Positions 1 to 64,000 of a stretch of DNA of 64,000 bases are shown here, piece by piece. Each line of letters opens with the position of its first letter. Position 1 is the first letter of the stretch. A program made the translations under genes and the position numbers. The notes beneath the pieces were generated by a model. That model was not told where the DNA came from, searched no databases, and worked only from the letters and a program-made list of their open reading frames with translations. The DNA is from Virgisporangium aliadipatigenens. Lineage in GTDB: Bacteria > Actinomycetota > Actinomycetes > Mycobacteriales > Micromonosporaceae. The stretch lies in the NCBI RefSeq assembly GCF_016863615.1, contig NZ_BOPF01000015.1, positions 62,001 through 126,000 of the forward strand, read 5' to 3'.

Positions 1-424
1 GGGGGGAGCCCAGGCCGGCCCGCCCGGCGGCCGACACCAGGACCTCGCGGCGGTGCGGGCCCCAGTCGGCGGGGCAGGTGAGCACCACCGGGTCGGCCGC
101 CGACCACCCCGCGTTGCGGGCCTCGTCGAGCACCCGCCGCAGCACCGCCGCCAGCAGCGCCGGCACCTCGACCTCGGCGTCGCCGAGCAGCACGGCACCC
201 TCGTCGACGCGCTGCTTGGGGTGCGGTTCGAAGCGGTGCGGCTCGACGCGGGCGAGGCGTTCGGCGTCGCGGCCGGTGCGCAGGTCGCCGTGCGCGTCGG
301 CGTAGACGCCGGAGGGCAGCACGGGCGAGCCGTCGAAGAGGAGCGTCTGGGGGTGGCTACCGTCGCGCTGGACCACCGCGACCGTGTGTGAGGTGCCCAG
401 GTCGACAGCGAGAAGGGTCGGCAC
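1..424 (-). CDS. Hsp70-family ATPase, N-terminal part (cut by window edge)
   Basis: About 141 codons from a GTG start are in the window and the gene runs off the left edge. The protein opens with the Hsp70/actin phosphate-1 loop (AVDLGTSHTVAVV), followed by LFDGSPVLPSGV, EPHPKQRVDEG and LTCPADWG, all matching the N-terminal lobe of the Hsp70 ATPase fold. It is a clear paralogue of the protein encoded at 10831, which shares the same motifs in the same order, so it probably also lacks a substrate-binding domain and may carry a membrane segment; that part is not visible. The start is the first GTG before the nucleotide-binding motif. I infer a regulatory or envelope-associated Hsp70-like protein rather than the housekeeping DnaK. 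Confidence 0.85.
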   Translation of the reverse strand, partial: MPTLLAVDLGTSHTVAVVQRDGSHPQTLLFDGSPVLPSGVYADAHGDLRTGRDAERLARVEPHRFEPHPKQRVDEGAVLLGDAEVEVPALLAAVLRRVLDEARNAGWSAADPVVLTCPADWGPHRREVLVSAAGRAGLGSP

Positions 425-476
425 GACTCGGGATCGTACGCGGGCGACGCTCGCGTCGGTGGGGCACACTGCGCGG

Positions 477-926
477 ATGCAGTACCTAATCGTGCTGGTG
501 CACGTCGGCGTGGGGGCGTTGTGGCTCGGTGCGATGGCCTACAGCCTGCGGATCGTGCAGCCGCGGGTGGCCCGCATGTTCTCCGACGCGGAGCGTGCGG
601 AGGAGCTGTACCGGGAGTTCGGCACGGGAAACAGGTGGCCGGTGGTCGGCCTCATCGCGACCCTCGCCGTCTCCGGCGCCGCTCTTCTCTTCTTCGGGGA
701 ACGTGACGCGTGGTGGTGGGCCGTCGTCGTGGCGAAGATCGGGCTGCTGCTGGCCGCCTCGGTGGCGTTCTGGTGGGTGTCGTGGCGCGGATGGCCGGCC
801 CGCGTCTTCGCGCTCCCGGCCGAGCTGCCGGCGCTGCAGGCGAAGTTCCGGCGGGTGGCGGTGCTGATGGCGGTGCTGGTCGGAGTGGCGTTCGGGCTAG
901 GCGTCTGGCTGGGGCACGGCGGGTAG
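477..926 (+). CDS. Small four-helix membrane protein (CopD-like)
   Basis: A 149-residue, very hydrophobic protein with about four membrane segments (near residues 3-25, 55-75, 80-105 and 125-147). His9 sits in the first helix and tryptophans cluster in the third. The size and layout resemble CopD-like/DUF2269 integral membrane proteins, but I cannot assign a ligand or reaction. The ATG at 477 is chosen because the hydrophobic segment begins directly after it; upstream in-frame codons look non-coding. It diverges from the Hsp70 gene on its left, and its last 30 bases overlap the 3' end of the convergent GGDEF-EAL gene. Confidence 0.7.
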   Translation: MQYLIVLVHVGVGALWLGAMAYSLRIVQPRVARMFSDAERAEELYREFGTGNRWPVVGLIATLAVSGAALLFFGERDAWWWAVVVAKIGLLLAASVAFWWVSWRGWPARVFALPAELPALQAKFRRVAVLMAVLVGVAFGLGVWLGHGG

Positions 927-2885
927 GCCACGCCGCATCCGCTGGGTGGGCCGGTTGTCCAGGGGCTGGCCGGCGAGCAGGGTCGTCAGCGGCGCGGGCC
1001 GGCCCAGGTGGTAGCCCTGGCCCCGGTCCACCCCGAGGTCCCGTAACGCCGCGATGAGCGGTTCGCGGTCGACGTACTCGGCGACGGTGCTCATGCCGAG
1101 CCCGCGGGCCGCCCGCACCACCGCGTCCACGAGCACGCGGTCGACGCCGCCCTGATCGGCCTGCCGCACGAACTCCCCGGCGATCTTCACCGTCGTGAAC
1201 GGCAGGTGCTTCAGGTATACGAACGACCCGAACCCGGCCCCGAAGTCGTCGAGGCTGAACCGGCACCCCGCCGCGCGCAGGAGGGTCGCGAGCCGCCGCG
1301 CCGCGTCGAGGTTGCTGATCGCCGTCGTCTCCGTGATCTCCAGCCCCAGCCGGACGGGCGTCACCCCGGCCCGGTGCAGCGTGTTGACCACCCACTCGCC
1401 GAAGCTCGGATCCTCCAGCGAACGGCTGGAGACGTTGACGTCCAGGCGCAGCTCGACCGAGGAGGCGAGGGCCGTCACGGCCTCGCCGATCACCCAGCGG
1501 TCGAGGTCGCGCACCAGGTCGCCGCGTTCCAGGGTGGGCAGGAAGTCTGCCGGGCCGACCTGCGGGTAGATGCCGTCGCGCAGCCGCACGAGCAGTTCGT
1601 AGCTGCTGACCCGGTGCGTGGCGAGGGTGACGATGGGCTGCGCGTCGAGCTGGAGCCGGCCGGTGTCCAGGGCGGCCCGGATGCGGGAGAGCACGTTGAC
1701 CCGATGCACGGCGTGCCGGTACTGCTCGGGGGAGAAGAGGCGTGCGCGGTTGCGGCCCGCGGTCTTCGCCTCCAGGAGCGCCAGGTCGGCGTGCGCGAGG
1801 ACGCTCGCACAGTCCGGTTCCCCCTCGAGGGAGGCGACACCGGCACTCAGGGTGACCCGGACCGCCTCCCCGTCCACGACGATCGGCCGGTCGACGATCG
1901 CCGTGCAGAGCCGGCCCGCGGTGTGCAGGGCGTCCGCCACGTCGGCGCCCGGCAGCAGGATCGCGAACTCGTCGCCGCCGAGCCGGCCGAGCATCGCCTC
2001 CGGCGGCACGTGCGCGGGCAGCCGCAGCGCCAGCTCCCGCATGACCTCGTCGCCGGTCGCGTAGCCGCGCAGGTCGTTGATGTCCTTGAAGTTGTCGACG
2101 TCGACGAGGATCAGCGCGCCCACCGCCGTGCCGCAGGCGAGCACGTCCTCCAGCCGGGCGGTCAGCGTGCGGCGGTTGGCCAGGCCGGTCAGCGGGTCGT
2201 GCACCGCGAGGTAGGCGAGTTCCTCGCGCACCTCGCGCAGTTCGGTGACGTCATAGGCCGTCCCGAGCACTCGGGTAGGCACGCCCTCGCTGTCCGTGAT
2301 CACTTCTCCCGTGCACTCGAACACCCGCAGCGTCACCCGGTCGCTGAGGTACATGCGATGGGTGATGGTGAACGGCTCGCCGGTGCGGCGGGCGGTGTCG
2401 AACGTCTGGAAGAGGATCTCGACGTCGTCCGGGTGCAGCAGTTCGCGGTAGGTGTCGAAGTCGAAGCGCTCCAGCCCGACCGCGCGCAGCAGCGCCGGCG
2501 ACCACGTGATCTCGCCGCTCACCAGGTCCCACACCCACGTGCCGATCCTGGCGAACGGCTCGATGTGCGCGGCGTGGCTGCGGGCGCGGTCGTGCACCCG
2601 GCGCCGTTCGGTCACGTCGGTGATCTCGTACAGCAGCAGGTCGTCGACGCGCCGGCAGGAGAGGTCCAGCCGGCGCGGGCCGTGCTCGGGCGCGCTCCAT
2701 CCGTGCTCGGCCGACGGCGCCTCCGGAACGACCTCGGCGAGCGGCAGCGTCCGGGGATCGGCCCCGCCGAGGATGGCGCGCAGGGCACGGTTGGACCAGA
2801 TCGGACGCCGGTCCGCGGTCGTCACCAGCAGGCCGGCCGAGACGGCATCGACCACTGTCTCCGGCAGTGGACCCACCTGGGACAC
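897..2885 (-). CDS. PAS-PAS-GGDEF-EAL cyclic-di-GMP signalling protein
   Basis: A protein of about 662 residues. Two PAS-like segments occupy roughly residues 8-90 and 105-215 (the second with HPDDVE and GTAYDVTE). A GGDEF domain follows with intact GRLGGDEF near residue 307, then an EAL domain from about 395. The EAL motif reads ELLVR; Asn (DVNVSS), Glu (LEITET), the DDFGAGF loop, Lys (VKIAGEF) and the Gln of DRGQGYHLGRP are all present, so both diguanylate cyclase and c-di-GMP phosphodiesterase activities look possible. No RxxD inhibitory site lies ahead of GGDEF. There is no membrane segment, so it is probably a cytoplasmic sensor. The GTG at 2885 sits 8 bases after a GGGAGG ribosome site; a TTG at 2888 is the alternative. 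The 3' end overlaps the membrane-protein gene at 477-926. Confidence 0.9.
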   Translation of the reverse strand: MSQVGPLPETVVDAVSAGLLVTTADRRPIWSNRALRAILGGADPRTLPLAEVVPEAPSAEHGWSAPEHGPRRLDLSCRRVDDLLLYEITDVTERRRVHDRARSHAAHIEPFARIGTWVWDLVSGEITWSPALLRAVGLERFDFDTYRELLHPDDVEILFQTFDTARRTGEPFTITHRMYLSDRVTLRVFECTGEVITDSEGVPTRVLGTAYDVTELREVREELAYLAVHDPLTGLANRRTLTARLEDVLACGTAVGALILVDVDNFKDINDLRGYATGDEVMRELALRLPAHVPPEAMLGRLGGDEFAILLPGADVADALHTAGRLCTAIVDRPIVVDGEAVRVTLSAGVASLEGEPDCASVLAHADLALLEAKTAGRNRARLFSPEQYRHAVHRVNVLSRIRAALDTGRLQLDAQPIVTLATHRVSSYELLVRLRDGIYPQVGPADFLPTLERGDLVRDLDRWVIGEAVTALASSVELRLDVNVSSRSLEDPSFGEWVVNTLHRAGVTPVRLGLEITETTAISNLDAARRLATLLRAAGCRFSLDDFGAGFGSFVYLKHLPFTTVKIAGEFVRQADQGGVDRVLVDAVVRAARGLGMSTVAEYVDREPLIAALRDLGVDRGQGYHLGRPAPLTTLLAGQPLDNRPTQRMRRGLPAVPQPDA

Positions 2886-3030
2886 CAAGGGAGCCTCCCG
2901 TCACTTTCGGTACAGCGCGCAGAGTGTACCGGCGTGATTGCGTTCTTGTGACCCGCTCACACCGTGGTAGGGGGCGGCCCGATACCCAGGTGTGGCGCGC
3001 GTTCGCATACCTGCCACGTACCCTGCGGCG

Positions 3031-4278
3031 ATGCGCGTTATCCGTCGCCGGCTGCGGAGCGCGGCGTCCGTGGTCCTCGCCCGGGACACCCCGGACCCGC
3101 GCATGCCGTTGCCGGCGCTGTGGGTCGGCGTCGGCTACCTCGTCGCGGCGGGCCTGTGGGTCATCACCGCCACCGAGTACAACCAGCTGAACAAGGGAAC
3201 GTTCAGCGCGCTGCTGCTGGCCGCGCTGGTGGTGGCGCCGGTATTGCTGATGCGGCGGCGGCCGGCCCTGGCGTGGCAGGTGTCGTTCGTGGGGCTGATC
3301 ATCGCCGGCGTGTCGGTGAACGCGATGCCGGACGCGCCATGGCCGTGGCACCCCGCGCAGATCCTGGTGGCGCTGCTGGCGTTCGGGTGGTTCGGGATCC
3401 ACCGCCGCCGCGCGGAACTGCTGTGGGCGCTGGTCCTCACCGGCGCCGTGGTGATCGTCTTCGTCAAGAACCCGAACAGCCTCGCCGTCATGATGCTTGT
3501 CCTCGCCGTCACGATCACCGCGGATCAGATCCGGCGGCGGCGGGAGGCGCAGCGCGGGCTGGTCGAGGAGGAGGCCCGCACCGAGCAGGAGAAGGCGCGC
3601 CGCGCGGTCCTGGAGGAGCGCACCCGCATCGCCCGCGAACTGCACGACGTGGTGGCGCACCACATGTCGCTCATCGTCGTTCGGGCGGAGACGGCGCCGT
3701 ACCGCCTGGACGGCATGCCGGACGAGGCGCGCGAGGAGTTCGCCGGGATCGCGGCCGCGTCGCGCGAGGCGCTCACCGAGATGCGCCGCCTGCTCGGGGT
3801 GCTGCGCAGCGAGGACGCCGAGGGCGCCGATCCGTCCCGGGCGCCGCAGCCGCAGCTCGACGACGTCGCCGTGCTCGTCGAGACCGCCCGGGCCGCCGGC
3901 GTGGACATCACGCTCACGCTCACCGGCGACCGCGCGTCGGTGCCGTCCGCGGTGCAGCTCACCGCGTACCGGATCGTGCAGGAGGCGCTGTCCAACGCCA
4001 CCCGGCACGCGCCGGGCGCACCGGTGCGCGTCTCGCTCGACGTGTGGCCCGATCGGGAGCTGCGCCTGCTCGTGGCCAACGACGTCGACCCGGCCCCGAA
4101 CGGACCGGTGCGGCCCGGGCTCGGCCTCGCCGGCATGCGCGAACGCGCCACCGCGCTGGGCGGGCGGCTTACCGCCGGCCCGGGCCCGGACGGCTTCGCG
4201 GTGCGGGCGACGCTGCCGCTCACCGATGACCCCCTACTGATAGAGAAGACGGATGATTCGGCTGCTGATCGTCGATGA
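3031..4278 (+). CDS. Two-component sensor histidine kinase (NarL-type partner)
   Basis: A 415-residue kinase with four to five membrane helices in the first 160 residues, a short coiled coil rich in Arg and Glu, a HisKA_3 dimerisation helix with the phospho-acceptor His in ARELHDVVAHHMS, and a HATPase_c domain (N-box NATRHAP, G-box GLGLAGMRER). This is the architecture of LuxR-partnered actinobacterial kinases. The regulator gene begins inside its 3' end with a 26-base overlap, so the two are translationally coupled and almost certainly form a pair. A GTG at 2992 would add 13 residues; the ATG at 3031 is preferred because the added stretch is unlike a kinase N-terminus. The signal is unknown. 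Confidence 0.92.
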   Translation: MRVIRRRLRSAASVVLARDTPDPRMPLPALWVGVGYLVAAGLWVITATEYNQLNKGTFSALLLAALVVAPVLLMRRRPALAWQVSFVGLIIAGVSVNAMPDAPWPWHPAQILVALLAFGWFGIHRRRAELLWALVLTGAVVIVFVKNPNSLAVMMLVLAVTITADQIRRRREAQRGLVEEEARTEQEKARRAVLEERTRIARELHDVVAHHMSLIVVRAETAPYRLDGMPDEAREEFAGIAAASREALTEMRRLLGVLRSEDAEGADPSRAPQPQLDDVAVLVETARAAGVDITLTLTGDRASVPSAVQLTAYRIVQEALSNATRHAPGAPVRVSLDVWPDRELRLLVANDVDPAPNGPVRPGLGLAGMRERATALGGRLTAGPGPDGFAVRATLPLTDDPLLIEKTDDSAADRR

Positions 4279-4918
4279 CCAGGCGATGGTGCGTCAGGGG
4301 TTCGGGGCGCTGCTCGCCGCACAGCCCGACCTCGTGGTGGTCGGCGACGCGGGCAACGGCGCCGAGGCCGTGACCGCCGTGCGGGAGCTGCGGCCCGACG
4401 TCGTCCTGATGGACATCCGCATGCCGGTGCTGGACGGCGTGGAGGCCACCCGGCGGATCACCGCGGCGGGCAACGGGGCGGACGTGCCGAAGGTGCTGAT
4501 GCTGACGACGTTCGACCTCGACGACTACGTGTTCGAGGCGCTGCGGGCCGGGGCGAGCGGGTTCCTGCTGAAGGACGCGCCGGCCGCGGATCTGGTCAAC
4601 GCGGTGCGGGTCGTCGCGGCGGGGGAGGGGCTGCTCGCGCCGTCCGTGACGCGGCGGCTCATCGCGGAGTTCGCGTCCCGGCCGCGTGCGGATCGGCCGA
4701 AGCCGGAGCGGCTCAACGCCCTGACGTCGCGGGAGACGGAGGTGCTGCGGTTGATCGCGCGTGGGCGTTCCAACACGGAGATCGCGGCCGACCTCGTCGT
4801 GGCGGAACAGACGGTCAAGACGCACGTGGGACGGATCCTGATGAAGCTGGAACTGCGCGACCGGGCGCAGGTCGTGGTCTTCGCCTACGAGACGGGTCTT
4901 GTTGTTCCCGGCGAGTAG
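4253..4918 (+). CDS. NarL/LuxR-type response regulator
   Basis: A 221-residue protein. The receiver domain has the acidic pair in IVDDQ, phospho-acceptor Asp in DVVLMDIRMP, Thr in LTTFD and Lys in FLLKDAP. A C-terminal LuxR/GerE helix-turn-helix carries LTSRETEVLRLIARG and TVKTHVGRIL. It is the cognate regulator of the overlapping upstream kinase. Length and spacing are standard for the family. Targets cannot be read from the sequence; the secreted hydrolase gene 75 bases downstream is one possibility only by position. Confidence 0.95.
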   Translation: MIRLLIVDDQAMVRQGFGALLAAQPDLVVVGDAGNGAEAVTAVRELRPDVVLMDIRMPVLDGVEATRRITAAGNGADVPKVLMLTTFDLDDYVFEALRAGASGFLLKDAPAADLVNAVRVVAAGEGLLAPSVTRRLIAEFASRPRADRPKPERLNALTSRETEVLRLIARGRSNTEIAADLVVAEQTVKTHVGRILMKLELRDRAQVVVFAYETGLVVPGE

Positions 4919-4993
4919 CACCGGAGCACTACGGGGTGAACGGCTCCCCGGTGTGACTCGCGGAAGGCGTTGTCCTCCCTAGCTTCTGGAGCC

Positions 4994-5965
4994 ATGCGAG
5001 TCATGGTTGCGTTGGCGGTGTCGGGGATTCTGCTCGTGGCGCCGGCCGGTCCGGTGTCGGCGCACGTCGTGCCGGCCGACGTGGCGGCCTGGTCGGCGCA
5101 GCGCTACGCCGGCCGCGCCCTGCCCGACCCGCGGCACGCCGACCCCGCCGCCGTGGCGGAGTTCTTCGACGCGGCCGGGCCGGTCGAGTCGGCGTACCTG
5201 GCGCGCAGCTATCCCCGGCTGGTCAACGGGCTCGACGGCGCGCCGCTCGCGCTGCGGCTCGCGGCCGGCGACGGCGTGCGCCTGCTCGACGACCCGCGCG
5301 GCGACGGGCGCGTCGCGGAGGTCGTGGGCGATCCGCTGACCGCCCGGCGGATCGTGGTGCTGGTGCCCGGCGTCGACACCGACGCGGCGAACTTCCACAG
5401 TGGACTCGGCGGCGTGCTCCGCCGCGCACCGGCGTGGCAGGCGAAGCAGGTGCACGACGCGGCGGGCCCCGGCGTCGCGGTGGTGGCCTGGCTCGGCTAC
5501 GACCCGCCGGAGGGACTCGGCATCGCCTCGGCGCGCACCGAACGGGCCCGCGACGGGGCCGCCGCACTCGTGCGCTTCCTGCGCGGGCTCGCCGTGCAAC
5601 GGCCCACGGCGACGTTCGTCCTCATTGGACACTCGTACGGCTCGGCGGTGCTCGGCTACGCGGCGCCGGCCCTGCCCGCGGCGGTCACCGACCTGGTGGC
5701 GCTGGGCAGCCCGGGCATGGGCGTGCGGGACGCCGCGGCGCTGCGCACCACCGCGCGGGTGTGGGCCGGCCGGGCCCCGAACGACTGGACCCGCTTCGTG
5801 CCGGGCGTGCGGGTGCTCGGGTTCGGGCACGGCGCCAAGCCGACCGGGGCGGGGTTCGGCTCCCGGGAGGTGCCGTGCGGCGACGTCGACGGGCACGACG
5901 GCTACTTCGTGCCGGGCACCTCGTCGCTGGCCGCGCTCGCCGGCATCGCGCGCGACATGAGCTGA
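4994..5965 (+). CDS. Secreted alpha/beta hydrolase (DUF1023-like)
   Basis: A 323-residue protein with a Sec-type signal peptide: Arg near the start, a hydrophobic core, and a likely cleavage after GPVSA near residue 22. The mature part is an alpha/beta hydrolase with the nucleophile elbow GHSYGS, typical of the DUF1023 family, and a candidate catalytic His in VDGHDGYF near the C-terminus. LVPGVDTD probably forms the oxyanion region. The ATG at 4994 follows CTGGAG. Substrate is unknown. The final 64 bases overlap, in opposite orientation, the 3' end of the MNIO partner gene. A copy of the repeated palindrome lies in the reading frame near base 5400. Confidence 0.85.
   Translation: MRVMVALAVSGILLVAPAGPVSAHVVPADVAAWSAQRYAGRALPDPRHADPAAVAEFFDAAGPVESAYLARSYPRLVNGLDGAPLALRLAAGDGVRLLDDPRGDGRVAEVVGDPLTARRIVVLVPGVDTDAANFHSGLGGVLRRAPAWQAKQVHDAAGPGVAVVAWLGYDPPEGLGIASARTERARDGAAALVRFLRGLAVQRPTATFVLIGHSYGSAVLGYAAPALPAAVTDLVALGSPGMGVRDAAALRTTARVWAGRAPNDWTRFVPGVRVLGFGHGAKPTGAGFGSREVPCGDVDGHDGYFVPGTSSLAALAGIARDMS
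5393..5405. repeat. Palindromic 13-mer copy 1 (12 of 13)
   Basis: TTCCACAGTGGAC inside the hydrolase gene; differs from the full palindrome only at the first base. In frame it reads Phe-His-Ser-Gly, one of only two copies within a gene that does not encode Ser-Thr-Val. Confidence 0.75.
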
Positions 5966-6396
5966 ACGCGCAGCCGCCCCAACGGCGTGCGTACGAACGA
6001 CGGCGTCCACCGGCGATGGCGCGGCGGCCGGATGCCGTCGTAGTAGAAGTGCCCCTCGCGCTCGGCCAGCTCCGCCACGGCCGCTTCGGGGAGCCGCCGG
6101 GTGACGGCCAGTTCGCGGGCGAGGTCGAACCCGTCGCGCAGCGAACCGCGCGGCGGCCGGCCGGCGGCCCAACCCCGGAAGATCGTCCTCCACTGTGGAC
6201 CGAGCGACGCGGCGAGCGCGGGCCAGGTGTGGGCCACCTCGCCGGCGCGCTTGTTGAGCAGGGCCGAACGGGCGATCGCCACCCGCCGCTCGTCGAAGCC
6301 GTCGGGGGTGGGGGCGCCGGCCACGAGGGCGGCGGCGAGCGCGGTCTGCTTGGCGGCCAGGCGCTGCCGCGCGTCGCCCAGAGCGTTGCCGCTCAT
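5902..6396 (-). CDS. MNIO (DUF692) partner protein, SCO6045_C-like
   Basis: A 164-residue basic protein beginning MSGNALGDARQRLAAKQ. Its ATG overlaps the TGA of the DUF692 gene (ATGA), so the two are coupled. It contains a helical first half and a conserved-looking motif LNKRAGEVAHTWPAL followed by FRGWAAGRPP, resembling a domain that in other actinobacteria is fused to or encoded beside DUF692 enzymes. By analogy with MbnC, TglI and similar helpers, I infer that it binds the precursor and presents it to the oxygenase. The 3' 64 bases are shared with the oppositely oriented hydrolase gene. Confidence 0.75.
   Translation of the reverse strand: MSGNALGDARQRLAAKQTALAAALVAGAPTPDGFDERRVAIARSALLNKRAGEVAHTWPALAASLGPQWRTIFRGWAAGRPPRGSLRDGFDLARELAVTRRLPEAAVAELAEREGHFYYDGIRPPRHRRWTPSFVRTPLGRLRVQLMSRAMPASAASDEVPGTK
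6188..6200. repeat. Palindromic 13-mer copy 2 (12 of 13)
   Basis: CTCCACTGTGGAC within the MNIO partner gene, where the minus strand reads Gly-Pro-Gln-Trp. Confidence 0.75.
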
Positions 6397-7220
6397 GCGG
6401 GGGTCGTGATGCGCGGGTAGCCGCTGGCCGCCGCTATCGCGTCGAGTTCGGCGCGGAGTTCCGACGGCTGCGGGTAGTCGCCGTCGCGCTCCAGCATCAG
6501 GGCGGGTGGGCGGCGCCTCGCGCACAGCTCGCGGATGAGGTCGAGCACGGCCGGCGGGGTCGGATCCGTGTGCGTGTCGTGGTAGACGCCGTCCGCCTCC
6601 TCGCCGCCGGCGACGTGCACGTAGGCGACGCGTTCGAGGGGGAGGGCGTCGAGCAGGGCGGTCGGGTCCTCGCCGCGGTTGACCGCGTTGGCGTAGACGT
6701 TGGCGATGTCGAGCAGCAGCGGTGCGCCGGTGCGTTCGACGATCTCGGTGAGGAACTGCGCCTCGGTCAGTTCGTCGTCCGGCCAGTCGAAGAGCGCCGC
6801 GATCGGCTCCAGGGCGATGGGCACCGGCAGGTCGGCCTGCACGCGTCGGACGTTGTCCACGATGACGTCGACCGTCTCCCGGGTGCGCGGCACGGGTGTG
6901 AGGTGCCCGACCTCCAGGCCGCCCGAACGCACGTAGGCGATGTGGTCGCTCACCAGCGGTGCCCGGAGCGCCTCGGCCACCTCCGCCATGTGCCGGACGC
7001 GGTGCGTGGCAACGGGTTCGGCCCCGCCCAGGGAGAGGCGCACACCGTGCGGGATGACCACGGTTCCCCGTTCGACAAGGGAAAGAAGGGCGGGGGGAGG
7101 ATCAGCGGGACGGACCGACTCGGCGATCACCTCGGTGAACGGGAGACTCGGCAGGGCGGCGAGGACGTCGGCGATCTCGGGCCGCCAACCCACGCCGACC
7201 CCGATCTCGGCCGGCAGCAC
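6393..7220 (-). CDS. DUF692 / multinuclear non-heme iron oxygenase (MNIO)
   Basis: A 275-residue TIM-barrel-type protein starting VLPAEIGVGVGWRPE. It carries the DUF692 family landmarks: VIPHGVRLSLGG, VSDHIAY, IALEPIAALF, LLLDIANVYANAVNRGED, VAYVHVAGGEE and DTHTDPTP, which supply the His, Asp, Glu and Asn ligands that hold two or three iron atoms in MbnB, TglH and related enzymes. Characterised members oxidatively modify Cys or other residues of ribosomal peptides. The GTG start lies one base after the TGA of the gene encoding the Cys/Gly-rich tail protein, and its own stop overlaps the partner gene. The Cys-rich tail upstream is the obvious candidate substrate; this is inference. Confidence 0.9.
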   Translation of the reverse strand: MLPAEIGVGVGWRPEIADVLAALPSLPFTEVIAESVRPADPPPALLSLVERGTVVIPHGVRLSLGGAEPVATHRVRHMAEVAEALRAPLVSDHIAYVRSGGLEVGHLTPVPRTRETVDVIVDNVRRVQADLPVPIALEPIAALFDWPDDELTEAQFLTEIVERTGAPLLLDIANVYANAVNRGEDPTALLDALPLERVAYVHVAGGEEADGVYHDTHTDPTPPAVLDLIRELCARRRPPALMLERDGDYPQPSELRAELDAIAAASGYPRITTPA

Positions 7221-7221
7221 G

Positions 7222-8121
7222 TCAGCCCCCACAGCCGCCACCCCCTCCGCCGCCGCAGCTACTACCCCCGCCGCAGCTGCTGCCGCCGCTGCAACCGCTG
7301 CCGGAGTCGCCGCCGGACGACCCGGAGGAACCGCCCAGCCGGCCCAGATCCGTCTCGGCCGCGAGGGCCGGATCCGCCGACCACAGCGCGGCGGCGCCGA
7401 AGAGCCCGACGGCGAGCGCGGCACCACCGGCACCGAACGCGGAGGCCGCCGAGGCGTGGTCGCGCGGGTCGAGCCGGACGTGCGCGGCCCGGGTGCGCGC
7501 CATGGCCGACTGCCCGGCCCGCGAACGCGGCGACACGACAAGCGTCGGCAGGATCAGCACGCCCACCACGACGGTCAGCATGACGACGAACCCCACCGGC
7601 TTACCCGCGTCGATACCGGCGACGATCCGCGCGATCCCCAGCGCCAGCACCGCGAACATCGGCAGCGCGGCCAGCCGCATCGCGTTGCGCCGGCGCGGCG
7701 ACAGCAGCCAGCCGTGGCGCACCAGCGTGTCGCGCAGGTGCTGCAGCGCCGGCGCGATGGAACGCTCCTTGACCAGGGCGAGCGCGCGCATCGGGCGCTG
7801 CTGCACGGCCTGGTACACGGCCCAGGTGAGCTCGCTCGGGGCGGGCGGCGGCGAACCGATCACCGTGATGGTGCCGGACTCGACGCTGATCGCGTTGGCG
7901 GCCCGCAGCCCGGCGAGGCTCACGGCCACGGCCTGGAGGGCGTTGCCGTTGACGTAGCCGAGTTCCTCCGGGCCGGGCTCCCACCGGGGGTCGACGCGGC
8001 CCTGGGCCAGCGCGCGCCGGAGGAGGGCGGTGATCAGCAGGGCGGCGACCGCCAGCACCGCGAAGAGCCCGAGGAACGTGGGGCCGGCGATTCCCCAGGT
8101 GTCGGCAGTGATGGTGCGCAT
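7222..8121 (-). CDS. TIGR04222-type membrane protein with Gly/Cys-rich tail
   Basis: A 299-residue protein. An N-terminal membrane helix (about 12-33) is followed by a cytoplasmic stretch (about 35-165) with EELGYVNGNALQAVAV, then two or three helices between about 165 and 250. The last 40 residues are almost only Gly, Ser and Cys, with four Cys spaced C-x5-C-x5-C-x7-C-G-G. This matches my recollection of the TIGR04222 family, whose low-complexity tails vary greatly and whose genes sit beside DUF692. I infer that the tail is a membrane-anchored precursor modified by the MNIO. ATG at 8121 is preferred; a GTG at 8157 would add 12 residues. Downstream genes are coupled with 1-base spacing and a 4-base overlap. 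Confidence 0.82.
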   Translation of the reverse strand: MRTITADTWGIAGPTFLGLFAVLAVAALLITALLRRALAQGRVDPRWEPGPEELGYVNGNALQAVAVSLAGLRAANAISVESGTITVIGSPPPAPSELTWAVYQAVQQRPMRALALVKERSIAPALQHLRDTLVRHGWLLSPRRRNAMRLAALPMFAVLALGIARIVAGIDAGKPVGFVVMLTVVVGVLILPTLVVSPRSRAGQSAMARTRAAHVRLDPRDHASAASAFGAGGAALAVGLFGAAALWSADPALAAETDLGRLGGSSGSSGGDSGSGCSGGSSCGGGSSCGGGGGGGCGG

Positions 8122-8176
8122 GGCTGCATTGTGCGGCCTGCGGGCCAGTTGCGGCACGTGCCTGCGGCCGCTTCGC

Positions 8177-8247
8177 CGATCTTGCAGTTGTGGTGGGGAC
8201 AGTGCGGGGCATTACCGGACACGCCGGGCGCCACAACTGCAAGATCG
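8177..8247. terminator. 17-bp inverted repeat between TetR and TIGR04222 genes
   Basis: Perfect arms CGATCTTGCAGTTGTGG (8177-8193) and its complement (8231-8247) with a 37-base loop. It lies downstream of the minus-strand TetR gene and upstream of the next minus-strand gene, so it may end TetR transcription. There is no U-tract, and the long loop is unusual for an intrinsic terminator. Confidence 0.6.
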
Positions 8248-8268
8248 ACGGTTGCCGGCCGGCGAGGG

Positions 8269-8844
8269 CTAGCGCTGGCGGCGGACGACCGACTCGGCCA
8301 GGTCGAGCACCGGCTCCAGGTCCACCGCCGGGCGGCCCATCGCCAGATGGAGGACGAGGCCGTCGTAGGCCAGTTCGAGGAACTGGGCCAGCACCTGCAC
8401 GGGCACGTCGGCGCGCAGCACGCCCGCGTCCCGCTGCCGGATGAGCCGGTCGCGGGTGGCGGCGGCGATCGCCTCCGAACGCGCGGCCCACCGCTTGGTG
8501 AAGTCCGGGTCGGTGCGCAGCCGCCGGGAGACCTCGAGCTGCGTGCCGAGCCAGCCCGCCTGGTCCGGCTCGTCGGCGCGGGCCAGCAGGTCGCGCATGA
8601 CCTGCACGAGCCCGTGCTCGGCGACGGTGGCGACCATCGCGGCGGCGTCGTCCTCGGCCACGGCGAGGAAGAGGGACTCCTTGTCCCGGAAGTGATGGAA
8701 GATCGCACCGCGGGACAGGCCGGTCTCTTCTTCCAGGCGGCGCACCGTGGCACCCTCGTATCCGTGCCGGGCGAAGCAGGCGCGCGCCCCGGCGAGAATC
8801 TGCCGGCGCCGGGCGTCGAGCTGATCCTGACTGACTCGGGGCAT
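8269..8844 (-). CDS. acnR: TetR-family repressor, probable aconitase regulator AcnR
   Basis: A 191-residue TetR protein: the N-terminal helix-turn-helix contains RRRQILAGARACFARHGYEGATVRRL and SRGAIFHHFRDKESLF (each broken by the fold), followed by a helical ligand domain. ATG at 8844 is chosen over a TTG at 8859 because the operator covers the TTG. Its own promoter carries a 28-base near-perfect palindrome, and a close relative of that site lies upstream of acnA at 21606-21631. In Corynebacterium the TetR protein AcnR represses acn, so I infer autoregulation plus control of aconitase. Unlike Corynebacterium, the gene is not adjacent to acn but 10 kb away. Confidence 0.85.
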   Translation of the reverse strand: MPRVSQDQLDARRRQILAGARACFARHGYEGATVRRLEEETGLSRGAIFHHFRDKESLFLAVAEDDAAAMVATVAEHGLVQVMRDLLARADEPDQAGWLGTQLEVSRRLRTDPDFTKRWAARSEAIAAATRDRLIRQRDAGVLRADVPVQVLAQFLELAYDGLVLHLAMGRPAVDLEPVLDLAESVVRRQR

Positions 8845-8852
8845 CCCACGAT

Positions 8853-8880
8853 TATGCAAGCCGTACGTACGGATTGCATA
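8853..8880. promoter_or_regulatory. Probable AcnR operator (autoregulatory)
   Basis: Palindrome TATGCAA-g-CCGTAC / GTACGG-a-TTGCATA, symmetric except for one base pair, placed 9 bases upstream of the TetR ATG. It shares 20 of 26 positions with the site upstream of acnA. Confidence 0.75.
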
Positions 8881-8983
8881 AGTGTGTCCGGCGCTGGTAC
8901 TTGATGTTCTGCGTGGTTAGAGGCTTGTTACAGACACCTGGGGGACTGTCGGCGATCGGACAGTCTGCCGTAATCTTCGCGCT

Positions 8984-9634
8984 GTGCCCCTGTTGTTCCT
9001 CAGCCTGGACAACACCCTGCTCGACCGTGCGGGGGCATTCCAGACCTGGTCAAAAGGGTTCCTCGCCGAGCTCGGTGCGCCCGATCACGACCTCGACTGG
9101 CTCGTCGCGCTCGACGCCGACGGGATGACCGACGCCTGGGACCTCGCCGACGCGATCAAGGACCGCTACAGCCTGCGCGCCTCCGCGATCGACCTCGTCG
9201 AAGCGATTCGGGAGGGGCTGCTCGCCCACCTGCGGCTCGATCCGCTGGTGGCGTTCGCGCTGCGGATCGCCGCCAACGCCAACTGGATGCCGATCGTCGT
9301 GACCAACGGCCCCACCCGCGTGCAGGAGGAGAAGCTGCGCCGGACCGGGCTGATGAACGAGATCGTCGCCTACGTCATCAGCGAGGACGCCGGCGTTCGC
9401 AAGCCGAACCCGCGCATCTTCGACATCGCCGCCGCCAAGGCCCGCGGCGACCTGCGCGGCGCGTGGCTGATCGGGGACAGCCCGGAGGCGGACATCGGCG
9501 GCGCCGACGCGATCGGGGTGCCGAGCGTGTGGCTGCGGAGGGGACGCACCTGGTACGACAACCGGTTCGTGCCGACGCGGGTGTGCGACGGGGTGATCGA
9601 GGCCGTGGCCGAGGTGCTCGGGTCCGGCTATTAA
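8984..9634 (+). CDS. HAD-like protein with altered nucleophile position
   Basis: A 216-residue protein of the haloacid dehalogenase fold: motif II is VVTNGPTRVQEEKL, motif III Lys lies in GVRKPNPRIFD, and motif IV is LIGDSPEADIGGA. Motif I, normally DxDxTL, reads LSLDNTLLD, so the nucleophilic first Asp is Ser; the second Asp is kept. Known HAD phosphatases need that Asp, so this protein is either inactive as a phosphatase, regulatory, or uses different chemistry. The GTG at 8984 gives a normal family N-terminus. The gene diverges from the TetR gene. No partner is evident. Confidence 0.85.
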   Translation: MPLLFLSLDNTLLDRAGAFQTWSKGFLAELGAPDHDLDWLVALDADGMTDAWDLADAIKDRYSLRASAIDLVEAIREGLLAHLRLDPLVAFALRIAANANWMPIVVTNGPTRVQEEKLRRTGLMNEIVAYVISEDAGVRKPNPRIFDIAAAKARGDLRGAWLIGDSPEADIGGADAIGVPSVWLRRGRTWYDNRFVPTRVCDGVIEAVAEVLGSGY

Positions 9635-9671
9635 ATCGGTTGTGTGCGCGCCCGCTGACGTGTGATCGTGC

Positions 9672-9707
9672 GCTCGCACCTTCGGGACAGCTCGCACCTT
9701 CGGGACA
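9672..9707. repeat. Two tandem 18-bp direct repeats upstream of the RIO kinase
   Basis: Two perfect adjacent copies of GCTCGCACCTTCGGGACA in the intergenic region before the kinase leader ORF. Tandem sites of this size could bind a regulator, but no factor is identifiable. Confidence 0.7.
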
Positions 9708-9726
9708 AGAGATGGGAGGCCTCGCC

Positions 9727-9858
9727 ATGGCGCCTGTGAAGGGCTTCGCCCTGCTTCCGTCTCTTCTTCCAAGGAGTAACCCGCGTTGCGCGAGCAAGAC
9801 TTCGGCGGGCCCAGCCGTGGGCGCCGTCGCAGATTCGATGACGAAGAAACCTATGTAA
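9727..9858 (+). CDS. Possible 43-residue leader ORF overlapping the RIO kinase start
   Basis: ATG at 9727 follows GGGAGG with a 7-base gap, the strongest ribosome site in this intergenic region. The product starts MAPVKGFALLPSLLPRS and ends inside the kinase gene in another frame; the kinase SD (AAGGAG) and TTG start lie within it. This layout suggests translational coupling or attenuation. The sequence is not recognised as a protein family, and only the upstream half may matter. Confidence 0.4.
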   Translation: MAPVKGFALLPSLLPRSNPRCASKTSAGPAVGAVADSMTKKPM

Positions 9859-10730
9859 GTGCTGATGACGAAGAGACCTTCGTAAGAAGGCGGCAGCCCG
9901 TCCGCCTCGTCGACGACCGGCCCGAGCTCGACGGGCCACCGTTCGGCGACCGCTGGTCCACCTGGGTCGACACCGACGTGCTGCACGGTCCCGAGCCGTG
10001 GCCGGCCTGGGTCATCACCGACGACGGTGCGATCGACACCGACCTCGGGGTCCTCAAGACGGGCAAAGAGGCCGACGTCTCCCTGCTGGAGCGCGTCGTT
10101 CCGGACACCGACCGCGGCGTGCTGCTGGCCGCCAAGCGCTACCGCTCCACCGAGCACCGGCTGTTCCACCGGGACGCCGGCTATCTCGAGGGGCGCCGCG
10201 TGCGCGAATCGCGGACCAACCGGGCCATGGGATCCCGGACCGCGTTCGGGCGTCAGGTCATCGCGGCGCAGTGGGCCGCTGCCGAGTTCGCGGCCCTGGC
10301 CAATCTGTGGGAACTGGGCCAGGCCACCGGCGGCCTCCGCGTCCCCTACCCGGTGCAACTCGACGGGACCGAGCTGCTGCTGGAGTTCCTCGGCGACGCG
10401 GACGGGCAGGGGGCACCGCGGCTCGTCCAGACCCGCCCGTCGCGGGACGAACTGGCCGATCTGTGGCAGCAGACGGTCGACGCCGTGACCGTGCTGGCCC
10501 GGGCCGGCCTGGCGCACGGCGACCTCTCGCCCTACAACGTGCTGGTGCACGAGGGGCAGCTGGTCCTCATCGACCTGCCACAGGTGGTGGACGTCGTCAT
10601 CAATCCGCAGGGGCCGGAGTTCCTGGCCCGGGACGTGCGGGTGATGGCGGACTGGTTCACCGCCAAGGGGCATCCCGTCGATGCCCCGGCGCTCACCGAG
10701 GACCTGCTGAGGGACGCCGGGATCCGCTGA
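9786..10730 (+). CDS. RIO1-family serine protein kinase
   Basis: A 314-residue kinase with an Arg/Asp/Glu-rich, probably disordered N-terminus (1-50) and a RIO-type domain. The ATP-binding region contains GKEADVS and AAKRYRS, the catalytic loop is LAHGDLSPYN and the metal-binding loop is LIDLPQVVD, where RIO kinases have ID-x-PQ instead of DFG. RIO kinases in archaea and eukaryotes act in ribosome maturation; the bacterial role is not established. TTG at 9786 is the start: an in-frame stop lies 9 bases upstream and AAGGAG is correctly spaced. Confidence 0.9.
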   Translation: MREQDFGGPSRGRRRRFDDEETYVSADDEETFVRRRQPVRLVDDRPELDGPPFGDRWSTWVDTDVLHGPEPWPAWVITDDGAIDTDLGVLKTGKEADVSLLERVVPDTDRGVLLAAKRYRSTEHRLFHRDAGYLEGRRVRESRTNRAMGSRTAFGRQVIAAQWAAAEFAALANLWELGQATGGLRVPYPVQLDGTELLLEFLGDADGQGAPRLVQTRPSRDELADLWQQTVDAVTVLARAGLAHGDLSPYNVLVHEGQLVLIDLPQVVDVVINPQGPEFLARDVRVMADWFTAKGHPVDAPALTEDLLRDAGIR

Positions 10731-10830
10731 TGTACCGGGTGGCCGGGAGGGCATACGCTGCCCTCTCGGCCCTGCGTCACCCCTTACCTGGTGCCGTACT
10801 ATCGCCGGGGCCGAACGAGGGGAGAAGTTC

Positions 10831-13776
10831 GTGGCGCGCCACCGGCTCGCGATCGACCTCGGCACGTCCCACACCGTCGCCGTGGTGCGACGCGGTGACG
10901 AGGCCCCGCGCGCCGTGCTCTTCGACGGGTCGCCGCTCATGCCGTCGGCAGTGTTCGCCGAGCCGCCGCGGCTGCACGTGGGCCGCGACGCCGAGCGCCT
11001 CGCGCTGACCGACCCGAGCAGCTTCGAACCGCACCCCAAGCGGCGCGTCGACGAGGGCTCGGTGCTGCTCGGCAACACCGAGTTCGAGGTCGTGGAGCTG
11101 CTGACCGCCCTGCTGCGCCGGGTCGCCGAGGAGGCCGCCCTCGCCGGTGTGCCGGCCGGCTCCGGCGCCGTCCTCACCTGCCCCGCCGACTGGGGGCGCC
11201 GGCGGCGCAGCGTTCTGCTCACCGCCGCGCAGGCGGCCGGGCTCGGCGAGGTCGAGCTGGTCGACGAGCCCGTCGCCGCCGCCACCTACTGCATGGAGGT
11301 ACTCCGCCAGGAGATCGCCGTCGGTGAGGATCTCGCCGTCTTCGACTTCGGCGGGGGAACGTTGGACGTCTCCGTTCTCCGCCGTGAGCCCACCGGCCTG
11401 CGCGTCCTCGCCGTCGGTGGCCTCGACGACCTGGGTGGGGTGGACGTCGACGCCGCGCTGGTCGGGCACGTCGGGGCGCTCATCGCCCAGCGCAGCCCAC
11501 GCGTGTGGCAGCGGCTCAACAACCCCGGCCCGCGCAGCGAACAGCGCGAGCGCCAGCAGTTCTGGGCGGAGGTGCGCGGCGCGAAGGAGATGCTCTCCCG
11601 CACCTCCGCGGCACCGGTGCAGGTGCCCGGCCTCGACAACGCCCTGCACCTCACCCGCGAGGAGCTCGAACGGGTCGCCGGCCCGCTGATCCAGCGCGCC
11701 GTCGACGAGACCCGCCGGGTGGTCGAACGCTCCGGTGCCGGGAACCTCGCCGGCATCTTCCTGGTCGGTGGTTCGTCGCGGATCCCGCTCGTGGCGCAGC
11801 GGCTGCACTCCCGGTTCGGGATCGCGCCGACCGTGCCGGAGCAGCCGGAGCTGCCGGTGGCGTTCGGTGCGCTGCTGGTGGGCGGGGAGGCGCAGGCCTT
11901 CGCCCCGGATCCCACGCCGACGTCGGTGGTCTCCGGGCCGCCCACGCCGGTCTCGGGAGTGTCGGCGCAGGTGACCTCGGGGCCGCCGGCGCAGGTGACC
12001 TCCGGTGCGCCGCAGGCGTCGTTCGCCCCGCCGGCGCCGTTCGCCCCGGCGGCCGATCCGACCTTCCCGGTCTCGTATCCGCCGATGCAGTCCGTTCCGA
12101 ACACGGGCAGCTTCGGGGCGCCCACGGTGCCGCCCGTGCCGCCGACGGGAATCCCCGCGCGGCCGCCCACCAGCGGCGGCCCGATGCAGGGCGGCCCGAT
12201 GCCCGGTGGGCCGGTGCCGCCGGGTGGGCCCATGCCGCACGTGTCGCCGACCGGGATCCCGGGTCGCGGGGCGGCCGTTCCGCCACCGCCCCGGCGGCGC
12301 GGCAAGGCGCGGTACGTGGTGCTCGTGGTTGTCCTCGCGCTCTTCGCGTCGTGCGGGTTCGGCGTGTACAAGGTCGTGCAGATCGCCACCGACACCTGGA
12401 ACCAGGCCACCGGCGACGAGGGCCGGGACGGCGCCGGTGACGGCGACGGCGGGCAGCGGGACACCGGCAACGCGGCCACCCTCAAGGGCGGCGAGGCGAT
12501 CCAACTGCCGGCCGGCCAGTCCGCGGCGGTGACCGTCAGCGGCGACACGGTGTACTACGCGACGGCCGAGACCGGCCAGCTCAAGGTCGCCGCGGTACCG
12601 GCGGCCGGCGGCGGCCCCAAGTGGGAGGTCGCCGTCCCGATGCAGCCGGCCAGCATGAAGCTGACCGTGGTCGGCGACATCCTCATCGTCGACGGCGCGA
12701 AGGCCGCCAACTTCGCCGGCAAGTCCGCCCGCGCCACGCTGTCGACCGCCGACGGCGCCGTCCGCATGGCCCCGAAGGAGTGGGACGACCAGGCGTACGA
12801 CATCGCCTACTTCGGCACCGACGCGCTCGTGGAGGTGCGCGGGTTCAGCACGCTGGCGATCAAGCGCGTCGACCTGCGCACCGGCCAGGAGAAGTGGAAG
12901 CGCTCCGCCGCCAAGAACAACAGCGTCTCCAGCGGCCACCACCGCGCCGAGCCGATGCGCAAGTGGCCGGACGGCAAGGAGGGCGCCGGCGTCGGCGGGC
13001 AGGGGGCGATCTTCTTCTCGCCGGGGCCGTTCGAGGAGTCGATCGTCGCCGACCCGGCCGGTGTGGTCGAACTGACCGACGGCAACGGCAAGTCGGCCGT
13101 CTACGACCTGAACAACCAGGTGAAGGCCAACGGCACCGTGCCGATCGAGGACGAGCACTGGACCGTCTACAACGGTGTGGTCGTCGGCAAGCTCACCGAC
13201 AAGGAGGCGCCCGGCCAGGCCACCATCGGCGGCTACGGCACCTCGGACCTGAAGAAGAAGTGGACCGTGCCGCTCGGCCCCGGCGCCGACGTCGAACGCC
13301 TCAAGCCGTGCGGCCCCGCGCACGTGTGCGTCGACGTCAACAACAGCAGCGCCGGCTGGTACAAGACGGTCGCCATCGACGTGGCCGCCGGCAAGAGCGT
13401 GTGGGAGAAGCCGCACGACTTCGCCGACAAGCAGAACTGGTACGTCGTCGACAACCAGCTCGTGTTCGGCGAGGGGACGTTCGACAGCATCAGTAAGGCC
13501 TCGGTCCTGGACCCGGCCAACGGCAACGTCACCCGCGGCATCGGCGACGGCGACTCGGTGGTGACGGCCGCCGGAGGCAAGGTCGGCATCCGGACGGCGT
13601 CGTCGTCGATCGGCGGGAAGCTGCGCTTCTACCTGGTCGTGATCGACCCCAAGAGCGGCACGGCGATCGGGCGCGCCGACCTGGGGACCGGCGACGCGCC
13701 CGAGGAGATCATTCTCGGCACCAAGGGAGCCACCGCGCTCACCAAGGACAAGAAGGTGCTCCGCTTCAGCCTTTAG
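10831..13776 (+). CDS. Membrane-spanning Hsp70-like ATPase with extracellular propeller-like domain
   Basis: A 981-residue protein. Residues 1-355 are an Hsp70 nucleotide-binding domain (AIDLGTSHTVAVV, LTCPADWG, VDEPVAAATY, AVFDFGGGTLDVSVL, FLVGGSSRIPLV). The substrate-binding domain is missing; instead there is a Pro/Gly-rich linker (about 360-490) with short repeats, a basic patch then a membrane helix (about 495-515), and about 460 extracytoplasmic residues rich in Trp and Gly with repeated beta-strand patterns like PQQ-type propellers (LDPANGNVTRG, IDPKSGTAIGRADL). The C-terminal half may read an outside signal and the ATPase domain respond inside; this is inference. GTG at 10831 follows GGGGAG. 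The 3' end overlaps the convergent DUF1501 gene by 11 bases. Paralogue of the gene at 1-424. Confidence 0.88.
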   Translation: MARHRLAIDLGTSHTVAVVRRGDEAPRAVLFDGSPLMPSAVFAEPPRLHVGRDAERLALTDPSSFEPHPKRRVDEGSVLLGNTEFEVVELLTALLRRVAEEAALAGVPAGSGAVLTCPADWGRRRRSVLLTAAQAAGLGEVELVDEPVAAATYCMEVLRQEIAVGEDLAVFDFGGGTLDVSVLRREPTGLRVLAVGGLDDLGGVDVDAALVGHVGALIAQRSPRVWQRLNNPGPRSEQRERQQFWAEVRGAKEMLSRTSAAPVQVPGLDNALHLTREELERVAGPLIQRAVDETRRVVERSGAGNLAGIFLVGGSSRIPLVAQRLHSRFGIAPTVPEQPELPVAFGALLVGGEAQAFAPDPTPTSVVSGPPTPVSGVSAQVTSGPPAQVTSGAPQASFAPPAPFAPAADPTFPVSYPPMQSVPNTGSFGAPTVPPVPPTGIPARPPTSGGPMQGGPMPGGPVPPGGPMPHVSPTGIPGRGAAVPPPPRRRGKARYVVLVVVLALFASCGFGVYKVVQIATDTWNQATGDEGRDGAGDGDGGQRDTGNAATLKGGEAIQLPAGQSAAVTVSGDTVYYATAETGQLKVAAVPAAGGGPKWEVAVPMQPASMKLTVVGDILIVDGAKAANFAGKSARATLSTADGAVRMAPKEWDDQAYDIAYFGTDALVEVRGFSTLAIKRVDLRTGQEKWKRSAAKNNSVSSGHHRAEPMRKWPDGKEGAGVGGQGAIFFSPGPFEESIVADPAGVVELTDGNGKSAVYDLNNQVKANGTVPIEDEHWTVYNGVVVGKLTDKEAPGQATIGGYGTSDLKKKWTVPLGPGADVERLKPCGPAHVCVDVNNSSAGWYKTVAIDVAAGKSVWEKPHDFADKQNWYVVDNQLVFGEGTFDSISKASVLDPANGNVTRGIGDGDSVVTAAGGKVGIRTASSSIGGKLRFYLVVIDPKSGTAIGRADLGTGDAPEEIILGTKGATALTKDKKVLRFSL
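11964..12006. repeat. Imperfect direct repeat in the Hsp70-like linker
   Basis: GGCGCAGGTGACCTCGGGG (11964-11982) is repeated with two changes at 11988-12006, giving the protein repeat AQVTSG in the Pro-rich linker between ATPase domain and membrane helix. Confidence 0.7.
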
Positions 13777-15040
13777 CGTTGACCAGCCCGAACGCGCTCG
13801 GGGTCACGTTCGGGAAGACGGTGCCCGTGGCGCCCACCCGGCACCGCTTCTGGAGCACCTCCGCGAGCACCGACCGGTAGTCCGTGGTCGACATGAGATC
13901 CCCGGAGGCGAGCTTCGCCGGCGCCAGACCCGGCCAGTTGCCGTAGACGGTGCCGCCCTTGACGCCGCCGCCGAGCATCAGCATGGCGTTGCCGTAGCCG
14001 TGGTCCACGCCGCGGGAGCCGTTCTCGGCCACCCGCCGGCCGAACTCCGACAGCGTCACCAGCGTCATGTTCGCCAGGCCGGTCGGGCCCAGGTCGGTGG
14101 CGAACGCGGCCAGCGCGGCGGCCAGTTCGCCCAGGTGCGTGAACATCCGCTGGCCGGCCTCGGCGGTGCCCAGCCCCTCGTGCATGTCCCAGTCGCCGAA
14201 GTCGACGCAGGCGGCCGTGAGGCCGACGTTCGCCTTGATGAGCCGCGCCACGTCACGCAGCGCCCGCGCCAGCGGGGTGTCCGGGTACACGGCACCGTTG
14301 GCCGGCGTGTACGCGGTGAGCGTCTTCACCGTCGCCATCGCCTCGTTGGCGGCCAGCGCCGGTGCCGAGACGGCGGCCGGCGTGCCGGTGTGCAGCGCCC
14401 GCAACGCCGCCGCCATCGGCAGCTTGTCGGTGTCGCCCGACATCCGGAAGCCGTCCACAGTGGACAGTGACAGGTCCGGCGACGGCCCGGCGAGCGCGCG
14501 AACCGGCGACGGCGAGCCCAGCGACACCCCGGCCCACGGGGTGCTCGCCCCCGTCAGGCCCAGCATCCGGTCCAGCCAGCCGGTGCGCACCGAGGTGCCC
14601 GCGGCGGCGCGCTCCAGCTCCTCCATCGCGGCGAAGTGCGAACGGTTCTGCGCCGGCTGCCCGACGGCCTGCACCGCGGCCAGCTGCCCGCCCTGCCAGT
14701 ACGGCAGCAGCGGCGCGAGCGCCGGGTTCAGCCCGAACATCTCGTTGCCCCCGATCAGCTTCGCCTTCGGCACCCCGATGGTCGGCCGCGCCTTGTAGTA
14801 CTCGGGGTCGCCGTGCGGCACGATCGCCGACAGCCCGTCGAACCCGCCGCGCAGCGACAGCACCACGAGCACGTCGCCGGTGTACGACGGCGTAGCCGCG
14901 AACGCGAACCGGCTCGCCAGCCCGTCGCCGACCAGTCCGGCCAGCCCCGCGGCGGCCCCGACGGCGGCGGCCCGCCCCAGGAAACCCCGCCGGGACAACG
15001 CCTTCTGCTCCTCGCACCCGCACATTTCCACTGTGGACAT
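13766..15040 (-). CDS. DUF1501 family Tat-exported protein
   Basis: A 424-residue protein. The N-terminus has a twin-arginine signal (LSRRGFLGRAAAVGAAAG) cleaved after about residue 48. The mature region has family features: VLSLRGGFDGLSAIVP, SHFAAMEELERA, DFGDWDMHEG, TLSEFGRRVAENGSRGVDHGYGNAMLMLGGGV. DUF1501 proteins resemble the alkaline phosphatase/sulfatase fold and are nearly always paired with DUF1800, as here; the pair is thought to act outside the membrane, but the reaction is unknown. The stop lies within the 3' end of the convergent Hsp70-like gene. The N-terminal codons and an internal site carry copies of the repeated palindrome. Confidence 0.9.
   Translation of the reverse strand: MSTVEMCGCEEQKALSRRGFLGRAAAVGAAAGLAGLVGDGLASRFAFAATPSYTGDVLVVLSLRGGFDGLSAIVPHGDPEYYKARPTIGVPKAKLIGGNEMFGLNPALAPLLPYWQGGQLAAVQAVGQPAQNRSHFAAMEELERAAAGTSVRTGWLDRMLGLTGASTPWAGVSLGSPSPVRALAGPSPDLSLSTVDGFRMSGDTDKLPMAAALRALHTGTPAAVSAPALAANEAMATVKTLTAYTPANGAVYPDTPLARALRDVARLIKANVGLTAACVDFGDWDMHEGLGTAEAGQRMFTHLGELAAALAAFATDLGPTGLANMTLVTLSEFGRRVAENGSRGVDHGYGNAMLMLGGGVKGGTVYGNWPGLAPAKLASGDLMSTTDYRSVLAEVLQKRCRVGATGTVFPNVTPSAFGLVNAKG
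14453..14465. repeat. Palindromic 13-mer copy 3 (exact)
   Basis: GTCCACAGTGGAC in the DUF1501 gene, read on the minus strand as Ser-Thr-Val-Asp (LSTVDGF). Confidence 0.8.
15026..15038. repeat. Palindromic 13-mer copy 4 (12 of 13)
   Basis: TTCCACTGTGGAC forms codons 2-5 of the DUF1501 gene, encoding the start MSTVE just ahead of the Tat signal. Confidence 0.75.
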
Positions 15041-15044
15041 TCGG

Positions 15045-16727
15045 CTACCTCACCAAGAAGGACGGGGCGTCGAGCAGCAGCGCGACGAGATACGGGAACT
15101 TGCTCGTGACGGCGGCGTCGGTCGGCTTCAGTGCCGACGTGGGCGTCTTGCCCAGGAACGTCGCCAGCGCCGTCACGTCCTGCGGGCGCGGCGCGGCCCC
15201 GGTGACCCGGCGGTGCAACGCGTCGAGCATCGGGCCGTAGGTGGCGGGCAGCGTTCCCGGGAGCAGGAACGCCGGCAGCGACGCGGGCCGCGACAGCTGC
15301 TTCGGCCACCAGCCGGCGGCCAGGTTGAGGTGCGAGTTCCACCGCTCCACGTAGCCGGACGGGGAGGCCCAGGCGGCGGCGACGTCCGGGTAGCCGTTCG
15401 GCGGATGCCAGCCCAGCGGCGGCTGCCCGGCCGACTCGCACATCCAGTACAGCGCGCGGATCCCGGCGAACCCGCCGTCGGTGTCGGGGCCCAGCCCGAG
15501 CGCGCGCACCGACGCGACGATGTCCTCGAACGGCGTGCGCACCTTCTGACCCGCGGAAGCCGCGAACTCCGGCGACGTGAACAGCGCCGTCAGCACCGGC
15601 CCGATGGCGCTCCTGTTGTCGAGGTACACCTTCGCGAGCTTCTCCACGAGCGCCGCGGGCGGTTCGTCGGCCACGAAGCGGACGCAGAGCTTGTACGCCA
15701 GCCGCTTGGCCGTCGCCGGCTGCATCGCCAGGTACTCCACGAACGCCAGCGCCGCCGCCTCGCCGCCCGCGGCGGTGCCGTTCGCGTGGCTGAACGTGAG
15801 CACCTTGACCGCGCCGGTCGCGTGCTGCAGGGCGTCGAACCGGTACAGCCCCGTCTTGTTGTCGACGGTCAGGCCGGTGAGCAGCCGCGCGGCGGCCTGC
15901 ACGTCGGCCTCGGTGTAGACCAGGCCCACCGAGTGCAGTTCCATCAGCTCGCGGGCGTAGTTCTCGTTCGGCTTCGCCTTCGTCGACGAACGGTTGTCCA
16001 GGTAGCTGAGCATCGCCGGGTGCCGCGCGCTCGCCTTGAGCATGTCGGCGAAGCGGCCGAGCGCGAACGCCCGGATGACGGTGCGGTCGTAGTCCTGGCG
16101 GCTGTCCCACACGTCGCCGGAGGGGCAGGTGACGTTGAGGTGGTTGGACCAGAAGTCGACCATCACCTCGAACAGCTGCCGCCGGCTCCAGGCCGCCCGG
16201 GCGACGTGCGCGGTGGCGAGCTGGGACATGGTCTCCCAGCCGTACTTCTTGTGCGTGCCGGCCTCGACGGCCTTGCGCACGCCGGTGATGTCGAGCGCGA
16301 TCAGCGGGAACCGCTTCACGACGGCGTCGCCGGGCGCGTCGTCGATCTGGGCGGGGTTCAGCTGGCGCTGCAGCCAGGCGGCGACGCCGAGGGACTTCAG
16401 CTCGGCCATGGAGTCGACGGTGGGGCCGTAGGTGGCGCGGCGCAGCAGAAGCTGCAGCGCGGCGTCGGCCGTGGTGTCGGCGGCGGCCTTCGGAGCGGCC
16501 GTCGCGGCCGGAGCGGCGGCGGCCGGCTCGGCGATCGCCAGGCCGGTGCCGGCGGCGCCGATCGCGGCCACCGCCTTCAGCAGGCCCCGGCGCCCGGGCC
16601 GTCGCGCGGCGGGCGCCACCGCCCGGGCCGGACTCGTCGCGTGCGGCGCGGCCTGCGCCGGGATCGCCGGGCCGGCGTGCCCGGAGGCGCCGACGGCCGG
16701 GGTGGGTACTGCGTGGGGGCTCCGCAT
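15045..16727 (-). CDS. DUF1800 family Tat-exported protein
   Basis: A 560-residue protein with a Pro/Ala-rich N-terminus and a twin-arginine-like signal (RRPGRRGLLKAVAAIG) near residues 42-75. The mature part carries DUF1800 landmarks: LLRRATYGPT, QLNPAQ, MVDFWSNHLNV, LSYLDNRSSTKAKPNENYARELMELH (shown in pieces in the family), DVQAAARLLTGLTV and LALRF-like AYKLCVRFV. It is 4 bases upstream of the DUF1501 gene and co-transcribed with it. Function is unknown; the pairing implies one extracytoplasmic complex. The start ATG is the only sensible one ahead of the signal. Confidence 0.9.
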   Translation of the reverse strand: MRSPHAVPTPAVGASGHAGPAIPAQAAPHATSPARAVAPAARRPGRRGLLKAVAAIGAAGTGLAIAEPAAAAPAATAAPKAAADTTADAALQLLLRRATYGPTVDSMAELKSLGVAAWLQRQLNPAQIDDAPGDAVVKRFPLIALDITGVRKAVEAGTHKKYGWETMSQLATAHVARAAWSRRQLFEVMVDFWSNHLNVTCPSGDVWDSRQDYDRTVIRAFALGRFADMLKASARHPAMLSYLDNRSSTKAKPNENYARELMELHSVGLVYTEADVQAAARLLTGLTVDNKTGLYRFDALQHATGAVKVLTFSHANGTAAGGEAAALAFVEYLAMQPATAKRLAYKLCVRFVADEPPAALVEKLAKVYLDNRSAIGPVLTALFTSPEFAASAGQKVRTPFEDIVASVRALGLGPDTDGGFAGIRALYWMCESAGQPPLGWHPPNGYPDVAAAWASPSGYVERWNSHLNLAAGWWPKQLSRPASLPAFLLPGTLPATYGPMLDALHRRVTGAAPRPQDVTALATFLGKTPTSALKPTDAAVTSKFPYLVALLLDAPSFLVR

Positions 16728-16789
16728 GCCGGACAGATCGGCCCGGGTCGCATCGACCTGACCACGTCAACCGGCATGCAACCGGCTCA

Positions 16790-17035
16790 CTACTGCCGGT
16801 ACTGCTCCACCTCGGGGATCGGCCGCTGCGCGACGCTCTCCGGATCCTGGCCGTTGTCCCGCGCCGCGCGCCTGCGCCGCAGCAGGTCCCACAGCTGGTC
16901 CAACTGCTCCTCGACGGCGCGCAGCCGGGCGTGTTCCTCGTCGGTGGAGAGCGAACCGTCCTGCACCCCGGCCCGCAACCGGTGCTCCTCCTCGACGAGG
17001 TCGTGAATGTGCCGAAGTACCTGTTCGTCAGCCAT
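16790..17035 (-). CDS. DUF2630 family small coiled-coil protein
   Basis: An 81-residue charged, helical protein (MADEQVLRHIHDLVEEEHRL, then ARLRAVEEQLDQLWDLLRRR) ending in a short polar tail. Length and heptad pattern match the actinobacterial DUF2630 family, whose role is unknown. It is a separate unit between the DUF1800 gene and the unknown gene starting at 18028, 9 bases after the stop of the latter, so it may be the last gene of that operon. Confidence 0.88.
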   Translation of the reverse strand: MADEQVLRHIHDLVEEEHRLRAGVQDGSLSTDEEHARLRAVEEQLDQLWDLLRRRRAARDNGQDPESVAQRPIPEVEQYRQ

Positions 17036-17044
17036 GGGGCCAGG

Positions 17045-18028
17045 TTAGCCCCGCCAGGTGGCCAGTCGACGGTAGTGCGTGAAGAGGCCGGCGGAGTTGC
17101 CGAAGTAGTACCAGGGGTAGCCGCCGCCGAGATACCCGCCGACCTCCGCCCACAGCGGCCGGGTCTCCCGCGTCCGGCCGGCGAGGGCCAGCGTCGCGAG
17201 CTGCACCGAACGGGTCTTCATCGCCAGCGCGTGCGAGGGCGGCCCGGCCGAACGCCACTTCGCCACGCACGCGTCCAGTTCGTCGGAGACGCCGCGCAGG
17301 TACGCCTGCGAGGCCGCGTGCCCGTCGGCCCCGTCCCAGTGGTACTCCCGCAGGATGTACTCGATGTGTGCCTGCACGGGCAGCATGTTCACCGCGGAGC
17401 CGGGCGGCGCCTCCGCGGCGACGGTGCGCGCCATCGCGAACATCTCCGCGTGCGAGCCGTACCACTTCGCCGCGTAGAACTGCAGGGCGGCCTCATGCCC
17501 GGTGTAGTGGAACGGGTCGCGTTCGCGCAGGGCGGCGAAGGCCGTCGCGAACTCCTCCCGGCGGCCGCGCCCGTCCGGGAACATCGACCACAGGTATTGC
17601 ACCCACGGCGTCGGGTCGCGCGGCGACTTCTCGATGGCGAGCTGCGAGGTGAGCCGCGCGTCGCGCATCAGCCGGTGGAACGCCTCGAACTGCGACCGGG
17701 ACGTGCGCGCCGCCGAGGCGCCACCCCGCGCGCGGGAGGCCCGGTCCGCCTCCACGCAGGCCCGGACCGTCCACAGTAGAGGGTCGTCCGGCCGGGCCGT
17801 CCGCCAGCGCTTGAGCCACAGGTCGTCCGTCGCCGCGTATCCGGCCAGGACCCAGACGCGCAGCGCACGACGTTCCCACGAGTCGGCGGAATCGATCGCG
17901 GCCGCGACGGTCTCCCAGTCGCCGAGCGCGGCGGACTCCCGGGCCGCGCGCAGCCCGAGGTCGTCGTAGGCCTCGTCGCGGTCGGGCGGCGCGGGACGAT
18001 CCGGCCGGTGGAAGACCAGACCCGACAT
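17045..18028 (-). CDS. Uncharacterised helical-repeat protein (DUF4034-like)
   Basis: A 327-residue soluble protein rich in Trp, Arg and Ala (WKR-WRTARPDDPLLWTVRA, DPTPWVQYLWSMFPDGRGRREE, YFGNSAGLFTHYRRLATW). The regular helix-pair pattern suggests TPR/Sel1-like repeats, and the size and Trp/Tyr motifs recall DUF4034 proteins, but I am not sure. No catalytic motif or signal peptide is visible. The ATG lies 2 bases after the stop of the lipoprotein gene, so the two are coupled and the DUF2630 gene follows. Confidence 0.6.
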   Translation of the reverse strand: MSGLVFHRPDRPAPPDRDEAYDDLGLRAARESAALGDWETVAAAIDSADSWERRALRVWVLAGYAATDDLWLKRWRTARPDDPLLWTVRACVEADRASRARGGASAARTSRSQFEAFHRLMRDARLTSQLAIEKSPRDPTPWVQYLWSMFPDGRGRREEFATAFAALRERDPFHYTGHEAALQFYAAKWYGSHAEMFAMARTVAAEAPPGSAVNMLPVQAHIEYILREYHWDGADGHAASQAYLRGVSDELDACVAKWRSAGPPSHALAMKTRSVQLATLALAGRTRETRPLWAEVGGYLGGGYPWYYFGNSAGLFTHYRRLATWRG

Positions 18029-18030
18029 GA

Positions 18031-18633
18031 TTACAGGGGAACGGCGGTGCGCTTGGCCAGCTCGTACGCCGGACGCCCGCCCTCGTGCTCCTCGGCGTCG
18101 AGGCCGCCCCACACCAGCAGCACGCTGCCGGTGCCGCCCTGCACGGCGAATGCCCGCACCGGGGCGCCCTTCGTGTCGGTCCAGACCGCCTCGACCCCGG
18201 CGGCGCGGCCGACGGTCACCTCGCTGTAGGTGGCCTTGGCGGTGCCCACCTGCGCCTCCAGCGCGGCCTGCGGCTGCTTCGGCGACACGTAGACCCGCAT
18301 GAACCCGATGAGGCCGGCCGGCTTGCCGTCGACCTCGCAGACCGGGTGATTGCCGGCGACGTCGAATTCCTTGGTGTCGTCCGGGACCGGCCGCGGCTTC
18401 CAGTCCTTGGCGAGGTCGAACGCCAGCCCCTTGGTGCACGTCGGCACGCTCTTGCCCGCTGCGGCGGCCGGTGTCGGGCCGCTCGGGGCCGGGGGATGCC
18501 GCGCGGGCTCCGACGCCGGTGCCGACGCGACGGGGGCATTGTCCTTTGTGGACGGTGCCGACGGCTCGGGCTCGCTGCAGGCGGCGAGCGCCAGCAGGGT
18601 GAGCATCACCGCGATCGATCCTCGTGTTCGCAC
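18031..18633 (-). CDS. Putative lipoprotein of unknown function
   Basis: A 200-residue protein with a lipoprotein signal: MRTRGSIAVMLTLLALAAC gives a lipobox LAAC with Cys19. A Pro/Ala/Ser-rich spacer (20-65) precedes a compact domain with two further Cys (PTCTKGL and HPVCEVDG), which could form a disulfide, and a beta-rich end. Extracellular and membrane-anchored. Not recognised as a named family. It is first in a likely operon with the helical-repeat and DUF2630 genes and is separated from acnA by a strong hairpin. Confidence 0.75.
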   Translation of the reverse strand: MRTRGSIAVMLTLLALAACSEPEPSAPSTKDNAPVASAPASEPARHPPAPSGPTPAAAAGKSVPTCTKGLAFDLAKDWKPRPVPDDTKEFDVAGNHPVCEVDGKPAGLIGFMRVYVSPKQPQAALEAQVGTAKATYSEVTVGRAAGVEAVWTDTKGAPVRAFAVQGGTGSVLLVWGGLDAEEHEGGRPAYELAKRTAVPL

Positions 18634-18654
18634 GCGCGGGACCCTACCAACGAC

Positions 18655-18687
18655 ACCGGCCGGGATCCACAGTGGACCCCGGCCGGT
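18655..18687. terminator. acnA: Hairpin terminator downstream of acnA
   Basis: Arms ACCGGCCGGG and CCCGGCCGGT flank TCCAC-A-GTGGA, making one nearly continuous 33-base hairpin with one mismatched pair. It lies 28 bases past the acnA stop. A copy of the repeated palindrome forms its tip. It lacks a long U-tract, as is common in high-GC actinomycetes. Confidence 0.75.
18665..18677. repeat. Palindromic 13-mer copy 5 (12 of 13), in a hairpin tip
   Basis: ATCCACAGTGGAC at the tip of the acnA terminator hairpin; the only copy outside a coding region. Confidence 0.75.
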
Positions 18688-18714
18688 TTCTACGTCGAAC
18701 CGATTCGGCTCGGC

Positions 18715-21522
18715 TCAGCTCGCGAGCATGCGGCGCAGCACGTACTGCAGGATGCCGCCGTGCCGGTAGTAGTCCGCCTCGCCGGGCGTGTCGATGCGCA
18801 CGACCGCGTCGAAGGACTTCCCGGTGTCGGTCGTGACGGTCACCGCCCGCGGGGTGGTGCCCGCGTTCAGCGCCTCGATGCCCGTGATGGCAAAGGTTTC
18901 CGTGCCGTCCAGGCCGAGCGACTCCGCGTTCTCCCCCTGGGGGAACTGAAGCGGGAGCACACCCATGCCGATCAGGTTGGAACGGTGGATGCGCTCGAAG
19001 CTCTCGGCGATCACGGCACGCACGCCGAGCAGCGCGGTGCCCTTCGCCGCCCAGTCCCGCGAGGAGCCCGAGCCGTACTCCTTGCCGGCCAGGATCACCA
19101 GCGGCACGCCCGCGTCGATGTAGGCCGCCGACGCGTCGTAGATGGTGGTCTGCTCGCCGGTGAGGTGGTTGACCGTGAAGCCGCCCTCGACGCCCGGCAC
19201 CAACTGGTTGCGCAGGCGGATGTTCGCGAACGTGCCGCGGATCATCACCTCGTGGTTGCCGCGCCGGGAACCGTAGGAGTTGAAGTCCCTGCGCTCCACC
19301 CCGTGCTCCGCCAGGTACCTACCGGCGGGCGAGTCCGCCTTGATGGCGCCGGCCGGCGAGATGTGGTCGGTCGTGACCGAGTCGCCGAGCTTGGCGAGCA
19401 CCCGCGCACCCTCGATGTCGGTCACGTCGGACGGCTCACTCGCCATGCCCTCGAAGTACGGGGGCTTGCGCACGTAGGTCGACCGCTCGTCCCACGTGAA
19501 CGTCTCACCGGTCGGCGTGTCGAGCCCCTGCCAGCGTTCGTCACCGGCGAAGACGTCGGCGTAGCGGCTGGTGAACATGTCGCTGGCGACCGCGCCGGCG
19601 ATGACGTCGTCGATCTCCTTCGGGCTCGGCCAGATGTCGCGCAGGTACACCGGCTCCCCGTCCGAACCGTTGCCGAGCGGCTCGTTGAACAGGTCGATGT
19701 CCATCGTGCCGGCCAGCGCGTAGGCGACCACCAGCGGCGGGGACGCGAGGTAGTTCATCTTCACGTCGGGGTTGATCCGGCCCTCGAAGTTGCGGTTGCC
19801 GGAGAGCACGCTCACGACGGAGAGGTCGGACTCCTGCACGCCGGCGCTGATCTCCTCGGCGAGCGGGCCCGAGTTGCCGATGCACGTCGTGCAGCCGTAG
19901 CCGACCAGGTTGAAGCCCAGCTTCTCCAGGTACGGCGTGAGGCCGGAGCGGTCGTAGTAGTCCGTCACGACCTTCGAACCGGGCGCCAGCGTCGTCTTGA
20001 CCCACGGCTTGCGGGACAGGCCCTTGTCGACGGCGTTCCGGGCGAGGAGCGCGGCACCGATCATGACCTGCGGGTTGGACGTGTTGGTGCAGGAGGTGAT
20101 GGCGGCGATCACCACTGCGCCGTGGTCCAGTTCGAACTCGCCGTCGGCGGTCGTGACGTGGGTCGGCTTCGTCGGGCGGCCCCCGGCGCCGACCGCGGCG
20201 GAGATGAGGTCGCGCGGCTTGTCGGCCGGGTCGTCGGCGTGGTCGTTGGCCGGCGGGTCGCTCGCCGGGAACGACTCGGCGCTGCTCTCGTCGGCCTGCC
20301 CGCCGTTGCCCGCCGCCCGGTCCTCGACGGCGACGTCCTGCTTGACGTAGTCCTTCAGCGCGGCGCGGAACAGCGTCTTCGCGTTGGCCAGCGGCACCCG
20401 GTCCTGCGGCCGCTTCGGGCCGGCCAGCGAAGGCTCCACAGTGGACAGATCCAGCTCGAGCCGCTGGGAGTAGACCGGCTCGCGCTCGGGGTCGTGCCAG
20501 AGGCCCTGCTCCTTGGCGTAGGCCTCGACGAGCGCGATGTGCGCGTCGTCGCGGCCGGTCAGGCGCAGGTACTTCAGCGTCTCGTCGTCGATCGGGAAGA
20601 TGGCGACGGTGGAGCCGTACTCGGGGCTCATGTTTCCGATGGTGGCCCGGTTGGCCAGCGGGACGGCGGAGACACCCGGCCCGTAGAACTCCACGAACTT
20701 GCCGACCACGCCGTGCTTGCGCAGCTGCTCGGTGATCACGAGCACAAGGTCGGTGGCGGTGGCGCCCTCGGGCAGTTCGCCGCTCAGCTTGAAGCCCACG
20801 ACGCGCGGGATGAGCATGCTCACCGGCTGGCCGAGCATGGCGGCCTCGGCCTCGATGCCGCCCACGCCCCAGCCGACGACGCCCAGGCCGTTGACCATCG
20901 TGGTGTGCGAGTCGGTGCCGACGACGGTGTCCGGGTAGGCCTGCCCGTTGCGATCGAAGATCACCCGTGCCAGGTACTCGATGTTGACCTGGTGCACGAT
21001 GCCGGTCCCCGGCGGCACCACCTTGAACTCGTTGAACGCCGACTGTCCCCAGCGCAGGAACTGGTAGCGCTCGCCGTTGCGCTCGTACTCCAGCTCCACG
21101 TTGCGCGCGAACGCGTCCTGCCGCCCGAACAGGTCGGCGACGACGGAGTGGTCGATGACGAGCTGCGCCGGCGCCAGCGGGTTCACCTTCGTGGCGTCGC
21201 CGCCCAGGTCACGCACCGCCTCGCGCATGGTGGCCAGGTCGACGACGCAGGGCACACCGGTGAAGTCCTGCATCAGCACCCGGGCCGGGGTGAACTGGAT
21301 CTCGACGTTGGGCTCCGCGTCGGGGTCCCAGCCGCCGAGGGCCCGGATGTGCTCGGCGGTGATGTTGGCGCCGTCCTCGGTGCGGAGCAGGTTCTCCAGC
21401 AGGATCTTCAGGCTGTAGGGCAGCCGCTCCTGCCCGTCGACCTTGTCCAGCCGGAAGATCTCGTAACTGGCGTCGCCGACGCGCAGCTCGCTCCGGGCAC
21501 CGAACGTGTCGAGGCTGGCCAC
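18715..21522 (-). CDS. acnA: Aconitate hydratase A
   Basis: A 935-residue aconitase interconverting citrate and isocitrate in the TCA cycle. The [4Fe-4S] ligands are visible in TSCTNTSNP and [12 protein letters not shown]; domain 4 has the [10 protein letters not shown] substrate loop. Between the first catalytic domains and the cluster Cys lies a polar insertion of about 50 residues ([16 protein letters not shown] onward), as in other high-GC actinobacterial enzymes. GTG at 21522 follows GAGGAG. An AcnR-type operator lies about 85-110 bases upstream, so repression by the TetR protein at 8269-8844 is likely. A strong hairpin follows the gene. Confidence 0.97.
20434..20446. repeat. Palindromic 13-mer copy 6 (12 of 13)
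   Basis: CTCCACAGTGGAC inside acnA, encoding Ser-Thr-Val-Glu (DLSTVEPS) in a poorly conserved loop. Confidence 0.75.
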
Positions 21523-21605
21523 GTCGCTCTCCTCACGTGGTTGTGGTTACAGCCGCAAGTCTCCCGCAGGTGGCGGGGGTCAGGCGCGGCGGGTGCGGAA
21601 TCTTC

Positions 21606-21631
21606 TTGCAAACCGTACGTCCGTCTTGCTT
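21606..21631. promoter_or_regulatory. Probable AcnR operator upstream of acnA
   Basis: TTGCAAACCGTACGT followed by CCGTCTTGCTT shares 20 of 26 positions with the palindrome in front of the TetR gene, including the CCGTACGT core and both TGCAA/TTGC flanks. A second 14-base perfect palindrome, CTTGCGATCGCAAG (21629-21642), overlaps its right end. Confidence 0.7.
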
Positions 21632-21684
21632 GCGATCGCAAGGAAGGCCGCCCTAACTGCGACACGGGTTGCCGCCGCGCTCCT

Positions 21685-21751
21685 CAGGATCAAGGGGTGT
21701 TCTGTCGCACCGGTGTCCGCGTGTCGCGCGACGGAACACCCCTTGATCCTG
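21685..21751. terminator. Long hairpin between the SWIM operon and acnA
   Basis: 24-base arms (21685-21708 and 21728-21751, core AGGATCAAGGGGTGTTC) pair with one mismatch and a 19-base loop. It lies just downstream of the SWIM gene stop at 21759 on the minus strand, so it most likely terminates the large five-gene operon before the acnA promoter. Confidence 0.7.
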
Positions 21752-21758
21752 CCGGCCG

Positions 21759-23714
21759 CTACGACTTCAGCCAGGAGGCCTCCGCCACCGCCGCGCTGGC
21801 CGCCTCCTCGTACACCGCCGCCGCCAGCCACGCCGCGACGAACGGCTGCCCGCCGTCGTCCGTCAACCGGCCGAACGCGTCGCGCGGGCGCGTGCGGGCG
21901 GCGTCGGTCAGGCGACCGAGCAGCGCCGCGCCGGTCTCCAGGCGGGCGGCCGCCAGGCGACGCTGTTCCGGGGTGGCCAGTGCCTGGACGGCGCGGCCTC
22001 CGGAGACGACGCGTTCGAGGTGGCGCCGCAGGAGTCGCAGGGCGGGATCGCCGACCGCGAGGGGAACGACCTCGCCGGGTGGCGGCGGCTCCTCCGGCCC
22101 CTGCTCCGGCGGCAGCGGGTGGACCGCCGCGAGGTGGCTGCTGTGCAGGCGGTCGTACCCCAGATCGATGTGGCCCGCCCAGTCGGCCGGCAGCGCGAGG
22201 CGGTTCTCGCCCGGCGCGGGAGCCGCCGACAGCGCCTGCACCGTGGCCCGGCGGGCCGGATCGGGGCGCCCGATCACCAGCAGCTCCAGCCCCGGCACGC
22301 CGCCGAGCAGCCGCAGGTTGTGGCGGAACCCGAGCACGCCGTGGTCGATCGCCACGACGAGGTTGATCCACCCGCCGTCGGAGGTCTGCGCCAGGAGGCC
22401 GTCGCGATGCGCCTCCACGACGGTCAGCCGCAGGAACAGCAGGTCGGACCCGGCGGTGCGATCCTGCGGCGCCCTGGCCATCGCCGGGAACGCCCGCGCC
22501 ACCTGCTCGGCGAGCGGAGCGTTCCACAGGTGGACCAGCGGCTCCTCGGTCCAGCCCAGGCCCTTGGCGCTGACCGCGCGCACCGCCTTGCCGGCGCCCA
22601 ACTGCCCGGTGTCGCTGGCCGTCGCGCCGGACACCACCAGCCCGGCCCGGGCCAGCCGCTTGTGCGTCAACGCCGACTCGCCCAGGCGCACCGTCATCTG
22701 GCCCGCGCCGGCGGCCCGTTCGGCACCACCGGGATACAGGTCGGTGACCGTCCACAGTCGACCGTCCCGATCGGACACGTACGTCACCACTCCGCCGTAG
22801 CCGGTGTCGGCCACCACCGGCACGGCGCACAGCCCGTACAGCCGCATGCTCCCGTGAACGTCATACGTCCGCCGGGCCGTCCCGACCAGCTCCCCGACGG
22901 AGTCGCCGGCGAGTTCGGGGGTGCGGAGGCGGTGCGTCACGCCGAGGAGTTCGCGGAGGCCGTCGGTCAGGTCGGCCAGCCGGTAGCGGGGATCGCCGGC
23001 CCGTGCCGACTGCAACTGGTTGGCGACCTGCCGGCCCGCCGCCGCGGCACGGTGCAGCCCCACGGCCCGCGCCTCGTGAGCGGCGCGCAGCAGCCCCGTC
23101 CGCAGAACGGGACCCGTGCCGGAGACGCCGGCACCGAGTGCGGCGGCCGCCGCCCGCCACAGGCCTTCGGCCGCCGCGCGCTGCTGCTCGGTGAGGTCGG
23201 CTCCGGTGGCGGCCGCATCGTCCGGAGCGATCCGGCCGGCGGCGGAGCCGCCCGCGCCTTTGCCTTGGCCGGCGGCGCTCGCGCCGGCGGGATCGGTGGC
23301 CGGTGCGGCCGTCCCGTCGAGCGCCCCCGGCGCCACCCCTGCGGTCGTCCCGTCGGCCGGCGCCGCCGCGGTGTCCACTGTGGACATGCCGGGGCCGTCG
23401 TCCACTGTGGACGGCGGTGCGTCGTCCGCGACCGGGGCCGTGACGATGACCGACGCGCGGTGCAGGCAGGCCGGCGCGAGCAGGCAGGTGCAGACGACCG
23501 CGTCGGCCGAGGCGACCACGCCGCCCGTGAGCGTCATCGTGACGGCGGTCGTCTCGTCGACGGTCACCGTCACCGTGGACCCGTCGACCGAGACCGCCCA
23601 CCCGGCGACCTTCGTGGCGAAGTCGTCGAGCTTCTTGCGCAGCCTGTTCGGCAACGCGTCGACGGCGGCCGTGACCACCGTGGCCTCCACCGGAGGCAGC
23701 TCCGCCGCGCTCAT
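21759..23714 (-). CDS. SWIM zinc-finger protein of a MoxR-VWA cluster
   Basis: A 651-residue protein. The N-terminal 90 residues end in a SWIM finger (CTC-x5-CLH; pattern CxC...CxH) expected to bind zinc and nucleic acid or protein. A low-complexity Ala/Gly/Pro linker (about 95-180) contains two palindrome copies read as STVD. The remaining 460 residues form an uncharacterised helical-plus-beta region typical of SWIM proteins encoded with MoxR and VWA genes. It is the last gene of the operon, 52 bases after the DUF5682-VWA stop. I infer a targeting or sensor subunit. Confidence 0.85.
   Translation of the reverse strand: MSAAELPPVEATVVTAAVDALPNRLRKKLDDFATKVAGWAVSVDGSTVTVTVDETTAVTMTLTGGVVASADAVVCTCLLAPACLHRASVIVTAPVADDAPPSTVDDGPGMSTVDTAAAPADGTTAGVAPGALDGTAAPATDPAGASAAGQGKGAGGSAAGRIAPDDAAATGADLTEQQRAAAEGLWRAAAAALGAGVSGTGPVLRTGLLRAAHEARAVGLHRAAAAGRQVANQLQSARAGDPRYRLADLTDGLRELLGVTHRLRTPELAGDSVGELVGTARRTYDVHGSMRLYGLCAVPVVADTGYGGVVTYVSDRDGRLWTVTDLYPGGAERAAGAGQMTVRLGESALTHKRLARAGLVVSGATASDTGQLGAGKAVRAVSAKGLGWTEEPLVHLWNAPLAEQVARAFPAMARAPQDRTAGSDLLFLRLTVVEAHRDGLLAQTSDGGWINLVVAIDHGVLGFRHNLRLLGGVPGLELLVIGRPDPARRATVQALSAAPAPGENRLALPADWAGHIDLGYDRLHSSHLAAVHPLPPEQGPEEPPPPGEVVPLAVGDPALRLLRRHLERVVSGGRAVQALATPEQRRLAAARLETGAALLGRLTDAARTRPRDAFGRLTDDGGQPFVAAWLAAAVYEEAASAAVAEASWLKS
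23373..23385. repeat. Palindromic 13-mer copy 7 (exact)
   Basis: GTCCACTGTGGAC in the SWIM linker, encoding STVD; only 14 bases from copy 8. Confidence 0.8.
23400..23412. repeat. Palindromic 13-mer copy 8 (exact)
   Basis: GTCCACTGTGGAC in the SWIM linker, in the same frame as copy 7, encoding STVD again (PSTVDDG). Confidence 0.8.
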
Positions 23715-23766
23715 GCCCTCGCCTCCCCGCGTCCGCTGAGGGCGGCGCGTTCAGTCCCCCGGCGCG

Positions 23767-26700
23767 TCATGCCTGCCGGACCTTGTCGCCGACCCAGCGG
23801 GCCAGCTCCAGCGGGCTCAACGCGGCGACCGGCATCCCGGCGGCGACCAGTTGCCCGGCCGTCGCCACGGAGTACCGGGGCCGGCCCGCGTCGTCGAGGC
23901 TCGCGCAGCCCAGCACGGTGCAGCCGGACTCCACGAGGGCACGCGTCTCCGCGAGCACCTCCGGCATGGACCAACCCTCCTCGAAGTCGGTGACCAGGAC
24001 GACCATGGTGCGGGTGGGTGCGGTGACCAGTTCGCGGGCGTAGCGCAGGCCGGCGCCGATGCGCGTGCCGCCGCCGACCTGCACCTCCAGCAGGAGGGAG
24101 AGCGGGTCGTGCGCCTGGTCGGTCAGGTCCACCACCTCCGTCGAGAACGCCACGAAGTGCGTCGTCAGCGCCGGCACGCCGGCCAGCACGGCGGCGGTGA
24201 GCGCGGACCAGATCACCGACGCCTCCATCGAACCGGACACGTCCACCACCAGCACCAGCCGCCAGTCGACACTGCGGCGGGCCCGGGTGCGGAACACCGG
24301 CTTCTCCGGCACCAGCACCAGCCGGCCCTCGTCGTCGAGATGGCTGCTCGCCAGGTTGGCCCGCAGGGTGCGGGCCAGGTCCAGCGGGCCGCCCGGACGG
24401 TAGCTCGGGCGCGGCGTGGTGATGCCGGTCAGCGCCGGCCGCAGGCGATTGGCCAGCTCCTTCGTGAGCTCCTCGATGATGCGCTGCACGATCGGGCGCA
24501 GCCGCGCGACGACGCTCTCCGGCATGCCGCCGGCGAGGGTGAGCACGTTCTGGAGGAGTTCGACCGAGGGCCGAACGCTGTCGGGGTCGAGCAGCAGCGC
24601 CGCGTCCGTCCGGCCGCCCTCGACGGCGGCCGCGATGACCTCCTCGCGGATCCCCGAACCGAACAGGTCGGCCAGCTCGTCGGCCCACTCCCGCGCAGAG
24701 GGGAACGGCGCCTCGCGCCCGCCGCGGCTGCCGGAGTCCGCGCGGGAACCCTCGCCCTTGCCGGCCCCGTACAGCTCGTCGAGCGCCGTCGCGTAGCGGC
24801 GTGCGCCGGACGGTAGGCGGTCGCTCTCCCGGCCGAGGAGCAGCCGCCACCGGTCGGCCGGCGCGATGTCGTTGGGCACCGCCACGGACGCCGGCACCAC
24901 TTCCGGCACCGAACCGGGCGTCGCGTCCGCCTCCGACGCCGGGCCCGGCGTCGTGCCCACCTCCGGTGCCGCTCCGGACTCCAGCGCCGGGTCAGGCGCG
25001 GCACCCGCTTCCGAGCCCGGCGTCGCGCCATGTGTGGCGCCCGGGCCGGACTCCAGCGCCGCGCCGGGCGGGGCATCCGGCCCGGCCGACGCCGGTGAAG
25101 CGTCCGGCAGGCCCAGGCCGAACGCGGCCAACACCTCCCGCCCCGCCCGATCGGCGAGCAGCCGCACCAGCAACCCGTCCGGATCGCCCTCGCCGAGATC
25201 CTGATCCCGCGCACCGACCCGTTCGGCGACGACGGTCAGCATCCGGTCCCGCGCGGCCGGGCTCAGCACGTGGAACCCGCCCCGCAACGCCGGCAGCCGC
25301 CCCAGGAACTCCCGGTCCGGCATCGTCTCGACCCGCCCGAGCAGTTCCCGCAGCACGTCCCCGCCGGCCTGCAGCAGCGGCTCCGCCGCCGAGAGCAGAC
25401 CGCCGAGGTGCCCCTGGAGCGCGCGGCGCCCGTCCGGCGTGGTGGCCCGGTCGAGCCACGAACCGATCCGCGTGCCGAGCACAGCCGGTTCCTCGACGCC
25501 GAGCAGCACCTGGATCGCGCCGGCCGCACCGGCGATCATCGGCGTGCCGGTGGCGACCAGGCGGGCGAGCGCGTCGGTGAGGCGCAGCCCCACCCCGGTA
25601 ACGTCGGAACGGTGCGCGAGCGCCGCGAGAGCCCGCGCGTCCTCGACCTGCTCGGAACCGGCGAGCCCGTCGACCTGGCGCACCGCGGCCGTCTCGACGT
25701 CGTCGATCATGCCGGGCAGCACCTTCGTGTCGAGCTGCCCCGCGACGCCCGGAACGTGTTCCAGGCGCAGCCGGTCGAGCAGTGCGAGCGCGCTGACGGC
25801 CGCACCGAGCGTGGCGCGCGAGGGCACCGCGTCGACGAGGTCGCCCAGCCACTCCCGGGTCAGGTCCACGAGCCCGCACGTGGCGGCCGCGTCGAGGCCG
25901 GCGATCAGCTCAGCCACGGACGGCTCGCCCTCGGCCTCCTGCGCGCGGCGGTCCTCCCGCAGCGAACCCTCGGCGGCCTGCGCCAGCGTCACCCCGCGCA
26001 GCCCGGCGATCTCCAGCATCGCGTCGGTCTCGGGCGTCCAGTTGACGGTCCAGCGGGTGCTGATCGTGTCGCCGCCGCCGACGCCCTCGGTGGCGACCCG
26101 GGTCGCGTAGGGCACACCCGCCGCGGCCAGCCGGGCCAGCGTCACCTCGCGACGCCGGTCCAGGTCGGAGCGCATCGGGTCGAGCCGCAGGTCCTTCTCC
26201 GCCTGCGCGGGACCGGGCAGGCGGAGCTCGGTGAGCAGTTCCGTCACGTAGGGCGCCAGTCCGGAGCGGGGTGTGCCCGGGGCGAGGGCGCCGCGGCGTT
26301 CGCCCACGAGTACGCGTTCCATCGCGGCGGCCACGACCCGACCGCGACCCATCGTCTCGCCCTGAACCAGGACGGTCTGCACCGCCTCGACGAGTTCGCC
26401 GCGGCTCGGGGCCGGCAGCCGGCGCAGCCGCGCGAGGTCGATCGCGAGGCGCACCGCCTCCCGCGCCTCGGCCGGGCCGGCCGGGTGCCCCGCCGCGCGC
26501 AACCGCGCGCAGACCGCGACCACCGTCGAGAGCATCGAGTCCTCGACCGCGGCCGGGTCGCCTCCGGCGGAGACCACGGCCTGTTGCCACTCCGGGTCGC
26601 GGATCCCCGCCGGGTAGCCGGATCTGGAGTCCAGCAGGGGGAACGTGTAAGGCACGAGCGAGGTCCGCACACCGTCCACTGTGGACGTCTCCGCGGCCGG

Positions 26701-27567
26701 CTCGCCGGCACACAGCGCCGCCGCGTGGAACGACCCCACCAGCGCCGCCACCCGCTTCTCCCCGGCCTCGGCCAGGCATTTGCGCATCCACGCCTCGCGA
26801 GCGAGGTCGACGGGATCCACCCCACCGCCCCGAACGGCGTCGTCGCGCAACGCCCACCCCACGGCGAGAGCCGCCCGCCGGATCGCCTCGGGATCGGCCC
26901 CCGGCGCCCGGGCCTCGACCATGCGGTCCCACATGTCCTCGTCGGCCCGCCCGCTCGAGGCAGCCCGCAGCGCCCCCGCGAACGTCACCGCACCCGGCGC
27001 GGCCGGCACACCCGCACCGCGCCCCTCACCCCAGCCACGATGCCCGAGCGGCAGATCGCACGCCACGACGGGAACTCCCGCCCGGGCGGCCCAGCGCACG
27101 GCGACCAGTTCCGGCGAGAAGTCGGCGAACGGGTAGAACGCCGGCCCGGGCGAACCCTTGGTGACCCCGGCGAGCGCCACCGGCGCACGGGTCTGCGGAT
27201 CGGCCAGATACGGCAGCCACTCGGCCAACTCGCCCGGCAGCTCCAACAGCAGCACGTCCGGCCGGAACTTCTCCAGCAGCACCGGCACCGCCACGGACAG
27301 CGCGGGGGAGTGGTGCCGCACCCCGATGAGGAACGGCCGCACACTCGCGGCGAGCGCGTCGGTCGCGACGGCCGGATCAGCCCCGCCGTCACCGCCACCG
27401 ACCGCCGGGCTGCCGGACGGCGCTGGATCGCCCGGACCGCCGGACGGCGCCGAGCCGCCCGGACGACCCGACGGCACGGTGCCGCCGAACGATGCCGGGC
27501 CGCCCGCGCCGGCGGACGGAGGTGCCCCGCCCGCCGACGCCGCGATGGCCTCAGTCCGCAAGGACAT
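23767..27567 (-). CDS. DUF5682-VWA fusion protein
   Basis: A 1266-residue protein. After a Gly/Pro/Ser-rich leader (about 10-80) comes a DUF5682 region that opens VRPFLIGVRHHSPALS and runs to about residue 820, with LLLELPGELAEWLPYL early on. An Ala/Pro/Glu low-complexity linker (about 820-900) leads to a helical stretch and a C-terminal von Willebrand A domain whose MIDAS motif is DVSGSM near residue 1110, with Thr and Asp further on (GGGTRIG, VLVTDFEEG). Elsewhere these two parts are usually separate genes; the linker suggests a fusion. The start overlaps the MoxR gene by 17 bases, so the MoxR ATPase is the likely partner, as for other MoxR-VWA pairs. Confidence 0.88.
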   Translation of the reverse strand: MSLRTEAIAASAGGAPPSAGAGGPASFGGTVPSGRPGGSAPSGGPGDPAPSGSPAVGGGDGGADPAVATDALAASVRPFLIGVRHHSPALSVAVPVLLEKFRPDVLLLELPGELAEWLPYLADPQTRAPVALAGVTKGSPGPAFYPFADFSPELVAVRWAARAGVPVVACDLPLGHRGWGEGRGAGVPAAPGAVTFAGALRAASSGRADEDMWDRMVEARAPGADPEAIRRAALAVGWALRDDAVRGGGVDPVDLAREAWMRKCLAEAGEKRVAALVGSFHAAALCAGEPAAETSTVDGVRTSLVPYTFPLLDSRSGYPAGIRDPEWQQAVVSAGGDPAAVEDSMLSTVVAVCARLRAAGHPAGPAEAREAVRLAIDLARLRRLPAPSRGELVEAVQTVLVQGETMGRGRVVAAAMERVLVGERRGALAPGTPRSGLAPYVTELLTELRLPGPAQAEKDLRLDPMRSDLDRRREVTLARLAAAGVPYATRVATEGVGGGDTISTRWTVNWTPETDAMLEIAGLRGVTLAQAAEGSLREDRRAQEAEGEPSVAELIAGLDAAATCGLVDLTREWLGDLVDAVPSRATLGAAVSALALLDRLRLEHVPGVAGQLDTKVLPGMIDDVETAAVRQVDGLAGSEQVEDARALAALAHRSDVTGVGLRLTDALARLVATGTPMIAGAAGAIQVLLGVEEPAVLGTRIGSWLDRATTPDGRRALQGHLGGLLSAAEPLLQAGGDVLRELLGRVETMPDREFLGRLPALRGGFHVLSPAARDRMLTVVAERVGARDQDLGEGDPDGLLVRLLADRAGREVLAAFGLGLPDASPASAGPDAPPGAALESGPGATHGATPGSEAGAAPDPALESGAAPEVGTTPGPASEADATPGSVPEVVPASVAVPNDIAPADRWRLLLGRESDRLPSGARRYATALDELYGAGKGEGSRADSGSRGGREAPFPSAREWADELADLFGSGIREEVIAAAVEGGRTDAALLLDPDSVRPSVELLQNVLTLAGGMPESVVARLRPIVQRIIEELTKELANRLRPALTGITTPRPSYRPGGPLDLARTLRANLASSHLDDEGRLVLVPEKPVFRTRARRSVDWRLVLVVDVSGSMEASVIWSALTAAVLAGVPALTTHFVAFSTEVVDLTDQAHDPLSLLLEVQVGGGTRIGAGLRYARELVTAPTRTMVVLVTDFEEGWSMPEVLAETRALVESGCTVLGCASLDDAGRPRYSVATAGQLVAAGMPVAALSPLELARWVGDKVRQA
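26674..26686. repeat. Palindromic 13-mer copy 9 (exact)
   Basis: GTCCACTGTGGAC in the DUF5682 part of the fusion gene, encoding STVD (TSTVDGV). Confidence 0.8.
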
Positions 27568-28717
27568 CGCGCAGCTCCCACAGCCGGCGCCACAGCCGCC
27601 CGCCCTCTTCCGCGCGCCGCCGCACCGACGAGTCCCAGTAGCCGAGCAGCTTCGCCGCGTCGGCCGGGTCGTCCTTGCGCACCACGCCGAGCAGGTGCCC
27701 CGGCAGCAGCGACAGCACGTCCCGGTCACCCGGGAAGTAGGCCGCCGCCAGCCCGAGCGCGGTGGCCACCCCGACCGCTTCGGCGGTGCTCATGACGGTC
27801 GACGGGCGTTCGACGTCCCAGCCCTCGACCGAGCGGCCCGAGCGCAGGTCCCGGAACGCCGTCACCAGCGCCTCCAGCACCGCGTCGTCCACGCCGAAGG
27901 CGGCCTCCGAGCGTTCCAGCGCGGCCTTGGCCTGCCGGCGCACCAGATCCGTCTCCGCCGCCAGGTCCGGGATCGGACCCACCGTCTCGAAGTTGAACCG
28001 GCGCTTGAGCGCGGCCGACATCTCCGACACCCCGCGGTCGCGCAGGTTGGCGGTGGCGATCAGCGAGAACCCGGGCGCCGCGTGCACCGCCGAGTGCTCC
28101 GTGCCGGCCAGTTCGGGCACGGCGATGCGCCGGTCGGACAGCAGCGACACGAGCGCGTCCTGCACCTCCGGCAGGCAGCGGGTGATCTCCTCGACGCGGG
28201 CGATCGAACCCTGGCGCATCGCGCTGAGCACTGGCGAGGGCACGAGGGCCTCCGGCGACGGGCCGCCGGCGAGCAGGAGCGCGTAGTTCCAGCCGTAGCG
28301 CAGCTGGTCCTCGGTGGTGCCGGCGGTGCCCTGCACGACCAGTTCGCTGGTGCCGCAGACCGCCGCCGAGAGCAGCTCGGAGAGCATGGACTTGGCGGTG
28401 CCCGGCTCGCCGACGAGCAGCAGCCCGCGCTCGCCGGCCAGGGTGACGACGCAGCGTTCGACGAGTGCGCGTTCGCCGACGAACTTGCCGCGGATGGTCA
28501 GCTTGGCCGGCACGCCGTCGGCCTTGGCGCCCTTGGGCAGCGTCAGCGGCTTGCCGTCGCTGCCCATCACGAAGGTCACCACCGCACGCGGCGTCAGCCG
28601 CCAGCCGGGCGGCTTGGGGCCGTCGTCGTAGGCGGCCAGGAACGCCAGTTCCTCGGCGTGGGCGTGCTCCGCGGGGTCGACCTGTCGGGTCTGCGGGCGG
28701 GTCAGGGTCGAGGTCAT
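27551..28717 (-). CDS. MoxR-type AAA+ ATPase
   Basis: A 388-residue AAA+ protein. Walker A is LLVGEPGTAKSM, Walker B reads ARVEEITR (Glu-Glu in place of Asp-Glu), and sensor 1 lies in SLIATANLRDRGVSEM, followed by the lid domain. MoxR ATPases remodel or activate partners holding VWA domains, often by metal insertion. The ATG overlaps the stop of the 1594-residue gene (ATGA), and the 3' end overlaps the DUF5682-VWA gene by 17 bases. It differs strongly from the second MoxR at 46217, so the two belong to different subfamilies. Confidence 0.92.
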   Translation of the reverse strand: MTSTLTRPQTRQVDPAEHAHAEELAFLAAYDDGPKPPGWRLTPRAVVTFVMGSDGKPLTLPKGAKADGVPAKLTIRGKFVGERALVERCVVTLAGERGLLLVGEPGTAKSMLSELLSAAVCGTSELVVQGTAGTTEDQLRYGWNYALLLAGGPSPEALVPSPVLSAMRQGSIARVEEITRCLPEVQDALVSLLSDRRIAVPELAGTEHSAVHAAPGFSLIATANLRDRGVSEMSAALKRRFNFETVGPIPDLAAETDLVRRQAKAALERSEAAFGVDDAVLEALVTAFRDLRSGRSVEGWDVERPSTVMSTAEAVGVATALGLAAAYFPGDRDVLSLLPGHLLGVVRKDDPADAAKLLGYWDSSVRRRAEEGGRLWRRLWELRDVLAD

Positions 28718-31700
28718 CGGCGTCGCTCCGTCACGAGTTCGTCGAACCGGGGTGCGTCACCGTTGCGCACCCGGTCCCAGGCCAGTTCGAACAGCGCCGG
28801 TGGTGGGGAGACCGGCAGCACCATGTGCAGTTCCGAGATGCCGCTCTCGTCGCCGATGAGCATGGAGAGCTTCCAGCGTTCGAGCGGCAGGTGCGGCGCG
28901 CCCAGGGCGAGCCAACCACCGGGGATGAAGAGCCCGCGCCCGGCACGGGCCCGCTTGGCGGCCACCACCAGGTCGGTCTCGGCGAGCTCGGCGCGCGCCT
29001 TCTTGAGCCGCGCCGGCTTCCAGCCCGTCCACGCCGCCACGTTGCGGTCGGTGGGGTCGGGCAGCGCGAGCAGTTGCAGGTACAGCGTCGCCGCGTCGGC
29101 GCTCAGGCCGGTCTTCTCGGCGACCTCCGCCACCAGCTCCGGCGCGGAACGGGACGGGTCCTGCGGCGCTCCCGCCTCCGGGTCCGGCGGCGTGTAGGCA
29201 ACCAGCTTCGGCAACTGCGGGCTGAGCAGCGCCCGCACGGCGGCGAAGTTCTCGTCGTCGACGCTGTCGAGCCGGGCCCGCAGCACCGTCATCACCGGGT
29301 CGTCCATGCCGTTGACGAGGGCCGGCCGCAGGAGGACGCGGTGCCAGCCGCTGCCCGGTGGCACGATCAGCGGGCCGATCTCCCGGCCGTGCGGCCCGTC
29401 GACCGGGGTGCCCGCGTGCAGCGCCTTGATCAGCGGGGCGATCTTGCTCTCGTTGAGGTAACCGGCCGGCAGCGCCACCGACGGGTCGGCGATCAGCGCG
29501 CGCACCTTCTCCACCACGGCCGGCAGCTGCTCCCGGATCGGGCTGTCGACCGGCAGGTGGTAGGACATCCACGGGATCATCCGGGCCAGCGCCACCAGCA
29601 CGTCGTCGACGTCGTAGCCGCCGGACGGCCCGGCGAGCCACTTGCACGTGTGCGGGTTGGCGATGCCGTGCACCAGCTCGGAGGTGTGGATCCGGCCGTT
29701 GACCTGTGCCTTCTGGACGGTGACGACGATGCTGTCGTCGACCGGCGTGCGTTCGCCGTGCCGCTCGACCCACCAGGCGACGAGCCCGTCGATGTTCAGG
29801 CCGCCGGACCACAGGTCGGTCAGGTCGGCCGGCAGCAGGGAGGCCAGCACCGTCGAGTTGGTGCCCGTGCCGAGCTGGCCCCAGCGGGTGCGGGCGGTGG
29901 TGAACGCGGCCTCGGCGATGCCCAGCGGCTCGCGGTGCGCGACGGACTCCTCCCGGTCCCACGCGTTGCTGGTCGGCAGCCCGTACAGCACGACGGCCGC
30001 CTCGGCACGCGTCATGCCGGCCCGCTGCGACAGGGTGTCGATCAGCTCCGGCCGCCACGGCACGGGGCCGTTGGCGCGCACCAGCGCGACCAGTTCGGCG
30101 ATCCGCTCGGCCGACACGCTGCCGTCGGTGAGCTGCCGCTCGTGGGTCAGCTTGTGGCCGGTCGGCTGGCGGAACACGCCGTCCGGCGCCCACTCGATCG
30201 CGTAGACCTCGTTGTCGCTGTTGTCGATCGACAGGATCAGGAACCGGTGTCCGTCGATCGGCACCACCTGGCCGACCGCGTACGTCGGCTTGGCGGCGGC
30301 GATCATCGTGACCCGCCGGAGCCGCCCGGTCCCGTCGAGCAGCCCGGAGCCCGCGACGGCCTCGAGGAACAGCAGCAGCGCCTCGCGCTCGTCCGGATGG
30401 GTCAGCGTCGCCACCGCCCGGAACATGGCACCGGGGAGCGCGGCGAACGCGTCGAACCAGTCCCGGTCGAGCGAGGCGAGCGACAGCGTGTCGACGGCAC
30501 CGGTGAGCGCCGGCCCGATCGCCGTGAACATGTCCAGCGCGCTGTGCCCGCGGTTGTAGCAGTACGGGATCATCCCCTGCAGACCGGCCTGGAGCGTGAC
30601 GTCCGAACCGGGCCGGGTCGGCTCCTCCTTGACCGCGGGCTTCTCCTCGACCAGCGGCCGCCCCTCCAGCACACCGGCGAGCTGCCGGAACGTCGTGTCG
30701 TGCCGCACGGCTTCGCGTACGACGCCGACGATCCCGTCGACCAGCCCGGTGTCGGTGACCTCGGGCAGCAGCCGCGTGACCACGGCGCGCACCGCGTCGC
30801 GGTCGACCTTCTGCTCCTCCTCCGCGGCCCGGTACACGGCGTCGATCTCGGCCATCAGCGCCGCGGCGACCTCGTCGGTGACGGCCCGCAGCGCGGCCGA
30901 ACCGGCCTCGTCGCGCACCCGCAGGAAGTGCCACCAGCGGGCGGGCAGCACCATCCGCGTGCCCCGCGCGTACGACTCGTTGCGACTGTCCACTGTGTAC
31001 TCACCGACGGCGAAGCCGCTGTCGTCGACGATCTGCGTGGCGTCGTTGTTGTTGCGGCTGCGCACGAGGCCCCGGACCCGATCCGAGCCGGGGAACGTCA
31101 TCGCGCCCAGCACGGTCGCCGTCCAGCCCTCCGGCGTCGTCGTCGCACGGAACTCCCGCCCGTCGACGGCACGCCCGGAGTGCCCGTCGGCGGCGGCCCG
31201 CCACCCGACCAGCCCACCGGCGCCGCCCAGCGGATCGGCCCCCGCGATCGCCGGAACGGGCGCCAGCCAGCTTGCCCACGGGCTGAGCGCCTCCGCGTCG
31301 GGCCCGGCGTCCTCGAAGAACGACGGCAGCGAGGCCCGCCCGGCGGTGCCCGTGACCGGGTCGAACTCGATCAGCACCAGCTTGCCCTCGACGTTCTGGC
31401 AGCGCCAGTACGTGACGCCGTCGCTGATCACCGAGGCGGTGGCGTCATCGGTGCGATCGCCCACCCGCAGGACCCGCCCACCGATGGAACGCCCACCGCC
31501 GGGCGCCGGCAGCGTGTCGTAGGAGTACCGGGAGAAGGCCCGGTCCGAGGTGATGAACACGTCGTCCGGCGAACCGGTCCAGTAATTGGCGCGATCCGGC
31601 CCGCGGTCCCAGCTGACGAGCAGCTGCCCGTCGACGTAGTTGAGCACCAGCAGCCACCAGTAGGAGCGCTCGGCGGCGGGGATGCGCAGCATGTGCTCCA

Positions 31701-33498
31701 GCTCGATGCCGTCCGGGCCGACCACCAGCACCAGGTCGCCGCGGCGCAGGATCAGCTGCGGCCACTGCCGGACCACGTAGATGCGGGCGTCGTCGGTCGG
31801 CTTGACGCCCTCCGACAGCCGCGCCACCGCCTCCTCGAGCGCCGGCCAGCCGTACTCGTCCAGCAGGCCGGTGCGCAGGGTGCGGCCGAGCAGCGCCGGC
31901 ACCGAGGTGTCGAGGATGCGCCGCACCGCCTCCGGGTTGACCGCGAAGCCCTCCGCGCAGGCGAGCGCGGTGACGGCGGTCAGCTGGCCCGGCAGGTTGG
32001 GCAGGCCGAGCGCGCCGACCTCGCCGGCGAGCCGCTCCTGCCAGGCGTGCACGGCGCGCCGCAGGCCCGCCACGGCCACCACCCGCTGCACCGCCAACGG
32101 ATCGATCCTCGGGGAGCTGCTGTACCGCGGCTTGAGGAACGACTCCACACCCGAGACCAGGTGCGGCAGGAACCGCTCGTCGGCCGCCAGCGCGGTCAGG
32201 TCGCGCCGGCCGGGCTTGTCGTCGTCGAGCCACTCGTCGATGTGCACGCGGATGTTGTCGGCGGGGTCGGCCACCGGGATCCCGGCCGCCAGGCACTCGT
32301 CGATCAGGTCGAGGTCGACGTCCCAGTGGTTCTCGGCGAGCTTGACCGGCTCGCCGTCGGCGATGAGCCGGCCGGCCATGTCGGCGGCGAGCGTCTGCAG
32401 CTCCTGGAGCCGCTTGCGCTCGCGGTAGTAGCGCCCCTCGCGGCGCGCGGCGATGCGGTGCAGCCACCCCGCCGGCCCGTCGGGCGACTGGGCCTCCGCG
32501 GGCGCCGCACCCGCCGGTCCGACGAGGGCATCGGCCGCGCCGCTCTCCCGGAGCACCGTGATCCACGCGAGGTCACCGCAGTTTTGCGGGAACATCCCCA
32601 GCAGCACACCGCGGAATCGCGGCTCCGCGGCCCCGATGCGGGTCAGCGACGACTGGTAGCCGGTCCAGAACCCCTCCGGCGCACGCGCGGTGGCGGGCGC
32701 GTCGAGCAGCCGGCGCACCACCTCGTCGTCGGCCTCGGCCTGGTCGAGCTTGGCCGCCTTGGCCAGCCGCCGCAGGTCCGTGTGCATGGTGGCGTACGGC
32801 GGCAGCCCGCCCAGGGTGCGTTCGAGGCACAGCCGCAGGAACCGGTCGTAGGCCTCGACGGAGCCGCTGCGCGCGGCGAGGGTGCGGGCGTGGCCGGAGA
32901 GCGCCTTCGCGGTCAGCGCACCCGCCAGCGCGAACTCCAGGAACACGGCGTGCAGCCGCTCCTCGTCGATCGCGAGCCCGAACACCTCCTCCGCCTCGCG
33001 CGCCTTGCCGAACATGGTCGCCGCGTAGGTCGGGCTCTCGGCCGCCACGAACGCCCGCCCGGCCTCCTCGTAGAACGTCGGCAGGAAGTGCGGCACGGCA
33101 CGCGCGAGGCGTTCCCCCAAGGCATTGAACCCGTCGCGGGCCGGGCCGATCTTCGACTTGGCCCCGCGGGCGAGCTTCTCCATCTCCTTGACCAGGGCGA
33201 GGGCGTGATGCCCGTTGGCCGGGTCGTTGACCAGCGCCCACGCCGGGAACCCGAGCGCCTGCTGGCGGACCAGCCCGACCTCGGCGGGCGTGGAGTCCTC
33301 GTCCGGCTTCAGCCCGAGGAAGTCCATCGCGAGGTCCTCGGCCTGCCCGAGCATGCCCGGCACCAGCCGCACCACCGGCCGCTCCCCGAGAACGGCATGC
33401 CGGTAGGCGCGCACCGTCAACGTGTCGACGGTGTCGGGCTTGTCCACAGTGGACCCGAGCGGCAGCACCGCACCGGCATCCAGCAACGCCTCGGTCAC
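28714..33498 (-). CDS. Giant uncharacterised protein with propeller-like segment
   Basis: A 1594-residue protein without signal peptide or membrane segment. Residues 1-560 are mostly helical. A Trp-rich beta-strand region from about 570 to 835 (IYVVRQWPQLILRRGDLVLVV, WWLLVLNYVDGQLLVSWD, YWRCQNVEGKLVLIEFD) looks like beta-propeller blades; the C-terminal 750 residues are helical with no known catalytic motif. GTG at 33498 overlaps the stop of the DUF4132 gene (GTGA). In this operon it could be the beta-propeller or scaffold partner of MoxR and VWA, which is inference. It is not assigned to a named family by me. Confidence 0.75.
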   Translation of the reverse strand: MTEALLDAGAVLPLGSTVDKPDTVDTLTVRAYRHAVLGERPVVRLVPGMLGQAEDLAMDFLGLKPDEDSTPAEVGLVRQQALGFPAWALVNDPANGHHALALVKEMEKLARGAKSKIGPARDGFNALGERLARAVPHFLPTFYEEAGRAFVAAESPTYAATMFGKAREAEEVFGLAIDEERLHAVFLEFALAGALTAKALSGHARTLAARSGSVEAYDRFLRLCLERTLGGLPPYATMHTDLRRLAKAAKLDQAEADDEVVRRLLDAPATARAPEGFWTGYQSSLTRIGAAEPRFRGVLLGMFPQNCGDLAWITVLRESGAADALVGPAGAAPAEAQSPDGPAGWLHRIAARREGRYYRERKRLQELQTLAADMAGRLIADGEPVKLAENHWDVDLDLIDECLAAGIPVADPADNIRVHIDEWLDDDKPGRRDLTALAADERFLPHLVSGVESFLKPRYSSSPRIDPLAVQRVVAVAGLRRAVHAWQERLAGEVGALGLPNLPGQLTAVTALACAEGFAVNPEAVRRILDTSVPALLGRTLRTGLLDEYGWPALEEAVARLSEGVKPTDDARIYVVRQWPQLILRRGDLVLVVGPDGIELEHMLRIPAAERSYWWLLVLNYVDGQLLVSWDRGPDRANYWTGSPDDVFITSDRAFSRYSYDTLPAPGGGRSIGGRVLRVGDRTDDATASVISDGVTYWRCQNVEGKLVLIEFDPVTGTAGRASLPSFFEDAGPDAEALSPWASWLAPVPAIAGADPLGGAGGLVGWRAAADGHSGRAVDGREFRATTTPEGWTATVLGAMTFPGSDRVRGLVRSRNNNDATQIVDDSGFAVGEYTVDSRNESYARGTRMVLPARWWHFLRVRDEAGSAALRAVTDEVAAALMAEIDAVYRAAEEEQKVDRDAVRAVVTRLLPEVTDTGLVDGIVGVVREAVRHDTTFRQLAGVLEGRPLVEEKPAVKEEPTRPGSDVTLQAGLQGMIPYCYNRGHSALDMFTAIGPALTGAVDTLSLASLDRDWFDAFAALPGAMFRAVATLTHPDEREALLLFLEAVAGSGLLDGTGRLRRVTMIAAAKPTYAVGQVVPIDGHRFLILSIDNSDNEVYAIEWAPDGVFRQPTGHKLTHERQLTDGSVSAERIAELVALVRANGPVPWRPELIDTLSQRAGMTRAEAAVVLYGLPTSNAWDREESVAHREPLGIAEAAFTTARTRWGQLGTGTNSTVLASLLPADLTDLWSGGLNIDGLVAWWVERHGERTPVDDSIVVTVQKAQVNGRIHTSELVHGIANPHTCKWLAGPSGGYDVDDVLVALARMIPWMSYHLPVDSPIREQLPAVVEKVRALIADPSVALPAGYLNESKIAPLIKALHAGTPVDGPHGREIGPLIVPPGSGWHRVLLRPALVNGMDDPVMTVLRARLDSVDDENFAAVRALLSPQLPKLVAYTPPDPEAGAPQDPSRSAPELVAEVAEKTGLSADAATLYLQLLALPDPTDRNVAAWTGWKPARLKKARAELAETDLVVAAKRARAGRGLFIPGGWLALGAPHLPLERWKLSMLIGDESGISELHMVLPVSPPPALFELAWDRVRNGDAPRFDELVTERRR
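33442..33454. repeat. Palindromic 13-mer copy 10 (exact)
   Basis: GTCCACAGTGGAC near the 5' end of the giant gene, encoding STVD (GSTVDKP). It is the rightmost copy in the window. Confidence 0.8.
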
Positions 33499-34367
33499 GC
33501 TTCTTCCTCCTGCTTCTCCACGACGCGGCCGGCGTACAGCGCCGCGGCCATGCGCATGCCCTCGGACCAGGTCACCGGGCCGACGGCCCGCAGCAGCCGG
33601 CCCACGCCCGCCTTGTCGGTGAAGACGAGGTCGCCGGTCTCCGTGGAGTAGTACGGATCGTCGGAGCCGACCCACGAGCGGGCCTCGACGGTCTCGCCGC
33701 CCTCGAAGACGCGGCAGACCGCGTAGCCGCCCTTGACCTGGTAACCGAGCGAGGAGGCGCGCGCCATCAGGTGCCGCAGCTCGGCGTAGCGTCCGCCGGC
33801 GTAGTCGTTGACGCTGTGCGCCTGCGGGTCGGCGATGGCCGGCCGCACCCAGGTCTCGCGGAACAGCTGGTCGAGCGACTGCCGCACCTCCAGGTCGGCC
33901 GCGAACTCGCGCAGGTCGTCCAGGTCGGACAGCAGCACCGGGTGCGGGATCGCGATCCGCTCGGTCTCGACGCGCACCGTCTCGCCGTCGAGGTTGACCA
34001 GGCCGATGCCCTTGTCACCGGCGTCGCGCAGGAAGCCGACCTCGTCCGGGTCCCACCCGCCGTCGGCGTCCACCGCCGCCACGACGAGGTCGGTGAGGAC
34101 CGTGCGCCACGCGTCGTCCGCCCACACCTCGGACAACAGCTTCGAGGGAACGGGCAACGAGCGCACCATCCACTTCTCGACCTCCGCGTGGCACTGCTTC
34201 TGGTGGCGTTCGAGCCACTCGATGAGCTGCTGCGCGGCGACCGTCACGGGATCCTTGCGCACCGCGGGAGGAACGGTGCGCAGCTCGGTTTTCTTCGAGT
34301 TGCGGCACACCACCTTCCCGGATCGAACGGTGACCTCATAGCCACCGGCCGTCGCGAGCCACGTCAT
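33495..34367 (-). CDS. DUF4132-domain protein
   Basis: A 290-residue protein. It starts MTWLATAGGYEVTVRSGKVVC and its second half has the DUF4132 pattern: LDQLFRETWVRP, SVNDYAGGRYAELRHLMARASSLGY, then a beta-rich end with GDLVFTDKAGVGRLLRAVGPVTWSEGMR. DUF4132 occurs in E. coli MolR-type proteins and beside MoxR/VWA genes; function is unknown. It is first in the five-gene operon and coupled to the giant gene by GTGA. ATG at 34367 follows GAGAGAG in the leader; longer upstream reading has no protein-like character. Confidence 0.75.
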   Translation of the reverse strand: MTWLATAGGYEVTVRSGKVVCRNSKKTELRTVPPAVRKDPVTVAAQQLIEWLERHQKQCHAEVEKWMVRSLPVPSKLLSEVWADDAWRTVLTDLVVAAVDADGGWDPDEVGFLRDAGDKGIGLVNLDGETVRVETERIAIPHPVLLSDLDDLREFAADLEVRQSLDQLFRETWVRPAIADPQAHSVNDYAGGRYAELRHLMARASSLGYQVKGGYAVCRVFEGGETVEARSWVGSDDPYYSTETGDLVFTDKAGVGRLLRAVGPVTWSEGMRMAAALYAGRVVEKQEEEA

Positions 34368-34554
34368 CGTGTAGACCTCTCTCTCAGCGGGACAGCGAGA
34401 GGCTAGACGAGCCCACCGACACTTTTCCGCCCCGTCCGTAGAACTTTCGGTCATGAAATTCGCGGCGTGACAACGCCTGATACGGTGCCGAACCACGGGT
34501 TCTGCGCACGGCGTCAGAACCGTCCACAGAGGACGGTCGGGTTAGGATCCGGGC

Positions 34555-34941
34555 ATGGAGCTGATCCCGCGCAACCCGACCCAGGGTGTCTATCCGGCCA
34601 CCGAGGATTACGTCCACGCGGTCGAAGTGCGCGGGGCGCAGCGGCTGCTGTTCATCTCGGGGACGATGGGGCTCGACCCGTCCGGCCGACCCGGCGAGAC
34701 GCTGGAGGATCAGCTCGTCCTCATCTGGGACAACCTGCACGCGATCCTCGCGTCGGCGGACATGACCGTCGACAACATCGTGCGGCTGACGAGCTACCTG
34801 CGCGACGCGTCGTACGCCGAGGCCAACGCCGCCGCGCGGGTGGCGGCGCTGGGCGGCCGGGTCGTCCCGACGACGGCGATCGTCGCCCAGACCCTGTCGG
34901 ACGACTGGCTCGTCGAGATCGAAGCCATAGCCACCGCCTGA
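34555..34941 (+). CDS. RidA/YjgF-family protein lacking the catalytic arginine
   Basis: A 128-residue protein with RidA features: FISGTMGLDPSGR, LEDQLVLIWDNLHAILA, VRLTSYLRD. Canonical RidA proteins hydrolyse reactive enamine/imine intermediates using an Arg in a P-x-R motif near residue 105; here that segment reads RVVPTTAIVAQTL, without Arg, placing it in a Rid subgroup without demonstrated deaminase activity. Soluble, probably trimeric. Monocistronic, divergent from the large operon across a 187-base region. Confidence 0.88.
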   Translation: MELIPRNPTQGVYPATEDYVHAVEVRGAQRLLFISGTMGLDPSGRPGETLEDQLVLIWDNLHAILASADMTVDNIVRLTSYLRDASYAEANAAARVAALGGRVVPTTAIVAQTLSDDWLVEIEAIATA

Positions 34942-35052
34942 CCTCAGGCCGCGTTGCCCCGAAGCGACGCCGCCGCGCGCCGTGCCGCGTCCAGGTGCCG
35001 CACCAGTTCGCCGAGCTGATCCTGCGGCGAGACGTCCCGTCGATTTACGTGT

Positions 35053-35601
35053 TCAGGGGGTGGCGACCTCGCGGAGGAGGGCGAACTCCGCCGCGAGGCG
35101 ATCCAGCTGATAGTGGGCGTTCAGGCCGCTGGGGTTGGGCAGGACCCACACCCCGGTGCTCCCCACGGTCCGCCCCTGCCGCCCCACCGACGCCCGCGGC
35201 TCCCCGAACGCCACCCGGTACGCCCCGACGCCCAACACGGCCAGCCATCCCGGCGAGTGCCGCAACACCTTGCGCCGCAACGCTTCGCCGCCGGCGACCA
35301 GTTCCGCGCGGGTCAGCTCGTCGGCCCGGGCGCTGCCGCGCTCGACGACGTTCGTGATGCCGAGGCCGTGCTCCAGCAGCAGGTGCTGCGAAGCCGGGGC
35401 GAACAACGACGGCGTGAAGCCGGAGCGGTGCAGCGCCGGCCAGAACCGGTTGCCGGGGCGGGCGAAGTGGTGGCCGGTCCACGCCGAGTACAGCCCGGGG
35501 TTGATGCCGCAGAACAGCACCCGCAACCCCGGGCCGATCACGTCGGGGATCGTCCGCCCCTCCGCCGAGGCCAGGTCGGCGGCCGTCGGACGGGGGCTCA
35601 C
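35053..35601 (-). CDS. mug: Mismatch-specific uracil/thymine-DNA glycosylase
   Basis: A 182-residue protein with Mug-family motifs: VLFCGINPGLYSAWTGHHFARPGNRFWPAL (motif 1, in two parts) with the catalytic-site Asn of GINPG, and LPNPSGLNAHY (motif 2). It removes uracil or ethenocytosine from mismatches in base-excision repair. GTG at 35601 overlaps the TGA of the aminopeptidase gene (GTGA). Length is normal for the family. Confidence 0.93.
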   Translation of the reverse strand: MSPRPTAADLASAEGRTIPDVIGPGLRVLFCGINPGLYSAWTGHHFARPGNRFWPALHRSGFTPSLFAPASQHLLLEHGLGITNVVERGSARADELTRAELVAGGEALRRKVLRHSPGWLAVLGVGAYRVAFGEPRASVGRQGRTVGSTGVWVLPNPSGLNAHYQLDRLAAEFALLREVATP

Positions 35602-37043
35602 CCGGGCAGCCGGAAGCCGGCCTCCCGCTGGAGCGCCAGCCACTGCTCGACGTCGTCCGGCGAGCGCGGCAGCCCGGCGGAGAGGTTCTGCGCGCCGTCG
35701 GCGGTGACGAGCACGTCGTCCTCGATGCGGATGCCGATGCCGCGCAGCTCCTCCGGGACGAGTTCGTCCTCGAGCTGGAAGTACAGGCCCGGCTCGACGG
35801 TGATCACGTAGCCCTGCGCCAGGGAACCGTCGCGGTAGCGCTCCTTGCGCGCGTTGGCGCAGTCGTGCACGTCGAGCCCGAGCATGTGCCCCGAACCGTG
35901 CAGCGACCAGCGCCGGTACACGATCGAGTCGGGCTTCATGGCCTCGTCCACGCCGACCGGCAGCAGGCCCAGGTCGTCGAGCCCCTCGGCGAGCACGCGC
36001 ATGCACGCCTGGTGCACGTCGTCGAACATCGCGCCGGGCCGCACCGCCGCGATGCCGGCCTCCTGGGAGCGGTAGACGATCTCGTAGACCTGCCGCTGCA
36101 GCGGCGTGAACGTCCCCGACACCGGCAGCGTGCGGGTCACGTCGGCGGTGTACAGGTTGACGTTCTCCACGCCCATGTCCATCAGCAGCAGCTCGCCGGG
36201 GCGCGTGGTGCCGGTGCTGTCGTCCCAGTGCAGGACCGTCGCGTTGGCGCCGGCGCCGACGATGCTGTGGTAGCCGACGTCGTTCCCGTCGTGTCGGGCA
36301 CGGAGGGCGAAGATGCCCTCGAGAAGACGTTCCGCCACGGCTTTGTCGGCGGGGAGGATCCGCGCGACGTCCTCGAACCCGCGGACCGTCGCGTCCACGG
36401 CGTCCTGGAGCTGGGCGATCTCCCACTCGTCCTTGGTCAGCCGCAGCTCGGAGAGCGCGCGGGCCAGCTCCCGGTCGGCGTCGGGCGCGCCGTGGCGGGG
36501 ACGGATCGCCGCGTCGACGGCCGCGGAGTAGCCGCGCAGGACGCGGGTGCGGCCGGGGGCGTGGGCGTCGAGGGCGGCGGGCAGCTCGTCGACGTGCGCC
36601 GTGCGGATGCCGAGGACCTCGGACTTCTCCCGGAGGGTGCGGCGGCGGCCCACCCACAGCTCGCCGTGCACGCGGTCGCGGAAGAACTCGTCGGTCTCCC
36701 GGGAGGAGCGCGGGCGGACGTAGAGCACGTGCTCGCCGTCGGCGTGGATGATCAGTACGGCGTCGGCGTCGTGCTCGCCGGTGAGCCACACGTGGTCGCT
36801 GCCCGGGCGGAAACGGAACGCGGTGTCGTTGGCGCGCGTCTTCTCGCCGCCGCTCGGGATGACGAGGGTCTCGCCCGGGAACGCCTCGGCGAGCGCGTCG
36901 CGTCGCCGTTGGTGCAGCTGAGCGGGGGACGGCTCGGTGGTGGCGACGTACGGGGCGGAGGTGTTCCACCCCGTACGCATGAACTCGAGATACTTCTCGG
37001 GGAAGTCGGGGTCGTGGCTTTCTGAGCCGTGCTGGTCCGCCAT
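35598..37043 (-). CDS. pepP: Xaa-Pro aminopeptidase (M24B)
   Basis: A 481-residue metallopeptidase removing an N-terminal residue ahead of proline. An N-terminal creatinase-like domain (about 40-200) precedes a pita-bread domain with the dimetal ligands in LLMDMGVENVNLYTADVTR (two Asp), HGSGHMLGLDVHD (His), TVEPGLYF (Glu) and IRIEDDVLVT (Glu). Cytoplasmic. ATG at 37043 is followed by a polar leader. It is coupled to the downstream mug gene and lies 27 bases after the small acidic gene. Confidence 0.94.
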   Translation of the reverse strand: MADQHGSESHDPDFPEKYLEFMRTGWNTSAPYVATTEPSPAQLHQRRRDALAEAFPGETLVIPSGGEKTRANDTAFRFRPGSDHVWLTGEHDADAVLIIHADGEHVLYVRPRSSRETDEFFRDRVHGELWVGRRRTLREKSEVLGIRTAHVDELPAALDAHAPGRTRVLRGYSAAVDAAIRPRHGAPDADRELARALSELRLTKDEWEIAQLQDAVDATVRGFEDVARILPADKAVAERLLEGIFALRARHDGNDVGYHSIVGAGANATVLHWDDSTGTTRPGELLLMDMGVENVNLYTADVTRTLPVSGTFTPLQRQVYEIVYRSQEAGIAAVRPGAMFDDVHQACMRVLAEGLDDLGLLPVGVDEAMKPDSIVYRRWSLHGSGHMLGLDVHDCANARKERYRDGSLAQGYVITVEPGLYFQLEDELVPEELRGIGIRIEDDVLVTADGAQNLSAGLPRSPDDVEQWLALQREAGFRLPG

Positions 37044-37070
37044 CCCCCGACCGTACCCCGGGGCCCCGCG

Positions 37071-37250
37071 TCAGGTGCCGGGCTCCCAGTGCGGCACGTC
37101 GGGGGCGTAGGCGATCTCCGCCTCCTGCGCCTCGACCAGCTGCTCGACGGCCGGTGGTACGTGGACGACCTCGTCCTCGTTGAGCACGTCGGAGACGCCG
37201 GTGTCGACCACGTCCGGCGGCAGGACTTCGGTAACCGAGGGATCAGTCAT
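37071..37250 (-). CDS. Small acidic protein, 59 residues, unknown
   Basis: ATG at 37250 gives MTDPSVTEVLPPDVVDTGVS followed by an acidic run (DVLNEDEVVHVPPAVEQLVE) and the end HWEPGT. Composition is strongly acidic with no Cys or membrane segment. The reading frame has a coding-type third-position GC bias and fits precisely between the Ser/Thr kinase stop (30 bases away) and the aminopeptidase start, so I take it as real. No family recognised. Confidence 0.6.
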   Translation of the reverse strand: MTDPSVTEVLPPDVVDTGVSDVLNEDEVVHVPPAVEQLVEAQEAEIAYAPDVPHWEPGT

Positions 37251-37280
37251 GATCCGTCGGGTACCCCCGGACGGCGGCGC

Positions 37281-38804
37281 CTACACGTCGTCGGAAGGGT
37301 TGTTGCTCTCCCGGATGTCCGGGTCCGGCTTACCCGTCGCGCAGCTGATGGTGATCTTCACCTTCATCGGGGTGAGGGTGTCCGACCTGTAGCGCACCAC
37401 GACGTTGGGCGCCGCCGCGGGGACCTTGGAGCTGTAGCCCTCGAACGTGCTGTGGGTGACGTAGACGGCGGTGGTGCCGCTGCACCGGACGCTGACGTGG
37501 CCCGCCTTGGTCTCGAACTCCACCACCTGCGAGTTGGTGGCGGCGCCGCCCGGGCCGCTGGGCGACCCGCCGCCGACGGGACTCGACCCCGTGGTCGAAC
37601 CGTTGCTCGGCACGACGGTGGAGCCGGGGATCGGCTGGGCACCGTTGCCGCTGGTGGGGGGCGCGCCCGACGTGCCGCCCGGCGGGGTGCCCGGCCCGGT
37701 GCTTCCGCCGGTGGCGCCGAGGCCGGCGTTGGCGTCCTGCGCGGCCTGCTTGTTGGCCGGCAGGCCCCGGTCGCCGCTGCGGTCCTCGGCACCGGCGCCG
37801 GCCAACTGCGTGGCGCCCACGACGACCGCGGCGACCAGGGCGACGGCGGCGACCGCGGCACCCGCGAACCGGGCCCGCCGGCGCGCCGGCGAGACCCGCG
37901 GCACGGTGGGGAAGTCCGAGGTGTCGCCGTTCTTGAACGACGGGCTGCCGGGCAGCGACACCGAGATCCCGGCCGCGTCGGCGAGGATCCGGGCCGCCTC
38001 GGCGGCGGTCGGCCGGTTGGCCGGGTCCTTCTCCAGGCAGCGCTGGTAGAGGGTGGTGACGGCGATCGGCAGCCCGGTCTGGCGGGGCAGCGACTTCGGC
38101 TCGACGTACACGTGCGCCCGCAGGATCTGCGTGGTCGTCTCGGCGGACCACGGCAGCTGGCCGGTGAGCAGCCGGTAGAGCAGCAGGCCGAGCGCGTACA
38201 CGTCGGTGGCGGTGACGGCGGGGCCGTCCTCGAGGCGTTCGGGGGCGAGGTAGGCCGGGGTGCCGTACATGATCGCGGCGGACTCGAAGTCGGCCAGCTC
38301 ACCGGCTGCCGCGGCGATGCCGAAGTCGACGACCTTGGCGCCGTTGGGCGTGACCATGACGTTGCCCGGCTTGACGTCGCGGTGGACGATGCCGCGGGCG
38401 TGTGCGGCGGCGAGCGCGGAGGCGACCTCGGCGCAGATCCGCATCGCCTGCCGGGGCGTGAGCGGCCCGTCGGACACGACGTCCGCCAGGGAGCGCCCGT
38501 CGAGGAGTTCCATCACCACGTAGGGAACGCGCTCGCGGCGAGTGCCCAGCGACTCCCCGAAGTCGTAGACGCTCGCGATGTGTGGATGCGAAAGACCGGC
38601 GGCGGCCAGTGCCTCGGCGCGGATGCGCTCGCGGAAGCCGTCGTCGGTCAGGTGCCGTGAGGAGAGGACCTTGACGGCCACCGGCCGGCGGAGCACTTCG
38701 TCATGCGCGCGCCAGACGGCGGACATGCCGCCCTCTCCGAGAAGTTCGACCAGGCGGTACCGCCCGCCGAGCGTCTCGTCCGATTCCACCCGGACAGTCT
38801 GCAC
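37281..38804 (-). CDS. Receptor-type Ser/Thr protein kinase
   Basis: A 507-residue Hanks-type kinase. The cytoplasmic kinase domain (about 14-275) has the P-loop GEGGMSAVW, Lys in VAVKVL, catalytic loop HRDVKPGN, DFG in KVVDFGIA and GTPAYLAPE. After a linker, one membrane helix lies near 315-335, followed by a Gly/Pro/Ser-rich extracellular stalk (about 340-435) and a compact 70-residue beta-rich domain with two Cys (VRCSG, ISCATG) that may form a disulfide. There are no PASTA repeats. GTG at 38804 is the start; a second GTG 5 codons later is possible. It follows the lactonase gene by 32 bases. Confidence 0.93.
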   Translation of the reverse strand: MQTVRVESDETLGGRYRLVELLGEGGMSAVWRAHDEVLRRPVAVKVLSSRHLTDDGFRERIRAEALAAAGLSHPHIASVYDFGESLGTRRERVPYVVMELLDGRSLADVVSDGPLTPRQAMRICAEVASALAAAHARGIVHRDVKPGNVMVTPNGAKVVDFGIAAAAGELADFESAAIMYGTPAYLAPERLEDGPAVTATDVYALGLLLYRLLTGQLPWSAETTTQILRAHVYVEPKSLPRQTGLPIAVTTLYQRCLEKDPANRPTAAEAARILADAAGISVSLPGSPSFKNGDTSDFPTVPRVSPARRRARFAGAAVAAVALVAAVVVGATQLAGAGAEDRSGDRGLPANKQAAQDANAGLGATGGSTGPGTPPGGTSGAPPTSGNGAQPIPGSTVVPSNGSTTGSSPVGGGSPSGPGGAATNSQVVEFETKAGHVSVRCSGTTAVYVTHSTFEGYSSKVPAAAPNVVVRYRSDTLTPMKVKITISCATGKPDPDIRESNNPSDDV

Positions 38805-38836
38805 TACGTGTGGCGATCGGACCTACCTCGTGTGCA

Positions 38837-39823
38837 CTACGACCGGTCCCGGAGCGGTGACCTAATGGTCATCAGGCTCGTGGGGGTGGATATCGACAGC
38901 ACCCGTCCGGATGTTGACAACTGTCCATCTTTTGGATCCACGATCAACTCTGCGACGGAGTCGCCGCGCTCGTTCGCGACCCACATTTTTGTGCCGTCGG
39001 CACTGAGGAGCATGTCACGGGGGAAGTGCCCGCCGCTGTCGCCCAGGGCGGTGAGGCGGGGTGGCGTTCCGCCCGTGAGCTGGGCGATCTTGTCGGGGCC
39101 GCGGTGTCCGATGTAGACGAACTTTCCGGTCGGATCGACGACAATCGCCGACGAATGGCCGGGCGCAATTCCACCGTCCAGCGTCGGAACCGTCATGACC
39201 TGCGTCAATCGGCCCGTTGTGATATCGAAGTCGCACAAAGTGAGCGTGGGCTCCAGCTCGTTCACGACGTAGCAGGTTCGCCCGTCCGGGTGAAAGGCGA
39301 GCCCGCGGACGCCACCCGGTCGATGTAACGGAGCCTCGGCGTGGAGCGCCAGGCGGCCGGTCGACGGGTCGAGGCGGTAGGTGAGGACGGAGCCGAGGCC
39401 CATGTGCACCGCGAGGATCCAGCGGCCGCTCGGGTCGGCACCGATCCAGTGGGCGTAGCGCTGCGGATGGGTCACCACGTCGGCGACCGGACCGACGCCG
39501 CCGTCCGCCTCGACCGGGAGGGTGGCGAAGCTGCCCGACCCCCAGTTGGCCACCAGGATCCAGCGGCCGTCCGGCGAGACGCTCAGGTGCACCGGCTCCG
39601 CGCCGCCGCACGGCTGCGCGCCGAGCGGGTGCAGATCCGGGCCGTCGACCGCATAGGCGCTGATCAGCGCCGGGTCGAGGAAGTGCGCGGCGTACACGTA
39701 GCGGCCGTCGGGGGAGTGCGCCAGGCAGACCGGGTCGTCCGGGCCGGGGACGGTGCGCCGCACGACGAATTGCTCCGGATCCACGATCGCGATGCCCCGG
39801 CTATGGCCTCCGACGTACAGCAC
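38837..39823 (-). CDS. Lactonase-family beta-propeller (6-phosphogluconolactonase-like)
   Basis: A 328-residue seven-bladed propeller protein with repeats such as LAHSPDGRYVYAAHF, LSVSPDGRWILVANWGSGS, GLAFHPDGRTCYVVNEL and LLSADGTKMWVANERGDS. The family includes cycloisomerase 2/6-phosphogluconolactonase (Pgl). No signal peptide, so cytoplasmic. The divergent PfkB sugar kinase gene starts only 11 bases away, which supports a role in sugar catabolism. Substrate not determinable. Confidence 0.88.
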   Translation of the reverse strand: MLYVGGHSRGIAIVDPEQFVVRRTVPGPDDPVCLAHSPDGRYVYAAHFLDPALISAYAVDGPDLHPLGAQPCGGAEPVHLSVSPDGRWILVANWGSGSFATLPVEADGGVGPVADVVTHPQRYAHWIGADPSGRWILAVHMGLGSVLTYRLDPSTGRLALHAEAPLHRPGGVRGLAFHPDGRTCYVVNELEPTLTLCDFDITTGRLTQVMTVPTLDGGIAPGHSSAIVVDPTGKFVYIGHRGPDKIAQLTGGTPPRLTALGDSGGHFPRDMLLSADGTKMWVANERGDSVAELIVDPKDGQLSTSGRVLSISTPTSLMTIRSPLRDRS

Positions 39824-39834
39824 CGGGCCACAAT

Positions 39835-40767
39835 ATGCCCGTGCGATACGCCGTGGTGCTGGGCGAGGCCCTGATGGATCTGCTGGACGGGACGAGCGAC
39901 GGGGAGCCCGTCTACCGGCCCGCGGTGGGCGGTGCGCCGTTCAACGTGGCGGTGGGCGTGTCCCGGCTCGGGGGTGCGGCGCACTTCGTGGGCTCCGTGT
40001 CGACCGACGCGCTGGGGGAACGGCTGCTGGCGTTCCTCGTGGACAACGGGGTGCGCGTCGACGGGGTGAAGCGGGTCGCCGCGCCGACCACCCTGGCGCT
40101 GACGACGTTCACCGACGCCGAGCCGGACTTCACGTTCTACGGCGACTCGCACGGGCTGCTCGGACCCGACGATCTCGACGCGGAGCTGCTCGCCGGCGCG
40201 GAGGTGATCTCGGCCGGGTCGATCGCGATGCTGTGGGAGCCGACGCTCGCCGCCGCCCGGGCCGCCTGGCGGGTGCCGGGGCCGCGCAAGGTGTTCGACC
40301 CCAACGCGCGCCCGCGCCTGCTCCAGGACCGGAAGGCGTATGCCGCCGTGGTCGAGGAGTTCGCCGCCGGGGCCGACCTGGTCAAGCTGAGCGCGGTCGA
40401 CGCCGAGGTGCTGTGGGGGGACGACCCGGAGCGCGCCGCCGCCCGGCTCGCCGAGGGCGGGGCCACCGTCGTGGTCACCCGAGGCGGTTCCGGCGCCCTC
40501 CTCCGTCACGATCACAAGCTTCATATGGAACGGGCTGAGCCGATCGAAGCCGTCGACACGACCGGCGCCGGTGACAGCGTGCTCGCAGCGCTGGTGCACG
40601 GCATGCTCACGACGCCCGAGGGCGGCACGCCGGACTGGCCGCTGCTGCTGCGCTACGCGCTCGCGGTCGGTTCGCTCACCTGCGAGGGGCCGGGTGGCGC
40701 GACGGCCCTGCCGACCGCTGACGCGGTGCGCCGGCGCTTTCCTCAGGCCGTTCCGTACAGGGCTTGA
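39835..40767 (+). CDS. PfkB-family carbohydrate kinase (fructokinase-like)
   Basis: A 310-residue ribokinase-fold kinase. N-terminal GEALMDLL, substrate region GGAPFNVAVGVSRLGG and the C-terminal anion-hole/catalytic motif DTTGAGDS are intact, typical of fructokinases. Phosphorylates a sugar with ATP. ATG at 39835; GTG two codons later is an alternative. Only 11 bases separate it from the divergent lactonase start, so each promoter must lie inside the other gene, or transcripts are leaderless. The 3' end overlaps the convergent MBL gene by 25 bases. Confidence 0.93.
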   Translation: MPVRYAVVLGEALMDLLDGTSDGEPVYRPAVGGAPFNVAVGVSRLGGAAHFVGSVSTDALGERLLAFLVDNGVRVDGVKRVAAPTTLALTTFTDAEPDFTFYGDSHGLLGPDDLDAELLAGAEVISAGSIAMLWEPTLAAARAAWRVPGPRKVFDPNARPRLLQDRKAYAAVVEEFAAGADLVKLSAVDAEVLWGDDPERAAARLAEGGATVVVTRGGSGALLRHDHKLHMERAEPIEAVDTTGAGDSVLAALVHGMLTTPEGGTPDWPLLLRYALAVGSLTCEGPGGATALPTADAVRRRFPQAVPYRA

Positions 40768-41519
40768 AAACCGCGGCGGACGGCGACCGTGGCGGTCTCC
40801 ACGCCGAACGGGGCGCGCGCCGCCACGGCCTCGACCGGCGCGGAGTCGGCGTGCCCCTCGCGGATGGCCCAGTCGAGCGCGGCCAGCTCGGCATGCTGCG
40901 CCAGCACGAACTCCGCGTCGACGACCGCTCCGTGCCCCGGTACGAAGGCCGTCGCCCCCACCGAAAGAAGAGCGGCCACGGTGTCCGGCCACTCCAGCGG
41001 ATAGGCGTCGTCGAACTGCGGCGGCCCGCTCTCCTCGATCAGATCCCCGGCCACCACCACTCCCACGTCCGGCACGTGAACGACGAGATCCCCCGCGGTG
41101 TGCCCACGCCCCAGGAAGCGCAGCACCACCTCCCGCCCGCCCAGCCCGAGCGCCTGCTCCGCCCGCACCAGAACATCCGGCGGCCGCACCACGACCTCGG
41201 CCAAGCCGGGAATGTCGTACCCCGCCGCTACGGTGCGCGGATCGGTGGCGGTCAGCGATGCGGCCGCCTCGGGATGCGCGTGCACGGATACGGGGTTCAG
41301 CGTGGCGTTGCCGAAGCAGTGGTCGAAGTGGTGGTGCGTGTTCACGACGTGGTACGGCCGGTCGGTCACCCGGCGCACCGCGTTCACCAGCTCGGTGGCC
41401 TGCGCCGCCGTCGACAGCGTGTCGATCACGACCGCGCAGTCGTCGCCCAGGACGAGCGTGGCGTTGACGTCGAGGACCTCGTGCCGCAGGACGAAGACGC
41501 GATCCGCGATCTCCTTCAT
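40743..41519 (-). CDS. MBL-fold metallo-hydrolase
   Basis: A 258-residue metallo-beta-lactamase-fold protein with the dizinc ligands: THHHFDH (HxHxDH), GRGHTAGD, VVAGDLIEE and PGHGAVVD. The layout matches the QH-type/glyoxalase-II-like hydrolases of the SoxH group. Cytoplasmic. Its ATG overlaps the stop of the FlK-like thioesterase gene (ATGA), so the two are co-translated and may act on the same thioester-derived product. Reaction unknown. Confidence 0.9.
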   Translation of the reverse strand: MKEIADRVFVLRHEVLDVNATLVLGDDCAVVIDTLSTAAQATELVNAVRRVTDRPYHVVNTHHHFDHCFGNATLNPVSVHAHPEAAASLTATDPRTVAAGYDIPGLAEVVVRPPDVLVRAEQALGLGGREVVLRFLGRGHTAGDLVVHVPDVGVVVAGDLIEESGPPQFDDAYPLEWPDTVAALLSVGATAFVPGHGAVVDAEFVLAQHAELAALDWAIREGHADSAPVEAVAARAPFGVETATVAVRRGFQALYGTA

Positions 41520-41917
41520 GATCCGGCCTTCTCTGCCTTCGCCAGAAACTTCTGCCGGTCGACGAGGACCCGTTCGATTCTCGCCTCGGCCACTACCGTC
41601 GACCCGTCGCGGACCGCCACCTCGAAGGTGAGCCGCCTGCCGTCGACCTTGGCCAGCGTGGCCTGCGCCCACACGGTCCGCCCCACCGGGGTGGCCGCGG
41701 TGTGAGTCAGCTCCACGCGGGTCCCGACGGTCGTCGCGCCCGACGGCAGGCGCGGGGCGGTCACGGCCACCGTGGCCGCCTCGGCGAGGGCCAGCACCCG
41801 CGGGGTCCCCAGCACCGGCACGTCGCCGGAGCCCACGGCCTGCGCGGTGTCCGCCTCGCCCACGATGAGCGCCACGCGCACGGTGGCGCCGACCCAGCCC
41901 GCCGCATCGAGATCCAT
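41516..41917 (-). CDS. FlK-like hotdog thioesterase
   Basis: A 133-residue hotdog-fold protein. PVLGTPRVLALAEAATV places Thr and Glu, and VELTHTAATPVG places His, as in the Thr-Glu-His triad of fluoroacetyl-CoA thioesterase FlK and its relatives. It likely hydrolyses a short acyl-CoA. Most family members have nothing to do with fluoroacetate. The start is 34 bases from the divergent sirtuin gene, and the stop overlaps the MBL gene. Confidence 0.85.
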   Translation of the reverse strand: MDLDAAGWVGATVRVALIVGEADTAQAVGSGDVPVLGTPRVLALAEAATVAVTAPRLPSGATTVGTRVELTHTAATPVGRTVWAQATLAKVDGRRLTFEVAVRDGSTVVAEARIERVLVDRQKFLAKAEKAGS

Positions 41918-41951
41918 GGCCTCACCCTATTTCGGGGCTACGTTGGGTGTC

Positions 41952-42716
41952 ATGTCTGTGTCGACGCTGCCCGACTGGCTGCCGAAGGTCGGCTCGGTGA
42001 CGGTGCTCTGCGGCGCCGGCATCTCCACCGACTCCGGCATCCCCGACTTCCGCGGCCCCAACGGCGTGTGGACCAAGGACCCGGCCGCGGCCAAGCTGTT
42101 CACGCTTGACAACTACGTCGCCGACCGGGAGGTCCGGGTGCGCGCCTGGGGCAACCGGCGCGACCACGCGGCGTGGACCGCCGAGCCCAACACCGGCCAC
42201 CGGGCCCTGGTCCACCTCGAGCGGGCCGGCCGCCTGCGCGCCATCGTCACGCAGAACATCGACGGCCTCCAGCAGAAGGCCGGCTCCGACCCGGAGAAGG
42301 TGCTGGAGATCCACGGCACCATCTGGACCGTGGAGTGCCTGAGCTGCCACGACCGCACGCCGATGCCGGACGTGCTGGCGCGCGTGGACGCCGGGGAGGC
42401 GGACCCGCCGTGCCTGCGCTGCGGCGGCATCCTCAAGTCGGCGACGATCTCGTTCGGGCAGTCCCTCGATCCGGTGGTCCTGCGCGCCTGCCAGCAAGCG
42501 GCGAAGGGCTGCGACCTGTTTCTGGCGGTAGGCACGTCGCTGACCGTGCAGCCGGCCGCCGGCCTGGTCGAGGTGGCCGCGTACGCGGGCGCGCGGGTCG
42601 TGATCGTCAATGCCGACCCCACCCCGTACGACCTCATGGCCGACGCCGTGCTGCGGGAGCCGATCGGTGCCGTCCTGCCGGCGCTGGTGGCGGCGGTTTC
42701 CGGGGTGCCGTCCTGA
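41952..42716 (+). CDS. cobB: NAD-dependent protein deacylase (sirtuin)
   Basis: A 254-residue class-III-type sirtuin: NAD-binding CGAGISTDSGIPDFRGPNG, catalytic TQNIDGLQQKAG and His in LEIHGTIW, and a four-Cys zinc site (VECLSCHD and PPCLRCGG). GTSLTVQPAAGLVE completes the NAD pocket. It removes acyl groups from protein lysines using NAD. ATG at 41952 gives a normal short N-terminus. Followed 19 bases later by the PAP2 gene on the same strand. Confidence 0.95.
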   Translation: MSVSTLPDWLPKVGSVTVLCGAGISTDSGIPDFRGPNGVWTKDPAAAKLFTLDNYVADREVRVRAWGNRRDHAAWTAEPNTGHRALVHLERAGRLRAIVTQNIDGLQQKAGSDPEKVLEIHGTIWTVECLSCHDRTPMPDVLARVDAGEADPPCLRCGGILKSATISFGQSLDPVVLRACQQAAKGCDLFLAVGTSLTVQPAAGLVEVAAYAGARVVIVNADPTPYDLMADAVLREPIGAVLPALVAAVSGVPS

Positions 42717-42735
42717 CCACATACCCTCTACGCCG

Positions 42736-43716
42736 ATGAGCACCGCCACTTCCGCGCCCCCGAACGGCCCGTCCCTGCGCACCCGGCGCATCCGTGCGCT
42801 CGCCCTGTGGGCGGTCGGGTTCGTCGCGTGGTGGGTGCTGCTCGGCCTGCCGGCCACGGACCCGATCCTCGCGTTCGGGTGGCTGTGGCTGCTGACCATG
42901 GCCTGGCGGGTCGGCCAGCCGTGGAAGGTGCACCTCGGCTTCGCCCGCGACTGGGCGCCGGTGGCGCTGCTCCTGCTCGTCTACAACTTCTCCCGCGGGT
43001 TCGCCGACAACGGGGCCACGCCGCACGCCTACGAACTGATCTGGGTCGACAAGTGGATGTTCGGCGGGCACGTGCCGACGCTGTGGCTGCAGGAGCGCTT
43101 CTACGACCCGGACCGGCTGTTCTGGTGGGACGTCGTCGCGAGCTGGGTGTACTTCTCGCACTTCGTCGTCGCGCTCGGGATCGCCGTCACGCTCTGGCTG
43201 CGCGACCGGGAACGCTGGGCGAAGTTCGTGCGGCGGTGGTTCGCGCTGTGCGGGGCCGGGCTCGTCACGTACTTCCTGTACCCGGCGGCGCCGCCCTGGT
43301 GGGCCGCGAAGTTCGGGCTGCTGCCGGACGTCGCGCGCATCTCCACCCGGGGCTGGCGGGCGATCGGGCTGCACGGGGCGGGCAACGTGCTCAACGCCGG
43401 CCAGCTCGCGTCCAACCCGGTCGCGGCGATGCCGTCGCTGCACACGGCGTTCGCGCTGCTGGCGGTGGCGTTCTTCTTCGACCGGGTGCGCAAGCGGTGG
43501 TGGCCGGTGCTCTGCCTGTACCCGCTGGCGATGACGGCCACGCTGGTCTACTGCGGCGAGCACTACGTCATCGACGTGCTGGTCGGCTGGCTGTACATCG
43601 GCCTCGTCTTCGTGGCTGTCGGCCTCGCCGAACGCTGGTGGCAGGCCCGCCACCCCCGCACCCCCGAGCCGGCCCCACCCGCCCCCGAAACCGACGCCGT
43701 CCCCGCCTCCCCCTGA
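42736..43716 (+). CDS. PAP2-superfamily membrane phosphatase
   Basis: A 326-residue integral membrane protein with about six helices. The PAP2 active-site motifs are present as AMPSLHTAF (SxxH) and YCGEHYVIDVLVG (His-Tyr-x3-Asp). The central WW-rich loop (YPAAPPWWAAKFG) is typical of the inositol-phosphoceramide-synthase-like branch, so it may act on lipid phosphates or inositol/mannosyl lipids. The C-terminus is Pro-rich. Start ATG at 42736. Confidence 0.88.
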   Translation: MSTATSAPPNGPSLRTRRIRALALWAVGFVAWWVLLGLPATDPILAFGWLWLLTMAWRVGQPWKVHLGFARDWAPVALLLLVYNFSRGFADNGATPHAYELIWVDKWMFGGHVPTLWLQERFYDPDRLFWWDVVASWVYFSHFVVALGIAVTLWLRDRERWAKFVRRWFALCGAGLVTYFLYPAAPPWWAAKFGLLPDVARISTRGWRAIGLHGAGNVLNAGQLASNPVAAMPSLHTAFALLAVAFFFDRVRKRWWPVLCLYPLAMTATLVYCGEHYVIDVLVGWLYIGLVFVAVGLAERWWQARHPRTPEPAPPAPETDAVPASP

Positions 43717-43731
43717 CCACACCGCGCGCGG

Positions 43732-45237
43732 TCAGGTGGCGGTGCGGGCGGCGCGGGCGAGCTCGGCGAGCGTCGCGGCGCTGGCGTAGGCCTCGGCGAC
43801 CGCGCGGTCCCGCGCCGTCACGTGGATCGAACCGGCCGTGTCCACGTGCACGTCGGCCAGCCCGAGCCGGCGCTGGATCGGACCCTGCACGACCCGCACG
43901 CTCTGCACGCGGGCGAGGCGGGCGACGATGAGGCGTTCGGTGAGCCAGCCGTCGCGCGCGACGACCACGCTCTCCGTCCACCCGAACGCCCGCCGCCGGT
44001 ACGCCAGCGGCGACACCCATCGCGCCACGGCCGGCACCGGCCGAAGCGGCAGCGCGTCGATGTCCAGCCCGTCGATGACCCGGCCCGCGACGGTCCGCAC
44101 AGTGGCCCGGTCCGCCACCGGCACCAGGACCCCGCCGCGCACGCCCTGCTCGCCGGCCTCGGCGCCGACCCCGGCGACATCCAGTTTCGCGCGCCACCAC
44201 TTGAGCGGCCGCCACAGCAGCGGCCGCACGACCGCCACGGCGAGCGCGCGGTGCGCCGGCACGGTCCGGCTGCGGGTGTCCAGCAGCCCGTGCGTGAGCC
44301 GAACCCCCGACGGATCCACGAAGATCCGGAAGTCCCAGTCGTTGAGGACCCGCCGCACCGGCGGGAGCACGACGCCGAGCAGGGCGGTCGCCATGGAGGC
44401 CACGCCGATCGCGGTCCACGCCGGCGGGTCGAACAGCACCGGCAGCAGCGTCACGGCGAGCGCAACCGGCAGCAGCAGCACGGGCGAGCTGAGCAGGTTG
44501 GCCACGAGAACGCGCTGGTTGGGCACCACGTGGAACGGGCGTTCCGGCCCGGCGGCCGGGGCCGCGGGATCGTGCGCCGGGGCGTGCCCGGCGCCGGCGA
44601 GCAGGCGGGCGCGCAGGGCGTGCGCCTCCTCGACGCCCAGGTAGGCCAGCGGCGCCTCGGTCTTCGCGGCGCCGATCACCTCCAGGCGCAGCTCGGCCAC
44701 CCCGGTCATCCGCGCCAGCAGCGGCCGAACGACATCGACGGCCTGGACGCGTTCCAGCGGGATCGCGCGGGTGCGCCGCCAGACGAGGCCCTCGTAGACC
44801 CGCAACTCCCGACCCACCACATGGAACCCGGTGACCAGCCAGCTCACCGCCGACAGCCCCACCCCGAGCACCAGCAGGACGCCCACCAGTGCGAGGAAGA
44901 CCAGCGTGCCGAGCTGGGCGTAGCCCTGCCAGGAGATGGCGGCGACGGCCGCGAACAGGAACTTGGCGCCCTTGAGCAGGGGCGTCAGCGGATGCAAACG
45001 CCGCCGCCCCTCGACCGCGGCCGCCTTCCGCGCACCCTCGCCCGCCCCGTCGGCCACCGGGCCGCCCACCCCGCCGGCCGGCGGTCGGAAGTCCGGCCCC
45101 GGGCCGTCGTGCGGCGGCGATGCTCCGTCGGCCGGTGGCCGGTGCGCGGGCCCGGCCGGGTGGGCCGCGTCGGGCGGCGTGGAGATCGCCGACGGCGCCG
45201 GTGAGCCCGATCGGCCCGGGTCCCCGCCCGGGTTCAC
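43732..45237 (-). CDS. Membrane protein with tandem bPH2 domains (YdbT-like)
   Basis: A 501-residue protein with a Pro/Gly/Ala-rich N-terminus (1-80), two membrane helix pairs (about 90-140 and 215-280) and pleckstrin-like bPH2 domains between and after them (GFHVVGRELRVYEGLVWRRTRAIP, IFVDPSGVRLTHGLLDTRSRTVPAHRA, VVARDGWLTERLIVARLARVQSVRV). GTG at 45237 overlaps the TGA of the small bPH2 gene (GTGA). In Bacillus the YdbS/YdbT pair contributes resistance to membrane-active compounds; here function is inferred only from architecture. Confidence 0.88.
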   Translation of the reverse strand: MNPGGDPGRSGSPAPSAISTPPDAAHPAGPAHRPPADGASPPHDGPGPDFRPPAGGVGGPVADGAGEGARKAAAVEGRRRLHPLTPLLKGAKFLFAAVAAISWQGYAQLGTLVFLALVGVLLVLGVGLSAVSWLVTGFHVVGRELRVYEGLVWRRTRAIPLERVQAVDVVRPLLARMTGVAELRLEVIGAAKTEAPLAYLGVEEAHALRARLLAGAGHAPAHDPAAPAAGPERPFHVVPNQRVLVANLLSSPVLLLPVALAVTLLPVLFDPPAWTAIGVASMATALLGVVLPPVRRVLNDWDFRIFVDPSGVRLTHGLLDTRSRTVPAHRALAVAVVRPLLWRPLKWWRAKLDVAGVGAEAGEQGVRGGVLVPVADRATVRTVAGRVIDGLDIDALPLRPVPAVARWVSPLAYRRRAFGWTESVVVARDGWLTERLIVARLARVQSVRVVQGPIQRRLGLADVHVDTAGSIHVTARDRAVAEAYASAATLAELARAARTAT

Positions 45238-45743
45238 AGGCCCTCCGCGTGCGTCTCGCCGAGCGCGGACAACCGGTCCCGCAGCCGCGCCGCCTCGGGC
45301 CCGGGCAACCCGGGGATGCGGGCGTCGCTGGCCGCCGCCGCGGTGTGCAGCTCGACGGTCGCGAGCCCGAGCGAACGTTCCAGGGGGCCGGCGCTGACGT
45401 CGACGAACTGCATCCGCGCGTAGGGGACGATCGACAGCCGGCGCACCAGCAGCCCGTGGCGCACGAGCAGGTCGTCGGGGCGTTCGGCATAGCCCCAGCT
45501 GCGCACCGAGCGCACGACGACGGCCGCCCGGGCCGCCCAGAGCACGGCCACGGCCGCCGCCGCCCAGCCCCACAGGCCGTCGAAGAACGTCCACAGCACC
45601 GCGCCGGCCACCACGGCGGTGCCGGCGAGCGCGGCCAGGCGCACCTGTTCGACGAGGATCAGCTTCCCGCTCACCGGCCGCCATACGACGTCGTCGGGCC
45701 AGGGAGCGAGGGGATCGGCGTTGGGCGATGCGACGTCCGTCAC
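45234..45743 (-). CDS. Membrane protein with one bPH2 domain (YdbS-like)
   Basis: A 169-residue protein: polar N-terminus, two membrane helices (about 33-80) and one bPH2 domain (DDLLVRHGLLVRRLSIVPYARMQFVDV, then LERSLGLATVELHTA). It is the YdbS partner of the larger protein encoded directly downstream. GTG at 45743 overlaps the TGA of the zinc-ribbon gene (GTGA), giving a chain of three coupled genes. Confidence 0.9.
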   Translation of the reverse strand: MTDVASPNADPLAPWPDDVVWRPVSGKLILVEQVRLAALAGTAVVAGAVLWTFFDGLWGWAAAAVAVLWAARAAVVVRSVRSWGYAERPDDLLVRHGLLVRRLSIVPYARMQFVDVSAGPLERSLGLATVELHTAAAASDARIPGLPGPEAARLRDRLSALGETHAEGL

Positions 45744-45958
45744 CGGTCAAGCCTACGGCGCTCGCCGATGGGCTCCACCTCGCGGAGGAACCCGCGCACC
45801 GACAGGAAGTCGCTCAGGGTGTGCAGGTGCTCGTCGCAGGCGAGCCACGTCTTGCGCCGCTCGGCGGTGTGGAGCTTGGGATTGTTCCACCGCAGCGAGT
45901 GGACGGCCGGCGAGCGGCAGCCGCGGGATGAACAGATGAGGATTTCTTCGTCGGACAC
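45740..45958 (-). CDS. Small conserved zinc-ribbon-like protein
   Basis: A 72-residue protein starting MSDEEILICSSRGCRSPAVH with a second Cys/His group in KTWLACDEHLHTL. The C-x4-C and C-x2-H arrangement suggests one bound zinc. Similar short actinobacterial proteins are often mis-annotated as acetone carboxylase subunits. It leads the bPH2 gene pair and is coupled to it. Function unknown. Confidence 0.75.
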   Translation of the reverse strand: MSDEEILICSSRGCRSPAVHSLRWNNPKLHTAERRKTWLACDEHLHTLSDFLSVRGFLREVEPIGERRRLDR

Positions 45959-46003
45959 GAAGAGCAGTGTTCCCCAGGCAGTGCCTACTTTAGAAGCAGT
46001 AAA

Positions 46004-46039
46004 GTCGCCGGGCGGCCACGGGGGAAGCCGCCCGGCGAC
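46004..46039. promoter_or_regulatory. Perfect 13-bp hairpin in the divergent moxR/zinc-ribbon region
   Basis: GTCGCCGGGCGGC (46004-46016) and its exact complement (46027-46039) with a 10-base loop. It lies between divergent genes, 45 bases upstream of the zinc-ribbon start and 178 bases upstream of the moxR start. It cannot be a normal terminator for either gene; a leader hairpin or protein site is more likely. The rest of this 258-base region has no ORF I trust. Confidence 0.55.
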
Positions 46040-46216
46040 GCCTCAAATCGTACCCCCCGCACTCCACCCGTTGTCCACCCCGTGTCCGTGTCCATTCGGG
46101 CGCAAGTCGGTGAGCGTCCGGCCGGGCCTGGGTGTTCTGACAGGCTGGTCGTCGTCAGCCGGGTCGGCATGCGAGGCTTGTGGGGACTTTCGTACTCGTT
46201 CCCACGTGGAGGACCG

Positions 46217-47401
46217 GTGGCCCAGCCGAACACGCCCGCCCATCCGGAGCAGACCGGATCAGCGACGCCCACGTGGTCGACCGGGCCGGACGGGCTGTCC
46301 CCGGAGCCGTCGTCACCGGCCGGGCCGGCGCTGACCAAGGAGCCCGCCACGACCACGCCGGCGCAGGACGCCTCGGTGCTGGAGAAGGCGCTGTTCGAGG
46401 TCAAGAAGGTCATCGTCGGGCAGGACCGGATGATCGAGCGGATGTTCGTGGCGCTGTTGGCGCGGGGGCACTGTCTGCTCGAGGGTGTGCCCGGCGTGGC
46501 GAAGACGCTGGCCGTGGAGACCGTCGCGAAGGTGGTCGGCGGCACGTTCGCGCGCATCCAGTTCACGCCGGACCTGGTGCCGGCCGACATCGTGGGCACC
46601 CGCATCTACCGGCAGGGCAGCGAGAAGTTCGACGTCGAGCTGGGGCCGGTGTTCGTCAACTTCCTGCTCGCCGACGAGATCAACCGCGCGCCGGCCAAGG
46701 TGCAGTCGGCGCTGCTGGAAGTGATGGCCGAGCGGCAGGTCTCGATCGGCGGCGACACGCACACGCTGCCGAAGCCGTTCCTGGTGATGGCGACGCAGAA
46801 CCCGATCGAGCAGGAGGGCGTGTACCCGCTGCCCGAGGCGCAGCGGGACCGGTTCCTCATGAAGATCATCGTGGGCTACCCGACCGACGCCGAGGAGCGC
46901 GAGATCGTCTACCGGGTGGGCGTCAAGACGCCCGAGCCGCAGGCCGTGCTCACCACGGACGAGCTGATGTCGTTGCAGAGCAAGGCCGACGACGTGTTCG
47001 TGCACAACGCGCTCGTGGACTACGCGGTGCGGTTGGTGCTGGCGACCCGTTCGCCCGCGGAGCACGGGATGCCGGACGTGGCGCAGCTGATCCAGTACGG
47101 GGCGAGCCCGCGCGCGTCGCTCGGCATCGTGCGGGCCACCCGGGCCCTGGCGCTGATGCGCGGTCGCGACTACGCGCTCCCGCAGGACATCCAGCACATC
47201 GCGCCGGACATCCTGCGCCACCGGCTGGTGCTCTCCTACGACGCGCTCGCCGACGACATCCCGGCCGAGCACATCGTCGACCGGGTGCTGTCGACCATTC
47301 CGGCTCCGACGGTGGCGCCGCGGCAGGGTGCCGTTCCCACGAATGGTCAGCAACCGGCTACGGCCGCGGCCGGCGGTCCCGGCTGGCCCGGCCGGATGTG
47401 A
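46217..47401 (+). CDS. moxR1: MoxR-family AAA+ ATPase (MoxR1 type)
   Basis: A 394-residue protein with a Pro/Thr-rich polar N-terminus (1-60) and a MoxR AAA+ core: LLEGVPGVAKTLAVE (Walker A), NFLLADEINRAPAKVQSALLEVMAERQV (Walker B and helix), FLVMATQNPIEQEG (sensor 1) and the C-terminal lid with SPRASLGI. GTG at 46217 has GGAGG seven bases upstream; longer readings to 46082 lack a ribosome site. With the next two genes it forms the MoxR-DUF58-VWA trio found ahead of fabG-inhA in Mycobacterium. Confidence 0.95.
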   Translation: MAQPNTPAHPEQTGSATPTWSTGPDGLSPEPSSPAGPALTKEPATTTPAQDASVLEKALFEVKKVIVGQDRMIERMFVALLARGHCLLEGVPGVAKTLAVETVAKVVGGTFARIQFTPDLVPADIVGTRIYRQGSEKFDVELGPVFVNFLLADEINRAPAKVQSALLEVMAERQVSIGGDTHTLPKPFLVMATQNPIEQEGVYPLPEAQRDRFLMKIIVGYPTDAEEREIVYRVGVKTPEPQAVLTTDELMSLQSKADDVFVHNALVDYAVRLVLATRSPAEHGMPDVAQLIQYGASPRASLGIVRATRALALMRGRDYALPQDIQHIAPDILRHRLVLSYDALADDIPAEHIVDRVLSTIPAPTVAPRQGAVPTNGQQPATAAAGGPGWPGRM

Positions 47402-48384
47402 TGGCCGGAAAGGGGTTGTCGGTGCTGGGGAAGCTGCGTCGGCCCGGCGGATATCCGGCGGGCGGCGACACCATCGGGATCCCGATGGACAACCAGCGCG
47501 CCGAGCTGGTCCTCGGACGACTGCAGTTGCTCATCACCCGCAAGCTCGACGGCCTGCTCCAGGGCGACTACCTCGGCCTGCTGCCGGGACCCGGCTCGGA
47601 GGCCGGCGAGTCGCGGGAGTACCGGCCCGGCGACGACGTGCGCCGGATGGACTGGCCGGTCACCGCCCGCACCACGATGCCGCACGTGCGGCAGACGACC
47701 GCCGACCGGGAGCTGGAGACGTGGCTCGCCGTGGACCTGTCGGCGAGCCTGGACTTCGGCACCGCCCGCTGCCTCAAGCGGGACCTGGCGCTGGCCGCCG
47801 CCGCGGCGGTGTCGCACCTGACCGTGCGCGGCGGCAACCGCATCGGCGCCGTCGTCGGCACCGCGACGGCCGTGACCCGGCTGCCCGCCCGTCCGGGCCG
47901 CAAGGACGCCCAGGGCCTGCTGCGCACGATCGCGCACACCGCGCCGCAGCCCGGGCGCGGCAATCTCGGCGACCTGATCGACGCGCTCAACCGGCCGCCG
48001 CGGCGGCGCGGCCAGGCCGTGGTGATCTCCGACTTCATGGCGCCGGTCGACGAGTGGTCCCGGCCGCTTCGCAAGCTCGGCGTCCGTCACGACCTCCTGG
48101 CCGTCGAGGTCGTCGATCCTCGTGAGTTGGAACTGCCGGACGTCGGCGTCATGGTCTTCACCGACCCGGAGACGGGCCGGACGCACGAGGTGCAGACGGC
48201 GGATCCGGTGCTGCGCGCCAAGTACGCGCACGCCGCCGCGGCGCAGCGTGCAGAGATAGCGTCGGCCCTGCGCGGCGCGGGTGCGGCACACCTGCGCCTG
48301 CGGACCGATTCCGACTGGTTGATCGACATCGTGCGCTTCGTCGCCGCCCAGCGGCACGCGCGCACCAGGGGGACCGTCCGATGA
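47401..48384 (+). CDS. DUF58-domain protein
   Basis: A 327-residue protein. The family signature GESREYRPGDDVRRMDWPVTARTTMPHVRQ (in pieces) is followed by a VWA-like fold with VDLSASLDFGT in place of a strict MIDAS and VVISDFMAPVDEW. It is the standard partner of MoxR1 (Rv1480 in M. tuberculosis). ATG at 47401 shares one base with the moxR stop; a GTG one codon earlier is possible. Cytoplasmic. Confidence 0.93.
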   Translation: MAGKGLSVLGKLRRPGGYPAGGDTIGIPMDNQRAELVLGRLQLLITRKLDGLLQGDYLGLLPGPGSEAGESREYRPGDDVRRMDWPVTARTTMPHVRQTTADRELETWLAVDLSASLDFGTARCLKRDLALAAAAAVSHLTVRGGNRIGAVVGTATAVTRLPARPGRKDAQGLLRTIAHTAPQPGRGNLGDLIDALNRPPRRRGQAVVISDFMAPVDEWSRPLRKLGVRHDLLAVEVVDPRELELPDVGVMVFTDPETGRTHEVQTADPVLRAKYAHAAAAQRAEIASALRGAGAAHLRLRTDSDWLIDIVRFVAAQRHARTRGTVR

Positions 48385-49331
48385 TCCGTTTCCTCGAACC
48401 GTGGTGGCTGCTGGCCATCCTCCCGGTGCTGGCGATCGCCGGTGCCTACGTCTGGCGGCAGCTGCGCAAGCGGCAGTTCGCGATGCGCTTCACCAACGTC
48501 GAACTGCTGCGCCACCTGGCGCCGAGCGGCATCGGCCCGCGCAAGCACCTGGCGGCGGGGGCGTTCCTGGCGAGTCTCGCCGTCCTGGCGATGGGCATGG
48601 CCCGGCCGTCCATCGACGCCAAGGAGCCGCTCGAACGCGCCACCATCATGCTGGCCATCGACGTGTCGCTGTCGATGCAGGCGGGCGACGTCCAGCCGAG
48701 CCGGATCGAGGCGGCCAAGCAGGCGGCGAAGGACTTCGTCAGCCAGCTGCCCGCCGGGTACAACCTGGGGCTGGTGACGTTCGCCAAGTCGGCCAACGTG
48801 AAGGTGTCGCCGACCAAGGAACGCGGCGGGGTGCTGGCCGAGTTGGACGGGCTGACGCTGGCCGAGGCGACGGCCACCGGCGAGGCGGTCTTCGCCTGCC
48901 TCGACGCGATCCGCACGGTGCCGACCGACGGCGCCAACGAACTGCCGCCGGCGCGGATCGTGCTGCTGTCGGACGGGTACCGCACGTTCGGGCGTTCGAT
49001 CGAGGAGGCCGCGGCGTCGTCCTCGGCCGCCAACGTGCCCGTGTCGACGATCGCGTTCGGCACCGACGAGGGGGTCGTGCGGATCAACGGCCAGACCCAG
49101 CGGGTGCCGGTCGACCGCCAGTCGTTGCAGCGGCTGGCCGAGCAGACCAAGGGGCTCTTCTACGAGGCGGCCTCGGCCGAGGAGCTGAAGAAGGTCTACA
49201 AGGACATGGGTAGCTCGATCGGCTACCGGACGAAGCCCCGCGAGGTCACCCAGTGGTACGTGGGTGCCGCGCTGCTGTTCGCGTTGGCGGCGGCCGGGAT
49301 GAGCCTGCTCTGGACGTCCCGGCTGCCGTAA
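48381..49331 (+). CDS. Membrane-anchored VWA protein (BatA/Rv1481-like)
   Basis: A 316-residue protein with membrane helices near 8-27, 55-75 and 290-312 flanking a VWA domain whose MIDAS is AIDVSLSM, with LLSDGYRT as the later Asp motif. Start overlaps the DUF58 stop (ATGA). With MoxR1 and DUF58 it makes an ATPase-metal-binding envelope complex thought to assist folding or envelope stability. Third gene of the conserved trio. Confidence 0.94.
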   Translation: MIRFLEPWWLLAILPVLAIAGAYVWRQLRKRQFAMRFTNVELLRHLAPSGIGPRKHLAAGAFLASLAVLAMGMARPSIDAKEPLERATIMLAIDVSLSMQAGDVQPSRIEAAKQAAKDFVSQLPAGYNLGLVTFAKSANVKVSPTKERGGVLAELDGLTLAEATATGEAVFACLDAIRTVPTDGANELPPARIVLLSDGYRTFGRSIEEAAASSSAANVPVSTIAFGTDEGVVRINGQTQRVPVDRQSLQRLAEQTKGLFYEAASAEELKKVYKDMGSSIGYRTKPREVTQWYVGAALLFALAAAGMSLLWTSRLP

Positions 49332-49341
49332 GGCGCACCGC

Positions 49342-49425
49342 CTAGTGGGGGCTTACCAGGAAGAACAGGTAAGCCACCCACATGGCGGCGAGGGTGAAAC
49401 CCAGAGGCGCGAGAATCTTGGTCAC
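49342..49425 (-). CDS. 27-residue small membrane protein
   Basis: GTG at 49425 follows GAGGAG with an 8-base gap, an excellent ribosome site. The product begins MTKILAPLGFTLAAMWVAYL, is a single hydrophobic helix and ends FFLVSPH. The Lys at position 3, central Trp and the near-perfect helix length suggest an inner-membrane micropeptide. It is transcribed from the strand opposite the moxR and fabG genes, probably from the same transcript as the 17-residue ORF at 49522-49575. Function unknown. Confidence 0.7.
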   Translation of the reverse strand: MTKILAPLGFTLAAMWVAYLFFLVSPH

Positions 49426-49475
49426 GGCGCAACTCCTCAAGGCGTGTCCGACAGATCGGTGACATACGCGTGAGA

Positions 49476-49554
49476 AGTCGTGGCCGGGCGGCCGTGCAGA
49501 ACGCACGGCGGTGATCATCTGTCAGCCGTGGCTGACCGAGGCCCGACCACGACT
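49476..49554. repeat. Nested inverted repeats in the moxR-fabG gap
   Basis: Arms AGTCGTGGCCGGGC (49476-49489) and GCCCGACCACGACT (49541-49554) pair with one G-U pair when read on the minus strand. Inside lies GCCGTGC-AGAAC-GCACGGC (49491-49509), a perfect 7-bp hairpin. Both fit a structured minus-strand leader between the two small ORFs. Confidence 0.6.
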
Positions 49555-49575
49555 AGGAGGATCGCTATCTCGCAC
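49522..49575 (-). CDS. Possible 17-residue leader peptide
   Basis: AGGAGG lies 8 bases before a GTG at 49575; the ORF reads MRDSDPPSRGRASVSHG. Codons 6-7 (CCT CCT) are complementary to its own AGGAGG, so the ribosome site is sequestered in a hairpin spanning 49555-49589. It precedes the 27-residue ORF on the same strand. Ribosome site, hairpin and position favour a regulatory leader; the peptide itself is unrecognised. Chance is not excluded. Confidence 0.4.
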   Translation of the reverse strand: MRDSDPPSRGRASVSHG

Positions 49576-49705
49576 AGCGATCACCTCCTGCGTTCGTGAC
49601 GGGCAAACGCAGCGATTCTAGCCCTTCTGTTCCGGAGAGTCACATCGGCCACGTGGGTCCCAGCGCGGCGACGGTCGGTCGATCCAATACGCTCTCGTCC
49701 GGTAG

Positions 49706-50434
<729 letters not shown>

Positions 50435-50449
50435 GGAGAACAACAGATC

Positions 50450-51217
50450 ATGACGGGTTTTCTTGAGGGCAAGCGGCTGCTGGTCACGGGTGTGATCACC
50501 GACCAGTCGATCGGGTTCCACGTGGCGAAGCTGGCCCAGGAGGCGGGCGCCACGGTGGTGCTGACCGGCTTCGGGCGGCTGTCACTGGTCGAACGCATCG
50601 CCAAGCGGCTGCCGAGTACGCCGCCGGTGATCGAGTTGGACGTCACCAACCAGGAGCACCTCGACGGGCTCGCCGACAAGGTGCGCGAACACGTCGACGG
50701 GCTGGACGGCGTGGTGCACTCGATCGGCTTCGCGCCGGCGACGGCCCTCGGCGGCGGGTTCCTCGACACGCCGTGGGAGGACGTGGCGACCGCGGTGCAC
50801 GTGTCGACGTTCTCCTACAAGTCGCTGGCCATCGCCTGCCTGCCGCTGCTGGGGCGGGGGTCCGGGATCGTGGGACTGACCTTCGACGCCACCAAGGCGT
50901 GGCCGGTCTACGACTGGATGGGCGTGGCGAAGGCCGGCCTGGAGTCGACGAACCGGTACCTCGCGCAGTACCTGGGCGAGAAGGGCATCCGCGCGAACCT
51001 CGTCGCCGCGGGGCCGTTGCGCACCATGGCGGCGAAGTCGATCCCGGGCTTCGAGAAGTTCGAGAACCCGTTCCAGGAACGCGCGCCGCTCGGCTGGGAC
51101 CTGACGGATCAGACGCCGACGGCGAAGGCCTGCCTGGCGCTGCTGTCGGACTGGTTCCCGGCGACGACGGGCGAGATCGTGCACGTCGACGGCGGCTACC
51201 ACGCCCTGGGCGCCTGA
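50450..51217 (+). CDS. inhA: Enoyl-ACP reductase (InhA/FabI)
   Basis: A 255-residue NADH-dependent enoyl reductase. N-terminal LVTGVITDQSIGFHVAK (cofactor), VVHSIGFAP (Ser at the position of InhA Ser94) and the catalytic Tyr-x6-Lys in YDWMGVAKAG, with TFDATKAWPVYDWMG matching mycobacterial InhA closely. Completes the elongation cycle with FabG. SD GAGGAG at the fabG stop. The convergent gene downstream ends 13 bases away. Confidence 0.96.
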   Translation: MTGFLEGKRLLVTGVITDQSIGFHVAKLAQEAGATVVLTGFGRLSLVERIAKRLPSTPPVIELDVTNQEHLDGLADKVREHVDGLDGVVHSIGFAPATALGGGFLDTPWEDVATAVHVSTFSYKSLAIACLPLLGRGSGIVGLTFDATKAWPVYDWMGVAKAGLESTNRYLAQYLGEKGIRANLVAAGPLRTMAAKSIPGFEKFENPFQERAPLGWDLTDQTPTAKACLALLSDWFPATTGEIVHVDGGYHALGA

Positions 51218-51230
51218 CCCGCCACCCTCC

Positions 51231-52004
51231 TCAGCCGAAGGCGACCCTGTCCAGCCAGAAGTCCAGCAGGTCCCGGTCGCCGAACACCGCCACGCCGGGG
51301 GCGGTGACCGGGACCCGCCGGTAGACGATCATGACCAGGTCGGTCAGCGGTGCGCGGACGGCCACGGCGGCCTTCTCGTGCGCGCGTCGCCAGGTGATGA
51401 CGTCGCCGGTCAGGTCGATCAGCCACTCGGCGCCCGGCGCGTCGGTGGCGTGCAGGTGGATGGTGCGCCCGGGGCCGAGCAGTTCGCGCTGCCGCGGGTG
51501 GAACTCGAACATGATCGGCAGCGAGCCCAGCTCCAGCCACTCGTCGAGCGCGTCGACCGCCACGGACTCCTCGACCGACAGCGGCGCGCCCACCGCGAGG
51601 GTGGCGTCGGCGCGGTGCACCAGCGTCTCGTGCGCGAACCGCCGCGCGAAGAACGCCGCCGTGCCGCCGGGGACCGGGGTCCACATGCCCGCGTCGGGAC
51701 CCGCCTCGCGCAGGGCGGCCGCGAGCGACGCGGCGTTCTCGAGCAGCCACGCCGGCGAGAAGCCGCCCGGGTCGGGGGAGAGGTCCCGGAAGTAGCGGTC
51801 GTCGGGCGGCGCCGTCGCGCGGGTGCGCACCACCTCCGCCGCCCAGTGCTGGCCGCCGCCGAGATGGCGCAGCAGCTGGACGAGGTTCCACTCCGGGCAG
51901 GAGGGCACCCGAACGGTCAGGTCGGCGCCGGTGATCGTGGCGTGCAGCAGCTCGGTCTGGGCGACGATCTGGGCGCAGTGGTCGTCGAAGGTCAGGCGGG
52001 CCAT
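51231..52004 (-). CDS. DinB-like maleylpyruvate-isomerase-family protein
   Basis: A 257-residue protein. The N-terminus (HCAQIVAQTELLHATI, then VPSCPEWNLVQLLRHLGGGQHWAAEV) is the mycothiol-dependent maleylpyruvate isomerase N-domain, with a DinB-type helical bundle and metal-binding His in LLRHLGG, QHW and FAHETLVHRADA. The C-terminal part is an MDMPI_C-like domain. Such actinobacterial proteins are probable mycothiol-dependent enzymes; substrate unknown. First gene of the segment between inhA and ferrochelatase. Confidence 0.88.
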   Translation of the reverse strand: MARLTFDDHCAQIVAQTELLHATITGADLTVRVPSCPEWNLVQLLRHLGGGQHWAAEVVRTRATAPPDDRYFRDLSPDPGGFSPAWLLENAASLAAALREAGPDAGMWTPVPGGTAAFFARRFAHETLVHRADATLAVGAPLSVEESVAVDALDEWLELGSLPIMFEFHPRQRELLGPGRTIHLHATDAPGAEWLIDLTGDVITWRRAHEKAAVAVRAPLTDLVMIVYRRVPVTAPGVAVFGDRDLLDFWLDRVAFG

Positions 52005-52015
52005 GCCCGAGAACG

Positions 52016-52957
52016 TTAGTCCGTGTAGTGCACGACCTGGTCGCGCCCGAGCGTCTTCGCCCGCTGGAGGGCCTGGCTCGCGCGGCGCAGCAGCTTCTGC
52101 GGGTCGGCGTCGGTGCCGGCGGCCACGCCCACGCTGGCGGTGATCGGGACCCGGTCGCCGTCGGGCAGGCGCACGGGTTCGACGGCGAGCCGGTGGCGGA
52201 TCCGTTCGCCGAGGGCCATCGCGCCATTGGTGTCGGTGAACGGCGCCACGATCAGGAACTCCTGCCCGCTCCACCGGCCGCAGGCGTCCTCCAGCCGCAT
52301 GCTCTCGCTGAGCCGGTCGGCCACGACCTGCAGGATCACGTCGCCGGCCTCATGCCCGTAGGCGTCGTTCACCAGCTTGAACGAGTCGATGTCGATCAGG
52401 ACGAGGGCCAGGCTGGAACCGGTGCGCCGGGTCATGCTGGCCAGGGTCAGCAGCAGCTCGTCGAGGTTGCGGCGGTTGTGCAGGCCGGTCAGGGCGTCGG
52501 TGCGGCTGAGCCGGTCGAGTTCGTCGTTGCGGGCGTTGAGCTTGAGCGTCAGTTCGGCTATCTCGTGCTGGAGCACGCGGCGCTGGTCCTCCATGGCGCG
52601 CAGCCCGCTGATGTCCTGCACGACGGCCACGACACCGATCTTGCGCCCGCCGGCGACCTCGGCCGTCTCGGTGAACCGCACCCGCAGCGTGCGCGTGTCG
52701 GTGCGGATCGTCTCGCCGTCGGGGGACGCGCCGGTGAGGAAGTGCCGGTGCAGCGCCTCGCGCACGGGCGGTCCGCAGTCGGGTGTGGCGAGGAGGCGTT
52801 CGGCGGCGGTGTTGGTGAACGCCACCTCGCCGCCGGGCTCCAGGACGAGAACGGCGTCGGGGAGGGCGTCGATCGCGATCCGTGCCGCGCCGCCCGGGCG
52901 TTCCGAGGTGGTTCCCGGTCGCCGCATCCGCCATTTCCCGGCCCGCATGTCGGTCAT
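52016..52957 (-). CDS. PAS-GGDEF protein with degenerate active site
   Basis: A 313-residue protein: a PAS domain (about 25-135, FTNTAAERLLA, VVQDISGLR), a short coiled coil, then GGDEF domain with RTDALTGLHNRRNLDE and IDIDSFKLVND. The signature loop reads WSGQEFLIV instead of GGDEF, replacing the first Gly and the catalytic Asp/Glu by Ser and Gln, so diguanylate cyclase activity is doubtful. Start is uncertain: ATG at 52957 chosen; ATGs at 53026 and 53041 would overlap the divergent gene's start. Confidence 0.88.
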   Translation of the reverse strand: MTDMRAGKWRMRRPGTTSERPGGAARIAIDALPDAVLVLEPGGEVAFTNTAAERLLATPDCGPPVREALHRHFLTGASPDGETIRTDTRTLRVRFTETAEVAGGRKIGVVAVVQDISGLRAMEDQRRVLQHEIAELTLKLNARNDELDRLSRTDALTGLHNRRNLDELLLTLASMTRRTGSSLALVLIDIDSFKLVNDAYGHEAGDVILQVVADRLSESMRLEDACGRWSGQEFLIVAPFTDTNGAMALGERIRHRLAVEPVRLPDGDRVPITASVGVAAGTDADPQKLLRRASQALQRAKTLGRDQVVHYTD

Positions 52958-53024
52958 GTCGTCCGGGACGCCCGCGAACTGAGTCTTTCCGCACACCCCC
53001 CGGGCCGGCGGAGGCGCCTCTACC

Positions 53025-53324
53025 ATGCTCGCCGTGGCCATCGTTGCGAGAATCCTTCAGTCGATCTTCACGCTGCTCGCGTTCGGGGTGCTGTGCTTCG
53101 GGCTGGTGTGGGCGTTCATCAAGGAACCCGAGGATCCGATCAGCGCCGAGACGATCATGCTGTTCGGCGTCGGGACGATGGTGATGGCTGCGTCGTTCGC
53201 GTCCACGGCCGCCGGTGCCACCCGTGCGGCGGCCGCGCGACCGCCCGCGCCGCGCCCGCCGGCCGGCCCGCAGGGCCCGGTCCCGGGGCAGTACGTCCCC
53301 GGGCCTCCCATGCAGGGCCGCTGA
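53025..53324 (+). CDS. Small membrane protein, unknown (99 residues)
   Basis: Two hydrophobic helices (about 5-30 and 42-62) and a Pro/Gly-rich tail (about 70-99, PAPRPPAGPQGPVPG). ATG at 53025 lies 10 bases after CGGAGG; a GTG three codons later is possible. The next gene downstream has the same plan, helices then a Pro-rich tail. Function unknown. Confidence 0.7.
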   Translation: MLAVAIVARILQSIFTLLAFGVLCFGLVWAFIKEPEDPISAETIMLFGVGTMVMAASFASTAAGATRAAAARPPAPRPPAGPQGPVPGQYVPGPPMQGR

Positions 53325-53344
53325 TCGGCACCTAGCATCCACGC

Positions 53345-53722
53345 ATGGCTGTCGTCATGCGGGTTTTTCAATGGATCATCGCGGGCCTGGGGATCGCGAT
53401 CCTCGGGCTCTCCGTGATCATCGGATGGTCGACCGACAAGGGCGACATCTGGGTGCTGTGCTCGTCGCAGTCCGGCGTCTGCGAGGGGCGCATGTCGGGC
53501 ATGGAGGGGGCGTTCAACTCGGTGTTCGGCGGCATGGTGGGGCTGGCGCTGATCCTGATCGCGGTGTTGATCGCGGCCAACACGCCGCACCCGGTCTTCG
53601 GGCGGCGCGGGCCGGTGGCGCAGGGCGGCGTCGCGGGGCCGGGCGACCCGGGCCAGCAGTGGGGCGGCCAGTACCCGCCGTTCCCGCAGCAGAACGCTCC
53701 GCAGCCACCGTTCGGGTCCTGA
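53345..53722 (+). CDS. Small membrane protein, unknown (125 residues)
   Basis: Two membrane helices (about 6-27 and 60-82) with an extracytoplasmic-looking loop between them containing two Cys (VLCSSQSGVCEG) that may pair, then a Gly/Pro/Gln-rich tail. Same layout as the preceding gene, 20 bases upstream, so they are probably co-transcribed. No family recognised. Confidence 0.7.
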   Translation: MAVVMRVFQWIIAGLGIAILGLSVIIGWSTDKGDIWVLCSSQSGVCEGRMSGMEGAFNSVFGGMVGLALILIAVLIAANTPHPVFGRRGPVAQGGVAGPGDPGQQWGGQYPPFPQQNAPQPPFGS

Positions 53723-53800
53723 CGCGGAGGCAGGACCCGCAGGGGTAACAGCTTGTGCGCGTCCGCGCAAAACTGTCATCCCCGGCTGGTAGAAAGCGCT

Positions 53801-55114
53801 GTGACATCGGTACTGGTGGGCTCGCCGGCCGGCAACGTGGCCGGGGCGGGTCCGCGGGTCGAGCCCGCTCCCGCGGTCCGGTTACGGCGCGAGCCGTACG
53901 GCTACCTCGCCTACGTGGGGCAGCGCGACCACTTCTTCGCCGTCGGGGACGCGGGCGCGGCCGTCCTGCGCGCCGCCGAGGCGGGCAGCGCCGGCCGCCC
54001 GGCCGGTCCGGACGCGCCGGCGCCGTGGGAAGCGCCGGACGGTCGGGAGGCGGCGGAGACGCTCGCGCGCTTCGGGGTGATCCGGCCCGCCGCCCGGGGC
54101 GCCCCGGCCGTCGCGGAGGAGCCGCACCACGGCATCTCCCTGCTGGGCAGCTTCACCGGTGTGCCGGAGGTCGACCGGCCGCTGGTGGTCAACTGCTTCG
54201 CCACGGCCAGCTGCCCGCTGCGCTGCCGGTACTGCTACGCCGACGACCTGATGGGTCCGGTGCCGGGCCGGGGCCGTCGGGACCGGGTCGAGGCGGTCGC
54301 CGAGATGGCCGCGGCCGTCCCGGCGATGGTCGCGGTGATCACGGGCGGGGAGCCGCTGAGCCGTCCCGCGCAGACCCGCGCGTTGATCGACGCGCTCGGT
54401 GGGCCGAAGTCGATCGTGCTGGACACCTCGGGCGTCGGCGGCATCGAGGATCTGGTGCCGGTGTTGCTGCGTTTCGGCGTTCACCTGAGGGTGTCTCTGG
54501 ACAGCCTGGACCCGGCGGCCAACGACCTGCTCAGGCCGCTCGCGGGGAGGCATCGGGGCGAGCTGGCGCCGAGCGGGACGGCGGCGGTGACCGCGCTGCG
54601 GGTCGCCGCCGAGGCGGGCCTGTCGACCACCGTGCAGACGGTCGTGACCTCGGCCAACGACTCGCCGGAGGCGCTGCTGCGCACCCGCGACGCGCTGGTC
54701 GCCCGCGGCGTGCGCAACTGGGTGCTGCACGCGCTCGTCCCGGCCGGCAAGGCGGCGGCGGCCCGCAACGCGGTGCTGCGGCCCCGACCCGACGTCCGGC
54801 AGGTGCTGGCCGAGCTGGTGGCGCGTTCGGTGGCCGACGGCACGCCGCTCAACATCCGGGTCACCGGCGGCGCCGGGGCGCGCAACGCGGCGCTGCTGAT
54901 CGGCAGCGACGGCCGGCTGTACGTGGAGGAGGACCGGCGCGGCAAGGTGCCGATCGCGGCGCCCGGCGACCCGACGGCGCAGGTCCTGGCGGCGTTCCGG
55001 CGCGAGGTCAGCGGCACGGGACACGCCGGCCGCTACCTCAACGGCACATTGCAGCCGTTCAATCACCGTCTGGTGCGGGCGCCCTTCGGAGCGGAGACTC
55101 AGGGGGCGCGTTAG
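53801..55114 (+). CDS. Radical SAM protein with PqqD-like N-terminus
   Basis: A 437-residue protein. Residues 15-90 resemble a PqqD-like peptide-recognition domain (VRLRREPYGYLAYVGQRDHF, then GAAVLRAAEAG). The radical SAM core starts near residue 125, with the [4Fe-4S] ligands in ASCPLRCRYCYA (C-x3-C-x2-C) and the SAM motif ITGGEPLSRP. The C-terminal part has no Cys, so no SPASM cluster. PqqD-like plus radical SAM usually means peptide maturation, but no short precursor is visible here. GTG at 53801 is the start; the upstream ORF is non-coding. The CYTH gene follows by 15 bases. Confidence 0.9.
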   Translation: MTSVLVGSPAGNVAGAGPRVEPAPAVRLRREPYGYLAYVGQRDHFFAVGDAGAAVLRAAEAGSAGRPAGPDAPAPWEAPDGREAAETLARFGVIRPAARGAPAVAEEPHHGISLLGSFTGVPEVDRPLVVNCFATASCPLRCRYCYADDLMGPVPGRGRRDRVEAVAEMAAAVPAMVAVITGGEPLSRPAQTRALIDALGGPKSIVLDTSGVGGIEDLVPVLLRFGVHLRVSLDSLDPAANDLLRPLAGRHRGELAPSGTAAVTALRVAAEAGLSTTVQTVVTSANDSPEALLRTRDALVARGVRNWVLHALVPAGKAAAARNAVLRPRPDVRQVLAELVARSVADGTPLNIRVTGGAGARNAALLIGSDGRLYVEEDRRGKVPIAAPGDPTAQVLAAFRREVSGTGHAGRYLNGTLQPFNHRLVRAPFGAETQGAR

Positions 55115-55129
55115 CAGCGGGGGTGGCGA

Positions 55130-55681
55130 TTGACCGGCGTCGTCGAAAACGAGAGCAAGCACCGGGTGGTGGACCGGTCCGGCCTGGTCGTCGCGCTGGC
55201 GGCGCTCGGCTTCGCGCCCGGGGAGCCCGACCCGCAGGTGGACGAGTACTACGACGGCGCGGGGCGCCCGCTCGCCGCGGGTGATCTCGTGTGCCGGCTG
55301 CGGGTGCGGGACACGCGGGTGATGGTGGCGTTCAAGGGGCCCCGCCAGCGGCACGAGGACGGCTCGCACTGGCGGGTGGAGATCGAGTTTCCGGTGCCGG
55401 ACCTGGCCGAGGCGCGGGCGTCGCTGACCCGGCAGGGGCTGACCTGCGTGTGGCGGCTGGAGAAGCGGCGGCGCCGCTACCGCAGGGACGGCGGCGGCGC
55501 CGAGGTCTGCCTGGACGAGTTACCCAGGCTCGGCCTCTTCGTGGAGCTGGAGGGCGAGCCGGCCGAGGTCACCGACCTGCGGGGACGGCTCGCGGGGCTG
55601 ATCGACGGCGCCGAGCCGCGCAACTACCAGGAGATCGCGCTGGCCGCCGGCGCGCCGCCTACCGGGCTTGTGTTTCCGTGA
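55130..55681 (+). CDS. CYTH-domain protein (CyaB/ThTPase-like)
   Basis: A 183-residue CYTH domain: NESKHRV near the start (the ExExK-like motif is altered), CRLRVRDTRVMVAFKGPRQ, EIEFPVP, RRRYRRDG and VCLDELPRLGLFVELEGEP. These supply the acidic and basic residues that bind triphosphate and metals in CyaB-type adenylate cyclases and inorganic or thiamine triphosphatases. TTG at 55130 has a GGGGG site before it. Follows the radical SAM gene closely and overlaps the convergent gene at its 3' end by 23 bases. Confidence 0.85.
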   Translation: MTGVVENESKHRVVDRSGLVVALAALGFAPGEPDPQVDEYYDGAGRPLAAGDLVCRLRVRDTRVMVAFKGPRQRHEDGSHWRVEIEFPVPDLAEARASLTRQGLTCVWRLEKRRRRYRRDGGGAEVCLDELPRLGLFVELEGEPAEVTDLRGRLAGLIDGAEPRNYQEIALAAGAPPTGLVFP

Positions 55682-56018
55682 ACGACGCCGCCTCGGCCGC
55701 GTCGGTGATGCGGTCCAGGTCGGCCCTGCTGCGCGCGTCGCGGATCAACGCGGCCGGCGAGACCCGCCCCAGCCCGCTGTTGATCTCGCGCAGCCACGAA
55801 CGGGCATGCGGCGCGTCCTTGAAGTAGTGCAGGACGGCCCATGCCGCACTCAACCGGTCCCGACCGGCGCCGGTGCGCCACGCGTCGGCCATGCGCCACT
55901 GGGACACGGGTGCGCTCTTGCCCGCTCCGAGCAGGTAGGCGACCAGGTCGGCGCCGAGCGCGTGGAGACATTCGTCGAACATCGTCGCGGCCGTCGGGGC
56001 CGTCACGGGCATCGCCAT
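55659..56018 (-). CDS. Xre/MbcA/ParS-like protein (DUF2384-like)
   Basis: A 119-residue protein. The middle has a helix-turn-helix-like segment (VAYLLGAGKSAPVSQWRMAD) and the end LREINSGLGRVSPAALIRDAR then AAEAASF resembles the toxin-binding motif of MbcA/ParS/Xre antitoxins. Most such genes are followed by a RES/ParT NAD-degrading toxin; none lies here. Instead, it is the third gene of an operon with a SIR2-like NAD-binding protein 46 bases upstream and a caspase, so it may be an antitoxin or regulator. ATG at 56018. Confidence 0.55.
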   Translation of the reverse strand: MAMPVTAPTAATMFDECLHALGADLVAYLLGAGKSAPVSQWRMADAWRTGAGRDRLSAAWAVLHYFKDAPHARSWLREINSGLGRVSPAALIRDARSRADLDRITDAAEAASFTETQAR

Positions 56019-56064
56019 ACAAAGAGGGTACGTCCCGCCCCCACATCAGCACACAGGGCGAACG

Positions 56065-58086
56065 TCACGCGTCATGTAGGCACAAGGTCGACACCTGACG
56101 CGCGACGGAGGAGATCGCCCGGCTGCGCGTACGCGGATCTCCCAGCGCGGCGCGGGCCCGTTCCCAGGTGAGCTTGCCGTCGCCGATGCCGGTCGCCGGC
56201 CGGTCGCACAGGTAGGCCGGGAGCAGGACGGCGTTCTGGACGAGCCAGTGCACGTAGTGGCCGTCCTCGGCCCAGGTGGGCAGCGTGAGCGCGCGCTTGA
56301 GCCGGTCGCGGATCTCGATGAACCCGCCGGTGCGCAACATCGAGGCGTCGTGGCGGAGGTTCTCCAGGCGGGGGTTGTACAGGTGGCGGATCCGGCCGGG
56401 GAAGACGTCGTGCCACAGCTTCCACATGTGTGCCTCGTCGTCGCCGCCGAGCGTGACGACCGTGTCGGCGGAACGGCTCACCAGGATGTCCTGCAGGTGC
56501 GCCCAGACGGCGAGCGGGGTGAGGAGGCGTTCGGCCTTGGTGCTGGTGAGGCCCGTGGTGATGGCCACCGCCTCGGTCTCCGCGTCGCTGCTCTCCACGT
56601 CCGGGACGGCCTTCACCGCACGGATCACGTCGAACAGGGTGTGCACCTTGTAGTACTCGCGTTCCACGGCCCACGGGTGGGTGGGGCGCAGCAGACGCTG
56701 CGGGTCCTGCAGGCGACGCGCCACGGCCGCCGGTCCGTGGAACTCCTCCAGCGACACCACCTCCGGCTCGGTCGACCCCTCGACGAGGTCGAACCAGCGC
56801 ACGATGTCGGCGACGAGGCCGTCGCGCAGGGCCCCGGTCTCCATCGGCGGCGGGTTGAGGTCGTCGATGCAGAGCACCACGTGCAGCCCGCAGGCGGAGA
56901 GGCTGGCGGCGGCGAGCGCCTGCACCAGGTGGATGAGGTTGGCGGGGCGCAGCTGCACCGGCCAGTAGACGAGTTCGGGGGCGACGCCCGGGGCGGCCCC
57001 CTCTCGGCGCCAGCCGAAGTCGAGGTCGAGCTGGCGCAGCAGTTCGTCGGCAGAACGGCGGGCACGGATGAGGCGTTCGAGGCCGGGGCGGCGGGCCTGG
57101 TGCGACTCGACGGGGTCGCCGACGGGCTGGCGCGGCACGCGGGTCAGCGAGACCGGCGCGTGCTGTCGGGGCACGGTCACCGGTGCGAGGGAGGTGCGGA
57201 GGGCCTCCAGGACCCGGTCGGCGTCGACGTCGTAGTACGTGGTGAACGGGCCGATCCCGGGCGGCGGCCCGAGCGTCTCCGGCCCGTGCGCGGCCCAGAG
57301 GACGTCGGTGCCGGTGCGCGCCAGTTCGTCCAGGGCCGCGGTGAGGGCGTCCGGCCGCCCGCCGTATCCCAGGACGCACACGACGTCGCCGGCCAGCAGG
57401 CCGCGCAGCCGCTCGGTCAGGTCGCCCCGGAGCGCGGGGCCGGCGGTGTCGTGGAGGTCGTCCAGGGGGCGCCAGTAGCCGTGCAGGTGCACGACGTCGA
57501 TCACGCCGAGTTCCAGCGCGGGCGGGTCGTCGATCGACACCGTCGCGGCCCGTCCACCGGCGCGCCGCACGGCGATCTCCAGCAGCGGGTCGAAGTTGGT
57601 GGTGAGGACGCGCGCGCCGAACCGCGCCGGGGCGGCGACGAGCAGTTCGCCGAGGTGCGTGAGGCCGGGCGGCAGGATCCACGCCGCGGTCTCCTGCTCC
57701 AGTTCGGTGCCGCGGTGGTGGCCGATGCGTTCCCAGCGGCCGGGTGCGCCGACGGGCTGCTTGGCCAGCGCCGGTTCGAACGCCCGCAGCGCGGCCTGCT
57801 GGACGACGAGGTCGAATTCCTGGGGAGACACCCAGTCGGTGAAGACGTCGCGGTAGCCGGCGTACGCCTCGCCCGCGTCGCGAGCGGTGCGCCGCACCTC
57901 GCGCAGGGCGTCGGCGAGGTCGGAGTTGTCGGCGCGTTCCGAGACGAACTCGTCGGCCAGGTCCAACATGGCCGACACGTCGGGAACGACGCTGGACGTG
58001 ACGCCGGAGCCGAGGATGAGGCCGATGCGCCGGTCGCGGCTGCTGGCGGTGACGAGGCGCCCGATCAGAGCCCGCTCAGTTGCCAC
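56065..58086 (-). CDS. SIR2-like protein with class I aaRS-like C-terminus
   Basis: A 673-residue protein. The N-terminal third is a SIR2-like NAD-binding fold: [12 protein letters not shown] (about 21), [13 protein letters not shown] (about 160, Asn and Asp) and [11 protein letters not shown] (about 198, His), which are the catalytic-triad positions of SIR2 NADases in antiviral systems. No Cys4 zinc site. The C-terminal half has short matches to HUP-type class I aaRS folds ([45 protein letters not shown]). GTG at 58086 overlaps the caspase stop by 11 bases. Role inferred: NAD-depleting effector or sensor. Confidence 0.8.
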
Positions 58087-59380
58087 CCGCGTCCTTTCTC
58101 GTGCGACCGCTCGGCCCGGTCGTCGCCTGCGGCCCGGCCGGCAGGCCGAGCCATTGCCGGAGCGTGCGCGTGGCGACCGTGAAACCGCCCTGGGCGATCT
58201 CGTGCTCCAGCTGCCCGGGCCGCCAGCCGACGTACCCGAGGAACGCCCAGGCCCGTCGGACCACCCGCGCCGCGATGTCGGGCCGGACGTCGGGTGGCAG
58301 AGTACCCAGATTGCCAAGGATCGGGCGAAACCAGGGCACGATGGACGGGTCGACGGCCAGTTCGACCAGCAGCACGAGCACGTCCCGGACCGGCCCGCCG
58401 TCGAACAGTTCGACGCCGGGCAGTGCGCGGGCGAGCGCCGTGCCGAGGATGTCCGCCGCGGGGCGCGCCACCGGCCGGCCGAGCCGGATGCCGAGGGCGC
58501 CCTGCTCCGGGTCGTACGCGAGGACGGCGAGCGTGGTTCCCGACAGGTCGGCGTCGGGCAGGGCGGCCGTCCCGGTGATCACCAGACCCGGCCGGGGCTC
58601 CCGGGGCGTGCGCCGGTACAGCGGCACCGGGGAGGGGCGCGACAGCGGGGCGGCGTTGCGCACGAGCGGGATGAGTTCGCCGCCGTTGCGGGCGCGCAGT
58701 TCCGGCAGCGGCCGGCCCTTGCGCAGCTGGGTGGCGCGCGTCTCCTGGTAGACCGTGCCGAGGTCGAGCAGTTCCGGGCCGTCGGGCAGGCCGCCGCGCA
58801 GGAGTTCGACCAGGGTGCCGGTGAACGCCGTGTACGGCTCGTCGGCCGGCGCCAACGCCGCACGGGTGGCGGAGGCGGCGACGAGCACGCACGTGAGGTC
58901 GATCTCGGTCTCGTCGATGACGGCGGCGGGGCCCATGCCGTCGATGGCCCGTCCGGCGTAGCAGCAGTCGAGGATGACGACCCGCCGCCCGGCCGGCGCG
59001 TCGAGGAACGCCCGCCGCACCCACTCGTACGGCGCCGACGTCGCGTACACGCCGTCCGGGTCGGTGTCGCCGACGGCCAGGTGCAGCGAACCGGTGCGCG
59101 GGTCGATGAGCCCGTGGCCGGCGAAGTAGAACAGCAGCAGCCCGTCCGGGCGAACCGTCGCCGGGCCGGGGCCGCGCAGGGCGGCGTCCACCATGGACGG
59201 TGCGCTCGGGTCGGCGAGCACGACGCAGTTCTCCGGCGGCAGCCCCCACAGGGCCGGGTCGGTGAAGACGTCCCGCAGCGCGTCGAGGTTGGCGACGGCG
59301 GTCGGCAGCTGTGGCAGGGACCGGTAGCGGCCCACCCCGACGAGTACCACCCGGGACGACCGGGGATCGGACAACTGCAT
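58076..59380 (-). CDS. Caspase-like protease fused to YqgE/AlgH domain
   Basis: A 434-residue protein. Residues 1-250 are a C14 caspase/metacaspase-like domain: [16 protein letters not shown], the catalytic His in LFYFAGHG (about 88) and Cys in [10 protein letters not shown] (about 140). From about 264 the sequence turns to the UPF0301/YqgE fold ([64 protein letters not shown]). The fusion is unusual. ATG at 59380. First gene of the caspase-SIR2-Xre operon. No regulatory domain typical of TIR or CARD proteins is present. Confidence 0.85.
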
Positions 59381-59503
59381 CAGCAGGTCCCCGACGGGAT
59401 AGGCTGCGGTCGTCGATGGGGGGTCGGGAACCGCACGAATGCGACCATACAGAAGGTCGCTACACCGTGTCACCGCGCTGGTTCCTACAGGAGGGATCGA
59501 TCT

Positions 59504-60490
59504 GTGTCGTACGACGCCTTTCTTCTGCTGTCCTTCGGCGGACCGGAGGGGCCGGACGATGTGATGCCGTTCCTGGAGAACGTGACGCGCGGGCGGGGCG
59601 TGCCGCGTGAGCGCCTGCTGGCGGTCGCCGAGCACTACCGGCACTTCGGCGGCGTCTCCCCGATCAACGAGCAGAACCGTGCGCTCCTCGCCGCCGTCGA
59701 GCCCGCGCTCGACCTGCCGGTGTACTGGGGCAACCGCAACTGGCACCCGTTCCTCGCGGACACCCTGCGGCGGATGCGCGACGACGGCGTGCGGCGCGCG
59801 ATCGGGTTGGCGACGAGCGCGTACAGCTCGTACTCGGCCTGCCGGCAGTACTGGGAGGACATCGACCGGGCCCGGGCCGAGGTCGGCGAGGGTGCGCCCG
59901 AGGTCGACAAGATCCGGCACTTCCACGACCATCCGGGGTTCGTGGAGCCGTTCGTCGACGGGGTGAAGGCGGTGTGGACGCCGGGTGCCCGGCTGGTCTT
60001 CACGGCGCACTCGATACCCACGTCGATGGACGAGTCGAGCGGGCCGGAGGGGCACCGGTACACCGCCCAGCTGCGCGAGACGGCAGGGCTGGTCGCGGCG
60101 GGGGCCGGCGTGGCGGAGTGGGACCTGGTGTGGCAGTCGCGGTCGGGCCCGCCCCACGTTCCATGGCTGGAGCCGGACATCAACGACCACCTGGAGGCGC
60201 TGGCGGCCGGCGGGGTGTCCGCGGTCGTCGCGGCCCCGATCGGGTTCGTCTCAGACCACCTCGAGGTGATCTGGGACCTGGACAACGAGGCGGCCGAGAC
60301 GGCCGAGAAGCTCGGGCTGCGTTGGGACCGGGTGCCGACGCCCGGCACCGACCCGCGCTTCGTCCGGATGATCGCCGAGCTGGTCGCGGAGCGGACCGAC
60401 GGTGCCCCGCGTCGCCGCTGCGGCACGCTGCCCGTGTGGGACGCCTGCCAGCCGGGGTGCTGCCCGGCTCCTGTGAGGAAGCGCACGTGA
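59504..60490 (+). CDS. hemH: Ferrochelatase (actinobacterial, coproporphyrin-type)
   Basis: A 328-residue enzyme inserting iron into a porphyrin. Actinobacteria use the coproporphyrin-dependent pathway, so the substrate is probably coproporphyrin III (CpfC). Conserved regions [44 protein letters not shown] (catalytic His), [19 protein letters not shown] and three C-terminal Cys ([18 protein letters not shown]) that may hold a [2Fe-2S] cluster. GTG at 59504 follows CAGGAGG. Much longer upstream readings lack sense. Belongs by synteny to the moxR-fabG-inhA locus. Confidence 0.94.
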
Positions 60491-60565
60491 GCGCTTTGCC
60501 GCCCCGAAACACCCCTGCCGTCGTCCCGCCGCGTGCCCGTGCCTTGATTGGACAGTGAATGAGCG

Positions 60566-60665
60566 AGTGTCGACGGCGCGCGGCGTCGTCTGGACTGAGG
60601 AGCGAAGTGAGCGCAGCGATCGGAGCGACGAGGGAAGACGGCGCCATCTGCGCGCCGTCGACACT
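60566..60665. repeat. 16-bp inverted repeat flanking a GAGCGA-rich stretch
   Basis: AGTGTCGACGGCGCGC (60566-60581) and its exact complement (60650-60665) surround 68 bases made of short GAGCGA/AGCGAT-type repeats. It lies in the 187-base gap between hemH and the NagD gene. No ORF in this gap is convincing. Confidence 0.65.
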
Positions 60666-60677
60666 GAGTGGGCAGCG

Positions 60678-61457
60678 ATGAGTGAGAGAAAGCCCGTCGA
60701 GTCGTGGCTGACCGACATGGACGGTGTGCTGGTGCACGAGGGGCAGGCCATTCCGGGAGCATCGGAGTTCCTCGGCGGCCTGCGGCAGTCCGGCAAGCCT
60801 TTCCTGGTGCTCACCAACAACTCGATCTACACGCCGCGGGACCTGTCCGCGCGGCTGGAGCGGATCGGGATCACCGTGCCCGAGCACGCGATCTGGACGA
60901 GCGCGCTGGCGACGGCGAAGTTCCTGGAGGATCAGCGGCCGGGTGGGTCGGCCTACGTCATCGGCGAGGCGGGGCTGACCACCGCGCTGCACGAGGTGGG
61001 CTACGTCCTGGGGGACCAGGATCCGGACTACGTGGTGCTGGGGGAGACCCGGACGTACTCGTTCGAGGCGATCACGAAGGCGATCCGGCTGATCGACGAC
61101 GGGGCGCGGTTCATCGCGACCAACCCGGACGTGACCGGGCCGTCCAACGAGGGGGCGCTGCCGGCGTGCGGTTCCGTCGCGGCGTTGATCTCCAAGGCGA
61201 CCGGCGTGGAGCCCTACTTCGTGGGCAAGCCCAACCCGATGATGATGCGCTCCGCGCTCAACGCGATCTCCGCGCACTCGGAGACCACCGCGATGATCGG
61301 CGACCGGATGGACACGGACGTCCTCTGTGGACTCGAGGCGGGCCTGGAGACGATCCTCGTCCTGTCGGGCATCTCCGCCCGCGCCGAGATCGATCGCTAC
61401 CCCTACCGCCCGTCGCGCGTGGTGGACTCGGTGGCCGATCTCATCGCGGAGATCTAG
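60678..61457 (+). CDS. NagD-like HAD-IIA phosphatase
   Basis: A 259-residue HAD superfamily IIA protein: motif [13 protein letters not shown] (both Asp present), motif II LVLTNNS, motif III Lys in [10 protein letters not shown] and motif [11 protein letters not shown]. Family members dephosphorylate nucleotides or sugar phosphates. ATG at 60678 is chosen over upstream GTGs because it sits just ahead of motif I. The gene starts 12 bases after the right arm of the inverted repeat. Substrate not determinable. Confidence 0.93.
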
Positions 61458-61597
61458 AGCTTTTCATTGCGACGGTCCGTCGTGGTGCGGACCGTTGCTC
61501 CCGCCGAGCCCGCTGCGCTCCACGGCGGGGCCGCTTCGCGCCCCGCCGCTCCGGCTCCGCTTGCCAGGTCCGGGGGCATTTCCCGGCGCGGGCGCGC

Positions 61598-62380
61598 TCA
61601 GATCATGGGGGCGTTGCAGGCCGCCACCAGCGCGCGCCGGCAGGCGGCCGTCAGAGGGCGGAGCGCGGCGTCGCGCTGCTGGGCCTCGTAGCCGTTGACC
61701 GCGCCGCCGGGGGCGGACAGCTCCGCCAGCGCCAGCACGCGGTCGAGGACGCTGGCCCTGGCGTACAGGCGGCGGGACCGGGGGTCGTAGCCCGGGGGCA
61801 GCTCCGCGGTGTTGTCGGGTTTGCGGATGGCGGCCAGGGCGCCGGCCAGCTCGGGTCGCCACTGGGCCACGTCGAGCTTGGTCAGCGTCGTCGTGGCGCT
61901 CATCAGGGCCGTGCTCAGCTCCGCCTCGGCCTCGGCGGCGCTCACGAACTCCGGCGGTCGCCTGGCGGCGGGCAGCGGGAACACCCGCCACAGCACCGTC
62001 TCCCAGGTGTCCCCGGAGCCACTCGTGTGCGTGCGCACCTCCGGCACCAGGCCGTGCTCGCCGGCCACGACGCCCTCGCCGGCGGCCAGCGCCGCCCCGC
62101 TGAACGGGCCGGGGCCGGGCAGCCCGCGCGGATCCCCCGGGGCCGGCAGCACCAGGCGCACGTCGTCCGGGTGCAGCTTCGACAGCACCGCCAGCGCCCC
62201 GGTCAGCGGCACGTCGGTCCAGGTGCCGGGCACGTCGGCGGCGAGGTGCTCCTCACCGGCCGCGATCTCGTCGGCAACGTCGTCGTAGGGCACCAGGCCG
62301 GCGCGCCACGCGCGGACCCAGGAGACGAACCGGGCCGAGCGGCGCGCGGTCATGGTGGCCGCGTGCGCTGCGGGGGACAT
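61598..62380 (-). CDS. Conserved actinobacterial protein of unknown function
   Basis: A 260-residue soluble protein with Trp and Glu-rich stretches ([80 protein letters not shown]) and no catalytic motif I recognise. It looks like an intact gene: coding-type GC bias throughout and divergent from the DUF3097 gene with 75 bases between. ATG at 62380 or at 62353. Confidence 0.75.
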
Positions 62381-62455
62381 GCAGCACAGAGTACGTGCTG
62401 GCCTGCGGTGTGTCTCGCAAGCCCCGGGCGGGTCCCCCGGCATACGGTGAGCGTC

Positions 62456-63261
62456 ATGTATGGCGAGGACGTGCTCCGGTCGCGACGCCCGCGCCGGATC
62501 GTGCCGGAGATGGAGGCCGAACCGGACCTCGTGGTCGAGGACGCCGACTCGGGCTTCTGCGGCGCGGTCGTCGGCTTCGAACACGGCGCGGTGGTGCTGG
62601 AGGACCGGTACGGGAAGCGGCGCAACTTTCCGCTCGCGCCGGCCGCTTTTCTCATCGACGGGCAGGCCGTGACGCTGCGCCGCCCGAGCGCGCCGGCGCA
62701 GCAGGTGAGACGGATCACCGCCTCCGGTTCGATCGCCGTCGAGGGGGTGCGCGCCCGGGTCGCCCGCGGCAGCCGAATCTGGGTCGAGGGGCTGCACGAC
62801 GCGGCCCTCGTCGAGAAGGTATGGGGCGACGACCTGCGCATCGAGGGGGTGGTCGTGGAGCCGCTGTCCGGGATCGACGACCTCGCCGGTGCGGTGGCGG
62901 AGTTCGAGCCGGGGCCGGGGCAGCGGCTGGGCGTGCTGGTGGACCACCTGGTCGAGGGCTCCAAGGAGAGCCGGATCGTGGCGTCGGTGCGGTCGCCGTT
63001 CGTGCTGGTGACGGGGCATCCGTACGTCGACGTGTGGCAGGCGGTCAAGCCCGAACGCCTCGGCATCCGGGCCTGGCCGGTCATCCCGCGCGGGCAGGAC
63101 TGGAAGCAGGGGGTCTGCGACGCGCTGGGCGTGGCCGACCCGCCGGAGATGTGGCGGCGGATCCTGTCGAGCGTGCGTTCGTACAAGGATCTCGAGACGC
63201 CCCTCATCAACTCCGTCGAACGCCTCATCGACTTCGTCACCGACCCCTCGGACGGCGCCGC

Positions 63262-63265
<4 letters not shown>
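62456..63265 (+). CDS. DUF3097 family protein
   Basis: A 269-residue actinobacterial protein. [43 protein letters not shown] and [24 protein letters not shown] match the DUF3097 family; the last segment resembles a TOPRIM-type phosphate-binding loop. Function unknown. ATG at 62456 and the next gene start inside its stop (GTGA), so they form an operon. Confidence 0.9.

Positions 63266-64000
<735 letters not shown>

Follow-up and report, generated by a model that had tools for sequence, protein, structure and literature searches.

MNIOs are iron enzymes, and their family is known for the chemical conversion of Cys. A subset of TIGR04222 membrane proteins has been proposed to be substrates of MNIO enzymes, with 'PME-type 2' partners (Antoine et al. 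2025, PMC12452194). The TIGR04222-MNIO(-PME-type 2) clusters in that article, with Micromonospora among the examples, share with the locus described here the membrane protein family, a Gly/Ser/Cys C-terminus, an MNIO, and a short DUF2063-like partner. The substrate idea is not new, and what we add is a rival topology: Antoine et al. placed the tail in the periplasm based on AlphaFold models, whereas in our analysis it is predicted to be cytosolic.

Other MNIO systems resemble the locus in part. Bufferins and the oxazolins/fontiphorins (captophorins) also have a partner protein, and the residue after their Cys is Gly or similarly small; BufB and HvfB are the top NCBIfam matches of the MNIO described here. 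However, bufferin and oxazolin precursors carry Sec or lipoprotein signals and have DUF2063 partners (PMC12452194), whereas the candidate substrate here is a 299-residue integral membrane protein, the MNIO is far under the BufB and HvfB equivalog cut-offs (184.9 vs 310 and 153 vs 360 bits), and the partner is under the DUF2063 cut-off. The thiooxazole-forming MNIO FonB has EGKCG repeats as its substrate, with a preference for a small residue behind the Cys (PMC12668002). E. coli has been used to produce MNIO products anchored by lipid (PMC12636315, a preprint); DybA and NedA are membrane-tethered MNIO products, as proposed here, although they are held by lipid and the TIGR04222 protein by transmembrane helices.

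The three genes of interest are adjacent on the minus strand of the window, the 64,000-nucleotide stretch of Virgisporangium aliadipatigenens DNA that we analyzed. The TIGR04222 membrane protein (7222..8121, 299 amino acids) matched its NCBIfam profile with 141.1 bits (cut-off 43) over positions 1-229 of 229. Its C-terminal Gly/Ser/Cys tail (residues 260-299; 7225..7344, minus strand) contains Cys 277, 283, 289, and 297, ends in GCGG, and holds all of the Cys in the protein. The gene for the MNIO (DUF692, MbnB/TglH/ChrH family; 6393..7220, 275 amino acids) begins with a GTG at 7220, 1 base past the TIGR04222 stop codon, and that for the weakly DUF2063-like helper (5902..6396, 164 amino acids) begins with an ATG at 6396, overlapping by 4 bases the end of the MNIO gene at 6393. 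The preliminary description had these features right: the one-base gap, the four-base overlap, and a 40-residue, Gly/Ser-rich tail with four Cys.

The tail Cys are conserved in TIGR04222 proteins encoded next to an MNIO. We used stretches fetched from the bacterial family, covering most of the listed places over the cut-off, and found the TIGR04222 proteins of the relatives with a profile grown from the window protein; an earlier contig scan with a single TIGR04222 protein as query had confirmed no relative. Five of 153 TIGR04222 frames were excluded from tail counts (contig-end fragments in L052, L107, L131, and L140, and a 552-residue read-through in L129), and L160 and L176 (no profile match) and L177 (no TIGR04222 gene) were also outside them. 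Among the matches listed, there were 86 complete TIGR04222 proteins whose gene immediately precedes that of an MNIO; 84 of these had at least two Cys in the last 45 residues, 76/86 ended in -GCGG, and the residue after a tail Cys was Gly in 285/336 cases and Ser in 47/336. Conservation of these Cys beside the MNIO was the point on which the preliminary description had staked its idea, and the result is in its favor. Cys outside the last 45 residues averaged 0.21 in the MNIO-adjacent proteins versus 1.60 in 47 copies without an MNIO, again among the matches listed. In the named loci, a Cys tail was found in 69 of the 71 that had upstream sequence. The gene order and tail are more than chance, as both recur across related genomes. 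These comparisons show a genuine grouping that related bacteria have conserved, although it had already been proposed in print (PMC12452194). The same holds for the earlier remark that the tail of a membrane protein would be an unusual substrate: Cys conservation supports such a substrate, but the proposal had been made by Antoine et al.

TIGR04222 and the MNIO also co-occur at the level of whole genomes, and the association between tail Cys and the MNIO has exceptions. Of 150 genomes of the family, 97 had both MNIO and TIGR04222, one had MNIO only, five had TIGR04222 only, and 47 had neither (TIGR04222 at E <1e-12, a threshold chosen after sight of the list). None of six TIGR04222 copies from six MNIO-less genomes had two tail Cys. 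Sixteen of the 47 copies without an adjacent MNIO still bore Cys tails, all 16 in MNIO-containing genomes (among the matches listed). In Virgisporangium aurantiacum, of the same genus as the window, the MNIO and helper are kept with a single tail Cys (L178; L181), which argues against the substrate idea. On a tree of 167 proteins, five supported independent pairs (10 when all branches were used) differed in MNIO adjacency; in these the tail Cys changed the same way in 0.5, the opposite way in 1.0, and not at all in 3.5. In these few independent pairs, tail Cys therefore do not follow MNIO adjacency, which also speaks against the substrate idea, although with only five supported pairs the test is uninformative; the association rests on few clade-level events.

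The MNIO is a clear member of its family and is accompanied by a probable short partner protein. It matched PF05114 with 269.1 bits (cut-off 25), and H58, H93, E138, D171, N174, H202, D215, H217, and E244, which we take to be ligands of the multi-iron site, were invariant in 12/12 aligned sequences. Sequence matches were 8hci_D, 3bww_A, and MbnB (7dz9_A), and the conserved residues aligned to those of 8hci, 3bww, and 7dz9. The helper scored below the cut-off of the Pfam DUF2063 signature that defines PME-type 1 (E 0.0029; 18.3 bits, cut-off 27.2). It may be of PME-type 2: its gene follows that of the MNIO, its model is helical, and its DUF2063 match is sub-threshold. In its AlphaFold model (pLDDT 90.1), five helices are joined by a beta part at the C-terminus. 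The best Foldseek E for this model was 1.8; first in the VIA-align list was MbnC of the MbnABC complex (7dz9_C; Z 4.5, rmsd 4.1, 100 residues), and the reference partners 3dee and TglI (8hi7) were absent among the 15 VIA-align rows for the helper, which is no evidence against such a role. The helper was beside 86 of 88 MNIO matches in the fetched stretches of the family, among the matches listed; for PME-type 2 genes, the published prediction is a share of at least 10% among TIGR04222 clusters (PMC12452194). The helper was fused to the MNIO in 7/7 loci of another genus and in one locus of the same family (L160). The co-location, the fusions, and the match to MbnC make the 'helper-like protein' of the preliminary description a plausible partner, probably a short one of PME-type 2-like character.

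The TIGR04222 protein is predicted to contain a GOLPH3/GPP34-like domain within residues about 44-261. Its AlphaFold model (pLDDT 87.4, pTM 0.79) has long helices at residues 13-39, 153-171, and 177-195, which we read as transmembrane, so that the protein is polytopic as had been described, and a predicted GOLPH3/GPP34-like fold of residues about 44-264. VIA-align matched the model to GOLPH3 (9qpq_B; Z 7.9, rmsd 5.0, 146 residues) and to two further GOLPH3/GPP34 folds (Z 6.7, rmsd 5.2, 144 residues; Z 6.7, rmsd 5.0, 144 residues). GOLPH3/Vps74 surfaced only on re-alignment of the top 179 Foldseek chains; Foldseek itself gave 36 PDB matches, the best with E 0.96, but no match reached significance or was to GOLPH3/Vps74. 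Similarity in sequence was weak. GPP34 was the sole Pfam match up to E 1, with 18.6 bits (gathering cut-off 29.1), the DUF2282 signature of bufferin precursors not being among them, and profile-profile comparison with GPP34 gave P 1.8e-4 and a probability of 48.9%, whereas two control pairs gave 0.31 and 0.41. Only the N-terminal part (residues 40-150) contributed to this signal, with P 1.4e-5; when the C-terminal part was added and the hairpin omitted, the comparison gave P 2.2e-5 over 157 columns. On its own, the C-terminal part gave P 0.06 in a different register. Each GPP34 match either falls short of its cut-off or has a Z in the middle range, which counts against our explanation. A PDB sequence search with the TIGR04222 protein matched only two designed 'Tet4 variant' chains, and these in its Gly-rich tail (E 0.28 and 0.4). 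GOLPH3 and Vps74 are soluble peripheral adaptors and are not known to have the hairpin or the Cys tail of the TIGR04222 protein. The fold, if confirmed, would provide a structural relative for the TIGR04222 family, and in the available text of Antoine et al. 2025 (PMC12452194) a GPP34 relation was not found named.

We favor a topology in which the protein crosses the membrane three times and its tail is cytosolic because of the AlphaFold model, the positive-inside charges, and the GOLPH3/GPP34-like fold with its membrane hairpin. Mean K+R in the TIGR04222 proteins was 0.37 before and 2.39 after TM1 and 3.35 ahead of TM2; it fell to 0.85 in the loop of the hairpin and reached 5.38 after TM3. 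The alternative, proposed by Antoine et al. from their model of a 300-residue Micromonospora protein (PMC12452194), is a further transmembrane helix that would put the substrate tail outside the cytoplasm, as in bufferins. Export is known both for bufferins (PMC12452194) and for MNIO lipoproteins (PMC12636315), the window protein has a KD19 of 1.77 in the relevant region (residues 222-262; rank 6 of 82), and a looser scan called a last transmembrane helix there in 61/86 MNIO-adjacent proteins. However, the median KD19 of this region was 1.35 in 82 proteins, with 1.6 reached in only 16/82 as compared to 98-99% for TM1-3, and K+R peaks just after TM3. The model splits the region into helices of 12 and 7 residues (230-241, 243-249, and 251-257) rather than one long helix, the GOLPH3/Vps74 alignments extend over it up to residues 261-264 (end points only), and Cys-less paralogues have Arg and Pro within it. 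These predictions suggest that three helices are more likely than four, with the window protein borderline, and we regard a periplasmic tail as a serious but doubtful alternative.

Two further alternatives concern the fate of the tail. It could be unmodified, with its Cys binding metal or forming disulfides while the MNIO acts on another protein or residue. Some MNIOs do modify Asp, Asn, or Phe (PMC12452194), and in the genus with the MNIO-helper fusions, 4/5 TIGR04222 proteins near the fusion had no Cys tail, which is also evidence against the substrate idea. Against an unmodified tail, Cys tails mark the MNIO-adjacent copies, in which Cys elsewhere are very rare, and we find this alternative improbable. 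In addition, cleavage by signal peptidase I after a conserved DPxFA motif could release a small modified peptide: the window has DPALA-AE, an AxA-like site following a hydrophobic stretch, and 55/87 MNIO loci have a recurring gene for an exporter-type ABC transporter, some 3.5 kb downstream and on the other strand (among the matches listed). The cleavage rule of signal peptidase I constrains position -3, where several relatives have E, D, R, or Q, the motif is retained in Cys-less paralogues, and the ABC transporter gene is absent from the first 20 kb of the window. We have largely rejected such release, which would be highly improbable.

Our preferred explanation, tentative and somewhat short of probable as a whole, is that the triad makes one membrane-anchored, MNIO-modified protein with a cytosolic, metal-binding tail. 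The first helix of the TIGR04222 protein would be N-out, followed by a cytosolic GOLPH3-like domain interrupted by a two-helix membrane hairpin, and the disordered tail would exit this domain on the cytosolic side. The MNIO and helper would dock on the tail and oxidize those Cys that lie in G/S-C-G/S contexts; the groups formed would most likely be 5-thiooxazole or oxazolone/thioamide, which are known from other MNIO products. By analogy with these, we infer that the modified tail would remain attached and, at the membrane surface, bind a soft metal, of which copper is the most likely. In RiPP precursors, the post-translationally modified core is usually cut from a leader. A fuller formulation, which we hold to be rather unlikely, is that this is a widely kept chromosomal trait of the Micromonosporaceae, in which a GOLPH3-fold membrane protein permanently holds an MNIO-built, metal-chelating Cys tail on the cytosolic face. 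The product would then be a metallophore tethered inside the cell rather than a natural product for export, with a tail that the enzyme could reach without an export race. Modification of the tail on the membrane protein would mean that, in a large actinomycete group, MNIO chemistry reaches past small peptides and lipopeptides to proteins resident in the membrane, and the topology of the tail decides whether the product acts inside or outside the cell.

We looked at the genes and sequences around the triad. No metal gene was recognized among the recurring neighbors identified, which is a point against metal binding as part of the preferred explanation. An inverted repeat upstream (8174-8250) was considered as an operator of this operon and rejected, since the genome contains 108 occurrences of its 16-base core. 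A gene for a TetR-type protein (8269..8859, minus strand; PF00440, E 2.1e-16) lies upstream of the triad on the same strand and is a possible regulator of the operon. Homologues were found in 81/87 MNIO loci versus 4/54 other stretches, among the matches listed.

The three genes lie on the minus strand of the window, in a genome of 10.3 Mb. The TIGR04222 membrane protein (8121-7222, 299 residues) is followed by the MNIO enzyme (DUF692, PF05114; 7220-6393, GTG start) and by the small helper (6396-5902). The gene coordinates bear out the preliminary description, which had placed the first two genes one base apart and had given MNIO and helper a 4-base overlap. The four cysteines of the TIGR04222 protein are residues 277, 283, 289 and 297.

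The cysteines of the tail were conserved in TIGR04222 proteins encoded next to this MNIO. Of 150 genomes from the bacterial family, 112 gave a TIGR04222 match (102 of them above the family cut-off) and 98 a PF05114 match. With TIGR04222 limited to E < 1e-12, a limit chosen post hoc with the list already seen, 97 genomes had both, one had only MNIO, five had only TIGR04222, and 47 had neither. We fetched 140 stretches from the family, 139 of them around TIGR04222 matches, among the matches listed. Together with the window these held 153 TIGR04222 frames, and we counted the 148 complete ones: 86 lay no more than 250 bases from an MNIO (adjacent), 15 were extra copies in the same stretches, and 47 came from stretches with no same-strand MNIO. 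The MNIO was downstream in all 86 adjacent cases. Conservation of the tail cysteines beside this MNIO, the test named in the preliminary description, was found: at least two were present in the last 45 residues of 84 of the 86 adjacent proteins, and of 13/15 extra copies and 16/47 proteins with no same-strand MNIO, all counts of related proteins and not of independent events. The -GCGG terminus was distributed similarly (76/86, 9/15 and 6/47, respectively), and the mean number of cysteines outside the last 45 residues was 0.21, 0.60 and 1.60. Tail cysteines stood in a G/S-C-G/S context (285/336 before Gly and 47/336 before Ser), most frequently with a spacing of 6.

All 16 Cys tails without an adjacent MNIO came from genomes that have an MNIO (loci matched by hand); one of them, L093, sits at a contig end, and true adjacency is possible there. 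Of the 14 genomes that have TIGR04222 and no MNIO, we re-searched nine and obtained 14 TIGR04222 matches. None of the six copies read (five of the six above the cut-off, the sixth frame having stops, plus one below it) had two or more tail cysteines. Several loci (L055, L057, L082, L109, L119, L126, L130 and others) had at least two TIGR04222 copies with differing tails on the same strand before a single MNIO, a pattern that would fit duplication of the tail carrier. The window's genome encodes a second TIGR04222 protein (L180, G000:C18:168652-169095) with one tail cysteine and no MNIO beside it in its 10.4-kb stretch.

The MNIO was regularly accompanied by the helper. The enzyme keeps residues that serve as ligands of the MNIO metal site, and all 12 family sequences in the alignment share them without variation. 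Its sequence matched 8hci, 3bww and MbnB (7dz9), and it scored under the BufB and HvfB equivalog cut-offs. The helper was present with 86 of 88 MNIO matches in the fetched family stretches, the other two being L141, at a contig end, and L177, a distant second MNIO of the window's own genome (L177:4242-5810, G000:C7, 522 aa, PF05114 102 bits), around which the 10.6-kb stretch gave no TIGR04222 or helper profile match. In the same stretches, which were picked for TIGR04222, no helper occurred without an MNIO. MbnC headed the re-aligned list for the helper model (pLDDT 90.1; Z 4.5, rmsd 4.1, 100 residues), a modest match of a predicted structure that agrees with a sub-threshold DUF2063 match. MNIO and helper were fused in a single frame in 7/7 loci fetched from one genus of the class (L290-L296) and in L160, inside the family, and these fusions support the partnership.

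The triad extends beyond the family. We examined the best 80 of 560 loci found with an MNIO alignment, from genomes partly shared with the family set and including Actinomadura, Allonocardiopsis, Nakamurella and a Streptosporangiaceae bacterium. TIGR04222 was upstream in 71 of the 80, the other nine beginning with the MNIO at a contig end, and 69 of the 71 had at least two tail cysteines. The exceptions were Virgisporangium aurantiacum, with one, and L230, in which the frame continues 1017 residues beyond the expected end. The helper was present in 79/80; the remaining locus, L248, is cut by a contig end. Among 296 genomes sampled from the phylum, TIGR04222 was above the cut-off in 11 and MNIO in 15. 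Triads with Cys tails were found at L297 and L298, in another family of the same order, and one with a single tail cysteine at L300, elsewhere in the phylum.

The correlation between Cys tails and MNIO adjacency is strong by counts but weak by independent events. In a FastTree phylogeny built from 167 proteins with tails removed, adjacency changed 10 times and Cys state 8 times. Only five supported independent pairs differed in adjacency, and in these the tail cysteines did not track it (same 0.5, opposite 1.0, unchanged 3.5). Five loci had TIGR04222 matches near the MNIO-helper fusion: L290, where the TIGR04222 protein that follows the fusion (2436-3731) ends in a long Cys-rich tail, and four in which such a tail is lacking. 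In L293, a protein that by eye resembles the L290 DUF4142 protein lies between the fusion and a Cys-less TIGR04222 protein. These Cys-less neighbours speak against a simple rule of one enzyme and one tail.

The side of the membrane on which the tail lies depends on region 222-262, which a hydropathy scan can call a fourth transmembrane helix. A looser scan called a last helix in 61 of 86 adjacent proteins, and the region of the window protein ranked 6 of 82 in hydropathy (KD19 1.77). The model (mean pLDDT 87.4, pTM 0.79, residues 267-297 disordered) has long membrane helices at 13-39, 153-171 and 177-195 and only short broken helices in 222-262. Over 82 proteins, median KD19 was 1.35 for this region versus 2.41, 2.13 and 2.54 for the three helices, and charge distribution placed both the central domain and the residues following the third helix inside. 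By structural re-alignment, GOLPH3 (9qpq_B) ranked first (Z 7.9, rmsd 5.0, 146 residues, model 44-261) and Vps74 (4tu3_A and 2zih_B) seventh and eighth (Z 6.7, 144 residues, to 262 and 264), although Z below 8 may reflect a common arrangement; these were the longest alignments among the top 17 rows. A GPP34-like fold is supported by a sub-threshold Pfam GPP34 match of the window protein (E 0.0021) and by profile-profile comparison against 22 GPP34 proteins from relatives (P 1.8e-4; two controls, 0.31 and 0.41). The sequence signal was confined to the N-terminal half, and neither three other TIGR04222 proteins scanned nor that of L290 gave a GPP34 match at E 0.1. We read TIGR04222 as a probable GPP34-like cytosolic domain split by a hairpin in the membrane; with this arrangement the tail would be cytosolic. 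Apart from TIGR04222 proteins, the window's genome has eight GPP34 matches.

The cytosolic placement is opposite to the periplasmic tail described in sections of Antoine et al. 2025 (PMC12452194). That paper had already linked TIGR04222 with MNIO and described the tail and the PME-type 2 partners, with examples from Micromonospora; the triad is therefore one more member of a kind that is known but as yet unproven, and our contribution is a rival topology for the tail that is open to experimental test. GPP34 and GOLPH3 do not appear in its main text, and no publication linking GPP34 to TIGR04222 was found by title or abstract among the best matches listed (GPP34 with actinobacteria, or with bacteria/transmembrane/DUF692). 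A further paper refers to a TIGR04222 peptide from a cluster of Pseudonocardia. In excerpts on characterized MNIO-partner pairs, cysteines of EGKCG repeats become 5-thiooxazoles and copper sequestration is discussed (PMC12668002), and tethered MNIO products exist in the form of lipoproteins (excerpt of PMC12636315). By analogy, the likeliest function would be a tail modified for soft-metal binding at the membrane.

The neighbourhood of the MNIO was conserved, which suggests that the triad is a stable trait of the chromosome. The TetR, HAD and RIO-kinase genes had homologues at 81, 78 and 58 of 87 MNIO loci versus 4, 3 and 4 of 54 other stretches. In 55/87 loci (for example L118:8399-10348), a gene for an exporter-type ABC transporter (PF00664, PF00005) lay downstream of the MNIO, at a distance of about 3.5 kb and on the opposite strand. 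The window has no such gene in its first 20 kb; the recurrence in relatives may reflect synteny alone or may hint at export. Upstream of the operon, an inverted repeat (8174-8250; 20-base arms, 37 bases between) is a dispersed palindromic element. A genome-wide count of its 16-base core, GATCTTGCAGTTGTGG, gave 108 copies (58 forward and 50 reverse) versus 0 for the reversed control, and the copies very often form oppositely oriented pairs with a separation of 53 bases.
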